A stretch of 64,000 nucleotides of DNA, taken from assembly GCF_900604345.1 (NCBI RefSeq), contig NZ_LR026983.1, positions 2,108,001-2,172,000 of the forward strand, given 5' to 3'. Made by a program: the position numbers and the translations under genes. Positions 1 through 64,000 of this stretch are shown here, piece after piece. Source of the stretch: Maliibacterium massiliense (GTDB lineage Bacteria; Bacillota; Clostridia; Christensenellales; Maliibacteriaceae). Below the pieces are notes generated by a model. It worked only from the letters and a program-made list of their open reading frames with translations, did not search any database and was not told where the DNA came from. Positions within the stretch are counted from its first letter, which is position 1. Every line of letters starts with the position of its first letter.

Positions 1-1
1 G

Positions 2-1090
2 TTCCGCGGGGTGACAAGCGTGCGCAGCCTGCTTTCCGGCCTGCTTGCGCTGGGGTTTGACGACGTCTACGAGGTGGCGCGCGGCGCGGAGGTGGTCTCC
101 TACGCGGTGCGCAAGCGCCTGGAAGAGCCCTACCGCGAAAGGCCACTGATCTCCTCAGCCTGTCCGGCAGTGCTGCGGCTGATTCAGGTGCGCTTCCCCT
201 CGCTGATCGACAACATCGTGGATGTGGATTCACCCATGGAGGTTGCGGCCAATATGGCGCGCGAGGAATTCCTCGCCGGCCACATTGGGGCGACGCCTGA
301 GCAGGTGGGGGTGTTTTTCATCAGCCCCTGCGCGGCCAAAATGACCAGCGTCAAGGTGCCGGTGGGCAGCAAGAGCTCGGCGGTATCGGGGGTGATCGGT
401 ATCATCGACCTGTACGCCAAGCTTTCGGCCATCGTCTCCAAGCCCATGGATCCCGCCTACGAGCGGCGCCTGGCGCGGCGTGTGGGCGTGCGCTGGGCCA
501 ACAGCGGGGGGGAGTGCGAGGCGCTGCACATTGAAAATACCCTGGCGGTGGACGGCATCCACAACGTGCTGCACGTGCTGGAGGAGATCGACAACGGCAA
601 GTTCAACGACCTGGACTTTTTCGAGGGGCTGGCGTGCACTGGTGGGTGCGTGGGCGGGCCGCTGACGTTTGAAAACGGCTATATCGCCAAAAACCGCATC
701 CGGGGCCTTGCGCGCACGCTGTCGCGCGAGCCGCTGCTGCCCGAGGAGTTTGACGCGCTACTGGAGCGCTATCCGGTATATCTCAGCGAGCCCATCGAGC
801 CCAAGCCCGTAATGCAGCTGGACGACGATATGGTGGTGGCGATGCGCAAGATGCAGGAGATGGAGCGCATAGCCGAGGAACTGCCGGGGCTGGACTGCGG
901 CTCCTGCGGTTCTCCCAGCTGCCGCACCCACGCCGAGGACATGGTGCGGGGCTATGCGACCGAGCAGGACTGCCTGTTCCGGCTGCGCGAGCGCCTGCTT
1001 GCCGTTACCAAGGAGCTGGCGGAGCTTTCGCGCACCACGGTGCGGCCGCTCAATGAAAATGAGAAGGAGGACGAGGATTATGACGATTGA
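2..1090 (+). CDS. Sensory-type [FeFe]-hydrogenase-like iron-sulfur protein (5' end outside window)
   Basis: The reading frame is open to the left edge, so the N-terminus, probably with ferredoxin-type clusters, lies outside. The visible part has the three H-cluster-like loops: SSACPAV (Cys codon at 161), ISPCAAKM (Cys at 329) and ACTGGCVGGP (Cys at 635 and 647). A C-terminal CGSCGSPSC motif near 897-930, plus a later Cys, looks like an Fe-S (Fes4-like) domain. The loops differ from the catalytic HndD further on (TSCSPGW, MPCTAKK, MGCPGGC), which suggests a sensory (HydS-like) group rather than a bulk H2-metabolising enzyme. It overlaps the next gene by 11 bp and heads an operon with DRTGG and PHP proteins, an arrangement known upstream of clostridial hydrogenases. 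The H-cluster assignment is firm; the sensory role is inferred. Confidence 0.8.
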   Translation, partial: FRGVTSVRSLLSGLLALGFDDVYEVARGAEVVSYAVRKRLEEPYRERPLISSACPAVLRLIQVRFPSLIDNIVDVDSPMEVAANMAREEFLAGHIGATPEQVGVFFISPCAAKMTSVKVPVGSKSSAVSGVIGIIDLYAKLSAIVSKPMDPAYERRLARRVGVRWANSGGECEALHIENTLAVDGIHNVLHVLEEIDNGKFNDLDFFEGLACTGGCVGGPLTFENGYIAKNRIRGLARTLSREPLLPEEFDALLERYPVYLSEPIEPKPVMQLDDDMVVAMRKMQEMERIAEELPGLDCGSCGSPSCRTHAEDMVRGYATEQDCLFRLRERLLAVTKELAELSRTTVRPLNENEKEDEDYDD

Positions 1091-1427
1091 GGCGCTGTGC
1101 ACGCTGCTGGAGGCTCGCGCGCTCACCGAGGACTGCGACCTTGCGCGCGAGGTGACGAGCGGCTATGTGGGCGATCTTTTGAGCTGGGTGATGGCGCACG
1201 CGCCGGCGGATACGGCGTGGGTGACGGTGCAGACGCATTTAAACGTCATCGCCGTGGCGGCGCTGCTGGACATGGCCGCGGTGGTGGTGCCCGACGGCAT
1301 CGAAATGGAGGCCGATTCTATTAGCAAGGCCAGAGAGGAGGGCATCGCGGTGCTCTCCAGCCCGCTTTGCGCCTATGAAATCTGCGCGCGGATGGGCAGG
1401 GCTGGGCTGCCAGGTGGCAAAAAATGA
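1080..1427 (+). CDS. DRTGG-domain protein
   Basis: This 115-residue protein is colinear with stand-alone DRTGG domain proteins found beside sensory hydrogenases. Its start ATG at 1080 lies inside the end of the previous gene and follows a GAAGGAGG ribosome site near 1062-1069. The centre has the alternating strand/helix pattern of the family (WVTVQTHLNVIAVAAL, then VVVPDGIEM). No catalytic residues can be named. The domain is associated with regulatory and ligand-sensing proteins, so a role in redox or H2 signalling with the flanking HydS-like and PHP proteins is inferred from position only. The stop overlaps the PHP gene start (ATGA). Confidence 0.7.
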   Translation: MTIEALCTLLEARALTEDCDLAREVTSGYVGDLLSWVMAHAPADTAWVTVQTHLNVIAVAALLDMAAVVVPDGIEMEADSISKAREEGIAVLSSPLCAYEICARMGRAGLPGGKK

Positions 1428-2131
1428 ACCTGGCGTGCGACCTGCACATCCACTCGGCGCTCTCCCCCTGCGCGGACGACGACATGTCGCCCGCCAACAT
1501 CGTGGCCATGGCGGCGCTCAAGGGGCTGGATGTCATTGCGCTGACGGATCACAACAGCGGGCGCAACGTGCGCGCCGCCATGCAGGCCGCCGCGCTTGTG
1601 GAGGGGCCCCCCCTGGTAGTGCCGGGCGTGGAGGTGCAGAGCCGCGAGGAGGTGCACATCCTGTGCTACTTTCCAGGTGTGGACGCCTGCGAGGCGTTTG
1701 AGGCGCAGCTTGCGCCCACGCTGCTGCCCCTGCCCAACAACAAGCAGATAATGGGCAACCAGCTGGTGATGGACGCCCGAGGCAATGTGACCGATGAGGT
1801 GCCCTATACGCTTTTGCAGTCCAGCGCCTGGGATATCGAGGACGTCTGCGCCATCTGCGCGCGCCTGGGGGGCGCGGCGCTGCCCGCGCACGTCAACCGG
1901 GGGTCGTGCAGCCTGCTGGTCATGCTGGGCTTCTTCCCCGAGCGGCCCCGCTTTGCCGCCTGCGAGGTGGTGCCGGGCGCGCCGCTGCAGGCGCCCCTTC
2001 CGGCGGGCATCCGCGTGCTGCACGCCTCCGACGCGCACAACCTGGGCGCGCTCTCGGAGCGGGAATTTTTTCTTGATTTGCCGCAAAAATCCACGCCTGC
2101 GCTGCTGCAGTGGCTGCGGGGGGAGATTTGA
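1424..2131 (+). CDS. PHP-domain metal-dependent phosphoesterase
   Basis: The 235-residue product carries the PHP metal-site motifs in order: DLHIHSALSPC at the N-terminus (HxH), ALTDHNS, HILCYF, AHVNRGS and finally HASDAHNLG. PHP proteins are metal-dependent phosphoesterases (histidinol phosphatase, polymerase-associated and nucleotide phosphatase types). This one is short and lacks fused domains, like the small PHP proteins in clostridial hydrogenase operons. The ATG at 1424 overlaps the stop of the DRTGG gene. The his operon in this window has no visible histidinol-phosphatase, but the context here argues for a hydrogenase-linked role. The substrate is unknown. Confidence 0.8.
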   Translation: MNLACDLHIHSALSPCADDDMSPANIVAMAALKGLDVIALTDHNSGRNVRAAMQAAALVEGPPLVVPGVEVQSREEVHILCYFPGVDACEAFEAQLAPTLLPLPNNKQIMGNQLVMDARGNVTDEVPYTLLQSSAWDIEDVCAICARLGGAALPAHVNRGSCSLLVMLGFFPERPRFAACEVVPGAPLQAPLPAGIRVLHASDAHNLGALSEREFFLDLPQKSTPALLQWLRGEI

Positions 2132-2186
2132 GAGACGCATTCCTTGCAAATGCTCGTATTTTTGACAAATATCGTGCGTATATACC

Positions 2187-2215
2187 TAGTCATAAGCGAC
2201 AAAACATGATACAAT
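2187..2215 (+). promoter_or_regulatory. Candidate promoter for the hydrogenase operon
   Basis: A TACAAT -10 element at 2210-2215 has an extended TG motif at 2207-2208. A weak -35 (TAGTCA, 2187-2192) lies 17 bp upstream. The 196-bp gap between the PHP gene and hndA also holds an inverted 8-mer pair (TTTGACAA at 2161, TTGTCAAA near 2235) and a GC-rich palindrome near 2264-2278, which could be regulatory. No clear Rex operator was seen. Confidence 0.4.
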
Positions 2216-2327
2216 AAAACTCGTTACCCAGCGATTGTCAAATCTTTATCAAGGTGTGATTTCCCCGGCGCGCCGGGCGTTATCTAGATTAGGAAAACAT
2301 GGATTTAGAGTATAAGGAGGAAAGGCT

Positions 2328-2810
2328 ATGTCAGGAATTGGGGATCAGAAAGAGAAATTTGCCCAGCTCCAGACGGTCATCGAGGCGTATAAGGATGCAG
2401 AAGGCCCGCTGATGCCCGTCATGCAAAAGGCGCAGGAGATTTTCGGTTACCTGCCCATCGAGGTGCAGGACTTTATTGCCGAGGGGTTGGGCGTGCCCAT
2501 GAGCGACGTCTACGGTGTCGCCACGTTCTATGCGCAGTTCAACCTGGAGCCGCAGGGCCAGTACACCATTGGCGTATGTCTTGGAACGGCGTGCTACGTC
2601 AAGGGCGCGCAGAAGGTGCTCGACGCGCTTGCCAAGGAGCTGCAGATCGAGCCGGGCCGCACCACGGCGGACGGCAAGTTTACCCTCAACGCCACGCGCT
2701 GTTTGGGCTGCTGTGGCCTTGCGCCGGTCATGATGATCAACGATGACGTGTTCGGCCGCCTGACCGAGGATGATATCCCCGGCATCATCGAGAAATATCG
2801 CGCGCTGTAA
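2328..2810 (+). CDS. hndA: NAD(P)-reducing [FeFe]-hydrogenase subunit A (NuoE-like [2Fe-2S] protein)
   Basis: The 160-residue protein is a NuoE/HydC/HndA-type thioredoxin-like ferredoxin. Cys84, Cys89, Cys125 and Cys129 give the spacing C-x4-C-x35-C-x3-C that binds one [2Fe-2S] cluster. The N-terminal half is the helical NuoE segment (FGYLPIEVQDFIAEGLGVP). A strong AAGGAGG site precedes ATG 2328. In the multimeric hydrogenase it passes electrons between the flavin subunit and the rest of the complex. It is followed by an ATPase-domain gene and the HndB, HndC and HndD homologues, all on one strand with small gaps or overlaps, so it is almost certainly the first structural gene of the operon. 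Confidence 0.93.
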   Translation: MSGIGDQKEKFAQLQTVIEAYKDAEGPLMPVMQKAQEIFGYLPIEVQDFIAEGLGVPMSDVYGVATFYAQFNLEPQGQYTIGVCLGTACYVKGAQKVLDALAKELQIEPGRTTADGKFTLNATRCLGCCGLAPVMMINDDVFGRLTEDDIPGIIEKYRAL

Positions 2811-2841
2811 GCATGCAGGGCGAGCGGGAGGCGCATCTGCC

Positions 2842-3402
2842 TTGAAAGAGATTGCATTGCACATCCTGGACATTGTGCAGAATTCCATTGTGGCCGAGGC
2901 GTCGCTGGTGACGCTGACGGTTGCGGTGGATACGGCTGCCGATACGCTGGACGTGATCGTCCAGGACAATGGCCGGGGCATGGATGCCTCGCTGCTTGCG
3001 CGGGTGCGCAACCCTTTTGTCACCACCCGGACGACCCGCAAGGTGGGCCTGGGCATTCCGCTTTTGATGGCGGGGTGCGAGCGCACCGGCGGCTTTGTCC
3101 AGATCGATTCGGCGGTGGGCGAGGGCACACGCCTGCACGCGCGCTATGTTTTAAGCAATATCGACCGGCCGCCGCTGGGGGATATGCCCGGCACGATGGC
3201 GAGCCTGGTGCTCGCCAACCCGCACGTGGACTTTGTGTACCTGCACAGGGTGGACGCGCGGGAGAACCTCTTCGACACGCGCCAGATACGCCAGGTGCTC
3301 GGGGAGGAAGTGCCGCTGGATACCCCGGAGGTTGCCCTCTGGATTGCGCAAACGCTAAAAGAAGGATTAGACACGATCAATGGAGGTGTAGCGTCATTAT
3401 GA
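2842..3402 (+). CDS. GHKL ATPase-domain (anti-sigma/histidine-kinase-like) protein in hydrogenase operon
   Basis: This 186-residue protein has a GHKL ATP-binding fold: an N-box-like helix (ALHILDIVQNSIVAEA), the G1 box DNGRGMD and the G2-like segment KVGLGIPLL. It has no phospho-acceptor His domain. I chose the TTG at 2842 because it gives the family-typical start MKEIALHILDIVQNS and follows a GGGAGG site; an upstream extension would run into hndA. Its stop overlaps the next start (ATGA). Such ATPase proteins are commonly encoded between the NuoE-like and thioredoxin-ferredoxin genes of clostridial hydrogenase operons. Its biochemical role is unknown; signalling or complex assembly is inference. 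Confidence 0.75.
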   Translation: MKEIALHILDIVQNSIVAEASLVTLTVAVDTAADTLDVIVQDNGRGMDASLLARVRNPFVTTRTTRKVGLGIPLLMAGCERTGGFVQIDSAVGEGTRLHARYVLSNIDRPPLGDMPGTMASLVLANPHVDFVYLHRVDARENLFDTRQIRQVLGEEVPLDTPEVALWIAQTLKEGLDTINGGVASL

Positions 3403-3773
3403 AGTCGATTGAAGAACTCAAGGCAATCCGCCAGCGCACACTGGATGATATGAACGCCCGCAAAGACAAGGCCGGCACCCGCGTTGTGGTGGGCATGGCC
3501 ACCTGCGGCATCGCCGCCGGGGCGCGTCCCGTGCTGCTGAAGTTTGTGGAGGAAGTCAAAAAACGCAGTTTGCAGAACATCATCGTCTCACAGACAGGCT
3601 GCATCGGCATGTGCCGCCTGGAGCCCATCGTGGAGGTTTTCCGCGGGGACGCCGAAAAAGTGACCTACGTGCATATGACCCCCGATAAGGTGGCGCGCGT
3701 GGTCAGCGAGCACATCGTCAATGGCCGCCCTGTGGAGGAGTACACCATCGGCGCAGCCGAAAAAGCCAAATAA
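3399..3773 (+). CDS. hndB: HndB-like [2Fe-2S] thioredoxin-fold ferredoxin
   Basis: The 124-residue protein matches the small HndB subunit of NADP-reducing hydrogenases. Cys36 sits in ATCGIAAGARP, and Cys68 and Cys72 in TGCIGMC. Three cysteines are visible in these motifs; the first motif has a single Cys. ATG 3399 overlaps the preceding stop. It lies directly before the HndC-like flavin subunit, whose own N-terminus carries a related ferredoxin domain with four cysteines. It probably acts as an electron-carrying accessory subunit of the soluble hydrogenase complex. Confidence 0.88.
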   Translation: MKSIEELKAIRQRTLDDMNARKDKAGTRVVVGMATCGIAAGARPVLLKFVEEVKKRSLQNIIVSQTGCIGMCRLEPIVEVFRGDAEKVTYVHMTPDKVARVVSEHIVNGRPVEEYTIGAAEKAK

Positions 3774-3800
3774 GGCGGTCTTGAAGGAGGAAAATGCAAG

Positions 3801-5594
3801 ATGGATCTATACCGCGCCCATGTATTGGTTTGCGGAGGTACCGGCTGCACGTCGTCGGGATCGCCCCGCATCATTGAGGAATTTGAAAAAGAAATCAAAA
3901 ACAACAATCTGGAAAAAGAGGTCAAGGTGGTGCGCACCGGCTGCTTCGGCCTGTGCGCCATGGGCCCCGTGGTCATCGTCTACCCCGAGGGTTCGTTCTA
4001 CAGCCGCGTCAAGCCTGAGGACGTCTCGCGCATCGTCTCGGAGCATCTGGTCAAGGGCCGCGTGGTGGAGGATTTGCTCTACAGCGAGTCGGTGGTGGAG
4101 GACGAGACCCTTTCGCTCGACGAGGTGGACTTCTACAAAAAACAAATGCGCATCGCGCTGCGCAATTGCGGCGTGATCGATCCGGAGAACATCGAGGAGT
4201 ACATCGCCATGGACGGCTACACCGCCCTGGCCAAGGCGCTCACCGAGATGAGCCCGGAGGAAGTTATCAAAGTGATCTCCGATTCCGGCCTGCGCGGCCG
4301 CGGCGGCGCAGGGTTCCCCACGGGCCGCAAGTGGTCGTTTGCCGCCGCGTCCCCGGGACCGGTCAAATACGTCTGCTGCAACGCGGACGAGGGTGACCCG
4401 GGCGCGTTTATGGACCGCTCGGTGCTGGAGGGCGACCCGCACGCAGTGCTGGAGGCCATGGCCATCGCCGGCTATGCTATCGGCGCCAAGCAGGGCTACA
4501 TTTACTGCCGCGCGGAGTATCCCATCGCGCTGCACCGGTTGGAGGTCGCCATCGGCCAGGCGCGCAAGTACGGCCTGCTGGGCGACAACATCTTCGGCAC
4601 GGACTTCTGCTTTGACATCGACGTGCGCCTGGGCGCAGGCGCGTTCGTCTGTGGCGAGGAAACCGCGCTGATGGTCTCCATCGAGGGCGGCCGCGGCGAG
4701 CCGCGCGTGCGTCCGCCGTTCCCGGCCGTCAAAGGCCTGTTCGGCAAGCCCACCCTGCTTAACAACGTGGAAACCTACGCAAACGTGGCGCAGATCATCA
4801 ATAAAGGCGCCGACTGGTTCAAGTCCATCGGCACCGAACAGTCCAGCGGCACCAAGGTGTTCGCGCTGGGCGGCAAGATCAACAACACCGGCCTGGTGGA
4901 GGTGCCCATGGGCACCACGCTGCGCGAGATCATCTACGATATCGGCGGCGGCATCCCGGGCGGCAAGGCCTTTAAGGCCGCGCAGACCGGCGGCCCCTCG
5001 GGCGGCTGCATCCCCGCAAGCCTGCTGGATACCCCCATCGATTACGATTCGCTCATCCAGATCGGCTCCATGATGGGTTCCGGCGGCCTGATCGTCATGG
5101 ACGAGGACAACTGCATGGTGGATATCGCGCGCTTCTTCCTGGACTTTACCGTGGACGAATCCTGCGGTAAATGCGCGCCCTGCCGCATCGGCACCCGCCG
5201 CATGCTGGAAATCCTCGAGCGCATCGTGGCGGGCAACGGCCAGGACGGCGATATCGAGAAGCTTGAGACGCTGGCGCGCAATATCAAGGAATCCGCGCTC
5301 TGCGGCCTGGGCCAGACCGCGCCCAACCCGGTGCTGTCGACCCTGCGCTACTTCCGCGACGAATACGAGGCGCACATCTACGAGAAGCGCTGCCCGGCGG
5401 GCCACTGCCGCAAGCTGCTGAACTACGAGATTGACGCAGAGCTGTGCCGCGGCTGCGGCCTGTGCGCCAAACAGTGCCCGGTGGGCGCCATCTCGGGCGA
5501 GCGCAAAAGTCCGTTTACCATTGACAAGAATACGTGCATTAAATGCGGTGCCTGCATCGAGAAATGCCCGTTCAAGGCCATCAGCCGTAAATAA
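3801..5594 (+). CDS. hndC: NAD(P)-reducing [FeFe]-hydrogenase flavin subunit (NuoF-like)
   Basis: This is a 597-residue NuoF/HydB/HndC-type subunit. Domains in order: a thioredoxin-like [2Fe-2S] domain (Cys11, 16, 48, 52); the FMN/NAD(P)H-binding core with GLRGRGGAGFPTGRKW and NADEGDPGAF; an SLBB-like middle; a [4Fe-4S] site ESCGKCAPCRIG (Cys455, 458, 461); and a C-terminal two-cluster ferredoxin domain (CRGCGLCAKQCP and CIKCGACIEKCP). It oxidises or reduces NAD(P)H and splits or merges electrons with ferredoxin in bifurcating complexes. AAGGAGG precedes the ATG. Whether the partner is NADH or NADPH, and whether it bifurcates, cannot be read from sequence. Confidence 0.95.
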   Translation: MDLYRAHVLVCGGTGCTSSGSPRIIEEFEKEIKNNNLEKEVKVVRTGCFGLCAMGPVVIVYPEGSFYSRVKPEDVSRIVSEHLVKGRVVEDLLYSESVVEDETLSLDEVDFYKKQMRIALRNCGVIDPENIEEYIAMDGYTALAKALTEMSPEEVIKVISDSGLRGRGGAGFPTGRKWSFAAASPGPVKYVCCNADEGDPGAFMDRSVLEGDPHAVLEAMAIAGYAIGAKQGYIYCRAEYPIALHRLEVAIGQARKYGLLGDNIFGTDFCFDIDVRLGAGAFVCGEETALMVSIEGGRGEPRVRPPFPAVKGLFGKPTLLNNVETYANVAQIINKGADWFKSIGTEQSSGTKVFALGGKINNTGLVEVPMGTTLREIIYDIGGGIPGGKAFKAAQTGGPSGGCIPASLLDTPIDYDSLIQIGSMMGSGGLIVMDEDNCMVDIARFFLDFTVDESCGKCAPCRIGTRRMLEILERIVAGNGQDGDIEKLETLARNIKESALCGLGQTAPNPVLSTLRYFRDEYEAHIYEKRCPAGHCRKLLNYEIDAELCRGCGLCAKQCPVGAISGERKSPFTIDKNTCIKCGACIEKCPFKAISRK

Positions 5595-5615
5595 GAAAGG
5601 GGCGTAAGCAACACT

Positions 5616-7358
5616 ATGGAAATGATTACCCTTACCATTGACGGCCAGAAGGTGCAGGTGGAACCCGGCACGACGGTGCTGGAGGCTGCACGCAAGGCCA
5701 ATATCCATATTCCCACCCTTTGCTATCTGAAGGACATCAACGCCATCGGCGCCTGCCGCATCTGTGTGGTGGAGGTTGAAAAGATGCGCAACCTGCCCGC
5801 AAGCTGCGTGCTGCCGGCAACCGATGGGATGGTGGTGCACACCAACACCCCCAAGGTGCGCGAGGCGCGCAAAGTCAATTTGGAGCTGGTGCTCTCGGAC
5901 CACAACCGCTCCTGCCTGACGTGCGTGCGCAGCGGCAACTGCGAGCTGCAGAGCCTCAGCCAGGAATTGGGCGTGGACGAGATCCGCTTTGAGGGCGCGA
6001 AGATCGAGCGGCTGGTGGACGACTCCTCGCCCTCCATTGTGCGCGACAACAGCAAGTGCATCCTGTGCCGCCGCTGCGTGGCTGTGTGCAAAAACGTGCA
6101 GAACATCGGTGTGATCGGCGCGGTCAACCGCGGCATCAAGACGGAGATCGAGGCGCCCTTCAACACCCCGCTGGGCGAATCACCGTGCGTCAACTGCGGC
6201 CAGTGCATCGTCAACTGCCCCACCGGCGCGCTGCGTGAACGCAGCGAGATTGACGAGGTGTGGGATGCCATAGGCGATCCGGAGAAGTACGTGGTGGTGC
6301 AGCCCGCGCCCGCCGTGCGCGCCGCGCTGGGCGAGGAGTTCGGCATGCCCATCGGCACCCGCGTCACCGGCAAGATGGCTGCCGCGGCCCGCCGCCTTGG
6401 ATTTGACAAGGTGTTCGATACCGACTTTGGCGCGGATTTGACCATCATGGAGGAGGGCTACGAGTTCATCAGCCGCGTGAAAAACGGCGGCAAGCTGCCC
6501 ATGATCACCTCCTGCAGCCCTGGCTGGATCAAGTTCTGCGAGCATTATTATCCGGATTTCCTGGAGAACCTCTCCAGCTGCAAATCCCCCCACCAGATGC
6601 TGGGCGCCATCGTGAAATCCTACTATGCGCGCGAAAATGGCATCGACCCGCGCAAGATCTTCGTGGTCTCGGTCATGCCCTGCACCGCCAAAAAGTTCGA
6701 GGCGCGTCGGCCCGAGATGGGGCACGACGGCCTGGCTGATGTGGACGCGGTGCTCACCACGCGCGAGTTTGCCCGCATGATCAAGCAGGCGCATATCGAC
6801 TTTGCAAACCTCAAGGAGGAGCCGTTCGACGAGATGCTGGGCGATTCCACCGGCGCGGCGGCCATCTTTGGCGCCACCGGCGGCGTGATGGAGGCGGCGC
6901 TGCGCACCGTGGTGGAGGTGCTGACCGGCAAATCCCTCGAGAAGGTGGACTTTGAGCAGGTCCGCGGCCTGGACGACATCAAAGAGGCGACCCTCATGGT
7001 GGGCGACATGCCCGTCAAGATCGCGGTGGCGCATTCCACGGGCGCGGCTTCCCGCCTGCTGGATGCTGTGCGTAGGGGCGAGAAGGAATACCACTTCATC
7101 GAGGTGATGGGGTGCCCGGGCGGCTGCGTCAACGGCGGCGGCCAGCCCATCGTGCCCGCCCAGGTGAAGATGGACGTGGACGTGCGCAAGGAGCGCGCCA
7201 AGGCCCTCTACGCCGAGGATGCCGATATGCCGCTGCGTAAGTCGCATGAGAATCCCTCGATCCAGAAGCTCTACAAGGAATTCCTGGAGGAACCCAACAG
7301 CCACAAGGCGCACGAGCTGCTGCATACGCACTACACTGCGCGCAAGAAGTTCATCTAA
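5616..7358 (+). CDS. hndD: Catalytic [FeFe]-hydrogenase subunit
   Basis: The 580-residue protein is a complete M3-type [FeFe] hydrogenase. The N-terminus has a plant-type [2Fe-2S] domain (Cys36, 47, 50, 64), then a His-Cys [4Fe-4S] site (His96, Cys100, 103, 109) and two [4Fe-4S] ferredoxin motifs (Cys148-158 and Cys191-201). The H-cluster loops are canonical: TSCSPGW with Cys300, MPCTAKK with Cys356, and GCPGGCVNGG with Cys500 and Cys504. A C-terminal small-subunit-like tail follows. It evolves or oxidises H2 in the cytoplasm using electrons from HndABC. It is the last gene of the operon, with a terminator hairpin just behind it. Confidence 0.97.
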   Translation: MEMITLTIDGQKVQVEPGTTVLEAARKANIHIPTLCYLKDINAIGACRICVVEVEKMRNLPASCVLPATDGMVVHTNTPKVREARKVNLELVLSDHNRSCLTCVRSGNCELQSLSQELGVDEIRFEGAKIERLVDDSSPSIVRDNSKCILCRRCVAVCKNVQNIGVIGAVNRGIKTEIEAPFNTPLGESPCVNCGQCIVNCPTGALRERSEIDEVWDAIGDPEKYVVVQPAPAVRAALGEEFGMPIGTRVTGKMAAAARRLGFDKVFDTDFGADLTIMEEGYEFISRVKNGGKLPMITSCSPGWIKFCEHYYPDFLENLSSCKSPHQMLGAIVKSYYARENGIDPRKIFVVSVMPCTAKKFEARRPEMGHDGLADVDAVLTTREFARMIKQAHIDFANLKEEPFDEMLGDSTGAAAIFGATGGVMEAALRTVVEVLTGKSLEKVDFEQVRGLDDIKEATLMVGDMPVKIAVAHSTGAASRLLDAVRRGEKEYHFIEVMGCPGGCVNGGGQPIVPAQVKMDVDVRKERAKALYAEDADMPLRKSHENPSIQKLYKEFLEEPNSHKAHELLHTHYTARKKFI

Positions 7359-7374
7359 CCCAAGCGATTACAAG

Positions 7375-7425
7375 CAAGCCTGTGAAGCGGCGCATCCGCG
7401 CCCTTTCGCAGGCTTGTTTTCTTTT
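7375..7425 (+). terminator. Terminator of the hydrogenase operon
   Basis: CAAGCCTG (7375-7382) pairs with CAGGCTTG (7409-7416). An inner stem GGCGC/GCGCC fills part of the loop. The run TTTTCTTTT follows. It lies 17 bp after the hndD stop. Confidence 0.8.
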
Positions 7426-7436
7426 GGCTGGACGCC

Positions 7437-7506
7437 TTGCAGGAATGTTTGCACTACAATATAATGTGTGTTAACCTTGAAAAGGTACAAAATACTGCGG
7501 TATAAT
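7437..7506 (+). promoter_or_regulatory. Two tandem promoters upstream of the topoisomerase genes
   Basis: Promoter 1 is TTGCAG (7437-7442), 17 bp, TATAAT (7460-7465). Promoter 2 is TTGAAA (7477-7482), 18 bp, TATAAT (7501-7506). The -35 of promoter 2 lies in the palindrome ACCTTGAAAAGGT near 7474-7486, a possible operator. Confidence 0.65.
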
Positions 7507-7615
7507 AGCAGGCGGCATCGCAGACGGCATGCCTTTTTTTGCGTATAAGAGGCGCGCCTTAGAGGGATGCTTGATGAAGATACACACCTGTGTTTGGTAA
7601 ATGGGAGGAAATTGC

Positions 7616-9577
7616 ATGGCAAAGGCCTATCAGGCAAGCGACATCCAGGTGCTGGAGGGATTGGAAGCGGTGCGCCGCCGCCCTGGCATGTATATCGGCT
7701 CCACCGGATCGCGCGGACTGCACCATCTGCTCTGGGAAATCGTGGACAACGGCGTGGACGAGGTGGCCAACGGTTTTGCAAGCGAGATCCGCGTCACCCT
7801 GCACGCTGATGGAAGCGTCACTGTGGAGGACAACGGCCGCGGCATCCCGGTGGGTATCCATCCGCAGCTGGGCGTATCAGGCGTGGAGGTGGTGTTCACC
7901 CAGCTGCACGCGGGCGGCAAGTTCAACGACGCAAGCTACGCCTATTCCGGCGGTCTGCACGGGGTGGGCGCCTCCGTCGTCAACGCGCTGAGCAAGTACC
8001 TGATCTGCGAGGTGGGTTTTGAGGGCTATCTATACCGCCAGGAGTTCCGCACCAGCGTGGACGCAAAGACGGGCAAAACCTTGGCGGGCCATCCGGTGTC
8101 GCCGCTTGAGAAGGTGGGGCCCACCCGCCGCAAGGGAAGCCGCGTGCGCTTTTTGCCCGACGATACGGTGTTTGAAGAGGTCTCCTTCCGCTATGAGGTG
8201 GTGTCGCGCCGCCTGCGGGAGCTTGCGTTCCTCAACCAGGGCGTGCACATCTTTCTGACGGACGAGCGCGTGAAGGAGGACGGCAAGCCCAAGCGCCGCG
8301 AATACCACTACGACGGCGGCATCATCGATTTTGTGCGCTACACCAACGAGAACAAAAATGTGCTCAATGAGACGCCCATCTACGTATCAGGCATGCGCGA
8401 CGAGCTGCGCATGGAGCTGGCGATGCAGTACACGGACGCCTATGGCGAGACCATCATATCCTATGTCAACAACATCCCCACCGGCGAGGGCGGCACCCAC
8501 GAGACGGGCCTCAAGACCGCGCTGACCAAGGTATTCAACGAGTACGCGCGCAAAAGCGGCCTGCTCAAGGAGAAGGATGCGGCGCTCTTTGGGGAGGACT
8601 TCCGCGACGGGCTGACGGCGGTGCTGTCGGTCAAGATGAAGAACGTGCAGTTTGAGGGGCAGACCAAGGCCAAGCTGGGCAATACCGAGGCGCGCGTGGC
8701 GGTGGAGGCCGTCGTCACCGACCAGCTGACGCTGTGGCTGGACGATATCAAGAACGCGGGCCTTGCGGGCACCATTGTGGAGAAGGCGCAGCGCGCCGCC
8801 AAGGTGCGCGAGGCGGCGCGCAAGGCCAAGGATATGGCGCGCAAAAAGAGCGCGCTGGACGTGGCGCAGCTGGTGGGCAAGCTCTCCGCGTGCAGCGGGC
8901 GTAACGCCAGGGAAAACGAGCTGTTTATCGTGGAGGGCGACTCGGCGGGCGGCTCGGCCAAGCAGGGACGAGACCGGCGCTATCAGGCAATCCTCCCCTT
9001 GCGGGGCAAGCCCCTCAACGCGGAGAAGAAGCGCCTGGACGAGGTGCTGGCAAACGAGGAGTTCCGCTCCATCATCACTGCGCTGGGCGCGGGCATTGAC
9101 GAGGATTTCGACATCAAAAACCTCAAGTACGACAAGGTGATCATCCTCTCGGACGCGGACCAGGATGGCGCGCACATCCGCGCGATCCTGCTGACGTTTT
9201 TCTTCCGCTACATGCGCGAGCTGATACTGCAGGGCCACGTCTATATGGGGGTGCCGCCGTTGTATCGCATCACAAGCGGGGGGAAGAACACCTACGCCTA
9301 CACCGATAAGGAGCTTGGCAAGCTGACGCGCGGCGCGTCCAAGGGCTACACCATCCAGCGCTACAAGGGCCTGGGCGAGATGAACCCCGAGCAGCTGTGG
9401 GAGACCACGCTTAACCCCGCGCACCGCACGCTGGTGCAGGTGAGCATCGAGGACGCCGCCGAGGCGGACCGCATCGTCACCGTGCTGATGGGGGAAAAGG
9501 TGGAGCCACGCAAGCAGTACATCAGCTATTACGCCGACTTTAACAAAGTGGACGAATTCGCACAAATAGGGGGGTAA
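7616..9577 (+). CDS. parE: Type IIA topoisomerase ATPase subunit (ParE-like)
   Basis: The 653-residue protein has the GHKL ATPase of GyrB/ParE (EIVDNGVDEV at 41-50, DNGRGIP from 72, GGLHGVG at 112-118). It also has the transducer domain and the TOPRIM motifs EGDSAGGSAKQG from Glu440 and DADQD at 513-517. The tail IQRYKGLGEMNPEQLWETT is typical. I chose ATG 7616 because GGGAGGAA lies at 7602-7609, exactly before it; an in-frame start at 7601 would put the ribosome site inside the gene. It pairs with the adjacent ParC-like subunit, four bases away. The pair sits apart from any dnaA/recF genes, so ParE is more likely than GyrB, but GyrB cannot be excluded. Confidence 0.88.
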   Translation: MAKAYQASDIQVLEGLEAVRRRPGMYIGSTGSRGLHHLLWEIVDNGVDEVANGFASEIRVTLHADGSVTVEDNGRGIPVGIHPQLGVSGVEVVFTQLHAGGKFNDASYAYSGGLHGVGASVVNALSKYLICEVGFEGYLYRQEFRTSVDAKTGKTLAGHPVSPLEKVGPTRRKGSRVRFLPDDTVFEEVSFRYEVVSRRLRELAFLNQGVHIFLTDERVKEDGKPKRREYHYDGGIIDFVRYTNENKNVLNETPIYVSGMRDELRMELAMQYTDAYGETIISYVNNIPTGEGGTHETGLKTALTKVFNEYARKSGLLKEKDAALFGEDFRDGLTAVLSVKMKNVQFEGQTKAKLGNTEARVAVEAVVTDQLTLWLDDIKNAGLAGTIVEKAQRAAKVREAARKAKDMARKKSALDVAQLVGKLSACSGRNARENELFIVEGDSAGGSAKQGRDRRYQAILPLRGKPLNAEKKRLDEVLANEEFRSIITALGAGIDEDFDIKNLKYDKVIILSDADQDGAHIRAILLTFFFRYMRELILQGHVYMGVPPLYRITSGGKNTYAYTDKELGKLTRGASKGYTIQRYKGLGEMNPEQLWETTLNPAHRTLVQVSIEDAAEADRIVTVLMGEKVEPRKQYISYYADFNKVDEFAQIGG

Positions 9578-9580
9578 AGT

Positions 9581-12040
9581 ATGCCGCGTAAAAAGAAGGA
9601 AGAACCCATTGTGCGCAACGAAACGATTCTCGTGCGTCCGATGGAGGACGTGATCCACACCTCTATGATCCCGTACGCTGAGTACGTCATCATGGACCGC
9701 GCGCTGCCGCGCGTGGAGGATGGTTTAAAGCCGGTGCAGCGCCGCATCATGTACACGATGTACGATTTGGGCATGTGGCCCGACCGGCCGCACCGCAAGT
9801 GCGCGCGCATCGTGGGCGACTGTTTGGGCAAGTACCATCCCCACGGGGACAGCTCCGTCTACGACGCGCTGGTGCGCATGGCGCAGGACTTTGTGATGCG
9901 CGCCCCGCTGGTGGGCGGGCACGGCAACTTCGGCTCCATCGACGGCGACAGCGCGGCGGCCATGCGCTATACCGAGGCGCGCATGGCGCCGCTGGCGCTG
10001 GAGCTGCTGCGCGACATGGAGAAGGACACAGTGCCCTTCTCACTGAACTTTGACGATACATTAAAGGAGCCCGACCTGCTGCCCGGGCGCTTTCCCAACC
10101 TGCTGGTCAACGGCGCTTCGGGCATCGCGGTGGGGCTGGCCACCAACATTCCGCCCCACAACCTGGGCGAGGTGATCGACGCGGTCATCGCCCAGATGAA
10201 GGACCCCGATATCACCGTCAGGGAACTGATGCAGTACGTCAAGGGGCCGGACTTTCCCACCGGTGGCATCATGCTGGATACCGAGGAGATTGAAAAGGCT
10301 TACACCACCGGCCGCGGCCGGCTGATCATCCGCGCCAAGTGCGCCATCGAACCGGCGGCCGCGGGCAAAAAGGCGATCGTCATCACCGAAATGCCCTACC
10401 AGGTCAACAAGGCGGCGATGCTGGAGAAGATCCAGAAGATGGCGCAGGAGAAAAAGGGCGTGCTTGCCGGCATCGCGGACATCCGCGACGAGTCGGACCG
10501 CAACGGCATCCGCGCGGTCATCGAGGTCAAGCGCGACGCGGACGCCGAGCTCATCTTGCAGTACCTCTACAAATACTCCCAGCTGGAGACCAGCTTCGGC
10601 GTCAACATGGTGGCGATCGCCGAGGGCAAGCCCCAGCTATTGGGCCTGCGCGAAATCAACCGCCTCTACATCGCGCATCAGAAGAACGTGGTCACCCGCC
10701 GCACCCAGTACGATCTGGACAAGGCCCGCGCCCGCGAACATATCCTCTCGGGATTGATGATCGCCCTTGCAAACATCGACGAGGTGGTGCGCCTGATCCG
10801 CGCATCCAAAACGCCCAAAGACGCCAAGGCGGCGCTGATGGCGCGCTTTGCACTGGACGACGTGCAGGCCCAGGCGATACTGGACATGCGCCTGCAGCGG
10901 TTGACCAGCCTGCAGGTGGAGGAGCTGCGCCGGGAGTACGAGAGCATTCTCAAGCTCATCGCGCAGCTGGAGGCCATCTTAAAGAGCGAGAAAAAGCTCA
11001 TGCGGGTTATTGAAAAAGAGCTGCTTGCGATCAAGGAAAAGTACGCCGACGCGCGGCGCACGGCGCTCATTGGCGCAGAGGCAATCAAGCAGGTGGACGC
11101 CGCCAGCTTCGCCGTGGTGGAGGAGACCGTCGTCACCTTGGCAGAGAGCGGGTATATCAAGCGCATGGCGCCCAAGGTCTACCAGCGCGCACGCGGCGAG
11201 ATCGAGCCTGCCGCCAAGGCGGGCGATGTGGTGCGCTTTATCCTGGAGGCCAAAACGGACCAGCGCCTGCTGTGCATCACCTCGCGCGGCGTGTGTCACC
11301 AGATCGACGTCTCCGCCATCCCCGAGGGGCGCTGGAAGGAGCGCGGTATGCTTGTGGGCAGCCTCTGCGGTGGCTTTGAAAAGGATGAACACGTAGTGGC
11401 GCTGATGCACGCGGCAAGCGCTTCGGATGAGGACGACCTTATGATGTACACCGCGCGCGGCATGGTCAAGCGCACGACCATGGCCCAGTACGCGGTGCGC
11501 AACAAAAAGTTTGCGGGCATCGGCTTAAAGGGCGAGGACCGTGTGGTGGGCGCAGAGCGCGTGCCGCCGCAGGATGCCCGCACGCTATTGTCCATCTCCC
11601 GCGCAGGGATGAGCATCCACACCGACCCGGCGAGCATCCCTCAGATGGGCCGTACCGCCGGGGGCGTGAAAAACATGGTGCTGGGCGCGGACGATGCAGT
11701 GATCTTCTGCCGCCTGATCCATCCGGAGGGGGAGATCGTGCTCATTACCGACCGCGGCTATGGCAAGCGGGTGCTGGCGGTGGACTTTGATATCCAAAAC
11801 CGCAACGGCAAGGGGGCCAAAACGTTCGACTTTAAGCCGGGCGGCGCAAGCGGCGAGGCATGTGTGGCCGCGTTCTACGTCACCCAGCCCTACGAAATCG
11901 TGCTGGTGCAGCGCAAGGGCGAGACGACGCGCCTGTCTACCGAGGCGGTGCCTATCCAGAGTCGCTCAGCCAAGGGCAGGCCGCTTGTGATGGCCATGCT
12001 GGACGATACGGTGCAGTGCGCCTTTCGGCCCATCTACTGA
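9581..12040 (+). CDS. parC: Type IIA topoisomerase DNA-cleavage subunit (ParC-like)
   Basis: The 819-residue protein has the winged-helix/tower breakage domain with the catalytic Tyr130 in AAMRYTEAR and the quinolone-pocket motif [10 protein letters not shown] (Ser91 and Asp95, equivalent to E. coli GyrA Ser83 and Asp87; both wild-type). The C-terminal beta-pinwheel starts near residue 520. I see no canonical GyrA box (QRRGGRG); the nearest segment is VYQRARGE. This favours a ParC-type decatenase over gyrase. It forms a two-gene operon with parE and decatenates or relaxes DNA with it. Confidence 0.88.
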
Positions 12041-12120
12041 GGCAGTGTGTATCGGTTCTGTAACTTTATGAATAAAGTGCGAATAATGCGCGCCGGGCGC
12101 TGTCAAAAGCGCGCGCTATG

Positions 12121-12149
12121 TGGACGCATGGGGGCATTTATGCTATAAT
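12121..12149 (+). promoter_or_regulatory. Promoter of the polysaccharide operon
   Basis: TATAAT at 12144-12149 carries an extended TG, and TGGACG (12121-12126) lies 17 bp upstream. It sits in the 196-bp gap between parC and the ABC permease. No other feature was seen in this gap. Confidence 0.6.
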
Positions 12150-12236
12150 AACTCCTGTTTTACTGGCTTAGCGCAATAAAATACATGCGCCGCTCGCGCG
12201 CGCCTGCGTGTCAATATGGATAATCGGGGATGACGT

Positions 12237-13012
12237 ATGATCAAGACACTGAGAGATATTTACGCATACAGGGAGATGATCTGGAGCCTGGTGCGCCGCG
12301 ACCTGCGCGGCCGTTACAAGGGTTCGGTGCTTGGCTTTTTATGGACCTTTATCAATCCCCTGCTGCAGCTTGCGGTTTACACGCTGGTGTTTTCCTTTGT
12401 GCTGCGCTCCAATATTGAGAACTTCTATATGTTCCTGTTTGTGGCGCTGGTGCCCTGGCTTTTCTTTTCCGCCTGCCTTTCCGGCGGCGCGGAGGCGGTG
12501 CTCGGGCAAAAGGAAATGGTCAAAAAAATCTACTTCCCTCGCGAGGTGCTGCCCGTTGCCCATACGACATCAAACTTTGTCAATATGCTGTTGTGCATGT
12601 TGGTCATCTTTGCGGTGCTGCTCATCTCGGGCATCGGCATCCGCATGTCGGTGCTGTACCTGCCCGTGATCATGATCATACAGTATATTCTCTGCATGGG
12701 CGTGACGTTCCTTACGTCTTCCCTGACGGTGTATTTCCGCGACCTGGAGCATATCCTGGGCATCCTGAGCATGGCCTGGATGTACATGACGCCCATCCTC
12801 TATCCGATGGATATCGTGCCGGCGGAACTGCAGAAACTATATATGCTCAACCCCATGACACCCATCATTCTGTCGTACCGCGACGTGTTGTTCTACGGTA
12901 CTGCACCGGACATGTTTCATCTGCTGTACTCGCTGGTATTCAGCCTGGTTGTGTGCATCGTGGGCTTTGCGGTATTTGAACGCCTGAAACGCCGCTTTGT
13001 GGAGGAAATGTG

Positions 13013-13013
<1 letters not shown>
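12237..13013 (+). CDS. wzm: Polysaccharide ABC exporter permease (Wzm/TagG family)
   Basis: The 258-residue protein is an ABC-2-type integral membrane permease with about six hydrophobic segments (for example VYTLVFSFVL, FLFVALVPWLFFSA, LLCMLVIFAVLLI, and FSLVVCIVGFAVF at the end). The N-terminal RRDLRGRYKGSVLGFLW is characteristic of Wzm/TagG/KpsM permeases that export finished, lipid-linked polysaccharide. It overlaps the ATPase gene and is followed by nucleotide-sugar and glycosyltransferase genes, so it is the export half of an ABC-dependent glycan pathway. The glycan (wall polymer, capsule or S-layer glycan) is not determined by sequence. Confidence 0.9.
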
Positions 13014-15351
<2,338 letters not shown>

Positions 15352-15373
15352 CCTTTGGAGGATTTATAGGCAA

Positions 15374-16750
15374 ATGAAAATGATCATCATGGCGGGCGGT
15401 TCGGGCACGCGCCTGTGGCCGCTGAGCCGCACGAAGTTTCCCAAGCAGTTTCTCAAACTCAACGATATGGACCGCTCCATCTTCCAGCTGACGATGGCGC
15501 GCTGCCTCAAGCTTTCCAGCATCGACGAGATTTATATCGTCACCAACCAGGACTATAAGTTCTTGATTGCGGGACAGATCGAGGAGATGGGCTACAGCGC
15601 CGTGATGGAGAATATTCTGCTGGAGCCCCAGGCCAAGAATACCCTGCCCGCCATCTACAATGGCGTGCGCGCCATCCGCAAAAAGGGCGACGACGTGGTG
15701 GCCGTCTTTTCCAGCGATCATCTGATCGGCGATACCGACGCCTTTGTGCGGCAGATCCGCGCGGGGATTCCGCTGACGGAGCGCTATCTGCTGACCTTCG
15801 GCGTGTGCCCCACCTATCCGGAGACCGGCTACGGCTACATTAAGCCGGGCAAGGAGGAGGGCGTGGGCTTTGTGGTGGACGAGTTTAAGGAAAAGCCCGA
15901 TTTGGCCACCGCGGAGAAGTACGTCGCAGACGGGTACCTGTGGAACAGCGGTATGTTCATGTTCCGCACCGATATGTTCGCGCAGGAGGTCAAGGCCCAC
16001 GCGCCCGAGGTGTACGAGGCCTTTGAAAGCGATGATGTGGAGGAATGCTTCGCGCGCACCCCCAACATCTCCATCGACTACGGCGTCATGGAGAAGTCCA
16101 GCCGCGTGGCGGTCATCCCGCTTGACATCGCATGGAACGATCTGGGAAGCTTCGCCACCTTCTACGATCAGTACGAGGCCAAAAAGGACGCAAGCGGCAA
16201 CGTGGTCTTCGGCGATGAGGTGATGATCGACGCCAGGGACAACATGATCTATTCTGAAGGGGATAAGGCCGTGGCGGTCATCGGGGTCAACGACCTGGTG
16301 GTGGTGGACCAGAAGGACGCGCTGCTGATTTGTCACAAGGACCAGACGCAGGACGTCAAGGCGGCCGTGGAGGTGCTCAAGGAGAATCACGACACCCGCG
16401 CCGACTTCCATCTGACGGAGTACCGTCCCTGGGGGTCGTACACCATACTTGAGGAAGGTCCCGCCTACAAGATGAAGCGGCTGACCGTGCTGCCCGGCAA
16501 AAAGCTGAGCTACCAGATGCACTACCACCGCAGCGAGCACTGGATCGTGGTCTCAGGTACGGCCACCGTCACGCTGGATGACGAGCAGATGTTGGTGCGC
16601 TCGGGCGAGAGCATCTTCATCGAGATGGGCGCTAAGCACCGCCTGGCCAACGACGGCCGCCTGCTGCTGCAGGTGATCGAGGTGCAGTCGGGCACGTACT
16701 TCGGCGAGGACGACATCGTCCGCTTTAACGACGACTTCGGCCGCGTGTAA
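15374..16750 (+). CDS. manC: Mannose-1-phosphate guanylyltransferase / mannose-6-phosphate isomerase
   Basis: The 458-residue protein is the bifunctional type. The N-terminal nucleotidyltransferase has MAGGSGTRLWPLSR, FKEKP and LWNSGMF. The C-terminal type-II isomerase cupin has YRPWGSYTIL, QMHYHRSEHW and EMGAKHRL. It supplies GDP-mannose for gmd from mannose-1-phosphate and can also make mannose-6-phosphate. It lies 22 bp after gmd. It is the equivalent of WbpW in the Pseudomonas A-band cluster. Confidence 0.94.
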   Translation: MKMIIMAGGSGTRLWPLSRTKFPKQFLKLNDMDRSIFQLTMARCLKLSSIDEIYIVTNQDYKFLIAGQIEEMGYSAVMENILLEPQAKNTLPAIYNGVRAIRKKGDDVVAVFSSDHLIGDTDAFVRQIRAGIPLTERYLLTFGVCPTYPETGYGYIKPGKEEGVGFVVDEFKEKPDLATAEKYVADGYLWNSGMFMFRTDMFAQEVKAHAPEVYEAFESDDVEECFARTPNISIDYGVMEKSSRVAVIPLDIAWNDLGSFATFYDQYEAKKDASGNVVFGDEVMIDARDNMIYSEGDKAVAVIGVNDLVVVDQKDALLICHKDQTQDVKAAVEVLKENHDTRADFHLTEYRPWGSYTILEEGPAYKMKRLTVLPGKKLSYQMHYHRSEHWIVVSGTATVTLDDEQMLVRSGESIFIEMGAKHRLANDGRLLLQVIEVQSGTYFGEDDIVRFNDDFGRV

Positions 16751-16808
16751 AAGCACATAAAAGGAGCGTTGGATACGCATACGCGCACTTTGAGGAGGAC
16801 ATAGGGCT

Positions 16809-17960
16809 TTGAAAATCGCATTTGACGTGCAGCTATTGACCGAAAGACAGAAAACCGGCATTGGCATGACGGCGCAGCGGTTGATCGAGGGCCTTGTGTC
16901 CTCCTATCGCGATGCGTATCTTTTCAATTACTTCACCATGCGCAAGGATGCCGACACCATCGCGCGCCTGCGCGCGTTTTCCGCCCACGGCAAGGTGAAC
17001 GAGTGCCGCTGGTTTCACGATGTGCTTTACAAGATGCTGTGGAACTTTCTACCCCTGCCCTACGCCTGGTTTTTTGGCAGAGAGGCGGACGTCACCCATT
17101 TTATGAACTACCATGTGCCGCCCGGCGTGCACGGCAAGGTGGCGGTGACGGTGTACGATATGGTGTACAAGCGCTTTCCTGAGACGATGAATTTCAAGAC
17201 CAAAATGATGCTTAACATGAGCATGAAGCGCTCGATCAGGCGGGCGGATACGATCATCGCGATCTCGGAGTTCACCAAGCGGGAGATCATGCACTATATG
17301 GACGTGCCCGCGGAAAAAATCGCCATCGTGCCCTGCGGCGTGGATTTGGACGTGTTCAAGCCCGCAGAGGACGCCGCGGCGGTCGCGGCGGTGCAAGAAA
17401 AGTACGGCATTTGGGGGGACTACTTCCTGTATCTGGGCACGCTGGAGCCGCGCAAGAACATCGAGCGCCTGGTGGAGGCCTACGCCCGCTACCGCGCGCG
17501 CTGCGCGGGGGAGCCTGCGCGCCTGGTGCTTGCCGGGCGCAAAGGATGGCTCTACGATACCATCTTTGCCAGGGTAGAGGCGCTGCGTCTTAAAGACGCG
17601 GTGATCTTTACGGATTACATTGCAGACGGCGAGGCGCCGCTGCTGCTCTCGGGCGCGATGGGGTTCGTCTTTCCCTCCATCTACGAGGGCTTTGGCATGC
17701 CGCCCCTGGAGGCGATGGCGTGCGGCACGCCCGTCATCACGGCCAACGCGGCCTCCCTGCCGGAGGTGGTGGGGAACGCGGCGCTGCTTGTCGATCCCTA
17801 CGACGTGGACGATATCGCCCAGGCCATGATGCGCCTGGCGCAGGACGCGCCCCTGCGCGCGCAGCTGCGCAAAGACGGCCTTGCGCGCGCGCGGCAGTTT
17901 ACCTGGGCGCGCGCGGTGGAGAAGCTGCACGGCGTCTACGAAGATATGTGCAGGGAGTGA
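16809..17960 (+). CDS. GT4-family glycosyltransferase
   Basis: The 383-residue protein has a GT-B fold of family GT4. It shows [11 protein letters not shown] at the domain junction, [14 protein letters not shown] opening the C-terminal domain, and the donor-site motif [18 protein letters not shown] with the conserved Glu pair. The start is a TTG at 16809 preceded by GAGGAGG. The sequence resembles mannosyl/rhamnosyl-transferases of the WbpX/WbpY type in general organisation. Given the operon, the donor is probably GDP-mannose or GDP-rhamnose, but linkage and acceptor cannot be read off. It is cytoplasmic or peripheral at the membrane. Confidence 0.85.
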
Positions 17961-17963
17961 CGT

Positions 17964-19091
17964 ATGGATAAACGCAAGGTGCTGCAGGTCAACAAGCTCT
18001 ACCCGCCCGCCAGGGGCGAGGGGGGCATCGAAAAGGTGGTCTACCAGCTGGCAACGGGCCTGTGCGGCGATGTGGACATGAAGGTGCTCGCCTGCACGCC
18101 CAAGGGGCGCGGCAGCGTGCGCGTGGAGCAGGGCGTGGAGGTGCATCGGGCGGGCAGCCTGGGCGTGCTCTTTTCCATGCCCGTCTCCTTTTCGTTCTTC
18201 GCGCAACTGCGCAGGCTTGCCAAGGACCGGGATATCGTCCACTTCCACATGCCCTTTCCGCTGGGGGACGCGGCCTATCTGCTCTCGGGCTACAAGGGCA
18301 AGGTGGTGCTGTGGTGGCACAGCGATGTGGTGCGCCAAAGGGCGATGCTGTTCTTCTACAAGCCCTTTATGCGCGCGCTGCTCAAGCGCGCGGACTGTAT
18401 CATGGTAGCTACGCAGGGCCATATCGAGGGCTCCAGCTATCTGGGCCCCTACCGCGACAAGTGCGTGGTGATTCCCTACGGCGTGGAGGACGCGGTACTG
18501 GCGCGCGGCGCGCGCGCCATTGCATCGGGCGAGACGCCCCACCGGACGGTGCATTTGTTGTTTGTGGGCCGTTTGGTATATTATAAGGGATGTGACGTGC
18601 TGCTGGAGGCGTTCGCAAAGCTCAAGGGGGATGTGGACCTGACCATCGTGGGCGACGGCCCGCTGAAGGAGGCGCTGCAGCAGCAGGCACAGCTTCTGGG
18701 CGCAGAGGCGCGCGTACGCTTTATGCACCGCGTGGACGAGGAGACGCTGCACAATCTTTTTGCCGCGTGCGATATCTTCGTACTGCCATCCGTCGCCAAA
18801 AGCGAGGCATTCGGCCTGGTGCAGATCGAGGCGATGAGCTACGCAAAACCCGTGGTCAACACGTCGCTTGCAAGCGGCGTGCCCTACGTGAGCATAGACG
18901 GCCAGACGGGCCTGACGGTGCCGCCGGGCGACGCAGACGCACTGGCCGGGGCGCTCCAGCGCCTGATGGCGGATGCGGATATGCGCCACCAGATGGGCCT
19001 GCGCGCGCGCAGGCGGGTGGAGGAGCACTTCCGCCTGGACGGGATGCTGGCGCAGGTGCTGGAGCAATATAAACAGCTGTTAGCGGAATAA
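17964..19091 (+). CDS. GT4-family glycosyltransferase
   Basis: The 375-residue protein has a GT-B fold. The N-terminal glycine loop is ARGEGGIEKVV, and LLFVGRLVYYKGCDVLLEA opens the nucleotide-sugar domain. The EX7E-type motif is KSEAFGLVQIEAMSYAKP. It starts three bases after the previous stop and its stop overlaps the next gene, so it is co-transcribed. It is distinct from its upstream neighbour, which suggests two different linkages in the repeat unit. The donor is probably GDP-linked mannose or rhamnose by context. Confidence 0.86.
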   Translation: MDKRKVLQVNKLYPPARGEGGIEKVVYQLATGLCGDVDMKVLACTPKGRGSVRVEQGVEVHRAGSLGVLFSMPVSFSFFAQLRRLAKDRDIVHFHMPFPLGDAAYLLSGYKGKVVLWWHSDVVRQRAMLFFYKPFMRALLKRADCIMVATQGHIEGSSYLGPYRDKCVVIPYGVEDAVLARGARAIASGETPHRTVHLLFVGRLVYYKGCDVLLEAFAKLKGDVDLTIVGDGPLKEALQQQAQLLGAEARVRFMHRVDEETLHNLFAACDIFVLPSVAKSEAFGLVQIEAMSYAKPVVNTSLASGVPYVSIDGQTGLTVPPGDADALAGALQRLMADADMRHQMGLRARRRVEEHFRLDGMLAQVLEQYKQLLAE

Positions 19092-19105
19092 TGGAGGAAA
19101 AAACA

Positions 19106-20473
19106 ATGCAGATGAACCCCAGTATTTTCAAGGAGTATGACCTGCGCGCCATCGCGGATAAGGATCTGACCGACGGCGTGGTGCGCAACATCGGCCTGGC
19201 GCTGGGCACATATTTCATGCGCGGCGGTGAAAAAGAAGTGATCCTCTGCCAGGATGTGCGCTTTTCCTCGCCGCGCATTGCCAAGGGCATTGCCCAGGCA
19301 ATGGCGGAGGCGGGCTGTGATGTGATCGACATCGGCGTGTACCCCACGCCCGTGTGTTACTTTGCGGGCAAAAAACTTCAAATTTCCGCGTCCATCATGA
19401 TCACCGCCAGCCACAATCCCAGCGAATACAACGGCATGAAGATCACCTCCAGGGATGCCAACATCTACGGCGAAGAGATCCAGAAGATCCGCCGCATGGC
19501 CGAGCAGGAGGACTTTGTCTACGGCGTAGGGTCGGTGCGCACCTACGATACGATCGAGGACGACTACATCGACTACATCACAAGTATCGTCAAGCTGGCG
19601 CGCCCCCTGCGTATCGGCATCGACGCGGGCAACGGCGCGGCGGGCCACACGGCCAAGCGGCTCTTTGAGGCGCTTGGCTGCCAGGTGGAGGCGCTCTACT
19701 GCGACCCTGATCCCGCGTTTCCCAACCACCATCCCGATCCCACCATCCCCAAGAACTTAGAGGCGCTCACCGCGCAGGTTCTGGCAAAGGGGCTGGATTG
19801 CGGCCTGGGCTTTGACGGCGACGGCGACCGGCTGGGCGTGGTGGACGATGCGGGCAACATCATCTGGGGCGACATGCTGCAGATCCTGTTCTGGCGCGAT
19901 CTGATGCCGAGGCACCCGGGCTCGGAGGTGATCGTGGAAGTCAAGTGCTCCCAGGCGCTGGTGGACGAGGCCAAGCGGCTGGGCGGCAAGCCCTTCTTTT
20001 ACAAGACTGGCCACTCCCTCATCAAGGCCAAGATGCGCGAAAAAGGGCTGCTCTACGCGGGCGAGATGAGCGGGCACATGTTCTTTGCCGACGAATACTT
20101 CGGCTACGACGACGCGATGTACGCAGGCGCGCGCCTGCTGCGGCTGCTTGCCGACTCCGATAAAAAGATGAGCCAAATGCTCGGCAGCGTGCCCGCGTAC
20201 GTCGCCACGCCCGAGATGCGCATCGCGTGCGCGGAGGAGCTCAAGGCGCCGCTGATGCAGCGCATCGTCAAGCGCTTCTCCGATGGGCCTAATCAGGTCA
20301 TCACCGTCGACGGCGCGCGCGTCATCTTCCCCGATGGTTGGGGGCTGCTGCGCCAGTCCAACACCCAGCCCATCTTGGTCATGCGCGCCGAGAGCACCTC
20401 AAAAGAGGGGCTTGCGCGCATCGTGGCGGAGCTGCAGCGCGCAGTGGAAGAGGAAAAAAGCGCCCTATGCTAA
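19106..20473 (+). CDS. manB: Phosphomannomutase/phosphoglucomutase
   Basis: The 455-residue protein is an alpha-D-phosphohexomutase. It has TASHNPSEYNGMKI with the phosphorylated active-site Ser, the metal loop DGDGDRLGVVD, the sugar loop GEMSGHMFF and the phosphate-binding RAESTSKEG. It interconverts mannose-6-phosphate and mannose-1-phosphate, feeding ManC. I chose ATG 19106, eight bases after GGAGG at 19093-19097; an ATG at 19091 would place that site within the gene. Confidence 0.93.
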   Translation: MQMNPSIFKEYDLRAIADKDLTDGVVRNIGLALGTYFMRGGEKEVILCQDVRFSSPRIAKGIAQAMAEAGCDVIDIGVYPTPVCYFAGKKLQISASIMITASHNPSEYNGMKITSRDANIYGEEIQKIRRMAEQEDFVYGVGSVRTYDTIEDDYIDYITSIVKLARPLRIGIDAGNGAAGHTAKRLFEALGCQVEALYCDPDPAFPNHHPDPTIPKNLEALTAQVLAKGLDCGLGFDGDGDRLGVVDDAGNIIWGDMLQILFWRDLMPRHPGSEVIVEVKCSQALVDEAKRLGGKPFFYKTGHSLIKAKMREKGLLYAGEMSGHMFFADEYFGYDDAMYAGARLLRLLADSDKKMSQMLGSVPAYVATPEMRIACAEELKAPLMQRIVKRFSDGPNQVITVDGARVIFPDGWGLLRQSNTQPILVMRAESTSKEGLARIVAELQRAVEEEKSALC

Positions 20474-20486
20474 GGAAGGCTGGTTT

Positions 20487-21428
20487 ATGAAAGCACTGAT
20501 TATCGGCGCCGCGGGATTTGTGGGCGGCTATCTGATGGACCATCTGCAGCGGGACCTGCACTGGGACGTTGCGGCGACCAAGCTTGCGCAGGAGAAAATC
20601 GCGCGCGCGGGTGTGGACGTCTACGATCTGGATATTCTCGATTGCGAGGCGATCGTCCGGCTCCTGGACGCGGTGCAGCCCGATTATATCTTTCATTTAG
20701 CTGCGCAGAGCTCGGTGGCGCTCTCCTGGAAGAACCCGAACCTGACCATTGACATCAACGTCAAGGGCACGGCCAACGTGCTGGAGGCGCTGCGCGCGGC
20801 AAAGCGGCCGGCGCGCCTGCTTTTGATCGGCTCGGGCGAGGAGTACGGCCACGTGCTGCCCGAGGAGGTGCCCATCGGCGAGGACAATACCCTTCGGCCG
20901 GGCAACATCTACGCCGCCACCAAGGCGACGCAGAATATGCTGGGCAGCATCTACGCCCGCGCCTACCAGTTGGATGTACTGATGGTGCGCGCTTTCAACC
21001 ACATCGGCCCCGAGCAGCGGCCGATGTTCGTGGTGGCGGACTTCTGCAAGCAAGTGGCGGATATTGAAAAGGGCAAAAGCGATCCTGTCATGCGGGTGGG
21101 CAACCTGGCCGCCAGGCGGGATTTCACCGATGTGCGCGACGTGGTGCGCGCCTACGCGCTGCTTGTGCAGCGCGGCGAGGCGGGCCAGGTGTATAATGTG
21201 GGCAGTGGGCGCGCCGTCTCGATTCAGCAGCTGCTCGATCAGATCTTGGCATATGCGCGCGTCAAGATCGACGTACAGGTCGATTCGGCGCGCCTGCGCC
21301 CGGTGGATGTGCCCATCATCGAGGCGGACATCCGAAAACTGCACACGGCCACCGGCTGGCAGCCGGAGATTCCGCTTGCACAGACCATCCGCCAGACGCT
21401 GGACTATTGGCGCGGCGCGGAGGAATGA
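20487..21428 (+). CDS. rmd: GDP-4-keto-6-deoxy-D-mannose reductase (GDP-D-rhamnose forming)
   Basis: The 313-residue protein is an extended SDR. It has GAAGFVGGYL at the N-terminus, LIGSGEEYG with the catalytic Ser region, YAATKATQN (Tyr-xxx-Lys) and FNHIGPEQ. These fit the Rmd family, which reduces the Gmd product to GDP-D-rhamnose. The alternative GDP-L-fucose synthase needs an epimerase-reductase with different motifs and is less likely. Its position at the end of the nucleotide-sugar genes completes the route mannose-6-P to mannose-1-P to GDP-mannose to 4-keto to GDP-D-rhamnose. Confidence 0.82.
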   Translation: MKALIIGAAGFVGGYLMDHLQRDLHWDVAATKLAQEKIARAGVDVYDLDILDCEAIVRLLDAVQPDYIFHLAAQSSVALSWKNPNLTIDINVKGTANVLEALRAAKRPARLLLIGSGEEYGHVLPEEVPIGEDNTLRPGNIYAATKATQNMLGSIYARAYQLDVLMVRAFNHIGPEQRPMFVVADFCKQVADIEKGKSDPVMRVGNLAARRDFTDVRDVVRAYALLVQRGEAGQVYNVGSGRAVSIQQLLDQILAYARVKIDVQVDSARLRPVDVPIIEADIRKLHTATGWQPEIPLAQTIRQTLDYWRGAEE

Positions 21429-21475
21429 GGCGAGGGGAGAATATCCAAGCGCAAGAGATATTGGAGGTTGGACAA

Positions 21476-21949
21476 ATGATCAGCAACGACGTTGATATTG
21501 AGAAAATCATGCAGGAAATCCGGCAGGAGATCGACGAGAATGGTTACGACGAAAAACTCATCCGCTTTGAGGATGTCTCTACGGTTGGCCTGTCGGACAT
21601 CGAATCGTTTGACATGGCGCAATTTGAGCAAGTCGCGGTAGAATTGCCCAACCAGGCGCTGGTACAGACTTACTGGCAGCTTACCTCCCATCGGCCGGTG
21701 ATCGGCAAGTTACTGGTCTTTATGCGCAAGGTCATCCGCAAAATGGTAAGTTTTTACATCGAGCCCATTGTGGAGCAGCAGAACGCCTTTAACGTTACAG
21801 CGGCCAGAGGCATGCAGTATGCGGTAAGGTTTGCCCAGCAGGTACAGAAGGAGAACGAGCTGCTCGTCAGCGAAAATCAAGCGTTGCGCAAGCTGATTTC
21901 CGATCTGCACGGCCAGTTGGAGCAGCATGAAAAAGAAGCGCATCAGTAG
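21476..21949 (+). CDS. Small coiled-coil protein of glycan cluster, unknown function
   Basis: This 157-residue protein starts at ATG 21476, behind TTGGAGG. The N-terminus (VDIEKIMQEIRQEI) is helical and acidic. The centre has SHRPVIGKLLVF followed by a basic amphipathic stretch and IEPIVEQQNAFN. The C-terminus (about 115-157) is a predicted coiled coil (VQKENELLVSENQALRKLI). The central segment resembles the N-terminal region that precedes methyltransferase or glycosyltransferase domains in other clostridial surface-glycan clusters, but here the enzyme domain is absent. It may be a scaffold, a chain-length regulator or a remnant. It lies between rmd and another GT4 gene. Confidence 0.7.
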   Translation: MISNDVDIEKIMQEIRQEIDENGYDEKLIRFEDVSTVGLSDIESFDMAQFEQVAVELPNQALVQTYWQLTSHRPVIGKLLVFMRKVIRKMVSFYIEPIVEQQNAFNVTAARGMQYAVRFAQQVQKENELLVSENQALRKLISDLHGQLEQHEKEAHQ

Positions 21950-21988
21950 TATAAACTCGGTTTTTTGAAGATACTCGGTAGGTGAAAT

Positions 21989-23056
21989 ATGAAGATTATT
22001 CAACTGGCACCGTCAATTTCCTATGGCGATGCAGTCAGCAACGACATTTTCGCATTGGATAAATGTATTAAAAAAATGGGCTATCGTTCCGAAATCTATG
22101 CAGAGGATATCGACCCGAAACTTGACCGCAGAGCGGTCAAATCGCTGCGCAAACCGTATAAATTCAGCAACGGCGATATCCTGCTCTTTCATAACTCAAT
22201 TGGCAGTCAATGGAGCTATAAGGTAGCGGATTTTTCCTGCAAAAAGGTGATGGTTTACCATAATATCACGCCACCGGAGTTTTTCCAGATATACAGCAGG
22301 ATTCTGGTGGATTGCTGTGCATCAGGGTTGGATGGCGTGGCGTATCTTTCGGATAAAATGGACTTTTGCCTTGCTGATTCGCAGTTCAATAAGCAGGATC
22401 TTGTCAAGGCGGGGTATACCTGTCCCATTGAGGTACTCCCAATCATCATTCCTTTGGAGGACTATAAAAAACAGCCAGACATGGCGACGGTTGAGAAATA
22501 TAGCGACGGCAGGAAGAACTTTGTATTTGTGGGCCGCATTTCGCCCAACAAAAAACAGGAGGATGTCATCCGGGCGTTCTGCGCCTACAAAAAGTATTAC
22601 GATAAGGACGCACGCCTGTTTCTGGTGGGTGCATCCAAGGGTATGGAGCGTTATAAGGCGCGCCTGGAACGCTATGTGGATGCGCTGGGTGTGGAGGACG
22701 TGTACTTCACGGGGCATATTCCATTTTCACAGATCTTGGCGTATTACCGTATTGCCGATTGCTTTGTTTCTATGAGCGAGCATGAGGGCTTTTGTGTGCC
22801 GCTGGTGGAGGCGATGTGCTTTGACGTGCCTATCGTTGCCTACGATGCGGCTGCCGTAGGAGAAACGCTTGGCGGAAGTGGTTTGCTGACACAGGATAAG
22901 TCGCCGGCTGTGGTGGCCGCGCTCATGCACCGCGCGGTGCATGATGAGGCGTTGCGCGCCCAGCTTATTGCCGGCGAGCGGGAACGTCTAGCGGACTTTG
23001 CACATGATAAAATTGAGGCGAAATTTGTGCAATATATGAAGCGGATTATGAGTTGA
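21989..23056 (+). CDS. GT4-family glycosyltransferase
   Basis: The 355-residue GT-B protein starts MKIIQLAPSISYGDAVSND. It has VFVGRISPNKKQEDVIRAF at the second domain and SEHEGFCVPLVEAMCFDVP as the donor-binding EX7E region. The base composition is visibly more AT-rich than the surrounding genes, especially 21950-22600, suggesting separate acquisition. It is the last gene before the operon terminator. It resembles transferases that add mannose or rhamnose in ABC-exported glycans. Donor and linkage are unknown. Confidence 0.86.
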   Translation: MKIIQLAPSISYGDAVSNDIFALDKCIKKMGYRSEIYAEDIDPKLDRRAVKSLRKPYKFSNGDILLFHNSIGSQWSYKVADFSCKKVMVYHNITPPEFFQIYSRILVDCCASGLDGVAYLSDKMDFCLADSQFNKQDLVKAGYTCPIEVLPIIIPLEDYKKQPDMATVEKYSDGRKNFVFVGRISPNKKQEDVIRAFCAYKKYYDKDARLFLVGASKGMERYKARLERYVDALGVEDVYFTGHIPFSQILAYYRIADCFVSMSEHEGFCVPLVEAMCFDVPIVAYDAAAVGETLGGSGLLTQDKSPAVVAALMHRAVHDEALRAQLIAGERERLADFAHDKIEAKFVQYMKRIMS

Positions 23057-23085
23057 TTCCCCCTCGGACAAAAATTGTGTTGTGA

Positions 23086-23117
23086 ACAGATGGCAGAAAT
23101 CGGCCGTCTGTTTTTTT
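23086..23117 (+). terminator. Terminator of the polysaccharide operon
   Basis: CAGATGGC pairs with GCCGTCTG (one G-U pair) around a short loop, followed by seven T. It lies 30 bp after the last glycosyltransferase. Confidence 0.75.
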
Positions 23118-23178
23118 GTTGCGCTCATATACGGCCGCGGCGCGTCATATGCCTGTAGTAGCAAGGGAGGAGGCGTAT

Positions 23179-23958
23179 ATGCGCATGCGCGTACAACAAT
23201 TTGGGAGACGAAAAGGGATATTGCTGGCCGCCGTGCTGGCTGTGGTGCTTGTGGCGGGCCTGGGCGGCATGGTGATCGCACAGGGCGCGGGCGTCAGCGT
23301 ATTTGCCGATAACAGCCGCCTGGTGCCCATCTACCGGGTGGACCGCAGCGACAAGACCATTGCCATCAGCTTTGACGCGGCCTGGGGCGCGGAAAAGACG
23401 CCCCAGATCCTGGATATTCTAGACCGCTATCAGATCAAGACCACGTTCTTTCTGGTGGGCTTCTGGGTGGACCGCTATCCGGAGCGGGTGCAGCTCATCG
23501 CCCAGCGAGGCCATGAGATCGGCAACCATTCCACCAACCATCCGCACCTGCCCAAGCTGGGCAAGGAACAGATTGCAACAGAAATCCAGACCACCCACGA
23601 TAAGATCAAGGAACTCACAGGCCAGGAGCCCAAGCTGTGCCGCCCGCCCTTTGGCGACTATAACAACGCCGTGCTGGAGGTGCTGCATGAAAAGGGCTAC
23701 GAGGGCATCCAGTGGGACGTGGACTCCCTGGACTGGAAGGAACAGGGCGTGGATGCCATCGTATCGCGCGTGACGGGCAAGGTACAGCCAGGCTCCATCA
23801 TTCTGTTCCACAACAACTCCCGCGATATCGTCGAGGCGCTGCCGCTGGTACTGGATAAGCTGATCGCGGACGGCTATCAGATCGTGCCCATCTCGCAGCT
23901 GCTGCATCAGGCGCCCTACACCATCGATAACCAGGGCGTGCAGCACAAAGCGTCATGA
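23179..23958 (+). CDS. pdaB: PdaB-like polysaccharide deacetylase (CE4), probably sporulation-associated
   Basis: The 259-residue protein has an N-terminal membrane anchor/signal (ILLAAVLAVVLVAGLGGMVI) and a NodB-type CE4 domain. Its motifs are SFDAAWGAE (motif 1), GNHSTNHPHL (HxxxH metal site), RPPFGDYNN, WDVDSLDWKEQ and ILFHNN. Motif 1 has FDAAW rather than FDDG, so one metal-binding Asp is replaced, as is usual in PdaB/YlxY proteins. Those act on spore-cortex or forespore peptidoglycan. I chose ATG 23179 behind GGGAGGAGG. It overlaps the next gene by four bases. Confidence 0.85.
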   Translation: MRMRVQQFGRRKGILLAAVLAVVLVAGLGGMVIAQGAGVSVFADNSRLVPIYRVDRSDKTIAISFDAAWGAEKTPQILDILDRYQIKTTFFLVGFWVDRYPERVQLIAQRGHEIGNHSTNHPHLPKLGKEQIATEIQTTHDKIKELTGQEPKLCRPPFGDYNNAVLEVLHEKGYEGIQWDVDSLDWKEQGVDAIVSRVTGKVQPGSIILFHNNSRDIVEALPLVLDKLIADGYQIVPISQLLHQAPYTIDNQGVQHKAS

Positions 23959-24557
23959 ACCAGCACGCTGGCAACCGCCTGCTTTTGAGCGGCGTCGTGC
24001 TGGAGACGCCCGCGCCCAGCCATACATCCCACGGCGAGGTGTTTTGCAAAACCCTGCTGGAAGTGCCGCGTTTAAGCGGCGTGCGCGACGTGTTGCCCGT
24101 GGTCATGCGCCAGGGGCTTGCGCAGGCGCAGCGCATGGACGCGGGCGCGTGGTGGCGCGTGGAGGGGGAGCTGCGCTCCTATCTGCAGCCGCCACAGTAC
24201 CAGCCACGGCTGCTGGTCAGCGGCTACATCCGCACCTGCATGCCGCTGGAGGCGCCCTGCATGGACAATGAGGTGACGCTGCGCGGGCAGCTGTACCGCG
24301 CGCCGGTGTACCGGACCACGCCGCTTGCGCGGGAAATCTGCGATATCATGCTGGCGGTGCCGCGCGCGCACGGACAGCTGGACGTCATCCCCTGCATCGC
24401 CTGGGGCGCGCAGGCCCGAAGTGTCTGCACCATGCAGAAGGGGGAACCGCTGGGCGTGCAGGGGCGCTTTCAATCGCGCCGCTACGTCAAGGAAATGCCC
24501 GCCGGCAGCGTGGAGCGCACGGCCTACGAGGTCTCGATCATGCATATTCTGCCGTAG
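23955..24557 (+). CDS. Tandem OB-fold, SSB-like protein
   Basis: The 200-residue protein has two similar halves. Each looks like a small OB-fold unit: residues about 8-95 (LLLSGVVLETPAPSH, then FCKTLLEVPRLSGVRDVLPV) and about 110-198 (VTLRGQLYRAPVYRTTPLAR, then DIMLAVPRAHGQLDVIPCI). The second matches the SSB pattern closely: a first strand, RTTPLAREICD, then the VIPCIAWGAQAR segment. Such proteins are annotated as single-strand-binding proteins in Clostridia. It overlaps the deacetylase stop (ATGA). The DNA-binding role is inferred from the family. It is not the main chromosomal SSB type, because it lacks the acidic C-terminal tail. Confidence 0.7.
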   Translation: MNQHAGNRLLLSGVVLETPAPSHTSHGEVFCKTLLEVPRLSGVRDVLPVVMRQGLAQAQRMDAGAWWRVEGELRSYLQPPQYQPRLLVSGYIRTCMPLEAPCMDNEVTLRGQLYRAPVYRTTPLAREICDIMLAVPRAHGQLDVIPCIAWGAQARSVCTMQKGEPLGVQGRFQSRRYVKEMPAGSVERTAYEVSIMHILP

Positions 24558-24623
24558 GACGTACTGTAGGGCCGCCAAACGCGCCTGCTATCGCGGGGCG
24601 GGCGCGTAAAAAGGCGCATGTGA

Positions 24624-24653
24624 TTGACGAAACATATGTGTTGGTGCTATACT
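24624..24653 (+). promoter_or_regulatory. Promoter of the DEAD-box helicase gene
   Basis: TTGACG at 24624-24629, an 18-bp spacer, and TATACT at 24648-24653. This predicts a leader of roughly 110 nt before ATG 24769. Confidence 0.75.
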
Positions 24654-24696
24654 TATTTTATATTGCACGTCGCATTGGCACGTAAGAGATTTGCGT

Positions 24697-24728
24697 AAAA
24701 ACGGGGATGGTGAATCCCCGTTTTTTTT
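24697..24728 (+). terminator. Leader terminator (possible attenuator) ahead of the DEAD-box helicase
   Basis: AACGGGGA pairs with TCCCCGTT around a short loop, then a run of T. It lies between the promoter at 24624-24653 and the helicase start at 24769, so transcripts from that promoter must read through it. That is the layout of an attenuator. It could also end readthrough from the upstream SSB-like gene. Confidence 0.7.
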
Positions 24729-24768
24729 GTGAGATGTGCAACGCACCATAAAGATTGACGAGGTAGAC

Positions 24769-26514
24769 ATGAGCGAAACATCCTTTAAAACACTGCATCT
24801 AATTCCCGAACTGGAGCGCGCCATCGATGAGATGGGCTTTGCGCACGCCACCGACATCCAGGCTCAGACCATCCCGCTAATCCACGAGGGGCTGGACGTC
24901 ATCGGCCGCTCCCAGACCGGCACGGGCAAGACGCTGGCCTTCGGCCTGCCCGCGCTGGAGGCTATCGACACCAGCCTGCGCGAGGGCATCGTGCAGGTGC
25001 TGATCCTGTGCCCCACGCGCGAGCTTGCGCAGCAGGCATGCGCCGAGATGCGCAGGCTGTGCCGCTACATGCCGGGCATCCACCCGGTGGACGTCTACGG
25101 CGGGGCGCCGATGGGGGCGCAGATCATGGGGCTGAAGCGGGCCAATATCGTCATCGGCACCCCGGGGCGGGTGATGGATCACATGCGCCGCGGCACGCTG
25201 AAGCTGGGCGCGCTGAAGATGATCGTGCTGGACGAGGCGGACGAGATGCTCAGCATGGGCTTTAAGGAGGATATCGAGACCATCCTCACCGACACGCCCG
25301 ACACCCGCCAGACGATCCTGTTTTCCGCCACCATGCCGCCGGAGATTCTGGCGCTGACGCGCAGCTTCCAGCGCGATCCCGCGCTCATTGAGATCAACAA
25401 GGCGCAGGTGACGCTGGAAAACATCGCCCAGTTCTATGTGGACGTGCCCATGGGCAGGAAGGTGGACGCGCTGCAGCTGCTGCTGCGCTACTACGCGCCG
25501 GTGCGCGCGATGATCTTCTGCAACACCAAGCACATGGCCGACGAGGTGACGTCGACCTTGAGCGCGCGGGGGTTTGCGGTGGAAGGCCTGCACGGCGATA
25601 TGAAGCAGCAGCAGCGCACTGGTGTGATGAACGCATTCAAGCAGGGCAAGGTGCAGCTGCTTGTGTGCACGGACGTGGCGGCGCGCGGCATCGACGTCAA
25701 CGACATCGACTACGTGATCAACTTTGACCTGCCCCAATCCACGGAGTACTACGTGCACCGCATCGGGCGCACGGGCCGCGCGGGCAAGACGGGCACGGCG
25801 CTGACCATTTTAAGCGGCAGGCGCCAGGTGTTCCAGATGCGCGATACTGCGCGCGCGGTGCGCGCTACCATCGTGCAGAAGGCCATGCCCACCATCGAGG
25901 AGATCCGCCAGCAGGACGCCGAGCGCAACGTCGCGTGCCTGGAGCAGGCGCTTGCACAGGAGGTCGATGCGGCTACTGTGGGCATGGTGGAGACGCTGCG
26001 GCAGCGCGGCTACAGCACCGAGCAAATCGCAGAGGCCGCACTGCGGCTGCACTTTGCCGCCTCTTACGACGCGCTGTGCGCGGTGCCGGACAACCCCAGA
26101 AGCGCGCCGCGCGCCGGGCAGACACAGCGTGCCGGGCAGGCATCGTATGCCCCCCAGAGCGGCATGCGCACGCTTTCGATCAACATCGGTCGCGACCAGC
26201 GCGTGGCGCCCAACCACATCGTGGCGGCGATCTCGGAGCGATGCGGCATTGCGGGCAGGGAGATCGGCAAGATCGACATCTACGATGCGCGCACGCTCGT
26301 ATCGGTACCGGAAAAGCTTGCGGCGCGCATTGTGGCGGCCATGCGCGGCTGCCGCATCTGCGGGATGGAGACCACCACCACGCTGATGGGTCGCCAGGAG
26401 CGCGTCGCCCCCCCGGCACGCAGGCACGCGCCATACGCGGAACGCATGCGCGACGGTAGGCGCGCGGGCACACCCAAAAGGAAGGGGTATAATCCGCGCG
26501 GCTACAAGGGATGA
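24769..26514 (+). CDS. DEAD-box ATP-dependent RNA helicase with DbpA-type RNA-binding domain
   Basis: The 581-residue protein has the full helicase set: Q motif region (IQAQTIP), SQTGTGKT (Walker A, about 48-55), PTRELAQQ, DEAD at 155-158, SATMPPEI, TDVAARGIDV and HRIGRTGRAG. A C-terminal DbpA RNA-binding domain runs from about 466 (MRTLSINIGRDQRVAPNHI) to 535, followed by a basic tail. It probably acts in ribosome assembly or cold-induced RNA remodelling, like DbpA/DeaD/CshA. I chose ATG 24769 behind a GAGGT site; a GTG 33 bases upstream is in frame. It is preceded by a probable attenuator. Confidence 0.92.
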   Translation: MSETSFKTLHLIPELERAIDEMGFAHATDIQAQTIPLIHEGLDVIGRSQTGTGKTLAFGLPALEAIDTSLREGIVQVLILCPTRELAQQACAEMRRLCRYMPGIHPVDVYGGAPMGAQIMGLKRANIVIGTPGRVMDHMRRGTLKLGALKMIVLDEADEMLSMGFKEDIETILTDTPDTRQTILFSATMPPEILALTRSFQRDPALIEINKAQVTLENIAQFYVDVPMGRKVDALQLLLRYYAPVRAMIFCNTKHMADEVTSTLSARGFAVEGLHGDMKQQQRTGVMNAFKQGKVQLLVCTDVAARGIDVNDIDYVINFDLPQSTEYYVHRIGRTGRAGKTGTALTILSGRRQVFQMRDTARAVRATIVQKAMPTIEEIRQQDAERNVACLEQALAQEVDAATVGMVETLRQRGYSTEQIAEAALRLHFAASYDALCAVPDNPRSAPRAGQTQRAGQASYAPQSGMRTLSINIGRDQRVAPNHIVAAISERCGIAGREIGKIDIYDARTLVSVPEKLAARIVAAMRGCRICGMETTTTLMGRQERVAPPARRHAPYAERMRDGRRAGTPKRKGYNPRGYKG

Positions 26515-26576
26515 GCGCCAGGGACGTCCATGGTAAAAACGCAAAATTTTTGCGGCCGCCACCTGTTGCGAACGGC

Positions 26577-26605
26577 TTTATTTTCACACTTTAGTGTGTT
26601 AAAAT
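26577..26605 (+). promoter_or_regulatory. Candidate promoter with operator-like palindrome
   Basis: TAAAAT at 26600-26605 with a weak TTTATT 17 bp upstream. The perfect inverted repeat CACACTTTAGTGTG (26585-26598) overlaps the spacer, as an operator would. It precedes the FAH-family gene. Confidence 0.4.
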
Positions 26606-26653
26606 AATACAAACGCATCGTTTGCAAACACCGTTTGCCGGGGGAGGATAATC

Positions 26654-27415
26654 ATGCGATTTGCACGTGTCAAAAAGGACGACGCCGTCTTCTTTGCGGA
26701 GCTGGACGGCGCGATGGTCTACCGCCTGGACGCAGCGCCCTATGCGGGCGGCAGGCGCGATGGCTATAAGACGACGCTCGATTCGGTCAAGCTGCTGGCG
26801 CCGTGCGTGCCCAGCAAGGTGGTGGCGGTGGGCATCAACTACCGCGCGCACGCCGCCGAGATGGCGCATGCGCTGCCCGAAGATCCCATCATCTTTTTAA
26901 AGCCCCCCACGTCCGTAATCGCTCCGGGGGAGGCCATCCTCATGCCGCCGCAGTCCGCGCGCGTGGATTACGAGGCGGAGGTGGGCGTGGTGATCGGCAG
27001 GCGCTGCCGCAACGTACCCGAGCAAGAGGCCATGGACGTGGTACTGGGCTATACGTGCGTCAACGACGTCACCGCGCGTGACCTGCAGAAGAAGGACGGC
27101 CAGTGGACGCGCGCCAAGGGCTTTGACACGTTCTGCCCCATCGGGCCGTGGATCGTGACGGAATTTGATTATGAGGGCGCGCGCGTGCAGGCGATCTTAA
27201 ATGGCGAGGTCAAGCAGGACGCGACGCTCGCCATGCTGATCAACCCCATCCCCAAACTGATCGCCTTTATTACCAGCGTCATGACGCTGGAGGCGGGCGA
27301 CGTGATCGCCACCGGCACGCCGGCGGGCATCTCGGGCATGCGCCAGGGGGATATCATCGACATCGCGGTGGAGGGCATCGGCACCCTGCGCAACCCAGTG
27401 GCGGCGAACAAATAA
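26654..27415 (+). CDS. Fumarylacetoacetate hydrolase family protein
   Basis: The 253-residue protein is a FAH-fold hydrolase/decarboxylase/isomerase. It shows AVGINYRAHAAEM, FLKPPTSVIAPGE, DYEAEVGVVIG (the metal-binding Glu-x-Glu), YTCVNDVTARDLQ, CPIGPWIV and GDVIATGTPAGIS. Members include 5-carboxymethyl-2-hydroxymuconate isomerase-like and oxaloacetate or acylpyruvate hydrolases. The substrate cannot be assigned from sequence. It stands as a single gene between the helicase and a TrpR-like regulator, so context gives no pathway. Confidence 0.88.
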   Translation: MRFARVKKDDAVFFAELDGAMVYRLDAAPYAGGRRDGYKTTLDSVKLLAPCVPSKVVAVGINYRAHAAEMAHALPEDPIIFLKPPTSVIAPGEAILMPPQSARVDYEAEVGVVIGRRCRNVPEQEAMDVVLGYTCVNDVTARDLQKKDGQWTRAKGFDTFCPIGPWIVTEFDYEGARVQAILNGEVKQDATLAMLINPIPKLIAFITSVMTLEAGDVIATGTPAGISGMRQGDIIDIAVEGIGTLRNPVAANK

Positions 27416-27448
27416 CGCGCGCCGGCCCCGTTTGAGGAGGAATCTGTC

Positions 27449-27751
27449 ATGGCATATCAGTCGCGTATGCAGAGCCCCAGCATGGACGCGCTCTTTTCCG
27501 CCATCCTGTCGCTGGAAAACATCGAGGAATGCTACCGCTTTTTTGAAGACGTGTGCACGGCCGCGGAGCTGGAGGCGCTCTCGCAGCGCTTCGAGGTAGC
27601 GCGCATGCTGCAGGCAAAATGCACCTATCAGGATATCGCCGAAAAGACGGGTGCATCGTCCGCTACCATCAGCCGCGTCAAGCGCTCGCTGCGCTACGGC
27701 GCGGACGGCTACCACATCATATTGGACCGCATGCGCGAAGCGCAGGAATAA
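27449..27751 (+). CDS. TrpR-like protein, YerC/YecD family
   Basis: The 100-residue protein has the TrpR-superfamily helix-turn-helix: LEALSQRFEVARMLQ, then TYQDIAEKTGASSATISRVKRSL. It matches the YerC/YecD family, which in Firmicutes usually lies next to pcrA and ligA, as here. The DNA target and ligand are unknown; no Trp-binding residues can be confirmed. A GAGGAGG site precedes ATG 27449. Confidence 0.88.
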   Translation: MAYQSRMQSPSMDALFSAILSLENIEECYRFFEDVCTAAELEALSQRFEVARMLQAKCTYQDIAEKTGASSATISRVKRSLRYGADGYHIILDRMREAQE

Positions 27752-27768
27752 ACCTGCTGGAGGAAAAC

Positions 27769-30000
27769 ATGGATCTATCACAATTAAACGCCATGCAACG
27801 CGAAGCCGTCATGCAAACTGACGGCGCGTTGCTTGTTTTGGCGGGCGCGGGCTCGGGCAAGACCCGCGTGCTGACCCACCGCATCGCCCATTTGATCGCC
27901 GACGAAGGCGTGGCGCCTTACCACATTTTGGCTGTCACCTTTACCAACAAGGCTGCCCGCGAGATGCGCGAGCGCCTTGAGACACTGGTGGAGGGCGGAC
28001 GCGATGTGTGGTGCTCCACCTTCCACGCGCTGTGCGTGCGCATTCTGCGCAGGGAGGCCCAGCACATCGGCTACACCTCCTCCTTTACCATCTACGATGA
28101 GGAGGACACCGGAAAGCTGCTGCAGCGCTGCATGGAGCAGGTGGGCGTGGGCGGGGATAACTATCCTTTGCGCCTGGTGCGCTCCCACATCTCCAAGGCC
28201 AAGGATAAGATGCTCTCGCCCGAGGCGTACGCCAAGGGCTGCGACGACTGGCGCATCGAGAAGATCACCCAGGTGTTCGCCCTCTACGAAAAACACCTGA
28301 AAGAAAACAACGCCATGGATTTTGACGATTTGATTCTCAATACCCTGACGCTGTTTGCCGACCACCCGGACGTGCTGAGCGCCTACAGTGCGCGCTTCCG
28401 CTACATCCATGTGGACGAATACCAGGATACCAACATGGCACAATATATGTTGGTGAAGCTGCTTGCGGGCTACCACGGCAACATCTGCGTGGTAGGCGAC
28501 GACGACCAGAGCATCTACGGCTGGCGCGGCGCGGACATCCGCAATATCCTGGAGTTTGAAAAGGATTTCCCCGGCGCGCACGTGGTGCGCCTGGAGCAGA
28601 ACTACCGCTCCTGCGGCAATATCCTGGACGCGGCCAACGATGTCATCGCCAACAACCGCAGCCGCAAGCAAAAGCGGCTGTGGACCGACAAGGGGGACGG
28701 GGACAAGATCCACGTGCTCAGCCTTGCCGATGAGCACGCCGAGGCCCGCTATGTGGCTGGCGAGATCACCCGCCTGGTGCAGGAGGACAACTTCCGCTAC
28801 AGCGAGATTGCGGTGCTCTACCGCACTCACGCGCAATCCCGATTGCTGGGCAACGCCCTTGTCACAAACAACATCCCGTACCGGGTGTACGGGGGCACCA
28901 GCTTCTACCAGCGCCGCGAGATCAAGGATGCCCTGGCCTACCTGCGCGTGCTGGTCAACATGAACGACGAGATCAGCCTTGCGCGCATATTGAACGTGCC
29001 CAAGCGGGGCATCGGGGACGTGGCGCTGGAGCATATCCGCGCCCTTGCTAACCGTCAGGACATCCCCTGGATCGTGGCCATTTTGGATTTTGAGAGCCTT
29101 TCGGACGCGCCCACGCGCATCGTGCGGCCCATCGCGCAGTTTGCCGCGCTGCTGCGCCAGCTGATGGCCGAGCGCGAGATGCTGCCATTGGGCGAGTTTG
29201 TCGCCCAGATGATTGAGGAATCAGGCCTTGCGCGCCAGTACGGCGGCGAGACGGATGAGGACCGGACCCGCCGCGAGAACCTGCGCGAGCTGGTGGGCGC
29301 GGCCAACGAGTTTGTGCAGCAGTGCGAGGGTGAGGCGACGCTGGAGGAATGGCTGGACGTGATCTCGCTGGAGACCAGTTCCGACGGGCTGGAAGAGGGC
29401 GACTCCGCCGTCACCATGATGACTGTGCACGGCGCCAAGGGTCTGGAGTTCCCCGTAGTGTTTATCACAGGCATGGAGGAGGGGGTCTTTCCGCACGCGC
29501 GCTCCATCGAGAGCGAGTCGCAGATGGAGGAGGAGCGCAGGCTCTGCTACGTGGGCATCACGCGCGCCATGCAGTGCCTCTACATCACCCACACCTACCA
29601 GCGCACGCTGATGAACAACACCTCCTGCAATCCGCCCTCGCGCTTTCTGCGCGAGATGCCCCAGGAGATACTGGACTCCTTTGCCGAGCCGCGCCGCTAT
29701 CAGGAAAGCAACTTCGTCTCCTCCAGCCAGCAGCGCGCCCGTGCAAGCAGCAATCGCATCTCCATGTGGGATAAGGCAGTCACCGACGCACAGGCGGGCG
29801 CGCATAGCGCGGCTCACACGCCGTCCGCACCGCACGCGCAGGATGCCGGCGTCAGCCTCTGCGTGGGCGATAAGGTGCGCCACGCAAGCTTCGGCCAGGG
29901 TACGGTGATCGCCACAAAGGGGGATTTGGTCTCAGTGGCGTTTGACGGGCGGGGCATCAAGCAGCTGGTCAAGTCGCTCGCCCGCCTCGATAAGGTATAA
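27769..30000 (+). CDS. pcrA: UvrD/Rep-family DNA helicase PcrA
   Basis: The 743-residue protein is an SF1A helicase with Walker A GAGSGKT (26-32), VDEYQDTN (Walker B), GDDDQSIYGWRGAD, EQNYRS, TVHGAKGLEFPVVF and YVGITRA. The C-terminus has a flexible linker and a small Tudor-like tail (GDKVRHASFGQGTVIA, then SVAFDGRGIKQL), typical of PcrA. It acts in nucleotide-excision repair, plasmid replication and removal of RecA. I chose ATG 27769 behind GGAGG. It is followed directly by ligA, the usual Gram-positive pcrA-ligA pair. Confidence 0.95.
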   Translation: MDLSQLNAMQREAVMQTDGALLVLAGAGSGKTRVLTHRIAHLIADEGVAPYHILAVTFTNKAAREMRERLETLVEGGRDVWCSTFHALCVRILRREAQHIGYTSSFTIYDEEDTGKLLQRCMEQVGVGGDNYPLRLVRSHISKAKDKMLSPEAYAKGCDDWRIEKITQVFALYEKHLKENNAMDFDDLILNTLTLFADHPDVLSAYSARFRYIHVDEYQDTNMAQYMLVKLLAGYHGNICVVGDDDQSIYGWRGADIRNILEFEKDFPGAHVVRLEQNYRSCGNILDAANDVIANNRSRKQKRLWTDKGDGDKIHVLSLADEHAEARYVAGEITRLVQEDNFRYSEIAVLYRTHAQSRLLGNALVTNNIPYRVYGGTSFYQRREIKDALAYLRVLVNMNDEISLARILNVPKRGIGDVALEHIRALANRQDIPWIVAILDFESLSDAPTRIVRPIAQFAALLRQLMAEREMLPLGEFVAQMIEESGLARQYGGETDEDRTRRENLRELVGAANEFVQQCEGEATLEEWLDVISLETSSDGLEEGDSAVTMMTVHGAKGLEFPVVFITGMEEGVFPHARSIESESQMEEERRLCYVGITRAMQCLYITHTYQRTLMNNTSCNPPSRFLREMPQEILDSFAEPRRYQESNFVSSSQQRARASSNRISMWDKAVTDAQAGAHSAAHTPSAPHAQDAGVSLCVGDKVRHASFGQGTVIATKGDLVSVAFDGRGIKQLVKSLARLDKV

Positions 30001-30029
30001 CGCAAGCGTACAAGGAGAGATAAACGTTG

Positions 30030-32039
30030 ATGGATCAGGCGCAGCAGGCGCACATGCAGCAACTGGTAAATGAACTGAACGATTACAGCTACGCGTACTA
30101 CGTGCTGGACGAGCCGCGCATCAGCGACAAGGAGTTTGACGCGCTGTTTGACAGCCTGCGCGCGCTGGAAGCGGAGACGGGCGTCGTGCTGCCCGATTCG
30201 CCCACCCACAGGGTGGGTTCTTCGCTTTCGGGGAAATTTGCAGAGCACACGCATTTGGGCCGGCTTTGGAGCCTGGACAAGGCGCAGCAGAAGCAGGAGG
30301 TCGTCCTCTGGGATGAGCGGGCGCAGCGGCTGCGCGCGCAGTACATGGAGCAGACGGGCGAGGCGCTGCCTCCCATCACCTACGCGCTGGAGTATAAGTT
30401 TGACGGCCTGACGATCAACCTGACGTACGAGGGCGGCGTGCTGGTGCAGGCCGCCACGCGGGGCACGGGCGTGCGCGGCGAGGTGATTCTCGAGCAGGTG
30501 CGCACCATGCGCGGCGTGCCGCTCTCCATTCCCTTCAAGGGGCGCATGGAGGTGCAGGGCGAGGCGATCATGCGACTCTCGGTGCTGGAGGCGTACAATA
30601 AACCCGCCGAGGAGCCCCTGAAAAACGCGCGTAACGGCGCGGCGGGCGCGCTGCGCAACCTGGACGTGCGCGAGACGGCCCGCCGCAAGCTGGACGCCTT
30701 CTGCTACCAGGTGGGCTACATTTCGCCGGAGGCGCCCTACCGCACGCACGAAGAGATGCTTGCGTTCCTGCGCGAGAACCGCCTGCCGGTGAGCGACTAC
30801 CACAAGGTGTGTACATCGCTGGATGAGGTGCTCGAACAGCTGGACGCCGTGGAGGCGCGCCGCGAGCAGCTGGATTTTCTCATCGACGGGGCGGTCATCA
30901 AAATCCAGGATATGCGCACCCGCGCCGCACTGGGGGAGACGGACCGCTTCCCCCGCTGGGCCATCGCCTACAAGTTCGCGGCTGAGGAGACCACCACGCG
31001 CCTAGAATCGGTTAGCTGGGAGGTGGGGCGCACGGGCAAGCTGACGCCGCTCGCCCACGTTGAACCGGTGGAGCTTGCGGGCGCCACCATCCGCCGCGCC
31101 ACCCTCAACAACATGGGCGACATCGCCCGCAAGGATATCACCATGGGCTGCCGGGTGTGGATCCGCCGCTCCAATGACGTGATCCCCGAGATCATGGGCC
31201 GCGTGGTGGACGGCGAGGCGCCGGGCGAACCCATCGCTGCGCCCACCCACTGCCCCAGCTGCGGCACGGCGGTGGAGGAGATCGGCGCAAACCTCTTTTG
31301 CCCCAACTCCATCTCCTGCCGCCCGCAGCTGATCGGCCATATGGTGCACTTCGCCTCGCGCGAGGCGATGAACATCGAATCGTTCAGCGACAAGACCGCC
31401 GCGCTGCTCTTTGAAAGGCGCGATATCCGCCAGACCAGCGACCTCTACACCCTCAAAAAAGAGGATCTGGTGGCGCTGGAGGGTTTTGCGGACAAACGCG
31501 CGGAAAACCTCATCGCCCAGATCGAGCGCTCCAAAGACTGCGCGCTGGACGCCTTTCTTTTTGCGCTGGGCATCCCGGGCGTGGGGCGCAAGACCGCGCA
31601 GGACGTCGCGCGCGCGCTGGGCAGCCTGGAGGCGGTGCGCGGCGCGGACGAGGAGACGCTGATGGCCATCGACGAGGTGGGGCCGGTGATCGCCCAGAAT
31701 ATCGTGCACTTTTTTGCGGACGCGCACATCGCCCGCGGGATCGACGCGCTGCTCGCCTGCGGCGTCAGGCCGCGCGATATCCAGGTGCAGGCGCAGGCGC
31801 TGCCCCTTGCGGGGAGCACCTACGTGCTCACCGGCACTTTGTCAGCTATGACGCGCCCCGCGGCGACCACCGCGCTGGAGAAGCTGGGCGCAAAGGTATC
31901 GGGCAGCGTCTCTAAGAAGACCACCGCGGTCTTTGCCGGAGAAAACGCGGGTGCCAAGCGCGCCAGGGCGGAGAGCCTGGGCGTGCCAGTGCTCGATGAG
32001 GACGCGCTGCTGGCGCTGCTGGCCCAGCACGGGGCCTGA
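30030..32039 (+). CDS. ligA: NAD-dependent DNA ligase, divergent LigA
   Basis: The 669-residue protein has the LigA architecture: NAD-binding Ia domain (YAYYVLDEPRISDKEFD), adenylation domain with active-site Lys123 in EYKFDGL, OB domain, a four-Cys zinc finger (about 408-430), helix-hairpin-helix repeats and a C-terminal BRCT (from about 591). Several signatures differ from standard LigA: EYKFDGLT where ELKIDGLA is usual, and RGTGVRGE where RGDGTTGE is usual. It belongs to a divergent branch I recall in Clostridia. ATG 30030 follows an in-frame TTG at 30027; AAGGAGAG at 30012-30019 suits either. Confidence 0.9.
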   Translation: MDQAQQAHMQQLVNELNDYSYAYYVLDEPRISDKEFDALFDSLRALEAETGVVLPDSPTHRVGSSLSGKFAEHTHLGRLWSLDKAQQKQEVVLWDERAQRLRAQYMEQTGEALPPITYALEYKFDGLTINLTYEGGVLVQAATRGTGVRGEVILEQVRTMRGVPLSIPFKGRMEVQGEAIMRLSVLEAYNKPAEEPLKNARNGAAGALRNLDVRETARRKLDAFCYQVGYISPEAPYRTHEEMLAFLRENRLPVSDYHKVCTSLDEVLEQLDAVEARREQLDFLIDGAVIKIQDMRTRAALGETDRFPRWAIAYKFAAEETTTRLESVSWEVGRTGKLTPLAHVEPVELAGATIRRATLNNMGDIARKDITMGCRVWIRRSNDVIPEIMGRVVDGEAPGEPIAAPTHCPSCGTAVEEIGANLFCPNSISCRPQLIGHMVHFASREAMNIESFSDKTAALLFERRDIRQTSDLYTLKKEDLVALEGFADKRAENLIAQIERSKDCALDAFLFALGIPGVGRKTAQDVARALGSLEAVRGADEETLMAIDEVGPVIAQNIVHFFADAHIARGIDALLACGVRPRDIQVQAQALPLAGSTYVLTGTLSAMTRPAATTALEKLGAKVSGSVSKKTTAVFAGENAGAKRARAESLGVPVLDEDALLALLAQHGA

Positions 32040-32065
32040 CGAGGGGAAAAGGGGGAAGCGGGACG

Positions 32066-33040
32066 ATGCAGGTAGGAAAGCTTACCAATGAACAGCTGGA
32101 GCGCTCTGTGCTTGCGCGCATCGCCTGCCAGCGCAGGGAGTCGCTGCTGGGGCCGTGCGTGGGTGAGGACTGCGCCGCGCTCAAGCTGGGCGGGCAGATC
32201 GTGGTGATGACCACCGACCCCATCACCGCGGCCTCCAGGGACATGGGGCATTTGGCGGTGCACGTCTCCTGCAACGACCTGGCCTCGGCCGGGGCGGAGC
32301 CGCTGGCGCTGCTGTTGACCATCCTCGCCCCGCCACAGGCGACGCTTGCGGACATCGAACAGGTGATGGACGACGTGGTGTGCGCGGCGGGGCAGCTGCA
32401 TGTGGACATTTTGGGCGGACACACCGAGGTGACCGGCGCGGTGAACACCACCGTGCTTTCCGTCACGGCCATCGGCCGGGCGGGCGCGTCGGGGCTGATC
32501 CGCACCGGCGGCATGCGGCCGGGCGACGACATCGTGCTGACCAAGTGGGCGGGCCTGGAGGGCACGCTCATCATCGCGGGCGACCATGCAGGCAAGCTGG
32601 CAGGCAGGGTGCCCGAGGCGCTGCTCAACCAAGCGCGCGGCCTTGCCAAGTACATCAGCGTGGTGCCCGAGGGGCGCATCGCGGCGAAGCTGGGTGCCAC
32701 CGCCATGCACGACGTGACCGAGGGCGGCGTGCTGGGCGCGGCCTGGGAGATGGCCAGCGCCTCGGGCTGTGGCCTTTGGATCGACCAGGCGCGCATTCCC
32801 GTGCTTGCGAGCACCCGCGCGCTGTGCGGCGCGCTTGGTCTGGACGTCTACCGGCTGATCTCCAGCGGCTGTATGCTCATCGCCTGTCCGGACGGGGAGG
32901 CCATGGTATCGGCGCTTGCGCAGGCGGGCATTCAGGCGGCGCGCATCGGGCGCGCCCGGCGCGAAGGCTATGTGCTGCGCACCGACGCGGGGGAGATGCC
33001 GCTCGCGCCCCCGGGCGCGGACGAGCTCATGCGACTGTAA
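32066..33040 (+). CDS. AIR-synthase/HypE-like ATP-binding protein
   Basis: The 324-residue protein belongs to the PurM/ThiL/HypE/SelD superfamily. It has PCVGEDCAALKLG at the N-terminal ATP/phosphate site, TDPITAASRDMGHLAVHVSCNDLASAGAEPLALL in the first domain (with the conserved Asp and Asn) and MHDVTEGGVLGAAWEMA in the second. It is closest in layout to HypE. It lacks the C-terminal Cys of true NiFe-maturation HypE, and no NiFe hydrogenase genes are here. The substrate is unknown. It follows ligA by 26 bp, so the two may be co-transcribed. Confidence 0.8.
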   Translation: MQVGKLTNEQLERSVLARIACQRRESLLGPCVGEDCAALKLGGQIVVMTTDPITAASRDMGHLAVHVSCNDLASAGAEPLALLLTILAPPQATLADIEQVMDDVVCAAGQLHVDILGGHTEVTGAVNTTVLSVTAIGRAGASGLIRTGGMRPGDDIVLTKWAGLEGTLIIAGDHAGKLAGRVPEALLNQARGLAKYISVVPEGRIAAKLGATAMHDVTEGGVLGAAWEMASASGCGLWIDQARIPVLASTRALCGALGLDVYRLISSGCMLIACPDGEAMVSALAQAGIQAARIGRARREGYVLRTDAGEMPLAPPGADELMRL

Positions 33041-33073
33041 ACGCACGTAGGACGGTTCTTACCTCCGTTTTGC

Positions 33074-33102
33074 TTCACTTTTCACCCAAGGAGTGCTATA
33101 AT
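33074..33102 (+). promoter_or_regulatory. Promoter of the yicC-remA-gmk operon
   Basis: TTCACT (33074-33079), a 17-bp spacer, and TATAAT (33097-33102), 40 bp before the yicC start. Confidence 0.65.
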
Positions 33103-33141
33103 CGTATCAATTCAAAATTTTGCAGGTTTGGAGACGAAGCC

Positions 33142-34020
33142 ATGGTTCGCAGTATGACCGGGTATGGCCGCGGCATTGCCGCGCTCGATGGGCGGGAAAT
33201 GACCATTGAGCTCAAGGCGGTCAACCACCGTTACCTGGATGTATCCTTCCGCATGCCCCGCGCGTTGAGCTATATCGAGGATCCTTTGCGCAAACGGCTT
33301 CAGCAGGCGCTTTCCCGCGGGCATGTGGACGTGTTTCTCAACTACAAAAACACCCGCGAGGACGCGCGCGCCGTGCAGGTGGATGTGCCGCTGCTGCACG
33401 CCTACCGCAGGGCGCTGGAGACCATCTGCCAGGAGACGGGCGCGCAGGACGATATGACCCTCTCGCGCCTGGCCCGTCTGCCCGAGGTGATGGCCTTTAC
33501 CGAGACAGAGGAGGACGAGCAGGCCGTCCTGCAGCTGTGCATGCAGGCCGCCGAAGAGGCCCTTGCCTCGCTGTGCGCCATGCGCAGCGTGGAGGGCGAA
33601 CGGCTTGCATCGGATATTGCGGCGCGCCTGGGCGCCATTGCAGAGATGGTGGCGCAGATCGAGCATCGCGTGCCCGAGGCCATGGCCGAGCACCGCGCAA
33701 AGCTGCAGCAGCGCGTGGCGGATATCCTGGCGGGCACGCCCGTGGACCAGGAGCGGCTGGAAAACGAGCTTGCCTTTATGGCGGATCGTAGCGACATCAG
33801 CGAGGAAGTGGTGCGCTTAAAGAGCCATCTGCAGCAGGTGGCCGACACCCTCGCGTTCGGCGAGAGCGTGGGCCGCAAGCTGGACTTTCTCGTGCAGGAA
33901 ATGAACCGTGAAATCAACACCATCGGCTCCAAGGCTTCCGATCTTGCCATCGCCGGCATTGTGGTAGGCGCCAAAAGCGAGATTGAAAAAATCCGTGAAC
34001 AGGTGCAGAATATCGAGTAG
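33142..34020 (+). CDS. yicC: YicC-family endoribonuclease
   Basis: The 292-residue protein starts MVRSMTGYGRG and has ELKAVNHRYLDVSFRMP, both signature segments of the YicC/YloC family. The C-terminus has ELAFMADRSDISEEVVRL and ends with NREINTIGSKASDLAI, also conserved. YicC proteins are metal-dependent endoribonucleases in enteric bacteria. It opens a gene block in the same order as Bacillus subtilis yloC-remA-gmk-rpoZ-coaBC-priA. Confidence 0.92.
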   Translation: MVRSMTGYGRGIAALDGREMTIELKAVNHRYLDVSFRMPRALSYIEDPLRKRLQQALSRGHVDVFLNYKNTREDARAVQVDVPLLHAYRRALETICQETGAQDDMTLSRLARLPEVMAFTETEEDEQAVLQLCMQAAEEALASLCAMRSVEGERLASDIAARLGAIAEMVAQIEHRVPEAMAEHRAKLQQRVADILAGTPVDQERLENELAFMADRSDISEEVVRLKSHLQQVADTLAFGESVGRKLDFLVQEMNREINTIGSKASDLAIAGIVVGAKSEIEKIREQVQNIE

Positions 34021-34059
34021 ACGCATTTGTACGCTCTGAAATGCGAAAGGAGAACGCAC

Positions 34060-34326
34060 ATGAGTATCCGTCTGATTAACATCGGCTTTGGCAATATCGT
34101 TTCGGCCAACCGCCTCATTGCCATCGTCAGCCCGGAGTCCGCGCCCATCAAGCGCATCATCCAGGAGGCGCGCGACCGCGGCATGCTGATCGACGCCACC
34201 TATGGCCGGCGCACCCGCGCGGTCATCATCACCGATTCAGACCATATCATCCTCTCGGCCGTGCAGCCTGAGACGGTGGCCAACCGCCTGGATGTCAAGG
34301 ATGTATCGGGTGACGACGATGAATAA
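34060..34326 (+). CDS. remA: Extracellular-matrix regulator RemA
   Basis: The 88-residue protein is almost the full RemA consensus: [34 protein letters not shown] and [15 protein letters not shown]. RemA is a DNA-binding regulator that activates biofilm-matrix and osmoprotection genes in Bacillus. It sits between yicC and gmk, as in B. subtilis, and its end overlaps the gmk start by eight bases. Confidence 0.95.
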
Positions 34327-34939
34327 CAAACAGGGCCTGCTGCTCGTCGTATCCGGTCCCTCAGGCGCGGGCAAGGGCACGGTGTGCCGCGCGCTGCGCG
34401 CGCTGCGGCCGGATATGCGCATCTCCGTATCGGTGACCACGCGCGATCCGCGTCCGGGCGAGGAGGAGGGCGTGCACTACTACTTTCGCTCCAAGGAGCA
34501 GTTTGCCAAAATGGAGCAGGAGGGCGCGTTTCTGGAGACGGCTGAGGTGTACGGCAACCGCTACGGCACCCCCGTATCCGGCGTGCGCAAGATGCTTATG
34601 GATGGGCACGACGTGCTGCTGGAGATCGACATCCAGGGCGCGCTGCAGGTGAAGGACCGCTTTGACGAGGGCGTGTTCGTCTTTGTGGTGCCCCCCTCGA
34701 TGGAGGAATTGCGTGCCCGCATCGTGGGCCGCGCCACCGAGGACGAGCAGACCATCCTGCGCAGGTTCCAGTCCGCCTACAACGAAATCAACTTTATTAC
34801 GCGTTATAACTACGTCGTGGTCAACGACCAGGTGGCGGACGCCGCCGCGCGCATCGACGCGATCCTGACCGCCGAGAGCTGCCGCGTGGTGCGCAACCCG
34901 CGCCTGCAAAATATGTTGCTTGGAGGAGAACGCATATGA
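34319..34939 (+). CDS. gmk: Guanylate kinase
   Basis: The 206-residue protein has the P-loop [12 protein letters not shown], then [21 protein letters not shown] (GMP-binding), [10 protein letters not shown] and [10 protein letters not shown]. It phosphorylates GMP to GDP. ATG 34319 lies within the last codons of remA. The stop overlaps the rpoZ start (ATGA). Confidence 0.96.
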
Positions 34940-35142
34940 TTTATCCCGCGCTATACGAACTGCTTGACAAAGTGGATTGCCGCTACACCCTGGTGGTGGA
35001 GACCTCCAAACGCGCGCGCCAGCTCATCGAGGGCTCCGATCCCATGGTGGATATGGATTCGACCAAGCCGGTGACCCTCGCCGTGGAGGAGATCTACGAG
35101 GACAAGGTCACCTACGAACGCCTGCGCGACGGCATCAAGTAA
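34936..35142 (+). CDS. rpoZ: RNA polymerase omega subunit
   Basis: The 68-residue protein fits omega by length, position (gmk-rpoZ-coaBC) and content: YTLVVETSKRARQLIEG carries the conserved SKRARQ motif, followed by KPVTLAVEEI. It helps assemble the beta-prime subunit. It overlaps gmk by four bases. Confidence 0.93.
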   Translation: MIYPALYELLDKVDCRYTLVVETSKRARQLIEGSDPMVDMDSTKPVTLAVEEIYEDKVTYERLRDGIK

Positions 35143-35172
35143 GTCGCGCGCATGGGGAAGGAGCCGCGATCA

Positions 35173-36366
35173 ATGCAAAAGACAGTGGTGCTGGGTATCA
35201 CCGGCGGCATTGCCGCCTATAAAAGCGCGGAGGTCGTCAGCCGCCTGACAAAGGCGGGTGTTGACGTGCACTGCGTCATGACAGAGGGCGCGCAGGCATT
35301 TGTAGGTCCGGTGACATTCCAGGCCCTTTCGGGCAACCCGGTGATCTGCGGCATGTTCGATGGGCCGCAGCACTGGGGGGTGGACCACATCTATCTGGCG
35401 CAGCATGCCGACTGTGTGGTGATCGCGCCCGCCACGGCCAATGTGATCGCCAAGGCGGCGCAGGGGATGGCGGACGATATGCTCACCTCCATCCTGCTTG
35501 CCACCACCGCGCCGGTGCTCATCGCCCCTGCGATGAACGATCAGATGTACGCCCATCCGGCCACGCAGGCCAACATCGCCTGCCTCAGGGAGCGCGGCGT
35601 GCGCATCATCGGGCCGGGCAGCGGCAGGCTCGCCTGCGGCACCAGCGGCACGGGGCGTATGAGCGAGCCTGCAGAGATTGTGGAGCATATCCTGCTGCAG
35701 CTTTCCGATGCGCGCGACCTGGCCGGCAAAAAGGTGCTGGTCACCGCAGGCCCCACGCGCGAGGCGATCGATCCGGTGCGCTACGTATCCAATCGTTCCT
35801 CGGGCAAGATGGGCTACGCGCTGGCGCGCGCGGCCGCCATGCGCGGGGCGGAGGTGATACTGGTTTCCGGCCCCACGGCGCTGGAGAACCCCATCGGCGT
35901 TACCACGCTGCGGGTGGAAACCACCGAAGAGATGCTGCAGGCGGTGCAGCAGCACTTTGCGGATGCTGACGTGATCATCAAGGCGGCCGCGCCCGCGGAC
36001 TACACCGTTCAGGCGCCCAGCGAGGAGAAGATCAAAAAGAAGGAGAGCGGGGAGCATCTGCAGCTGGACCTTGTCACTACACCCGATATCCTCAAGTGGC
36101 TGGGAGAGCACAAGATCAACCAGTTCCTGGTGGGTTTCGCCGCGGAAACCAACGACGCGGTGGCCAACGCGCGGGAGAAGTACCGCAGCAAAAAGTTGGA
36201 TTGCCTGGTGCTCAACGACGTCACCAAGCAGGGCGCGGGCTTTGAGGTGGATACCAACGTCGTCACCCTGGTGGACGACACGGGCGAGCTTGCGCTGCCC
36301 TGCATGCCCAAGGACGAGGTGGCGATGCGCATCCTGGATTACGTGGCAGAGCGCACCGCAAAATGA
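35173..36366 (+). CDS. coaBC: Bifunctional phosphopantothenoylcysteine decarboxylase/phosphopantothenate-cysteine ligase
   Basis: The 397-residue protein has an N-terminal flavin-binding CoaC domain (LGITGGIAAYKS, APATANVIAKAAQGMADDM, APAMNDQMY) and a C-terminal CoaB ligase domain from about 190 (KVLVTAGPTREAIDPVR, SNRSSGKMGYALA, and AAPADYTVQ). It makes 4'-phosphopantetheine for coenzyme A. I chose ATG 35173 behind GGGAAGGAG; an in-frame ATG at 35152 would include that site. Confidence 0.95.
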   Translation: MQKTVVLGITGGIAAYKSAEVVSRLTKAGVDVHCVMTEGAQAFVGPVTFQALSGNPVICGMFDGPQHWGVDHIYLAQHADCVVIAPATANVIAKAAQGMADDMLTSILLATTAPVLIAPAMNDQMYAHPATQANIACLRERGVRIIGPGSGRLACGTSGTGRMSEPAEIVEHILLQLSDARDLAGKKVLVTAGPTREAIDPVRYVSNRSSGKMGYALARAAAMRGAEVILVSGPTALENPIGVTTLRVETTEEMLQAVQQHFADADVIIKAAAPADYTVQAPSEEKIKKKESGEHLQLDLVTTPDILKWLGEHKINQFLVGFAAETNDAVANAREKYRSKKLDCLVLNDVTKQGAGFEVDTNVVTLVDDTGELALPCMPKDEVAMRILDYVAERTAK

Positions 36367-36379
36367 CAACCGAGCCGAT

Positions 36380-36409
36380 ATTCCCCCGCCGCCGGTGGGG
36401 GATTTTTTC
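36380..36409 (+). terminator. Terminator between coaBC and priA
   Basis: TCCCCC pairs with GGGGGA around a GCCGCCGGT loop, then six T. It may give partial termination, as priA follows in the same direction 40 bp later. Confidence 0.7.
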
Positions 36410-36448
36410 CGTATTGGGGGGGGCCCTGCGGGGAAGGAGGGAAGAAGC

Positions 36449-38689
36449 ATGCCGTATGCGCGCGTGATCGTGGACATTGCTGCAAGCGCCATTGACCGGG
36501 AGTTTGACTACGCGGTGCCAAAGGATTATCCGGTGGATGCTGTGCCTGGCCTGCGCGTGCAGGTGCCCTTCGGCCCGCGGCATATCGAGGGCTTCATTGT
36601 GGCGCTTTCCGATACCACCGCTGTGCCGCAGGAAAAAATACGCCCCCTGGGCCGCCCGCTGGAGGAAAGGCCCGCTATATTGCCGCATTTGATGGATTTG
36701 GCGCTGTGGATGCGGCGGCGCTACCGCTGTCTGCTGGTGGAGGCGCTGCGCCTGCTGATCCCCGCCGAGATGCGCAAAGGGCGCGTGCGCGCGAAGCAGC
36801 GCAACCAGATCAGCCTGGCGGTGCTCCCTCAGGACGCGCGGGCGCGGGCCGAGGCGCTGCCCGCGCGCTTTGCGCGGCAGAAACAGCTGCTTGCGTTGCT
36901 GGCAGGCGGCGCGGACGACGCGCAGGTGCGTCGCGCAATGCCCGATGCGATGCCTGTGGCGCGCGCGCTGGAGAAAAGGGGCCTGGTGCGCATCGGCAGC
37001 GTGCGCGCGCTGCGCACCCCCTACCGCGCGCTGGAGATGGGGCAGGACGCACAGCATGTACTCACGGCCGAGCAGCAGATCGCCGCAGAGGCCATCTTTC
37101 GGGGCATGGACGCGGAGCGGGGCGCATTTCTGCTGCACGGCGTCACGGGGAGCGGCAAGACGGAGGTGTACATGCGCGCCGTGGCGCACGCGCTTGAAGC
37201 GGGGCGATCCGCCATCGTGCTGGTGCCCGAGATCGCGCTCACCCCGCAGATGGTGCAGCGCTTCCGCGCCCGTTTCGGCAACCGGGCGGCGGTGCTTCAC
37301 TCGGGCCTTTCCCAGGGGGAGCGCTTTGACGAGTGGCAGCGCATCCGCGCAGGCGAGGTATCCGTGGCGGTGGGCGCGCGCTCCTGCGTCTTTGCTCCCT
37401 TTGCAAACGTGGGCCTGATTGTGGTGGACGAGGAACACGAGACCAGCTACCGCGCCGAGAATGCGCCGCGCTACGACGCGGTGGAGGTGGCCGAGCGCCG
37501 CTGCGCCGCCGAGGGCGCCACGCTGGTGCTGGGCAGCGCCACGCCCTCGGTGGCGCGCTACTACCGCGCGCTGCATGGGGATTATACCGTGCTGCACCTG
37601 GACCACCGGGTGGAGGACCGCCCCATGCCCCAGGTACAGGTGGTGGACATGCGGCGCGAGCTTGCCGCGCACAACAAATCCATGTTTTCCCGCCCCCTGC
37701 AGCAGGCCATGGCCGAGACGCTTGCGCGGGGCGAGCAGATGATTCTGTTTTTGAACCGGCGCGGGTTTGCCACGTTTGTCTCCTGCCGCAAATGCGGAGA
37801 GGCGATGACCTGCCCCAACTGCGATGTGGCGATGACCTACCACAGCGCGGAAAAGACGCTTAAATGCCACTACTGCGGCGCGCAGCTGCCGGTGCCGGAC
37901 GCGTGCCCAGCGTGCGGCAGCAAGGCGATCCGCTACTTTGGCGCGGGCACGCAGAAGGTGGAACAACAGCTTGCCGCACTGTTTCCCGAGGCAAAGCTGC
38001 TGCGCATGGACCGCGACACCACCGCGCGCAAAGACGCGCACCTGCACATCCTCAAACGCTTTGCCGCGGGCGAGGCCCAGATTCTGCTGGGTACCCAGAT
38101 GGTGGCCAAGGGTCTGGATTTTCCCAACGTCACGCTGGTAGGGGTAATGGCGGCGGACACCACGCTGCACTACCCCGATTACGCCAGCGCCGAGCGCACC
38201 TTTCAGCTCATCGCACAGGTGGCGGGCCGCGCGGGCCGCGATGTCAAGGCGGGCCGCGTGGTGGTGCAGACCTATGCGCCTGACGAGCCGCCTATCGCCC
38301 TAGCGGCGCGCCATGATTACCAGACGTTTTACGCACGGGAGATCATGCAGCGCCAGGCGGGGCAATTCCCGCCCTTTGGCCGTTTTGTGCGTTTTTTGGT
38401 TGTGAGTGCGCAGCAGCAGCGCGCCGCCGGACAGGCGCGCGCACTGTGCAAGGAGATTGCGCGCGTGGTCGCGCACGACACGCACCTAGCGAGCCAGGTG
38501 CTGCTGCTTGCATGGATGCCCGCCATGCTCAGTCGCTTGGAGGGTCGCTTCCGCTACCAGGTGCTGCTCAAAATGCTGCCCGACGCGCGCAATGACGCGC
38601 TGATTGACGCGGCGCATGCCTGTCTCAACGACGCGCTCTTCGATGGATGCAGCATCACTATGGAAGTAGATGCGCAACATATGGTATAA
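36449..38689 (+). CDS. priA: Primosomal replication-restart helicase PriA
   Basis: The 746-residue protein has an N-terminal DNA-binding part, Walker A GVTGSGKTEVY (about 231-240), VVDEEHETSYR, GSATPS and a C-terminal helicase core with RAGRAGRD. An eight-Cys zinc module lies at about 446-490 (CRKCGEAMTCPNCD, then CHYCGAQ and CPACGS). It reloads the replication fork. GGGAAGGAGGG precedes ATG 36449. Confidence 0.95.
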   Translation: MPYARVIVDIAASAIDREFDYAVPKDYPVDAVPGLRVQVPFGPRHIEGFIVALSDTTAVPQEKIRPLGRPLEERPAILPHLMDLALWMRRRYRCLLVEALRLLIPAEMRKGRVRAKQRNQISLAVLPQDARARAEALPARFARQKQLLALLAGGADDAQVRRAMPDAMPVARALEKRGLVRIGSVRALRTPYRALEMGQDAQHVLTAEQQIAAEAIFRGMDAERGAFLLHGVTGSGKTEVYMRAVAHALEAGRSAIVLVPEIALTPQMVQRFRARFGNRAAVLHSGLSQGERFDEWQRIRAGEVSVAVGARSCVFAPFANVGLIVVDEEHETSYRAENAPRYDAVEVAERRCAAEGATLVLGSATPSVARYYRALHGDYTVLHLDHRVEDRPMPQVQVVDMRRELAAHNKSMFSRPLQQAMAETLARGEQMILFLNRRGFATFVSCRKCGEAMTCPNCDVAMTYHSAEKTLKCHYCGAQLPVPDACPACGSKAIRYFGAGTQKVEQQLAALFPEAKLLRMDRDTTARKDAHLHILKRFAAGEAQILLGTQMVAKGLDFPNVTLVGVMAADTTLHYPDYASAERTFQLIAQVAGRAGRDVKAGRVVVQTYAPDEPPIALAARHDYQTFYAREIMQRQAGQFPPFGRFVRFLVVSAQQQRAAGQARALCKEIARVVAHDTHLASQVLLLAWMPAMLSRLEGRFRYQVLLKMLPDARNDALIDAAHACLNDALFDGCSITMEVDAQHMV

Positions 38690-38769
38690 TCATCTATTGA
38701 AATGGCACGCCTTTGCGCCGGCGTTGCGCGAGGGCGATCATGCGAAAAAGCAAGAGGAGAGAAGAGACA

Positions 38770-39240
38770 TTGGCAATTCGTACAATCCTGCAAAACGGCG
38801 ATCCGCTGCTGCGCAAGAGAGCGCGGCAGGTCACGGACTTTAACGAGCGCCTGGCAACCCTGCTGGACGACATGCGCGATACGCTCAAGGAGGCCGACGG
38901 CGTGGGCCTGGCCGCCCCGCAGGTGGGCGTGCTGCGGCGTGTGGTGGTCATCTATGATGGGGAAAAATTTATCGATCTGGTCAATCCCACCATCGTCAGC
39001 TACGCCGGCGAGCAGGTGGGCGAGGAGGCCTGCCTGAGCGTGCCCGGCCGCGCGGGCATCGTGGCCCGGCCCAACGTGGTGGTGGTGCGCGCACAGGACC
39101 GAAACGGCGAGACGTTCGAGATGCGCGGCGAGGCGCTCATCGCCCGCGCCTTCTGCCATGAGATCGACCATCTGGAGGGCATCCTTTATATCGACAAGAT
39201 GATCCGCGAGCTGGATCTGAGCAAGGAGGCCGACGCCTGA
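38770..39240 (+). CDS. def: Peptide deformylase
   Basis: The 156-residue protein has the three metal-site motifs: GVGLAAPQVG, EEACLSVPG with Cys88, and HEIDHLEG with His130, Glu131 and His134. It removes the formyl group from nascent proteins and pairs with fmt next door. The start is TTG 38770 behind GAGGAGAG. Its stop overlaps fmt. Confidence 0.95.
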   Translation: MAIRTILQNGDPLLRKRARQVTDFNERLATLLDDMRDTLKEADGVGLAAPQVGVLRRVVVIYDGEKFIDLVNPTIVSYAGEQVGEEACLSVPGRAGIVARPNVVVVRAQDRNGETFEMRGEALIARAFCHEIDHLEGILYIDKMIRELDLSKEADA

Positions 39241-40175
39241 TGCGCCTGTGTATGCTGGGTACTCCGGAATTTGCCGTGCCGGTGCTGCAAAAGCTGGCGA
39301 CAGCGGGGCATGACGTGGCGGCGGTTGTGACGCAGCCCGACCGCCCGCGCGGCCGCGGCAAAAAGCTCAGCCCCCCGCCCGCCAAGGAGGCGGCGCGCGC
39401 GCTGGGCATTGCGGTGCTGCAGTTTGCGCGCATCCGTGACGCGGAGGCCGTGCAGGCGCTGCGTGATCTTGCGTGTGATGCGTTTGTCACGGCCGCCTAC
39501 GGCCAGATTCTTTCCCAGGAAATTCTGGATATTCCACCGTTGGGCGTAATCAACGTGCACGCCTCCCTGCTGCCCGCCTACCGCGGCGCAGCGCCGGTGC
39601 CTTGGTGCTTGGCCGCTGGGGAAAAGGTGACGGGCGTCACCACCATGTTCACCGACGCGGGCGTGGATACGGGGGATATCATTCTGCAAAAGCAGGTGGA
39701 CATTCTGCCCGAGGAAAACGCGGGGGAGCTGCTTGCGCGCCTGTCGCATGTGGGGGCGGATTTGCTTGTGGAAACCCTCGGCCGCATCGCGGTGGGCGAC
39801 TGCCCCCGCACGCCGCAGGACCACGCGCGCGCCACGCGCGTGCCCATGCTGCAAAAGGCGGATGGAAAGATAGACTTTGCGTGCAGTGCCGACCAGCTGC
39901 ACGATCTGGTGCGGGGCATGAACCCCTGGCCCGTGGCCTGGACGCTGCTTGCGGGCGCGCCGTTGAAAGTTTACAAAACTGCGCTGTGCGCGGGGACGGG
40001 CGCCCCGGGCGAAGTGCTGGTGGCGGACGCCAAGGCGGGCCTGCGCGTGGCGTGCGGCCAGGGCGCGCTGGAGATTGTGGAGCTGCAGGTGGCGGGCGGG
40101 CGCCGTATGACGGCCAAAGAGTATTTGCGTGCCCATAGCATTGCGCGGGGCGCCTACCTGGGTGACGGGGCATGA
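39240..40175 (+). CDS. fmt: Methionyl-tRNA formyltransferase
   Basis: The 311-residue protein has MLGTPEFAVPVLQ at the N-terminus and INVHASLLPAYRGAAPV, the formyl-THF-binding catalytic Asn-x-His, then VDTGDIIL with the catalytic Asp. The C-terminal OB-like domain follows. It formylates initiator Met-tRNA. It overlaps def and rsmB by one and four bases, so the three are translationally coupled. Confidence 0.95.
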   Translation: MRLCMLGTPEFAVPVLQKLATAGHDVAAVVTQPDRPRGRGKKLSPPPAKEAARALGIAVLQFARIRDAEAVQALRDLACDAFVTAAYGQILSQEILDIPPLGVINVHASLLPAYRGAAPVPWCLAAGEKVTGVTTMFTDAGVDTGDIILQKQVDILPEENAGELLARLSHVGADLLVETLGRIAVGDCPRTPQDHARATRVPMLQKADGKIDFACSADQLHDLVRGMNPWPVAWTLLAGAPLKVYKTALCAGTGAPGEVLVADAKAGLRVACGQGALEIVELQVAGGRRMTAKEYLRAHSIARGAYLGDGA

Positions 40176-41512
40176 CGCAGGCGCCCAAGGATGTGCGCGC
40201 CGCCGCGCTGGATGTGCTGCTTGACGTGACGCAGCGCGACGCGTACGCCAACCTGCGCCTCAAGCGTGAGGCGCCGCTGGTGGCGCAGAAGGACCGGCCG
40301 CTACTCTTTGCGCTGGTGTATGGCGCGCTTGAGCAGCGCTTGCTGCTCAAGCATACGCTTGCGCCACTGTGGCGCCCCAAAGGCCTGCCCCCTGTAGTGC
40401 AAGAGATTATTCTTCTGGGCGCTTACCAGCTCTGCTGCATGGAGGGCATCCCCGCCCCGGCCGCATGCAACGAGAGCGTGAAGCTTGCAAAAAAGCGGGG
40501 CGCAGCGCGCCTTGCGCCGGTGGTCAACGGCATTTTGCGCCGCGTGGCCGCGCTGCCCAAGCCGCTTGTGCTGCCTGACGCCGCGGCGGAGCCGGAGGCG
40601 TACGTATCGCTTGCGGGCGGGCTGCCGCGCGCGCTTGCGGCAAGTCTGACCGCGCAGATTGGCGCGCAGGAGGCCTGCGCCTACGTGCAGGCGCGCGCCG
40701 CGGGCGGCGACATTGCGCTGCGGGCGAACCCCCGCAGGATGGACGCCGCGCAGATGCGCGTGCTGCTCACGCAGCAGGGCTGGGCATACGAGCCTGGGCT
40801 TGTGCCCGGCTGCTACCATGTGCGCGGCGCGGGTGACGTCACCCAAAGCGCGGCCTACCGCGCAGGTGCCTTCAGCGTGCAGGGGGAGAGCTCCCAGCTC
40901 ATCGCGCGTGCGGTGGACGCCGCGCCCGGTATGCGGGTGCTGGATGCCTGCGCCGCCCCGGGCGGCAAAACCTGCGCCATGGCGGAAGAAATGGACGACC
41001 GCGGCCTGATCATTGCGGGAGACGTTCATGCGCACAGGGTCGCGCTCATTGCACAAAACGCCGCGCGGCTGGAACTTTCCTGCGTCAAGGCGCGTCAGAT
41101 GGATGCAATGCATTTGCCCGAAGAATTTGTGGGCAGCATGGACGCGGTGCTGGTGGACGCACCCTGCTCGGGCCTTGCGGTGCGGGGGAAGCCGGAGCTG
41201 CTGCTGCGCGCCACGCCTGAGGCAATCGCGCCGCTGCCCGCGCTGCAGCTTACGATTCTGCGCGCCTGCGCCCGCGCGCTGAAACCCGGCGGGGCGCTGC
41301 TCTACAGCACTTGTACGTGGAACCGGGCGGAAAACCAAGACGTGGTGCAAGCATTTTTGCGGGAGCACGACGCGTTTGCGCCAGGGGAGCTGGCGGCGCA
41401 TCTGCCCGATGCGCTGCGTCCGCACGTGCATCAGGGCTGCATGCTGCAGCTGTGGCCCCAGCGCGACGGGCTGGACGCGTTTTTTATGGCGCGCCTAAGG
41501 AGGATACGCTAA
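40172..41512 (+). CDS. rsmB: 16S rRNA (cytosine-967-C5) methyltransferase
   Basis: The 446-residue protein has an N-terminal NusB-like RNA-binding domain (about 1-145). The SAM domain has LDACAAPGGKT from about 257, DAPCSG with Cys332 and YSTCTWN with Cys381, the two conserved cysteines of RNA m5C methyltransferases. It lies between fmt and rlmN, as in Bacillus. Confidence 0.93.
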   Translation: MTQAPKDVRAAALDVLLDVTQRDAYANLRLKREAPLVAQKDRPLLFALVYGALEQRLLLKHTLAPLWRPKGLPPVVQEIILLGAYQLCCMEGIPAPAACNESVKLAKKRGAARLAPVVNGILRRVAALPKPLVLPDAAAEPEAYVSLAGGLPRALAASLTAQIGAQEACAYVQARAAGGDIALRANPRRMDAAQMRVLLTQQGWAYEPGLVPGCYHVRGAGDVTQSAAYRAGAFSVQGESSQLIARAVDAAPGMRVLDACAAPGGKTCAMAEEMDDRGLIIAGDVHAHRVALIAQNAARLELSCVKARQMDAMHLPEEFVGSMDAVLVDAPCSGLAVRGKPELLLRATPEAIAPLPALQLTILRACARALKPGGALLYSTCTWNRAENQDVVQAFLREHDAFAPGELAAHLPDALRPHVHQGCMLQLWPQRDGLDAFFMARLRRIR

Positions 41513-41514
41513 GT

Positions 41515-42564
41515 ATGGAGAGGCCCGCATTGCTGGATATGGACCAGGCGGCGCTCGCCGCCTTTGTCAAGGCCATGGGACAGCCGGCGTTCCGCGCCCG
41601 GCAGCTACACGGCTGGCTGCTGCGCGGGGCGCGCTTTGATGAAATGACCAACCTGCCCGAGGCGCTTCGCAGCGCGCTTGCGCAAAGCGCGCGCGAGGGC
41701 GGCGTGCGGATTGTCAAAACCCTTACATCGCAAAAGGACGGCACGCGCAAGTACCTCTTCGCCCTGCATGATGGGGAGTGTATCGAGGGCGTGTACATGC
41801 CGCACGATTACGGCAACACCTTGTGCATCTCTACCCAGGTAGGCTGCCGGATGGGCTGCGCGTTCTGCGCCTCCACGCTGGAGGGGCGGGTGCGCAACCT
41901 GACGCGCGGCGAGATGCTGGGCCAGGTGATCGCGGCACGGCGTGACAACGGGGGCGGGCGCGCGGTGGACCACATCGTGCTGATGGGCAGCGGCGAGCCG
42001 CTGGACAATTACGCGGAAGTGGTGGCGTTCCTGCGCCGCCTCAACGAGCCGGATGGGTTGGGCATCAGCCTGCGCAACGTCTCGCTGTCCACGTGCGGCC
42101 TGCCCGAGGCGATGCGCGCGCTTGCCGATGAAAAACTGCCGGTGACGCTCTCTGTTTCGCTGCACGCGCCCGATGACGCGCTGCGCGCTACGATCATGCC
42201 CATTGCAAAGCGCTACAGCATCCAAAGCGTGATGGACGCGCTGCGTTATTATGTGGCCCAAACGGGCAGGCGGGGGATCGTCGAGTACGCGCTCATCAGC
42301 GGACTCAACGATTCGGTTGCGCATGCGCGCGCGCTTGCGCGCCTGCTGCGCAACCTGCAGGTGCATGTCAACGTCATCGCGCTCAACGCGGTGCCGGAGC
42401 GAGGCCTGCCCGCCCCCACGGAGGCGCAGGTGCAGGCGTTTTTACAGGCGCTGTCAGAGGCGCATATCTCCGCCACAAAAAGACGCAGCATGGGCAACGA
42501 TATACAGGGGGCCTGCGGCCAGCTGCGCCGCAGCCACCAAAGCAGAGAAGGAGAAATCCGATGA
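41515..42564 (+). CDS. rlmN: 23S rRNA (A2503-C2) / tRNA methyltransferase RlmN
   Basis: The 349-residue radical-SAM enzyme has the CX3CX2C cluster motif at Cys111, 115 and 118 (CRMGCAFC), MGSGEPLDNY and the C-terminal catalytic ACGQL (Cys334). It methylates A2503 of 23S rRNA. The end overlaps prpC by four bases. Confidence 0.94.
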   Translation: MERPALLDMDQAALAAFVKAMGQPAFRARQLHGWLLRGARFDEMTNLPEALRSALAQSAREGGVRIVKTLTSQKDGTRKYLFALHDGECIEGVYMPHDYGNTLCISTQVGCRMGCAFCASTLEGRVRNLTRGEMLGQVIAARRDNGGGRAVDHIVLMGSGEPLDNYAEVVAFLRRLNEPDGLGISLRNVSLSTCGLPEAMRALADEKLPVTLSVSLHAPDDALRATIMPIAKRYSIQSVMDALRYYVAQTGRRGIVEYALISGLNDSVAHARALARLLRNLQVHVNVIALNAVPERGLPAPTEAQVQAFLQALSEAHISATKRRSMGNDIQGACGQLRRSHQSREGEIR

Positions 42565-43307
42565 ACATTGTGGGACGATCGCATATCGGCAAAGTACGTT
42601 CGAGCAACCAGGATAGCTGGCTTGCGCGCAGGGACGAGGCGCGCGATATGTACCTGTTGGCCGTGGCGGACGGCATGGGCGGTCACCGCGCGGGCAATGT
42701 GGCAAGCACCGTGACGCTGGAGCTGATCAGCGGCATGGCATCGCAGCTGGCGGACATCCATCCGGCGCGCGATGCGCGCGCGATGGTAGAGCAGGCAAAC
42801 GCGCACCTCTACGCGCTTGCCCAGCAGCAGAGCGACTACGCGGGCATGGGCACCACCATCACCATGGCGCTGCGCTATCAGGCGCGCATGGTGATCGCGC
42901 AGGTGGGGGACAGCCGCGCCTATATGCTGCGCGCGGGCGCGCTCGCGCTTTTGACGCACGATCATTCCCTGGTACAGGAGCTGCTGGACTGTGGCCGCAT
43001 CAGCGAGGAGCAGGCAAAGAATCACCCGCAGAAAAACATCATCACGCGCGCGGTGGGCACCGCGCCCGAGGTGGACGTGGACATCATCGAGGTGGAGATG
43101 CAGCAGGGCGACATACTGTTGCTGTGCAGCGACGGTTTGAGCACCTACGTGGAGCACGAGGCCATGCTTGCGGCCATGCGGGCGCATGCAGACGACCTGG
43201 GGGCGTGCGCCGACGCGCTGATCGACTGCGCGCTGGAGGCGGGCGCGCCCGACAACGTCACCGTGGTACTGGGCGCGCTGGAGGATTGCGAGGTGATGCG
43301 CGCGTGA
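42561..43307 (+). CDS. prpC: PP2C-type Ser/Thr phosphatase
   Basis: The 248-residue protein has the PP2C metal motifs ADGMGGHRAG, GDSRAYML, CSDGLSTYV and DNVTVVLG. It is the partner phosphatase of the adjacent PrkC kinase and overlaps it by four bases. The pair controls cell-wall and spore-germination signalling in Gram-positive bacteria. Confidence 0.94.
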   Translation: MNIVGRSHIGKVRSSNQDSWLARRDEARDMYLLAVADGMGGHRAGNVASTVTLELISGMASQLADIHPARDARAMVEQANAHLYALAQQQSDYAGMGTTITMALRYQARMVIAQVGDSRAYMLRAGALALLTHDHSLVQELLDCGRISEEQAKNHPQKNIITRAVGTAPEVDVDIIEVEMQQGDILLLCSDGLSTYVEHEAMLAAMRAHADDLGACADALIDCALEAGAPDNVTVVLGALEDCEVMRA

Positions 43308-44728
43308 AAGGACGCATCATCGGGTCTCGCTACGAGATCCTCAATAAAGTGGGCTCCGGCGGCATGGCTGACGTGTACCGCGCGCGCGATAACAGGACCC
43401 GCGGCGTGGTGGCCATCAAAATCATGCATGCCGATTTGATGAGCGACAGCGAGTTTGTGCGCCGCTTTGCGCGCGAGGCGCAGGCCCAGTCGATGCTGGA
43501 CCATCCCAACATCGTGCGCACGCTGGATTACGGCCAGGACGACGGCATGCCCTATATCGTGATGGAATACGTGCGGGGCATTACCCTCAAGGAGTTTATC
43601 GTCAAAAAGGCGCCGCTCTCCCAGCAGGTGCTGACCGATATCGCCATGCAGATTCTGCGGGCGCTGGCGCACGCGCACGCGCGCGGGCTGGTGCACCGCG
43701 ACATCAAGCCGCAGAATATGCTGATTAACCGTGAGGGCATGGTCAAGGTGGTGGACTTCGGCCTGGCCAAGGCGGCATCCTCGGCCACCATCACGCTCAC
43801 CGGCTCCAATGTGCTGGGTTCGGTACACTATTTTTCGCCTGAGCAGGCGCGCGGCGTGGCTAGCGACGAGCGCAGTGACCTGTATTCACTGGGCATCATC
43901 CTCTATGAGATGGCCACCGGCGCGCTGCCCTACGACGGGGATACGCCCGTGACCGTGGCGCTGAAGCACCTGCAGGACGCGCCCCTTTGGCCGCACGCGC
44001 TTGCGCCGGTGGCGCCCGCGCTGGAGGACGTGATTCTCAAGGCCATGATGAAGGAGCCTGAGGAGCGCTACCAGTCCGCCGAGGAGATGGCAGGGGACCT
44101 CAAAGCCGCGCTGGAGCATCCGGCGGCGCACTTTGTGGATTTTCCCGAGGATGCGATCATCGCGGTGGATGAATCCGAGCAGCAGGAGGCGCCCGAGCCG
44201 CCCGAGGAGAGCTCTGTGCCACCCTGGCGCGCGGTGCGCATGGCGCTGGGAGGCATTGCGCTGATCCTGCTGTTTGCCGCGCTGCTTGCCCTAGGCTGGA
44301 TGCTCTATCGGGAGTCCAGCAGCACGGTGCGCGATTTGCCCAACTTTGCGGGCATGGTGCAGGAGGAAGCGCAAAACGCGGTGCGCGCGCTCAACCTGCG
44401 CCCCGAAACGATTCAGCAGGCGGACGACAACGTGAGCGTCGGCAAGGTGATCGCGCAGTCGCCCGAGGCGGGCAGCGACATCAAGCAGGATGAGGTGGTG
44501 CGCCTCTATGTCTCCACCGGCCCAGCCACCATGGAGATGCCCAGCCTCAAGGGTAAAAATATCACCGAGGCAGAGCGCATGCTGCACGAGATGGGCCTTG
44601 CGGTGGGCGAGATCAATTACACCGTCACCAGCAAGGAGAAAAAGGATACCGTTGTGGACCAGTTGCCGCGCGTGGGCAGCACCGTGGAGAAGGGCGATAA
44701 GATCGACCTTTGGCTGGCGCGCCCCTGA
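43304..44728 (+). CDS. prkC: PASTA-domain Ser/Thr protein kinase PrkC
   Basis: The 474-residue protein has a kinase domain with GSGGMADVYRARD, Lys39 in VAIK, HRDIKPQN (His131-Asp133), DFG at 151 and HYFSPEQARG. A single transmembrane helix lies at about 316-336. Two PASTA domains (about 342-406 and 407-474) sense muropeptides outside. PrkC proteins usually have three, so two is on the short side. The start is GTG 43304, overlapping prpC. Confidence 0.95.
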   Translation: MKGRIIGSRYEILNKVGSGGMADVYRARDNRTRGVVAIKIMHADLMSDSEFVRRFAREAQAQSMLDHPNIVRTLDYGQDDGMPYIVMEYVRGITLKEFIVKKAPLSQQVLTDIAMQILRALAHAHARGLVHRDIKPQNMLINREGMVKVVDFGLAKAASSATITLTGSNVLGSVHYFSPEQARGVASDERSDLYSLGIILYEMATGALPYDGDTPVTVALKHLQDAPLWPHALAPVAPALEDVILKAMMKEPEERYQSAEEMAGDLKAALEHPAAHFVDFPEDAIIAVDESEQQEAPEPPEESSVPPWRAVRMALGGIALILLFAALLALGWMLYRESSSTVRDLPNFAGMVQEEAQNAVRALNLRPETIQQADDNVSVGKVIAQSPEAGSDIKQDEVVRLYVSTGPATMEMPSLKGKNITEAERMLHEMGLAVGEINYTVTSKEKKDTVVDQLPRVGSTVEKGDKIDLWLARP

Positions 44729-44745
44729 TGCGCGTGGGAGGCAGC

Positions 44746-45642
44746 ATGCATGATTGCGTAAAAGGACAGATTATCAAGGGTGTGGGGGGCTACTACGACG
44801 TGCGCCTGGAAGGCGGATGCGTGGTGCGCACCCAGGCGCGCGGGCGCATCCGCAAGCAGATGGGCAAACCCCTGGCGGGCGACTATGTGGAGGTGTGCCT
44901 GCAGCCGCAGCAGCAGTGCGACGGCACCATGGAGCGCATCCTGCCGCGTAAAAACGCCTTTGTGCGGCCGCCTGTGGCCAATGTCGACCAGGTGCTGGTG
45001 GTGGCATCAGTCTCCACGCCGCCGGCGGACCTGCTGCTGGTGGATAAGCTGCTGCTGGCCGCAATGCGCGCGGGCGTGCAGGCGTGCGTCGCCTTCAGCA
45101 AGTGCGATGAGGCGGAATCTGCGGCGCTTGCGACGCTCCAGCGGCAGTACCGAGGCGTGGGAAGCTTCTGCATCTCCGCTAAAACGGGGGAGGGGATCGA
45201 GGCGGTGCGGGCCTATCTGTTGGGGCGCTTCACTGCCGTTGCCGGCCAGTCGGGCGTGGGCAAGTCCTCCCTGCTCAACGCGCTCTGCCCGGATTTTGCG
45301 CTGGATACGGGGGCGCTTTCTGCGCGCATCGCGCGCGGCAAACACACCACCCGCCAGGCGGAGCTCTTTGCGCTGCCGGGCGGGGGCAGCGTGGTGGACA
45401 CGCCCGGGTTTTCCCTGCTGGAGACGGACTTGGCCGATCCGCTGCAGCTCAAGGGCTGGTACCCGGAGTTTGCGCCCTATGAGGGCGCGTGCAAGTTTAT
45501 GGACCAATGCGCGCATGACGCGGAGCCGGGGTGCGCGGTCAAGCAGGCGGTGGCCTGCGGCGACATTGACGATGCGCGTTACGCGCGTTATCGGCTTTTG
45601 CTTGCGGATATGCGGGAGAAATGGAGAAGACAGTATGAGTGA
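44746..45642 (+). CDS. rsgA: Ribosome small-subunit-dependent GTPase RsgA
   Basis: The 298-residue protein is a circularly permuted GTPase: OB domain, then KCD (G4-like), G1 loop GQSGVGKSS (167-175), DTPG (G3), and a C-terminal zinc motif with Cys249, Cys255, His257 and Cys263. It matures the 30S subunit. I chose ATG 44746 behind GGGAGG. Confidence 0.94.
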   Translation: MHDCVKGQIIKGVGGYYDVRLEGGCVVRTQARGRIRKQMGKPLAGDYVEVCLQPQQQCDGTMERILPRKNAFVRPPVANVDQVLVVASVSTPPADLLLVDKLLLAAMRAGVQACVAFSKCDEAESAALATLQRQYRGVGSFCISAKTGEGIEAVRAYLLGRFTAVAGQSGVGKSSLLNALCPDFALDTGALSARIARGKHTTRQAELFALPGGGSVVDTPGFSLLETDLADPLQLKGWYPEFAPYEGACKFMDQCAHDAEPGCAVKQAVACGDIDDARYARYRLLLADMREKWRRQYE

Positions 45643-46306
45643 GCAGAAAAGGATTCTGGTATCCCCGTCCATATTGGCGGCGGACTTTGCCGCGCTGGGC
45701 GCGGCGGCGCAGCGCGCGGAGGCGGCGGGCGCGGATATGCTGCATGTGGACGTGATGGACGGGCAGTTTGTGCCCAACATCTCCTTTGGGCAGGACATGG
45801 TGCGCGCGCTGAAGGCATACACCAGTTTGCCATTGGACGTGCATCTGATGATTACGGACGCGGACAGCAAGGCGCAGCGCTTTGCCGAGGCGGGCGCGGA
45901 TATCGTCACCTTCCACGTGGAGGCGGCGCTGCACACACACCGGGTGCTTTCCAACCTGCGTCGCGCGGGCTGCCGCGCGGGGGTGGCGCTCAACCCGGCC
46001 ACGCCGCTGGAGACCCTTTCCTACATCCTGCCGGATGTGGATATGGTGCTCATCATGACGGTGAACCCGGGCTTTGGCGGGCAGACGTATATCCCCGCCA
46101 TGTTCGATAAGATCAAAACGCTGCGCCGATGGATTGATGCGGGCGGTTACAACGTGGATATCGAGGTAGACGGGGGCGTCACACTGGAGAACGCCCATTT
46201 GTTCAGCGATGCGGGCGCCAATGTGCTGGTGGGCGGCACCTGCATCTTCAAGGCGGACGACATGGCCCGCGCAGTACGCGCGCTCAAAAAAGGGGCCGGG
46301 CGATGA
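45635..46306 (+). CDS. rpe: Ribulose-phosphate 3-epimerase
   Basis: The 223-residue TIM-barrel protein has SPSILAADF, HVDVMDGQFVPN, MTVNPGFGGQ and EVDGGV, with the conserved metal-site His and Asp residues. It interconverts ribulose-5-P and xylulose-5-P. It overlaps rsgA by eight bases and thiN by four. Confidence 0.95.
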   Translation: MSEQKRILVSPSILAADFAALGAAAQRAEAAGADMLHVDVMDGQFVPNISFGQDMVRALKAYTSLPLDVHLMITDADSKAQRFAEAGADIVTFHVEAALHTHRVLSNLRRAGCRAGVALNPATPLETLSYILPDVDMVLIMTVNPGFGGQTYIPAMFDKIKTLRRWIDAGGYNVDIEVDGGVTLENAHLFSDAGANVLVGGTCIFKADDMARAVRALKKGAGR

Positions 46307-46944
46307 AGGCGCTGCTGGTTGTGGGCGGCCCCGACCCGGGGCGCGCGCTGATCCAGCGCCAGGCGCAGGGGGCGGAGATGGTGATCTGCGCCGACCGCGG
46401 CGCGCAGTACGCGCTGGGCGCGGGCGTCACGCCCCAGGTGCTCATCGGGGATATGGACTCCATTGCGCCCGATGCGCTGGCCTCCTGCCAGCGGGCGGGC
46501 ACCCAGATCATCCAGCAGCGGCCGGACAAGGATTTTACCGATACGGAGCTTGCGCTGCTGCACGCAGAGGAACTGGGCGCGCAGAACATCGTGCTGTTGG
46601 GGGGCCTGGGCGGGCGCATCGACCACACGCTAAGCAACCTGCGCCTGCTGCTGCCCTTTGCGCGGCGCAACGTGCGCATCACCATGATGGACCCCGCCAG
46701 CGCCATCTTTGTGGCCACGCGCACCGTTACCTGGCGCGCGCCGGTGGGCACCACGGTATCGATGTTCCCGTTGAGCGAGGGTGTCAAGGTGCTGCGCACC
46801 CAGGGGCTTGCTTATCCGCTCAGCGACAAGACCCTGCCCATGGACACCAGCCTGTGCGTCAGCAACGTGATGCAGGAAGCGCGCGCGCTGGTGGATGTGC
46901 GCGACGGGTATCTGATGATCATGGTGCTGCAGGTGAACGATTAA
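46303..46944 (+). CDS. thiN: Thiamine pyrophosphokinase
   Basis: The 213-residue protein has CADRGAQYALGAG, GDMDSI, KDFTDTELAL and GGLGGRIDHTLSN, the ThiN substrate-site motifs. It makes thiamine diphosphate from thiamine and ATP. It is the last gene of the coupled rsgA-rpe-thiN group. Confidence 0.93.
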   Translation: MKALLVVGGPDPGRALIQRQAQGAEMVICADRGAQYALGAGVTPQVLIGDMDSIAPDALASCQRAGTQIIQQRPDKDFTDTELALLHAEELGAQNIVLLGGLGGRIDHTLSNLRLLLPFARRNVRITMMDPASAIFVATRTVTWRAPVGTTVSMFPLSEGVKVLRTQGLAYPLSDKTLPMDTSLCVSNVMQEARALVDVRDGYLMIMVLQVND

Positions 46945-47079
46945 GCGCCCGCGCGCCATGGATGCATTGCAAAGCAGCTTTTTTTGCGGCGACACCTTTT
47001 TTACGCCCCGCACGTAGGATGTGGTAGAGACCACCTTTTGCGCCAGGCGGGGCGCGAAGAGAAAGGAGCCGCTTGATCG

Positions 47080-47238
47080 ATGAATGGACGCTGCGGTAAA
47101 ACCGGGAAAATCGTCTCCTTTGCGCTGATCGGCCTGGGGGCGCTGCTGCTTTTGTGCGCGCTGCCCGGATGGCTGCTGCTGGCGCTATTGGGCCTGGCGC
47201 TGATCGGCGTGGGGGCGTGGGCGCTGCGCTGCTGGTAG
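47080..47238 (+). CDS. 52-residue hydrophobic membrane peptide at the spoVM position
   Basis: ATG 47080 to TAG 47236-47238 encodes 52 residues. After a short polar, basic head (MNGRCGKTGK) come two hydrophobic stretches (IVSFALIGLGALLLLCAL and WLLLALLGLALIGVGAWAL) split by PG, probably a membrane hairpin. AAGGAG (47063-47068) lies 11 bases upstream, a little far. The gene sits between thiN and rpmB, where Bacillus encodes the 26-residue SpoVM, but the sequences are unrelated. I do not recognise the family. The surrounding gap from 46945 to 47308 shows no other gene. Confidence 0.6.
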   Translation: MNGRCGKTGKIVSFALIGLGALLLLCALPGWLLLALLGLALIGVGAWALRCW

Positions 47239-47308
47239 CGCATACGGCCTGCGCCAAAGGAGGGCGCCGTACATAACAAAACCACAAAACTGAAAACAAG
47301 AATGCACG

Positions 47309-47349
47309 AAAAAAGCGGCGCCCCACCCGTGCGGGGACGCCGCTTTTTT
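47309..47349. terminator. Bidirectional terminator between the membrane peptide and rpmB
   Basis: AAAAAAGCGGCG (47309-47320) and CGCCGCTTTTTT (about 47338-47349) flank an inner CCCC/GGGG stem. It has A-runs on one side and T-runs on the other, so it can end rpmB (minus strand) and the upstream plus-strand transcript. Confidence 0.85.
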
Positions 47350-47365
47350 AACGTATCCTGTGTGT

Positions 47366-47557
47366 TTACACCGAGCGCTGTACTTTGCCGCTGCGCAGGC
47401 AACGCGTGCAAACATGCAACGTGCAAGGGGTGCCGTTGACCACAGCGCGAACGCGCTGGATATTGGGCGCCCAGATACGACGGGTCTTGCGGTGCGAATG
47501 ACTCACGTTGTTACCCGACATCATACCTTTGCCACACACTTCACAAAACTTGGCCAT
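47366..47557 (-). CDS. rpmB: Large-subunit ribosomal protein bL28
   Basis: The 63-residue protein reads MAKFCEVCGKGMMSGN, then SHSHRKTRRIWAPNIQ and CTRCLRSGKV. Two CxxC pairs make it the zinc-ribbon form of L28. The start ATG is at 47555-47557 (minus strand), eight bases after AGGAGG. It is transcribed opposite to its neighbours, as in Bacillus. Confidence 0.96.
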   Translation of the reverse strand: MAKFCEVCGKGMMSGNNVSHSHRKTRRIWAPNIQRVRAVVNGTPCTLHVCTRCLRSGKVQRSV

Positions 47558-47599
47558 GACTGCCACCTCCTGCCCTTGATTTCAATCAAAACACAAGTT

Positions 47600-47628
47600 A
47601 TTATAGCATCGCAAGGGCGCTTTGGCAA
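47600..47628 (-). promoter_or_regulatory. Promoter of rpmB
   Basis: On the minus strand: TTGCCA (47628-47623), a 17-bp spacer, and TATAAT (47605-47600) with an extended TG. Confidence 0.75.
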
Positions 47629-47700
47629 GATAAAAGGCGCGTATTTTTTCCTGTGATGTGCTATCATAAAGGGGAACACACGCCCGCAGCTTGAAAAATC

Positions 47701-47729
47701 TTGCGGGAGGTAGAAAAATAAGGTATGAT
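47701..47729 (+). promoter_or_regulatory. Candidate promoter of asp23-fakA
   Basis: TTGCGG (47701-47706), 17 bp, TATGAT (47724-47729), 70 bp upstream of the asp23 start. Confidence 0.45.
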
Positions 47730-47798
47730 ACATAAAGTGAAGTAGTGGGTAAAAAGGCGCTTCACCTGTGAATTGGATGCAGAAGGAGGAATTATCCG

Positions 47799-48149
47799 AT
47801 GCCCGCACAAATCAAGAATGATTTAGGTACGATTACGTTCTCGGATACGTCCATTGCAACGATGGCAGGCATGACTGTTGTGGAATGCTACGGCATCGTG
47901 GGCATGGCGGCCACCAAGGCGACCGATGGCTTGATTGAACTGCTTAAACGTGATAATCTCAGCCGGGGCGTGCGCGTCACCACCAGGGACGACCAGGTCA
48001 CCATCGATCTGTACGTCATTGTGGAGTACGGCATCTCGATTACCGCTGTGTGCAAAAGCGTCATCGAGACGGTCAAGTACAAAGTGGAGACGTTCCTGGG
48101 TATCCCGGTGGAAAGTGTCAATGTACACGTACAGGGCGTGCGCGTCTGA
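47799..48149 (+). CDS. Asp23/Gls24-family envelope stress protein (YloU-like)
   Basis: The 116-residue protein has the Asp23 pattern: ISDTSIATMAGMTVVECYGIVGM-like opening (IATMAGMTVVECYGI), a central DLYVIVEYGISI strand and the end VNVHVQGVRV. Members are membrane-associated or cytosolic proteins linked to envelope homeostasis. AGAAGGAGG precedes ATG 47799. It is followed by fakA, the usual yloU-yloV pair. Confidence 0.93.
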   Translation: MPAQIKNDLGTITFSDTSIATMAGMTVVECYGIVGMAATKATDGLIELLKRDNLSRGVRVTTRDDQVTIDLYVIVEYGISITAVCKSVIETVKYKVETFLGIPVESVNVHVQGVRV

Positions 48150-48207
48150 AGCGCAGGCGCCTGATCCGGTACTGTACAAACGTGTTTTTTTGGAGGTCAT
48201 TCACCCC

Positions 48208-49857
48208 ATGTTAGACAAGATTGATGGCTCGATGCTCAAGGAGATGTTCATCGCCGGCGCTGGATTGCTGGAGACGAACAAAGAGGGCGTCGACGTATTG
48301 AACGTGTTCCCTGTTCCCGACGGCGATACCGGCACCAACATGTCCATGACGCTCGCAATGGCGGTATCCGAGGTGCAGGAGCTGCCCGCGGATTCCGTGG
48401 AGAAAATCTCCAGCGTGTTTGCGCGCGGCGCGCTGCGCGGTGCGCGCGGCAACTCGGGCGTGATCCTCTCCCAGCTGTTCCGCGGCTTTGCCAAGGGCAT
48501 GGAGGGGCACAAGGCGGTCGATACCGTGCTGTTCGCCCAGGCGCTGCAGTCGGGCGTGGAGATGGCGTATAAGGCCGTGATGAAGCCCCGCGAGGGAACC
48601 ATCCTCACCGTGGCGCGCGCCGCGGCGGACGCGGCGGTGAAAGCCGCGCGCAGACAGAAGGACTTTGAGAAGCTGATCGTCACCATCATCGATGCTGCCG
48701 AGGATATGCTTCAAAAGACGCCCGAGATGCTTCCGGTGCTTAAGGAAGCCGGCGTCGTCGATTCCGGTGGCCGTGGTCTTATTATTATTTATGCCGGATT
48801 TAAAATGGCCATCGACGGCGAGGAGATGCGCTTTGAGTTTGAGAAGCCCATCAAGCCGGAGACCAGCGTGCTGGAAGGCTATGGCATCGCCTCCCAGAGC
48901 ACGGAGGATATCCACTTTACCTACTGCACGGAGTTCTTTATCACGCATTTGCGCGATGACTGCGATGAAAAAATGCAGGAGAGCTTCCGTGAAAAGCTGC
49001 AGAAGGTCGGCGATTCCATCGTGTTTGTGCCCGATGATGACCTGATCAAGGTGCACGTGCACTCCAACTGCCCGGGCAAAATCCTGCAGCTGGCGCTGCG
49101 CATGGGCGAGCTTTCCCATATCAAGATCGACAACATGAAGGAGCAGCACCGCTCTCTGCTGGAGGAGGCGCCCGCGCCGCAGAAGCCCGCTGTACCGCCC
49201 AAGGAATACGGCATGGTGGCCGTGGCCGCGGGCGCGGGGCTGGAGGCCATCTTCAAGGACCTAAACGTGGACTGCGTGGTGCGCGGCGGCCAGACCATGA
49301 ACCCCAGCATTGAGGATATCGCCCGCGCAGTGGACAGCATCAACGCGGAGAAGGTCTTTGTCTTCCCCAACAACTCCAACATCATCCTGGCGGCGCAGCA
49401 GGCGTCCCAGCTGACGGAGAAACAGATGTGCATCATCCCCACCAAGTCGGTGCCCCAGGGCATCGCCGCGGTGCTGAACTTTGACCCCGATATCTCCATG
49501 CAGGAGAACGAGCAGCACATGGTCTCGGCCATCGCCACGGTGCAGACCGGCCAGGTGACCTACGCGGTGCGCGATACCCACTTTGAGGAAAACGAGATCC
49601 ACGAGGGGGATATCATCGGCCTTGCCAACAACAAACTGACGTGCGTGGGTAACGACGTGCCCGACGTCTCCATGGAGCTGATGGAGCAGCTGATGGACGA
49701 GGAGAAGGAGGTCATCTCCGTCTTCTACGGCGAGGACATCACAAAGGACGCGGCCCAGGCGCTCTGCGACGCGCTGGCGGAAAAGTATCCTGACTGCGAC
49801 ATCGAGATGCACGAGGGTGGGCAGCCGCTCTACTACTACATCTTCTCGGTGGAGTAA
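48208..49857 (+). CDS. fakA: Fatty-acid kinase FakA / YloV (DhaL-DegV-like)
   Basis: The 549-residue protein has an N-terminal DhaL kinase domain with VPDGDTGTNMSMT near residue 37 and GARGNSGVILSQL, a middle domain (YCTEFFITHL), and a C-terminal DegV-like domain. FakA phosphorylates fatty acids delivered by FakB. I chose ATG 48208; TGGAGG at 48191-48196 is 11 bases upstream. Confidence 0.93.
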   Translation: MLDKIDGSMLKEMFIAGAGLLETNKEGVDVLNVFPVPDGDTGTNMSMTLAMAVSEVQELPADSVEKISSVFARGALRGARGNSGVILSQLFRGFAKGMEGHKAVDTVLFAQALQSGVEMAYKAVMKPREGTILTVARAAADAAVKAARRQKDFEKLIVTIIDAAEDMLQKTPEMLPVLKEAGVVDSGGRGLIIIYAGFKMAIDGEEMRFEFEKPIKPETSVLEGYGIASQSTEDIHFTYCTEFFITHLRDDCDEKMQESFREKLQKVGDSIVFVPDDDLIKVHVHSNCPGKILQLALRMGELSHIKIDNMKEQHRSLLEEAPAPQKPAVPPKEYGMVAVAAGAGLEAIFKDLNVDCVVRGGQTMNPSIEDIARAVDSINAEKVFVFPNNSNIILAAQQASQLTEKQMCIIPTKSVPQGIAAVLNFDPDISMQENEQHMVSAIATVQTGQVTYAVRDTHFEENEIHEGDIIGLANNKLTCVGNDVPDVSMELMEQLMDEEKEVISVFYGEDITKDAAQALCDALAEKYPDCDIEMHEGGQPLYYYIFSVE

Positions 49858-49952
49858 AAAAACCTACATAATATGGTATGCGGTGGGGGGCAGCGCGTTC
49901 GCGACGAATGTGCTGCCCCTCTATCTAACGGCGCGAAAGGCAGGTGGCAAAA

Positions 49953-51992
49953 ATGGATACGCCCGTGACGGCGTGCAAGGGGGTGGGCCCCAAGCGCGCG
50001 GCACTGCTGGCGCAGATGGGCATCGTCACAGTGCGCGACGCGCTTTTCTATCTGCCGCGCGCCTATGAGGACCGCTCAAACGTCAAGGAGATCGCGGCGC
50101 TTGCCCCGGGCGAGGAGGCGCTTGTCACCGCCATGATCGCGGGGCCGGTGCGCCTGCAGCGCATCCCCGGGCGGCACCTGGCCATGACGCGCGCCATGCT
50201 GGAGGATGACTCGGGCAAGATCGAGGCCGTCTGGTTCAACCAGCCCTACTTAAAAAACACGCTGCGCGAGGGGCAGACGTACCGTTTCTTCGGCCGCGTG
50301 GACGTGCGGCGGGGCCGCGCGCTGCAGAATCCCTCCTTTGAACCGGCGTTTGACGAAAGACGCGCCCCTGCGCGCGCACTGCTGCCCGTCTACCGGGTGT
50401 GCGCGGGCGTCACGCAAAAGATGATGCGGGATTTGGTCGCACAGGCGCTCCAAATGCGCCACACGCTGCCCGATCCCTTTGACAACGATTTTCGGCGCGC
50501 GCACCATCTGGCGGAGCGCAAATTTGCCCTGGAGGCGATCCACTTTCCAGAGGATGCGGCGCAGCGCAGTGAGGCGCAGCGGCGCTTTGCCTTTGAGGAG
50601 CTGTTTTATTACCAGATGATGCTGCAGATGCAGCGGCGCGCACGCCAGGGCCAGCACCGCGCGATGCCGCTTGCGCTGCCCGAGGCGGATAGGAAGGCGT
50701 TTTTATCCGCGCTGCCATACGCGCTGACGGGCGCGCAGGCGCGCACCATCGCGGAGATATTGCAGGATATCGCCCGTGATACGCCCATGAACCGCATGGT
50801 GCAGGGGGACGTGGGCTCGGGTAAGACGGTGGTGGCGGCCATGGCGTTGCTCGCCGCGGTCAAAAGCGGGGCGCAGGGCGTGCTGATGGCGCCCACCGAG
50901 GTGCTGGCTCAGCAGCACCATCGCACCCTTTCAGCGCTGCTGGAGCCGCTGGGCGTGCGCGTGGGCCTGCGCACCGGTGCGATGCGCGATGCGCAAAAGC
51001 GCCGCGCGGACGACTACATCCAGACGGGCGTCTGGCAGGTGGTGGTGGGCACTCACGCGCTGATCCAGCAGGATGTGCGCTACAAAAATTTGGGCGTTGT
51101 GGTCACCGACGAGCAGCACCGCTTCGGCGTGCGCCAGCGTGCGGTGCTCTCCGCCAAGGGCGAGGCGCCCCACACGCTGGTGATGAGCGCCACGCCCATC
51201 CCAAGGACGCTCTCGCTGGTGCTCTACGGCGATTTGGATGTCTCGCTGATCGATGAGCTTCCCCCGGGTAGAAAGCCTGTGCGCACGCGCGTGGTGCCTG
51301 CGAAAAAACGGGGCGGCATGTATGATTTTGTGCATGCGCAGGTGCGCGAGGGGCACCAGTGCTACGTGGTGTGCCCGCTTGTGGAGGCATCGGAAAACGT
51401 GGCGGCCAAAAGCGCGGAGGATGTCTACGACGAGCTACGCAAGGGCCCCTTGCGCGATGTGCGCGTGGGCCTGCTGCATGGGCAGATGAAAGCCGGGCAG
51501 AAGGAAGCGGTGCTTTCCAGCTTTGCGCAAGGAGCGCTGGACGTGCTTGTCTCCACCACGGTGATCGAAGTGGGCGTGGACGTGCCGCGCGCAAGCGTGA
51601 TGGTGATTGAGGATGCGGCGCGCTTCGGCCTTGCGCAGCTACACCAGCTGCGCGGGCGCGTAGGGCGCGGCGCGGCGCAGGCCTGGTGCTTTTTGGTGTG
51701 CGACCAGGGCGTGGACAACCCGCGCCTGGAGATCATGACCCGCACGCAAAACGGGTTTGATATCGCCCAGCGCGATCTGGAGCTGCGCGGCCCGGGCGAG
51801 CTTTTGGGCATGCGCCAAAGCGGCGTGCTGGATACCACCATGGCGCTGCTTGCGCGCGATATGGCGCTGGTGAAGGAGACGCAGGAGGCCGCCCTTCAAA
51901 TCGTAAGCGAATCGGGCCCGCGCGCGCGCGCCCTCAAACAAGAGGCCATGGACCGGCTGGAGGCGCGCACGCGTCAAATTTCGATGACGTAG
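49953..51992 (+). CDS. recG: ATP-dependent DNA helicase RecG
   Basis: The 679-residue protein has the wedge/OB domain (about 50-150), Walker A GDVGSGKT near 285, the family-specific DEQHRFGVRQR, MSATPIPRTL and QLRGRVGRG. It remodels stalled forks and Holliday junctions. The start is uncertain: ATG 49953 is chosen; GTG 49944 is in frame nine bases earlier. It closes the yicC-to-recG block. Confidence 0.94.
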   Translation: MDTPVTACKGVGPKRAALLAQMGIVTVRDALFYLPRAYEDRSNVKEIAALAPGEEALVTAMIAGPVRLQRIPGRHLAMTRAMLEDDSGKIEAVWFNQPYLKNTLREGQTYRFFGRVDVRRGRALQNPSFEPAFDERRAPARALLPVYRVCAGVTQKMMRDLVAQALQMRHTLPDPFDNDFRRAHHLAERKFALEAIHFPEDAAQRSEAQRRFAFEELFYYQMMLQMQRRARQGQHRAMPLALPEADRKAFLSALPYALTGAQARTIAEILQDIARDTPMNRMVQGDVGSGKTVVAAMALLAAVKSGAQGVLMAPTEVLAQQHHRTLSALLEPLGVRVGLRTGAMRDAQKRRADDYIQTGVWQVVVGTHALIQQDVRYKNLGVVVTDEQHRFGVRQRAVLSAKGEAPHTLVMSATPIPRTLSLVLYGDLDVSLIDELPPGRKPVRTRVVPAKKRGGMYDFVHAQVREGHQCYVVCPLVEASENVAAKSAEDVYDELRKGPLRDVRVGLLHGQMKAGQKEAVLSSFAQGALDVLVSTTVIEVGVDVPRASVMVIEDAARFGLAQLHQLRGRVGRGAAQAWCFLVCDQGVDNPRLEIMTRTQNGFDIAQRDLELRGPGELLGMRQSGVLDTTMALLARDMALVKETQEAALQIVSESGPRARALKQEAMDRLEARTRQISMT

Positions 51993-52050
51993 GTTTTCAT
52001 AAAAATGGATGCGAAAAATGCGCTTACGCGCGCGTATTATGGGTAAAAAT

Positions 52051-52085
52051 AAGGCAACAGACAGCGCAAGTCTGTTGCCTTTTGG
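52051..52085 (+). terminator. Terminator behind recG
   Basis: GGCAACAGAC pairs perfectly with GTCTGTTGCC around a short loop, then TTTT. Confidence 0.85.
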
Positions 52086-52186
52086 CATTCAAGTTCAAGG
52101 AAAAACCGCCGAACATTTCCAGCGTATTATTCTCTCGGTTGGTTAGATTACCTATTGAACGTATAACAAAGGAGGTGAATCTTACA

Positions 52187-52384
52187 ATGGCTCGTAACAA
52201 CGTGATGGTCCCTGAGGCCAAGCAGGCGCTTGACAACATGAAGTATGAGATTGCCAAGGAGCTGGGCGTGAACATGAAACAGGACTATAACGGCGACCTG
52301 ACGGCCCGTGAAAACGGCAGCGTCGGCGGCGGTATGGTGCAGAAGATGATCATGCAGTATCAGAACAGCATGAGCAACAAATAA
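52187..52384 (+). CDS. Alpha/beta-type small acid-soluble spore protein
   Basis: The 65-residue protein has the two SASP signatures: ALDNMKYEIAKELGV, which contains the GPR-protease site region, and GSVGGGMVQKMI. It coats spore DNA and protects it. AAGGAGGTGA precedes ATG 52187. Expression is expected under sigma-G, but I could not place a convincing -35/-10 pair. Confidence 0.96.
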   Translation: MARNNVMVPEAKQALDNMKYEIAKELGVNMKQDYNGDLTARENGSVGGGMVQKMIMQYQNSMSNK

Positions 52385-52439
52385 CATGCCTGTGATACAG
52401 TGTACTCTCATCCAATTTTAAATATAGGAGGTGAAATCC

Positions 52440-52625
52440 ATGGACAACAACCAGAACAGCAAGAAGAACATGGGCAACCTGAAGTACGAAGTTGCCAACG
52501 AGCTGGGCGTGAACCTGAAAAAGGGTTACAACGGTGATATGACCTCGCGCGACGCGGGTTCTATCGGTGGTGGCATGGTGCAGAAGATGATCAACGCAGT
52601 TGAGCGTTCGATGTCCAACAAATAA
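52440..52625 (+). CDS. Alpha/beta-type small acid-soluble spore protein, second copy
   Basis: The 61-residue paralogue has NLKYEVANELGVNL and GSIGGGMVQKMINAVE. The N-terminus (MDNNQNSKKN) differs from the first copy. GGAGGTGA precedes ATG 52440. The tandem pair supports a spore-forming host. Confidence 0.96.
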   Translation: MDNNQNSKKNMGNLKYEVANELGVNLKKGYNGDMTSRDAGSIGGGMVQKMINAVERSMSNK

Positions 52626-52649
52626 CCATCCGTGATACAAGTGGATTTG

Positions 52650-52693
52650 AAAAGGCGCCGCACGAAGGTTTTTCGCGCAGTGCCTTTTCTTTT
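52650..52693 (+). terminator. Terminator behind the SASP genes
   Basis: AAAAGGC pairs with GCCTTTT over an imperfect inner stem (CGAA/TTCG), followed by CTTTTC. Confidence 0.7.
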
Positions 52694-52721
52694 CGCGTAA
52701 AAAATTTCCCGCCTCGGGCGC

Positions 52722-52749
52722 TTGACAAGATGGAAAGGCATGATATAAT
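52722..52749 (+). promoter_or_regulatory. Promoter of the histidine operon
   Basis: TTGACA (52722-52727), a 16-bp spacer and TATAAT (52744-52749), 42 bp before hisZ. There is no room for a T-box leader. Confidence 0.8.
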
Positions 52750-52791
52750 CAGTTTAGTTATTTAGCGAAGTAAAGCGTTTGGGAGGTCAAT

Positions 52792-54009
52792 ATGCGCAAG
52801 TGGAAGATCCACATTCCCGAGGGTGTGCAGGACTATCTGCCTGAGGAATGCTATGCCAAGCGGCAGATGGAGCAGGCCATCCGCGCGCTGTGGCGCAGAA
52901 GCGGTTACCGTGAGATCGAAACGCCCACCTTTGAATACTACGATGTGTTCGGCACCGGCATCGGCGCGATGGACGCCGAGCAGGTTTTTAAGTTTTTTGA
53001 CGACCACGGGCGCATCCTTGCGCTGCGGCCAGATATGACGATGCCCATCGCGCGCATCGTAAGCACCCGCATGGCGGATGCGCCGACGCCGCTTCGGCTG
53101 TTTTACATCGGCAGCGCCTTCGGCTACGATGTGTCGCGTTCCGGCCAGCAGCGCGAGTTTTCCCAGGCAGGCATCGAGCTGCTGGGCGCGGCGGGCGCGG
53201 CGGCGGACGCGGAGGTGATCGCCTCTGCCATCGCGGCGATGCGCTGTGCGGGCCTGCGCGATTTTCAGCTGGATTTGGGTCAGGTGGCCTTCTTTAAGGG
53301 CCTGATGGAGGAAGCGGGGCTGGACGAGGCGCAGGCTGAGGAAGTGCGCGCGTTGGTGGAAGAAAAAAATCAGCTGGGGCTGGAGCTGCTGCTCAAGCAG
53401 CTGTCCATCTCGGGCGCCGTCAAAGCGCGCATCATGCAGCTGCCCATGCTCTATGGTGGGCCGGAGGTGCTGGGTGAGGCGCAGAAGCTGACGCGCCATC
53501 CGGCATGCATCGCCGCCATCGACAATCTGCGCGCGGTTTACGCCATCCTGCAGGATATCGGTATGGCGCAGTATGTGTCCATCGATTTGGGCATGCTGCA
53601 GCGGGCCAATTACTATTCCGGCGTGATCTTCCGGGGCCTGAGCGACCGGCTGGGTTATCCCATGCTCTCGGGCGGACGCTACGATAAGCTGCTGGGCAGC
53701 TTCGGCCGGCCCATGCCCGCCACGGGCTTTGCACTGGGCCTCAAGCGGCTGCTGATTGCGCTGGAGCGTCAGGGCGGCCTGCAGGCGCCGCCCGCAAGCA
53801 ACGTGCTGGTGGGCTTTGCGCCCCAGGCGCGCGCCGTGGCCTTTGCAAAAATGCAGGCCATGCGCGATGCCGGATTGATTGTGGAGCAGTACCTGGAGGA
53901 GGACGAGGCGGGGATGCGCGCGTACGCCCAGGCACGCGGCATTGCGCGCTGCATGTACTTTGCCGCGGATAACACCGTGCGCACCTACGGCGAAGAGGAG
54001 GCGGAATAA
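52792..54009 (+). CDS. hisZ: ATP phosphoribosyltransferase regulatory subunit
   Basis: The 405-residue protein is a HisRS-like paralogue. It has HIPEGVQDYLPEE, then ETPTFEYYDVF, RPDMTMPIAR and the ending domain SGGRYDKLLGSFG. It lacks the tRNA anticodon-binding domain of true HisRS. It activates the short HisG encoded directly after it. GGGAGG precedes ATG 52792. Confidence 0.94.
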   Translation: MRKWKIHIPEGVQDYLPEECYAKRQMEQAIRALWRRSGYREIETPTFEYYDVFGTGIGAMDAEQVFKFFDDHGRILALRPDMTMPIARIVSTRMADAPTPLRLFYIGSAFGYDVSRSGQQREFSQAGIELLGAAGAAADAEVIASAIAAMRCAGLRDFQLDLGQVAFFKGLMEEAGLDEAQAEEVRALVEEKNQLGLELLLKQLSISGAVKARIMQLPMLYGGPEVLGEAQKLTRHPACIAAIDNLRAVYAILQDIGMAQYVSIDLGMLQRANYYSGVIFRGLSDRLGYPMLSGGRYDKLLGSFGRPMPATGFALGLKRLLIALERQGGLQAPPASNVLVGFAPQARAVAFAKMQAMRDAGLIVEQYLEEDEAGMRAYAQARGIARCMYFAADNTVRTYGEEEAE

Positions 54010-54648
54010 ATGCTGCGTATTGCGCTTGCCAAGGGCAGGCTGCTGGAGGATACCCTGCCGCTGCTGGAGCAGAGCGGCGTGGACTGCACGGTGCTGCGCA
54101 CCCAATCGCGCAAGCTGATTTTGCGCGACGAGGTGCAGCAGCTGGAGTTTATCCTGGTCAAACCCACCGACGTGCCCACCTATGTGGAATATGGCGCGGC
54201 GGACATGGGCGTGGCGGGCAAGGACACGCTAATGGAGGTCAACTGCCCGCTCTATGAGATGCTTGATCTGGATATCGCCAAGTGCCGCATGTGCGTGTGC
54301 GGGTATACGGGCGGGCGGCGCAACGTCACGCGCTCGCTGCGGCGTGTGGCCACCAAATACCCCAACATCGCCCGGCAGTACTATGCGGGCAAGGGGGAGA
54401 CGGTGGAGATCATTAAACTCAACGGCTCCATAGAGCTGGGGCCCATGGTGGGGCTATCCGACGTGATTGTGGATATCGTGCAGACTGGCTCCACCCTAGT
54501 GGCCAACGGCCTGGAGGTGCTGGAGGAGATCTGCCCGATCTCGGCGCGCGTGGTGGTCAACCGCGTCAGTTTAAAGACCAAGGGCGCGCGCATCAAGCAG
54601 CTGATCGGCGGCATGCGCCAGGCAGTGGAAAGGGCGAAAAAGCAATGA
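54010..54648 (+). CDS. hisG: ATP phosphoribosyltransferase, short form
   Basis: The 212-residue protein is the short HisG that needs HisZ. It has ALAKGRLLEDTLPLLEQ, GAADMGVAGKDTL and the PRPP-binding segment DIVQTGSTLVANGL. It catalyses the first step of histidine synthesis. It starts on the base after the hisZ stop and overlaps hisD by four bases. Confidence 0.96.
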   Translation: MLRIALAKGRLLEDTLPLLEQSGVDCTVLRTQSRKLILRDEVQQLEFILVKPTDVPTYVEYGAADMGVAGKDTLMEVNCPLYEMLDLDIAKCRMCVCGYTGGRRNVTRSLRRVATKYPNIARQYYAGKGETVEIIKLNGSIELGPMVGLSDVIVDIVQTGSTLVANGLEVLEEICPISARVVVNRVSLKTKGARIKQLIGGMRQAVERAKKQ

Positions 54649-55958
54649 GCAGGATTTTTGATTACAGCGATCCGGCGCAGCGGCAGCAGGCACAGGCGCG
54701 CCTGTTTTCCCGCTCCCAGCTGCAGGACGATACCGTGCGCGACACGGTGCGCGAGGTGCTTGCAAATGTCCGCGCGCGGGGCGATGCGGCGCTTATAGAA
54801 TACGGCGCGCGTTTTGACGGCGTCACGCTTGCGCCTGCGCAGCTGCGCGTCACGCAGCAGGAGATCGATGCGGCCTACGCCCGGATGGATGGCGAGCTGC
54901 TCGCCACCATCCGGCGGGCGCTTGCCAATATCCAGGCCTTTCATGCGAAGCAGAAGCAGCGCGGCTGGATGGATTTTGACGGCGAGAAGGCATTGGGCCA
55001 GATGGTGCGCCCCATCGAAAGCGTGGGTGTGTACGTGCCCGGCGGCCGCGCGGCGTACCCTTCCAGCGTGCTGATGAACATCGTGCCCGCTAAGGTGGCG
55101 GGAGTGGCGCGCATCGTGATGGCCACCCCACCGGATAAAGAAGGGCACGCCTTCTACCAGAGCATTGTATGCGCGGTGGAAGCGGGCGCAGACGAAATCT
55201 ACAAGGTGGGCGGCGCCCAGGCCATCGGCGCGCTCGCCTATGGCACAGAGAGCATCCGCCCGGTGGATAAGATCGTGGGGCCGGGCAACATCTTTGTAGC
55301 CAATGCCAAGCGCGAGGTGTACGGCCATGTGGGCATTGACATGATCGCCGGCCCCAGCGAGGTGCTGATCGTCTCGGACGATTCCTCCGACCCCGTGCAG
55401 ATAGCGGCGGACTTGCTCTCCCAGGCGGAGCACGACCCGTTGGCCGCGGTGATGCTCGTCACCACCAGCCGGAAGCTGGCTGAGCAGGCGGAAGCCTCGC
55501 TGCTTGCGCAGGTGAAAAACCTTGCGCGCAGCGCCATCGCGGCGCAGTCGTATGATAACTACGGCACCATCGTGGTGGTGGACAGCCTGCAGCAGGCCAT
55601 GGACATCGCCAACCGCGTGGCGCCCGAGCATCTGGAGCTGGCGGTGCGCGACCCGTTTGCGCTGTTGGGCGCGGTCAAAAACGCGGGATCCATCTTCCTT
55701 GGCCACTACGCGCCTGAGCCGCTGGGCGATTATTTTGCCGGTCCCAACCACGTGCTGCCCACAAGCGGCACGGCCCGCTTTGCTTCCGCGCTTACGGTGG
55801 ACGATTTCATTAAGAAGTCGTCGGTGCTATACTATAGCAAGGAGGCGCTGGCCGCATGCTGGCAGGATGTGTCGCGCTTTGCGCGCTGCGAGGGACTGAG
55901 TGCCCACGCCCGCGCGGTGGAGCTGCGCTTTAACAGGGAGGAAGATTTGGATGCGTGA
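54645..55958 (+). CDS. hisD: Histidinol dehydrogenase
   Basis: The 437-residue protein has YVPGGRAAYPSSVLMN, GGAQAIGALAYGT, GPGNIFVANAKR, AGPSEVLI and ANRVAPEHLEL, with the conserved His pair. It oxidises histidinol to histidine in two steps. ATG 54645 overlaps hisG. Confidence 0.96.
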   Translation: MSRIFDYSDPAQRQQAQARLFSRSQLQDDTVRDTVREVLANVRARGDAALIEYGARFDGVTLAPAQLRVTQQEIDAAYARMDGELLATIRRALANIQAFHAKQKQRGWMDFDGEKALGQMVRPIESVGVYVPGGRAAYPSSVLMNIVPAKVAGVARIVMATPPDKEGHAFYQSIVCAVEAGADEIYKVGGAQAIGALAYGTESIRPVDKIVGPGNIFVANAKREVYGHVGIDMIAGPSEVLIVSDDSSDPVQIAADLLSQAEHDPLAAVMLVTTSRKLAEQAEASLLAQVKNLARSAIAAQSYDNYGTIVVVDSLQQAMDIANRVAPEHLELAVRDPFALLGAVKNAGSIFLGHYAPEPLGDYFAGPNHVLPTSGTARFASALTVDDFIKKSSVLYYSKEALAACWQDVSRFARCEGLSAHARAVELRFNREEDLDA

Positions 55959-56535
55959 GGGACGCGTGATGCGCAAGACGCGCGAGACGGATATTACCGC
56001 GGCCATCAATCTGGATGGCGCAGGCGCGGTGGATTTAAAGAGCGGCATCGGCTTTTTTGACCATATGCTGGAGCTCTTTGCCAAGCACGGGCTATTTGAC
56101 GTGGACGTGCTGTGCGACGGCGATCTATCGGTGGACGGACACCACAGCGTGGAGGATATCGGCATCGCGCTGGGGCAGGCGTTTGCCCAGGCGGTGGGTG
56201 ATAAACGGGGTATTGCGCGCTATGGCACAGCGTCTGTGCCCATGGACGAGGCATTGGCGATTGTGACGCTGGACATCAGCGCGCGGCCGCTGCTTGTGCT
56301 GCAGATGGAGCCTCTCTCGGGCATGGTGGGCGCGTTCGACGCCCAGCTGCTGGAGGAGTTCCTGCGCGCGTTTGCCACGCACGCGGCGCTGACGCTGCAC
56401 GTGCAGGTGCCCTACGGGCACAATACGCACCACATCATCGAGGCGGTTTTCAAGGCGCTGGGACGCGCGCTGCGCCAAGCGGTGACAATCGACCCGCGCG
56501 TGCAGGGCGTGCCCTCCAGCAAGGGTGTGCTGTAA
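55951..56535 (+). CDS. hisB: Imidazoleglycerol-phosphate dehydratase
   Basis: The 194-residue protein is the single-domain form: GIGFFDHMLELFAKHG, DGHHSVEDIGIALGQA and, near the end, PYGHNTHHIIEAVFKALG. It has no phosphatase domain. ATG 55951 overlaps the hisD stop. Confidence 0.96.
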   Translation: MREGRVMRKTRETDITAAINLDGAGAVDLKSGIGFFDHMLELFAKHGLFDVDVLCDGDLSVDGHHSVEDIGIALGQAFAQAVGDKRGIARYGTASVPMDEALAIVTLDISARPLLVLQMEPLSGMVGAFDAQLLEEFLRAFATHAALTLHVQVPYGHNTHHIIEAVFKALGRALRQAVTIDPRVQGVPSSKGVL

Positions 56536-56548
56536 TAAAGGAGCAGAT

Positions 56549-57262
56549 ATGATCGTATATCCGGCGATAGATTTAAAACAGGGGCGCTGCGTGCGCCTGC
56601 TGCAGGGCCGCATGCAGGATGCCACCGTGTATGGTGAAGATCCGGCCGCCATGGCGCGCAGATGGGCATCTGGCGGCGCGCAGGCGCTGCACGTGGTGGA
56701 TTTGGACGGCGCGTTTGACGGCGCGGGCAGAAATATCGATGCGGTGCGGGCCATCGCGCGCGCTGTCGATATACCCGTACAGCTGGGCGGTGGTATCCGC
56801 AGCATGGAGGATATCCACTTCCGTCTGGAGGACGTGGGCGTGGCCAAGGTGATCCTGGGCACCGTGGCGGTGGAACAGCCGGCGCTGGTGCGCGAGGCGT
56901 GCGCCCGCTACCCGGGGCGCATCATCGCGGGCATCGATGCAAAAGACGGCTTTGTGGCGGTGCGCGGCTGGGTGCAGCAGGGCACGGTGCGGCCGCTTGA
57001 CCTGGCGCTGGATATGCGGGAGGCGGGTGTGGATACCGTGATTTACACGGATATCTCCCGCGACGGCATGCTGGTGGGCGCAAACGTGGAGGCTACGGCG
57101 CGCCTGGTGCAGGGCACGGGCATGCGCGTCATTGCATCGGGCGGCATTGGCTCGCTTGCGGATATTGCGCGCATCAAGGAGGCGGGCTGCGCGGGCGTCA
57201 TTGTGGGCAAGGCGCTCTATGCGGGCGCGGTGACCCTTGCGGATGCGCTCGCATTGCAATAA
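56549..57262 (+). CDS. hisA: Phosphoribosylformimino-5-aminoimidazole carboxamide ribotide isomerase
   Basis: The 237-residue TIM barrel has YPAIDLKQGRCVRLLQG, VDLDGAFDG, QLGGGIRS, GIDAKDGFVAVRGW and YTDISRDGML. The DLKQGRCVR opening fits HisA rather than HisF. No hisF or hisH follows. Confidence 0.95.
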   Translation: MIVYPAIDLKQGRCVRLLQGRMQDATVYGEDPAAMARRWASGGAQALHVVDLDGAFDGAGRNIDAVRAIARAVDIPVQLGGGIRSMEDIHFRLEDVGVAKVILGTVAVEQPALVREACARYPGRIIAGIDAKDGFVAVRGWVQQGTVRPLDLALDMREAGVDTVIYTDISRDGMLVGANVEATARLVQGTGMRVIASGGIGSLADIARIKEAGCAGVIVGKALYAGAVTLADALALQ

Positions 57263-57337
57263 AATAGCGCTGTGGCACGTCTTTGGCGCACATGTAAAAT
57301 GGGATTTCCATGCAGATGAGAAGGAGCGGTTGAAGCG

Positions 57338-58009
57338 ATGTTAAAGCCGATAGCACAACAGGATATAGCGAACTTAGTGTGGAACGAGGCGGGGCTCATC
57401 CCCGCGGTTGCGCAGGATGTGGAGACGGGCGCGGTGCTGATGCTCGCCTATGTCAACGAGGAGGCGCTGCGCAAAAGCGTGGAGACGGGCTATGCACACT
57501 ACTACAGCCGCAGCCGGCAGCAGCTCTGGAAAAAGGGGGAGACGAGCGGCCATCTGCAGCGCCTTCGCGCGGTATACTACGATTGCGACGGGGACGCGCT
57601 GCTCTACAAGGTAGCGCAGACAGGCGCGGCCTGCCATACGGGGCAATACACCTGTTTTCACAACCTGCTTTGCCAGGGCGAGGCAGATAAAACGACCGCG
57701 CGATCCTGCCGCGTGCTGCAGGAGGTGTTCGATACCATCACTGACCGGCGCAACCACCCCGTGGAGGGTTCCTACACCAACTATCTCTTCCGCAAGGGCG
57801 TCGATAAGATCTGCAAAAAGATCGGCGAGGAATCCAGCGAGGTGATCATCGCCGCGAAAAACGACGTGCCCGCGGAAATCCGGCTGGAGGCAGCGGATTT
57901 GCTGTACCATCTCATGGTGCTGTTGGTGGATCGCGGCATGACGCTTGAGGACGTCTACGCCGAGCTGGAAGGCCGCGTGGGCAAGGGTCACGAGAAAACC
58001 TACAAGTGA
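57338..58009 (+). CDS. hisIE: Bifunctional phosphoribosyl-AMP cyclohydrolase / phosphoribosyl-ATP pyrophosphatase
   Basis: The 223-residue fusion has HisI first ([30 protein letters not shown], and [14 protein letters not shown] with Cys ligands) and HisE from about 125 ([20 protein letters not shown], then [13 protein letters not shown]). It carries out steps two and three of the pathway. It ends the visible his cluster. Confidence 0.96.
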
Positions 58010-58027
58010 CCAAACGCGGGAAGATTT

Positions 58028-58073
58028 GCAGGCCGCCCTTGCGGGGATGATCATCCCCGCAAGGGCGGCCTGC
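58028..58073. other. 46-bp perfect palindrome behind hisIE
   Basis: The 23 bases 58028-58050 are the exact reverse complement of 58051-58073, with TGATCA at the centre. There is no T-run behind it, so it is not a standard terminator. As RNA it would form a stem of about 21 bp; as DNA it could extrude as a cruciform. It lies 19 bp after hisIE. Confidence 0.9.
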
Positions 58074-58166
58074 CATAACCCAACGAAAGGCGGCGGATGC
58101 GCCGTGCTGCAAGCGGGATTCCGGCAAGGGTTTAGCGCGCAAAAAAGAAAAAATGCGTGAAATCTG

Positions 58167-58195
58167 TTGACTTTATCCTGCGCTTATAATATACT
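58167..58195 (+). promoter_or_regulatory. Promoter of the tRNA cluster
   Basis: TTGACT (58167-58172), 17 bp, TATACT (58190-58195), 25 bp before the first tRNA. Confidence 0.75.
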
Positions 58196-58220
58196 AAAAC
58201 ACGCATCATGTTGCGCGTTG

Positions 58221-58296
58221 GGGAGCATAGCTCAGCTGGGAGAGCACTTGCCTTACAAGCAAGGGGTCACAGGTTCGAGCCCTGTTGTTCCCACCA
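58221..58296 (+). tRNA. tRNA-Val (anticodon TAC)
   Basis: The acceptor GGGAGCA pairs with TGTTCCC. The anticodon stem CTTGC/GCAAG holds loop CTTACAA. The T-arm is ACAGG/CCTGT, and CCA is encoded at 58294-58296. Confidence 0.97.
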
Positions 58297-58301
58297 AGGA
58301 T

Positions 58302-58378
58302 GGCCCGGTAGCTCAGTTGGTTAGAGCGCTAGCCTGTCACGCTAGAGGTCGAGAGTTCGAGCCTCTTCCGGGTCGCCA
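58302..58378 (+). tRNA. tRNA-Asp (anticodon GTC)
   Basis: The acceptor GGCCCGG pairs with CCGGGTC, with a G-T pair. The anticodon loop is CTGTCAC in stem CTAGC/GCTAG. CCA is encoded. Confidence 0.97.
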
Positions 58379-58382
58379 TTAT

Positions 58383-58458
58383 GCCTCGGTAGCTCAGTCG
58401 GTAGAGCAAGGGACTGAAAATCCCTGTGTCAGTGGTTCGATTCCACTCTGAGGCACCA
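58383..58458 (+). tRNA. tRNA-Phe (anticodon GAA)
   Basis: The anticodon loop CTGAAAA sits in stem AGGGA/TCCCT. The acceptor GCCTCGG pairs with CTGAGGC, with one wobble. CCA is encoded. Confidence 0.97.
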
Positions 58459-58463
58459 ATCAT

Positions 58464-58538
58464 GCGGGAGTGGCTCAGTGGTAGAGCGTCGCCTTGCCAA
58501 GGCGAATGTCGCGAGTTCGAATCTCGTCTTCCGCTCCA
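58464..58538 (+). tRNA. tRNA-Gly (anticodon GCC)
   Basis: The anticodon loop TTGCCAA sits in stem TCGCC/GGCGA. The acceptor GCGGGAG pairs with CTTCCGC. CCA is encoded. Confidence 0.97.
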
Positions 58539-58542
58539 ATTT

Positions 58543-58616
58543 GGCGCCATGGCCAAGCGGTAAGGCACGGGACTGCAAATCCCTTACCCCCAGTTCGATT
58601 CTGGGTGGCGCCTCCA
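58543..58616 (+). tRNA. tRNA-Cys (anticodon GCA)
   Basis: The anticodon loop CTGCAAA sits in stem GGGA/TCCC. The acceptor GGCGCCA pairs with TGGCGCC. The encoded CCA (58614-58616) is also the first three bases of repeat array 1. Confidence 0.97.
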
Positions 58617-59093
58617 GCGGCAAGTTGCCGCATCCAATACCGCAGTTTACTTAGGTAGATTGCGGTATTTTTGTGCCCGCCAGTAAATATCCATATCGTA
58701 AGACTCTGCCAGCGGCAGGTTGCCGCATCCAATACCGCAGTTTACTTAGGTAGATTGCGGTATTTTTATGCCCGCCAGTAAATATCCATATCGTAAGACT
58801 CTGCCAGCGGACAGTGTCCGCGCTCAAGTTCGCAAATCTCTTTGGCGGTTTGTGCATTTTTTATTGCCTGAAAGGGGGTGGGCATCCATATCGCAAAACC
58901 CTACCAGCGGCAAGTTGCCGCACCCCAAAGGCGCATCTTCCATTGTGAGGATGCGATTTTTGTTGCCCGAAACAAAGCGTCCAAATCGTCAAGCTTTGCC
59001 AGCGGACAGTGTTCGCGCTCAATACCGCAGCCTACGTTTGCGCGTTACGGTATTCTTGTACCCGAGATAAGGCATCCATCTCGTAAAGCCCTG
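58614..59093 (+). repeat. Array 1: five tandem ~95-bp two-hairpin repeat units
   Basis: Units are 58614-58708, 58709-58803, 58804-58903, 58904-58998 and 58999-59093 (95, 95, 100, 95, 95 bp). Units 1 and 2 differ at only two positions; the others are strongly diverged. Each starts CCAGCGG and forms hairpin 1 with stem GCGGCA/TGCCGC (units 1, 2, 4) or GCGGAC/GTCCGC (unit 3; unit 5 has GTTCGC with a G-U pair). Hairpin 2 follows: AATACCGCA/TGCGGTATT in units 1-2 and a different but still paired stem in unit 4 (GCATC/GATGC). Most are followed by a T-run, a G-CCCG-like box and a conserved tail resembling ATCCATATCGTAAG. No open reading frame fits the array. Confidence 0.9.
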
Positions 59094-59200
59094 CCAAACA
59101 ACGAAAGAATCGCGATTTTCTGCCGTGTTTTTTAGCTCTAACGGACACTCTTTCCAAAACAAACGGCCTGTTGAACTAAGTACGGTATTTTTCTGTCACA
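59094..59200 (+). repeat. Degenerate continuation of array 1
   Basis: CCAAACAACG at 59094 sits where the next unit should start. A piece like hairpin 2's right arm (TACGGTATTTTTCTG) recurs near 59180. The hairpins are no longer intact. No gene is visible in this stretch or in the rest of the gap up to 59479. Confidence 0.5.
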
Positions 59201-59263
59201 GCTATGGCAAACAAAGGACCGGCCGCCTGTATAAGTGGACTCTCGATGCGTTCGCCTTATTGC

Positions 59264-59302
59264 GGACAGGCGAGCAATAGGGGGATCGCCTGCCCGATTG
59301 CT
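59264..59302 (+). other. Possible H-type pseudoknot upstream of the surface-protein gene
   Basis: Stem 1 is 59264-59273 with 59286-59295 (CAGGCGA/TCGCCTG, plus GG/CC beyond one mismatch). Bases in its loop, GCAAT (59274-59278), are complementary to ATTGC just downstream (59297-59301). That nested pattern is an H-type pseudoknot. The likely surface-gene promoter lies downstream of it, so its role is unclear. Confidence 0.45.
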
Positions 59303-59351
59303 ATTACCATAAAACTCCGCAGTGTATTATGCGAAAAATGGCTGAGAGTGG

Positions 59352-59381
59352 TTGCAGGTCACTACGAAAAAATGGTATCAT
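59352..59381 (+). promoter_or_regulatory. Candidate promoter of the surface-protein gene
   Basis: TTGCAG (59352-59357), 18 bp, TATCAT (59376-59381). An AT-rich TATAAT at 59386-59391 is a second candidate -10 without a clear -35. Confidence 0.5.
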
Positions 59382-59479
59382 TTATTATAATATGTATATT
59401 TATAGGATAACCTTTTCAATGGAGGGGTTTTCAGCGCTAAGCATGCCTCCTGCGAGCAAACAAAAGGGGGTATTTTGTT

Positions 59480-61453
59480 TTGAAAAAAAAGATTCTCTCA
59501 ATCCTCGTAGGCCTCGTGCTTATTGTTGGGCTCACCCCGACGATGGCACTGGCGGCTGGCGGAACAGCGTGTCAGCAGGGCGACGCTTGCACTACGCACG
59601 AAGCGGCGATTGGTTCGACGCATTATGATACGCTTCAGGAGGCGCTCGAAGCAGGCGGCAATGTGCGGCTGCTTCAAAATGTTGAAGTGCATGCTGTCAT
59701 AACTGTGGATAAGCCTACGGTACTTGATCTTGGCGATTACACAATTACGAATAAGGTTGAGGCGGAGAGCCCCCTTCATGTAGACGCGGAGAGCTTTACC
59801 GTGAACGCGGGAAGCGGCGGCATGGTGATCCCGCAGGACAATACGTCTTCTAAGGGGTTTATCGAGGTCATTTCTGCCAGCAGTTTTACCTTGAACGGTG
59901 GTACCTACAGCGGAAACACCGACAGCGGCGCGTTTTTTAGACTTCACAGCGGAGCTTCCGGCGCTGAGGTAAAGATAAACAACGTAACGGCAACAACCAA
60001 TTTCGAGGTATTTAATCGTGCCGATACACTCGATACAATCCATGTAACGGTCTCCGGCGGAAGCTATCGGGTAGGGTCAAGGGCGTTTATGTTCGATGTG
60101 TATGACTGCGAAAATAGCCCCATTATATTTGACGGCGTTACGATTACGGCGGATCGCGGTCCGTGTGTTGATCTCAGCGGCGGGAACAGCGTTTTTTCGG
60201 ACTGCAACTTTACCGTTACCGGGAACTTTACCGGAGGGCATCCCTGGAGCCGCGCCGCCATTGGCGTTGCTTATGAAGGGAAGGTGACGGTCAAGAGCGG
60301 CACCTACACAGCCCAGGGCGCAAGCATGGGGCAGAATGAAGGCTATGGCGTCTATATCTATACGTCCGGCGGGACGCTTCATATAGAGGGCGGCACCTTT
60401 GCCGGCACAACCGCATCGCTGAGAGCGGATGTAGATAAGAACACCTACGGGAACCCCTCTACCATTCATGTGCTGGACGGAAATTTTGATGGAGATATAC
60501 TGGCGCCCACCGAAACAGGATTGGAAAGCATCGTGATTACCGATGGGAAGTTCACGGGTATTACGGACAAAACGCTGGCGCAGGGCAATAACCTCTCTGT
60601 CTTTGGCGGCACATTCGACAACTCGGTGAAAGATTTTGTCTCCAATGACCTGGAATTCGAGCACAACAGCAATGGGACGTACACTTACCATGAAACCCTG
60701 CAGGACGCCATGAAAGACGTGACCTCCAATACGACCATCTCGGCAGTGCATAACCCGGCGGCAGGCGGCAGCGCCTATAAGGCCACGCTGGTCTTTAACG
60801 ATGAATCAGGCAGGACCATCGAGCTTGTTGCGGATGCGGGCGGAAAGATTACCCTTCCCAGCATTGGCCGCGGCGGATACATATTCCTGGGCTGGGATGA
60901 TGGCAGCGATGCGCCGATTGCGGCGAACCAGGATTATACGCTTACAGAAGATAAGACGCTTACCGGTGTATGGAAAGTGCTCACAAAGATAAAAACCGCG
61001 GCGAAAGCGGCCACCTGTACGCAGAACGGCAATATCGAATACTGGTACTGCCCGGAACTGCAATCATATTTCAGCGATGAAGCATTGACGAAGAAAATCG
61101 CGCTGAAAGACACTGTGATTGCTGCGGCACATGGAAAGACTGCGCTTCGGAACGCCAAGGAAGCCACCTGCATAGAAGAAGGTTACACGGGTGATATCGT
61201 TTGCCAGATATGCGGTGATGTGCTTGAACAGGGTACGATCATTGCCAGGAAGGAGCATACCTATCAGGAGGGGAAGTGCATCCTTTGCGGCACGGCAGAC
61301 CCGAGCGCAAAGCCGGTTGAGCCGACGCCCCCTTCCGGCACGGATGCGCCGAAGACAGGGGACAGCAGCATGTTGCTCTGGTGCTTGCTCCTGCTGATAA
61401 GCGGCTTGGGCGTTGCTGGCACGGCGCTGTACCGGAAAAAGACGGCTAAGTAA
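59480..61453 (+). CDS. Sorting-signal-anchored surface protein with beta-helix-like region
   Basis: The 657-residue protein has a signal peptide (MKKKILSILVGLVLIVGLTP, ending ALAAGG). A long Gly/Thr/Val-rich stretch (about 40-430) has regular short beta turns, as in right-handed beta-helix proteins. An InlB/Listeria-Bacteroides-repeat-like unit follows (TLVFNDESGRTIELVADAGG, then GYIFLGWDDG), then a Cys-containing segment with C-x2-C pairs. The C-terminus has APKTGDSS, a hydrophobic helix and RKKTAK, a sortase-type signal with APKTG in place of LPxTG. The start is TTG 59480 behind AAAGGGGG. It is less GC-rich than the housekeeping genes and lies between the two repeat arrays. The function is unknown; adhesion or glycan binding is plausible. 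Confidence 0.85.
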   Translation: MKKKILSILVGLVLIVGLTPTMALAAGGTACQQGDACTTHEAAIGSTHYDTLQEALEAGGNVRLLQNVEVHAVITVDKPTVLDLGDYTITNKVEAESPLHVDAESFTVNAGSGGMVIPQDNTSSKGFIEVISASSFTLNGGTYSGNTDSGAFFRLHSGASGAEVKINNVTATTNFEVFNRADTLDTIHVTVSGGSYRVGSRAFMFDVYDCENSPIIFDGVTITADRGPCVDLSGGNSVFSDCNFTVTGNFTGGHPWSRAAIGVAYEGKVTVKSGTYTAQGASMGQNEGYGVYIYTSGGTLHIEGGTFAGTTASLRADVDKNTYGNPSTIHVLDGNFDGDILAPTETGLESIVITDGKFTGITDKTLAQGNNLSVFGGTFDNSVKDFVSNDLEFEHNSNGTYTYHETLQDAMKDVTSNTTISAVHNPAAGGSAYKATLVFNDESGRTIELVADAGGKITLPSIGRGGYIFLGWDDGSDAPIAANQDYTLTEDKTLTGVWKVLTKIKTAAKAATCTQNGNIEYWYCPELQSYFSDEALTKKIALKDTVIAAAHGKTALRNAKEATCIEEGYTGDIVCQICGDVLEQGTIIARKEHTYQEGKCILCGTADPSAKPVEPTPPSGTDAPKTGDSSMLLWCLLLLISGLGVAGTALYRKKTAK

Positions 61454-61467
61454 TGCAGGATAACGAG

Positions 61468-61505
61468 AAGGCTGACAGGGGAATCATCCCTGCCAGCCTT
61501 TTTTA
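61468..61505 (+). terminator. Terminator of the surface-protein gene
   Basis: AAGGCTG-ACAGGG pairs with CCCTG-CCAGCCTT around a short loop, then a T-run. It starts 15 bp after the stop codon. Confidence 0.85.
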
Positions 61506-61658
61506 TTGGCGCGTATGGCAATATTCGATTTGCTTGTATGATGGTCGCTTTTCGCCGCTTATAAGCGCAAGCAAAAAGCGTTTGAACATCGACAAGACCC
61601 TGAGCTGATAACCGAATCCAGCAGACGGCAGGGGGCTCATCTTTGATCCATCGCGCTG

Positions 61659-62036
61659 CCAGCGGCAAGCTGTCGCATCCAAAAACGCATTCTCCATTGT
61701 GGGGATGCTGTTTTTTGCTGCCCGAAGCGAAGCATTTATATTGCAAGCCTTGCCAGAGGCGTGACGCTGTACCCAATAGCGCAATGCACTTCGGTGGATT
61801 GCGCTATTTCTGTTGGCCCCAAAAAGGAGCCATTTTGTAAAGCCCTTCGGCAGGCAGTATCCGCACAAAAGATCGCAGCCAACATTTGCGGGTTGCGATC
61901 TTTTCAGGTACAAAAAGAGGCATTCATATCGTCAGGCCCTTGCCGGCAGACAGTGCCTGCCATTGCGCTTTATTTTGAAGCGTACGGTGTTTTATTGACC
62001 TGAAAACAGCATTTTATCGTGAAACGCTGCCCAAAT
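61659..62036 (+). repeat. Array 2: four diverged units of the same repeat family
   Basis: Units start near 61659, 61753, 61849 and 61943, about 94-96 bp each, in the same orientation as array 1. The first closely matches array-1 unit 4 (CCAGCGGCAAG, the loop CCATTGTG and the box TGCCCGAA). Hairpin 2 in the second unit is AATAGCGCAAT/ATTGCGCTATT, 11 bp perfect, and in the third AAAAGATCGCA/TGCGATCTTTT, also 11 bp. These stems share almost no sequence with array 1 yet keep the fold. The fourth unit is weaker. The 926-bp gap 61454-62379 otherwise holds two terminators and one possible remnant. Confidence 0.85.
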
Positions 62037-62039
62037 GCC

Positions 62040-62066
62040 AAAGACCCGCTTATGCAGCGGGTCTTT
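62040..62066. terminator. Hairpin at the end of array 2
   Basis: AAAGACCCGC pairs with GCGGGTCTTT (10 bp) around TTATGCA. The A and T flanks are symmetrical, so it may act in both directions. It could end transcription through array 2 or, from the other side, of the minus-strand surface gene 310 bp away. Confidence 0.65.
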
Positions 62067-62242
62067 GCTTTGATATGCGGAACGATGCGCAATATATCGT
62101 TTGTGGAACAAGTGCGAACGTCATAACGCCACAGAAGGTCTTTTATGGGGTGCATAGGCTTAGCATCTTATCGCACCAGAGGATGTTCCAAGCCGACGGT
62201 ACCGACAAGTATGGACGCCTGCGGCGGCTAAAAGCTGCAGAA

Positions 62243-62379
62243 AGCGCAGAAGATAGCATGCTCTTTCAACCAAGGCGCTTTCACAATACGTTTCTGGCAG
62301 CGCTCAATCGGGCAGCCTGTGCATGTTGCTGCGTTCATATCCCTGTATGCAGCAGCTGCAAACACCTGTATGGTTTCAG
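62243..62379 (-). pseudogene. Possible Cys-rich gene remnant
   Basis: A minus-strand frame just beyond the stop of the surface gene reads MNAATCTGCPIERC, then APWLKEHAIFCAFC and a stop at 62243. The pattern CxxC-x4-C and CxxC looks like a zinc- or cluster-binding fragment. There is no ribosome site or plausible full-length start. It may be the end of a decayed gene. I do not recognise the family. Confidence 0.25.
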
Positions 62380-64000
62380 CTATCGTGATTTGATGCTTTT
62401 GCGGCCAGGACGCCGTACCATCCAAAGCGCCAGCATCCCTACGGCAAAGGCCATCAACCCAAGCGAGGTATACAGCATCCTGTTATACGGATCGCCCGTA
62501 TGCGGCGAGATGACTGCATCGCTGCTTTTATCGGCGGTGATGAAAAACCTTCCCAGGCTATCCGCCGCTTCCAGCACCAGGCATTCGCCCTCAACGCGCA
62601 CTGCGATGGGTTTCAGCGTGCCATCCTCCTGGATGGAAAACGCCTGGACGTTTTTCCACAGCTGCGCACCCGAAACGCTGCCCAGGTTTAAAACCGCGCT
62701 GCCGTTTAAATCCATCGCAACGCCTTGCACATACAGCGCTACATCGAATACCTCCACGATCTGCTGGTTGCCCGTACGTTGCGCTATCTGGTTTTGGTAG
62801 CCTTGCATGTCGGAGGAAGGAATCTGCCCTGTGACGCGCTGCACGCTGAGCACACCGTCATGGGGGAGTTTCGCGCCGTCCGTCATGGTGATGCTTGCGC
62901 CAAGATCACCCGTTATGCTCGTAACGCCGTACAAAAACCGCACTTTCAGCTGCGTTATCCGGGTATCGGTTCCATCGGACAGCGTCACGTCAACCGGCAC
63001 CACAATCTCGGTGTTCTGCTCGTTTTGCTTCTGTACGTACAGCGCATTGCCGGCGGGCTTCAGGTATTCGACGCTGTTGACGGCAAACGAAACCGTCACG
63101 CCATCGGGCAGCTGAGCGCCCTGCTTTAAGTAATCGAGCACGCTGCCCGGAGCCGTACCGTAGGGAACGACCACTTCGCTCTTTATCGCATCGAGCGCCT
63201 GGCCAAGCGGCGTCCTGGTGCACACGATGCGCACTGTAACGTCCTTTGTCACATCCGAAACGTGAAACGTGTTACCATTGGCTGCAATACCTGCCGCGCC
63301 CGATACTGCGTAGCTGCTGATCTGATAATCGTCCTCGGGCAGGACTTGAAAATCGAATGACCCTGCGTGCGCAATCTCTGCCGGCGCAGGGGAAACAACA
63401 GCGCCGTGCTCAATTTGATAAACGATCGGATGCAGCCCCTGGGGCACCGATACCTGCACGGGATTGGACGCTTCGTGCGTGGCGGTCTCTCGATAGCGCA
63501 CGTGGTAAGAACCGGAGGCGAATCCCGTTCCGTTTACATATGGATGGTAGGCGCCGCCGTCTAATGCGTATTCCATCGTCTCGTCGATACCGGATATGCG
63601 CCCGTCCGTCCCGCCGTATTTGGAGGGGCGCACGCCGGTTAGGTGCTGCGGAGGGTCTTTCTGCTCCAGCTCGGTGCTGTCTACGCTTACCAGCCGCAGC
63701 GCGTTGTTTTTCTTCAACAGCTTCAGCCCGCTGTTTTGCAGCGCAAACTGATCGGAGGTAAGAGACGGATTGCCGTCGGGATTGGAGCAGGAGAGCACCA
63801 CGTCCCCTGCTGCAGCGGGTTGGCCCGTAACGGTAAGCGCGATGGGCGTTGTTTGCGTGATCCTGCCGTTGATGAAGAAAGGCAGCGCGGTTATCGCGCT
63901 ATTCTTTTTGAGCACAATGCCGGATTGCCCCGCACCCGAGGCGGTCAGCGCGCCCGCCTTAAAATCGCTTGACACATCTTTTTCCAGTGTGATCGTACTG
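62380..64000 (-). CDS. Sorting-signal-anchored surface protein (N-terminus outside window)
   Basis: The minus-strand frame is open to the right edge, and no signal peptide is visible, so the start lies beyond 64000. The 540 visible residues contain a repeat-like domain (DGRISGIDETMEYALDGGAY, then YRETATHEASNPVQV) common in clostridial wall proteins, further beta-rich regions, and the C-terminal SPHTGDPYNRM, hydrophobic helix and RRPGRKSIKSR. This is a sortase-type signal with SPHTG. It is convergent with the plus-strand surface gene and shares the TGD-type signal, so one sortase may anchor both. Ligand unknown. Confidence 0.8.
   Translation of the reverse strand, partial: STITLEKDVSSDFKAGALTASGAGQSGIVLKKNSAITALPFFINGRITQTTPIALTVTGQPAAAGDVVLSCSNPDGNPSLTSDQFALQNSGLKLLKKNNALRLVSVDSTELEQKDPPQHLTGVRPSKYGGTDGRISGIDETMEYALDGGAYHPYVNGTGFASGSYHVRYRETATHEASNPVQVSVPQGLHPIVYQIEHGAVVSPAPAEIAHAGSFDFQVLPEDDYQISSYAVSGAAGIAANGNTFHVSDVTKDVTVRIVCTRTPLGQALDAIKSEVVVPYGTAPGSVLDYLKQGAQLPDGVTVSFAVNSVEYLKPAGNALYVQKQNEQNTEIVVPVDVTLSDGTDTRITQLKVRFLYGVTSITGDLGASITMTDGAKLPHDGVLSVQRVTGQIPSSDMQGYQNQIAQRTGNQQIVEVFDVALYVQGVAMDLNGSAVLNLGSVSGAQLWKNVQAFSIQEDGTLKPIAVRVEGECLVLEAADSLGRFFITADKSSDAVISPHTGDPYNRMLYTSLGLMAFAVGMLALWMVRRPGRKSIKSR

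Follow-up and report, generated by a model that had tools for sequence, protein, structure and literature searches.

The window analyzed here, a stretch of 64,000 nucleotides, lies in the genome of Maliibacterium massiliense (G000), which is a single contig of 2,422,126 bases; window coordinates equal genome coordinates minus 2108000. It contains a tRNA operon followed by five tandem units of about 95 bp and, 3 kb behind tRNA-Cys, by a second array (Table 1). The five units had been reported in an initial annotation of this DNA and are real; counted from the CCA, they start at 58614, 58709, 58804, 58904, and 58999 and measure 95, 95, 100, 95, and 95 bp, and the "nine units" of which that annotation also spoke are these five together with the second array at about 61659-62032. 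A point overlooked at the time is that the opening CCA of the array is the encoded CCA of tRNA-Cys (58543-58616). The promoter-like site ahead of the operon is weak on its own, since the consensus scan returned seven sites in the region against 3.1 expected. Between the two arrays is an ORF of 657 aa (59480-61453), a possible cargo gene, with, by eye, a signal-like start and a sortase-type tail; it gave a PF09479 match below threshold, and no other match was reported.

Table 1. Features of the tRNA-Cys locus in window coordinates, with units 1 to 5 listed from the first base behind their opening CCA.
Feature	Position	Strand	Basis	Details
Promoter-like site before tRNA operon	58167..58195	+	consensus scan	TTGACT-17-TATACT
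tRNA operon Val-Asp-Phe-Gly-Cys	58221..58616	+	ARAGORN, Rfam tRNA	encoded CCA 58614-58616, start of array
Unit 1	58617..58711	+	model, 96.3 bits	H1 58617-58631; H2 58636-58669; right end 58689-58711
Unit 2	58712..58806	+	model, 94.8 bits	right end 58784-58806
Unit 3	58807..58906	+	model, 83.2 bits	H1 GCGGACAGTGTCCGC; H2 58831-58854; right end 58884-58906
Unit 4	58907..59001	+	model, 93 bits	H1 GCGGCAAGTTGCCGC; H2 58932-58955; right end 58979-59001 (diverged)
Unit 5	59002..59096	+	model, 85.2 bits	H1 GCGGACAGTGTTCGC; right end 59074-59096
Probable truncated unit before second array	61611..61658	+	by eye, no model match	degenerate 23-nt right end ATCTTTGATCCATCGCGCTGCCA
Second array, four units	61659..62032	+	model, 82.6, 53.8, 56.7, and 22.8 bits	61659-61755, 61753-61850, 61847-61945, 61943-62032

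Behind the CCA, a unit of this kind (type I) consists of a hairpin, H1, with a 6-bp stem and a 3-nt loop, a spacer, a second hairpin, H2, with a stem of about 12 bp and then a T-run, a GCCCG box, and a tail (for example, ATCCATATCGTCAAACCCTGCCA); some tails are able to form a weak third stem, H3. The H1 pairings given in the initial annotation are correct for units 1, 2, and 4 (GCGGCA/TGCCGC) and for unit 3 (GCGGAC/GTCCGC), and unit 5 has GCGGAC/GTTCGC, with one G-U pair; the arms of H2 also change together among the window units, as had been stated. Many fully paired versions of H1 exist, including GCGGCAAGTTGCCGC, GCGGACAGTGTCCGC, GCAGCGTGACGCTGC, GCAGGCGGTGCCTGC, and GTGGGCAGCGCCCAC. For covariation, 50 units were aligned by sequence only, 39 of them from G000 (units of at least 50 bits, those below being omitted) and 11 from relatives (five from G017, two from G023, and one each from G033, G055, G218, and G133). 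Paired cells amounted to 96% in H1, 88.6% in H2, and a weak 66.3% in H3. Pair changes affecting both sides were found in 153 cells, a count of sequences and not of independent events, against 51.5 in shuffles (0 of 500 reached 153) and 21 to 42 in slid controls, which supports the earlier proposal of selection on structure. The claim that all units keep the same fold is borne out by this covariation and not by minimum energy throughout: folded singly, units 1, 2, and 4 were far more stable than their shuffles (z = -4.5, -4.0, and -3.3), whereas units 3 and 5 were not (z = -0.3 and -0.4). H2 is a candidate transcription terminator, as it joins a GC-rich hairpin to a T-run, of at least four in 15 of 16 first units; a strict terminator scan flagged H2 of window units 3 and 4 and not that of units 1, 2, and 5. 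In each array, the first unit probably belongs to the transcript of the tRNA operon, as its trailer and terminator.

Rfam 15 contained no match to the units even at a relaxed threshold (58500-62100), in line with the initial annotation, which knew no named family with this layout; at the gathering threshold the window yielded tRNA only, and 16 related loci yielded tRNA, tmRNA, and 5S only. Among the papers listed in searches of the open-access literature, none was seen to describe repeats of this kind, and the relevant passages of PMC8040213 name no such family.

We built a covariance model from 20 units, searched G000 with E values up to 1, and compared the matches with the 49 Rfam tRNAs and the tmRNA. 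Fifty of the 57 matches start at most 0.7 kb downstream of a tRNA or tmRNA in the same orientation, and the CCA is the exact starting point of 16 arrays: those at Leu(aag), Leu(taa), Thr(ggt), Ala(cgc), Ser(gct), Arg(ccg), Val(cac), Arg(cct), Arg(acg), tmRNA, Ala(ggc), Pro(cgg), Val(gac), two Met(cat), and Cys. Five further tRNAs have their first model match 156 to 393 bases behind the tRNA; four of these carry a module of another kind, type II (CCACGTCG...), at the CCA, and the fifth, Asn, has an ordinary terminator and a tRNA fragment ahead of the unit. The remaining seven matches are the four units of the second window array and three weak ones (16.4 to 22.2 bits). Seven other tRNA ends were inspected: ordinary terminator hairpins follow five of them, and of the remaining two, one leads into an rRNA spacer and the other into a coding frame. 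The five window units form a single array within a family that occurs throughout the genome in association with tRNA ends.

The right end of a unit reads ATCYWTTTYGTM-N8-(C/A)CA, 23 nt in all, which places a CCA-like end once more at the distal border. When 136 segments behind tRNA ends of G000, G033, G055, G017, and the scanned contigs were examined for ATCYWTTTYGTM with up to two substitutions, (C/A)CA lay at one fixed offset in 44 of 157 matches, compared with 3 to 9 at ten other offsets and with 4 of 114 at that offset in opposite-strand segments; by recount, 22 of 47 G000 matches and 22 of 110 others are of the fixed-offset kind, some of the latter being due to chance. A stricter version (up to three mismatches) gave 24 matches in G000, every one of them closing a type I or II module of an array, and none in the reversed control; no gene-bearing or larger element with the same right end was therefore found in that genome. 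The distance from ATC to the final CA in the right ends is 23 nt, equal to that from the T-loop TTC to the CCA in tRNA (TTCRANNC-N12-CCA), and from this resemblance it is possible that the right end mimics a tRNA 3' end.

Modules of types II, IV, and V are closed by the same right end as type I. Type II modules are about 200 to 300 bp long and comprise CCACGTCG, a long terminator hairpin, and an inverted-repeat core around GTCACGCT. They sit at the CCA, stacked with type I, at four tRNA ends of G000 (224464+, 712419+, 1071307+, and 19112-) and in the tmRNA array (1593763+), alternating with type I in an order that varies between tRNAs, and they were also present at the CCA in G033 (L294, L303, L304, and L317). 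Type V, CCACGTCGCGGCAAGTTCCGCG...ATCTATTTTGTATGAACGACACA, has three copies in G033 (L290, L300, and L307), two of them at the CCA and the third some 120 bases downstream of tRNA-Ser.

Arrays have a polarity. Across 13 multi-unit arrays the model score drops as units lie farther from the tRNA (24 downward steps and 4 upward; permutation P = 5e-5), and the best-scoring unit is the first in 12 of the 13, one of these 12 being a tie. H1 is fully paired in 15/16 first units compared with 22/34 later units, and a T-run of at least four is found in 15/16 compared with 27/34. We then compared units of at least 35 bits that have array-mates (n = 35, with the second window array counted with the first): the closest relative lay in another array for 32 of the 35 and in the same array for 3, against a shuffled mean of 2.58 (245 of 500 shuffles gave at least as many). 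Because nearest relatives are so placed, tandem duplication is ruled against as the main mode of growth, and by the same test later units are not decayed copies of the first unit of their own array. The same-array exceptions are window units 1 and 2, which are 98% identical and look like a tandem duplication, and, by a narrow margin, the first unit at Leu(taa).

At tRNA-Arg(acg) of G000, a single unit lies between the CCA and a trailer, and this trailer aligns without gaps, from its first base, with the post-CCA trailers of G033 Arg(acg) and G055 Arg(ccg) (38/50 positions); since the match begins at the first base, the unit sits exactly between the CCA and an older trailer. The local score was 56, followed by 43, 38, 38, 31, and 29, with a median of 19 over 57 trailers. 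Four other tRNA ends carry this trailer type with scores of 31 to 43, and the filled/empty comparison therefore fixes the register of insertion better than it does orthology. The 110 bases behind the CCA are identical in L314 (G033 tRNA-Arg(acg)) and L330 (G055 tRNA-Arg(ccg)), and further tRNA ends also carry trailers with AATCCGAACC...GGTTCGGATT. tRNA-Pro(cgg) retains an intact ordinary terminator past its last unit; of all first units, those of the arrays at Arg(acg) and Pro(cgg) score best. No intact displaced trailer or terminator was seen behind most of the older arrays inspected in G000. Between the congeners G033 and G055, 29 loci gave 28 ortholog pairs (one locus was partnerless), and homology stops exactly at the CCA in 12 pairs and no more than 8 bases past it in a further 12; as loci with ordinary terminators are included, the break is not specific to units and alone is no proof of insertion.

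Type I units have a patchy distribution, being found in 17 of 297 genomes of the order, G000 included, at E values up to 1e-4. In G017, 6/7 loci start exactly on the CCA, and order-wide 10 of the 26 loci examined do so (in G017, G033, G023, G006, G055 twice, G218, G133, G186, and G260); of the remaining 16, some are second units, some lie at a greater distance, and some are without a tRNA. A scan of GTDB for CCAGCGGCAAGTTGCCGC returned 105 stretches with 109 matches, 31 of them exactly on a tRNA or tmRNA CCA and 6 behind a T-arm-like piece; by hand sorting, these 37 matches all fall among the 51 Firmicutes stretches, and none among the 54 others. Of 30 listed matches in Massiliimalia, Heritagella, and two uncultured Clostridia, 10 lie exactly on the CCA. 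The exact tRNA-plus-H1 pattern was found class-wide in 3 of 391 genomes, with 11 matches in G000, and is thus rare. The bodies behind an CCAGCGGCAAGTTGCCGC H1 vary, type IV being like type I and type III, from ruminant Clostridia, unlike it. In ruminant Clostridia MAGs, units separate a tRNA from the tRNA or 5S gene that follows it (L124, L169, and L174). On SVTY01000004.1, a 148-bp stretch made of a tRNA-Pro 3' half and a type III unit occurs twice (L130, 1193-1340, and L153, 7436-7583); the copies are identical at 142/148 positions and resemble an attachment-site duplication.

Profile searches were made for enzymes that might move such repeats. The Y1 transposase profile (PF01797) had no match in G000, G017, G133, G055, and G023 and had matches in G001 and G002, which are free of units; with no match in G000 or G017, we rejected an element driven by RAYT or IS200. 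A retroelement was rejected as well, there being no match to reverse transcriptase (PF00078) in G000, G017, G133, G033, and G055. The tyrosine recombinase family PF00589 has six matches in G000, and none of these proteins lies at an array as its cargo (positions compared by eye). As for viral vectors, the exact 18-mer occurred in two contigs, with no unit behind it in either, and the right-end pattern in none.

REP/REPIN and other nonautonomous elements of IS200/IS605 type (PATE-like) are short, structured, dispersed repeats with a hairpin by a short target. Our units resemble them in a hairpin beside the target (H1 at the CCA; the right-hand stem H3 is weak), in asymmetric ends with a fixed right end, in insertion that is oriented (on the strand of the tRNA) and leaves the target to the left, and in having no visible inverted terminal repeats; unlike them, they target only tRNA CCA ends, carry a terminator, and stack, and G000 and G017 have no Y1 match. 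Although nonautonomous, oriented, and hairpin ended, the units are not classed with the IS200/IS605 kind because its defining enzyme was searched for and gave no match. Compared with MITEs, the left end is a hairpin and the right end a different motif; the CCA on both sides may be a 3-bp duplication, but some of the right ends are ACA. The repeats of E. coli tyrT, with the rtT RNA, are tandem and lie directly 3' of a tRNA gene at one locus; the likeness is in this position, whereas those repeats are longer and repeat part of the tRNA, and our units occur at many loci and repeat CCA alone. Integron cassette arrays also add modules next to a fixed site, so that their order would record age; our units occupy many fixed sites and carry no cargo genes, and no integron integrase was shown. 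The tRNA-targeted retrotransposons of Dictyostelium and yeast (TRE5-A and Ty) likewise use the neighborhood of tRNA genes as a safe location where the genome is compact; those eukaryotic retroelements sit some distance from the gene, whereas the units are exact on the CCA, measure about 95 bp, and have no reverse transcriptase match in G000.

The main rival to transposition is a functional tRNA trailer, in which H1 would aid 3'-end maturation and H2 terminate transcription, with spread by gene conversion or ectopic recombination and selection. It accounts for polarity and structure: the structure is best preserved in the first unit, species-specific versions occur at many tRNAs within one genome, and the units adjoin the CCA. 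Conversion requires a resident copy, however, and so cannot seed new tRNAs; nor is there a role here for stacks of alternating modules or for a fixed right end past the terminator, and many tRNA ends in G000 manage with ordinary terminators. We consider this explanation unlikely. It is less probable still that the units are attachment-site remnants left by integrative elements that targeted tRNAs through a tyrosine recombinase and were lost. tRNA 3' ends are established integration sites, G000 encodes six PF00589 proteins, tRNA 3' fragments precede 6 of the 109 GTDB matches, and the duplicated stretch on the ruminant Clostridia contig (type III, L130 and L153) does repeat a piece of tRNA-Pro. 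The type I units of the arrays carry the CCA only, with no longer piece of tRNA, and have a period near 95 bp; against this rival too, no larger member has the same right end, all 24 matches being in arrays.

The initial annotation had left the choice between a small RNA in tandem and a structured DNA element. An array with one RNA per unit would agree with the compensatory changes and with the location behind a tRNA operon, but a terminator-like H2 in each unit should stop transcription at unit 1, the consensus scan found no promoter-like site on the plus strand inside the units, and structure is lost in later units; we regard this proposal as very improbable. The second alternative came closer, in that the unit is a dispersed repeat on tRNA and tmRNA CCA ends with a terminator-like hairpin, and distal copies lose structure and score.

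The reading that we favor is that the units are probably nonautonomous, terminator-carrying, mobile-like miniature elements inserted immediately behind the CCA that tRNA and tmRNA genes encode. Insertion would take place on one strand and at one point, 3' of the CCA, with the left-end H1 abutting the CCA, the H2 and T-run of the body supplying a new terminator, and the right end renewing a CCA-like end; as the tRNA would keep its CCA and gain a terminator, the cost of insertion is expected to be low. In repeated rounds, new units would arrive next to the tRNA and older ones would be pushed outward while losing structure, which would give layered arrays whose units are copies drawn from a pool spread over the genome. 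Oriented addition 3' of the CCA, with renewal of the CCA and supply of a terminator, would account for the observed placement, polarity, and dispersal, for stacking, and for the one filled/empty comparison, and it stands beside the compensatory change and the fixed right end that we observed. We infer that a recombinase or transposase acts in trans, that position within an array records age, and that H2 stops transcription.

More tentatively, these repeats may be a new class of bacterial miniature mobile element that lands on the CCA end of tRNA-like genes and is moved by an undescribed enzyme, perhaps one with single strands or CCA-ended RNA as its substrate; types I, II, IV, and V would have in common only their architecture (a CCA-abutting hairpin, a terminator, and the fixed 23-nt right end), and their stacks would be ordered in time. 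The family looks like an undescribed kind of element with tRNA ends as its safe landing place, and, given its fixed right end and exact target, candidates for the enzyme could be sought and tested directly. If this is true, it would represent safe-site targeting at tRNA genes in a prokaryote, with tolerance built in, as the tRNA does not lose its CCA and receives a terminator; each stack would preserve, in order, the successive waves of insertion, and repeats that stand unannotated 3' of tRNA genes in gut Clostridia would be explained.
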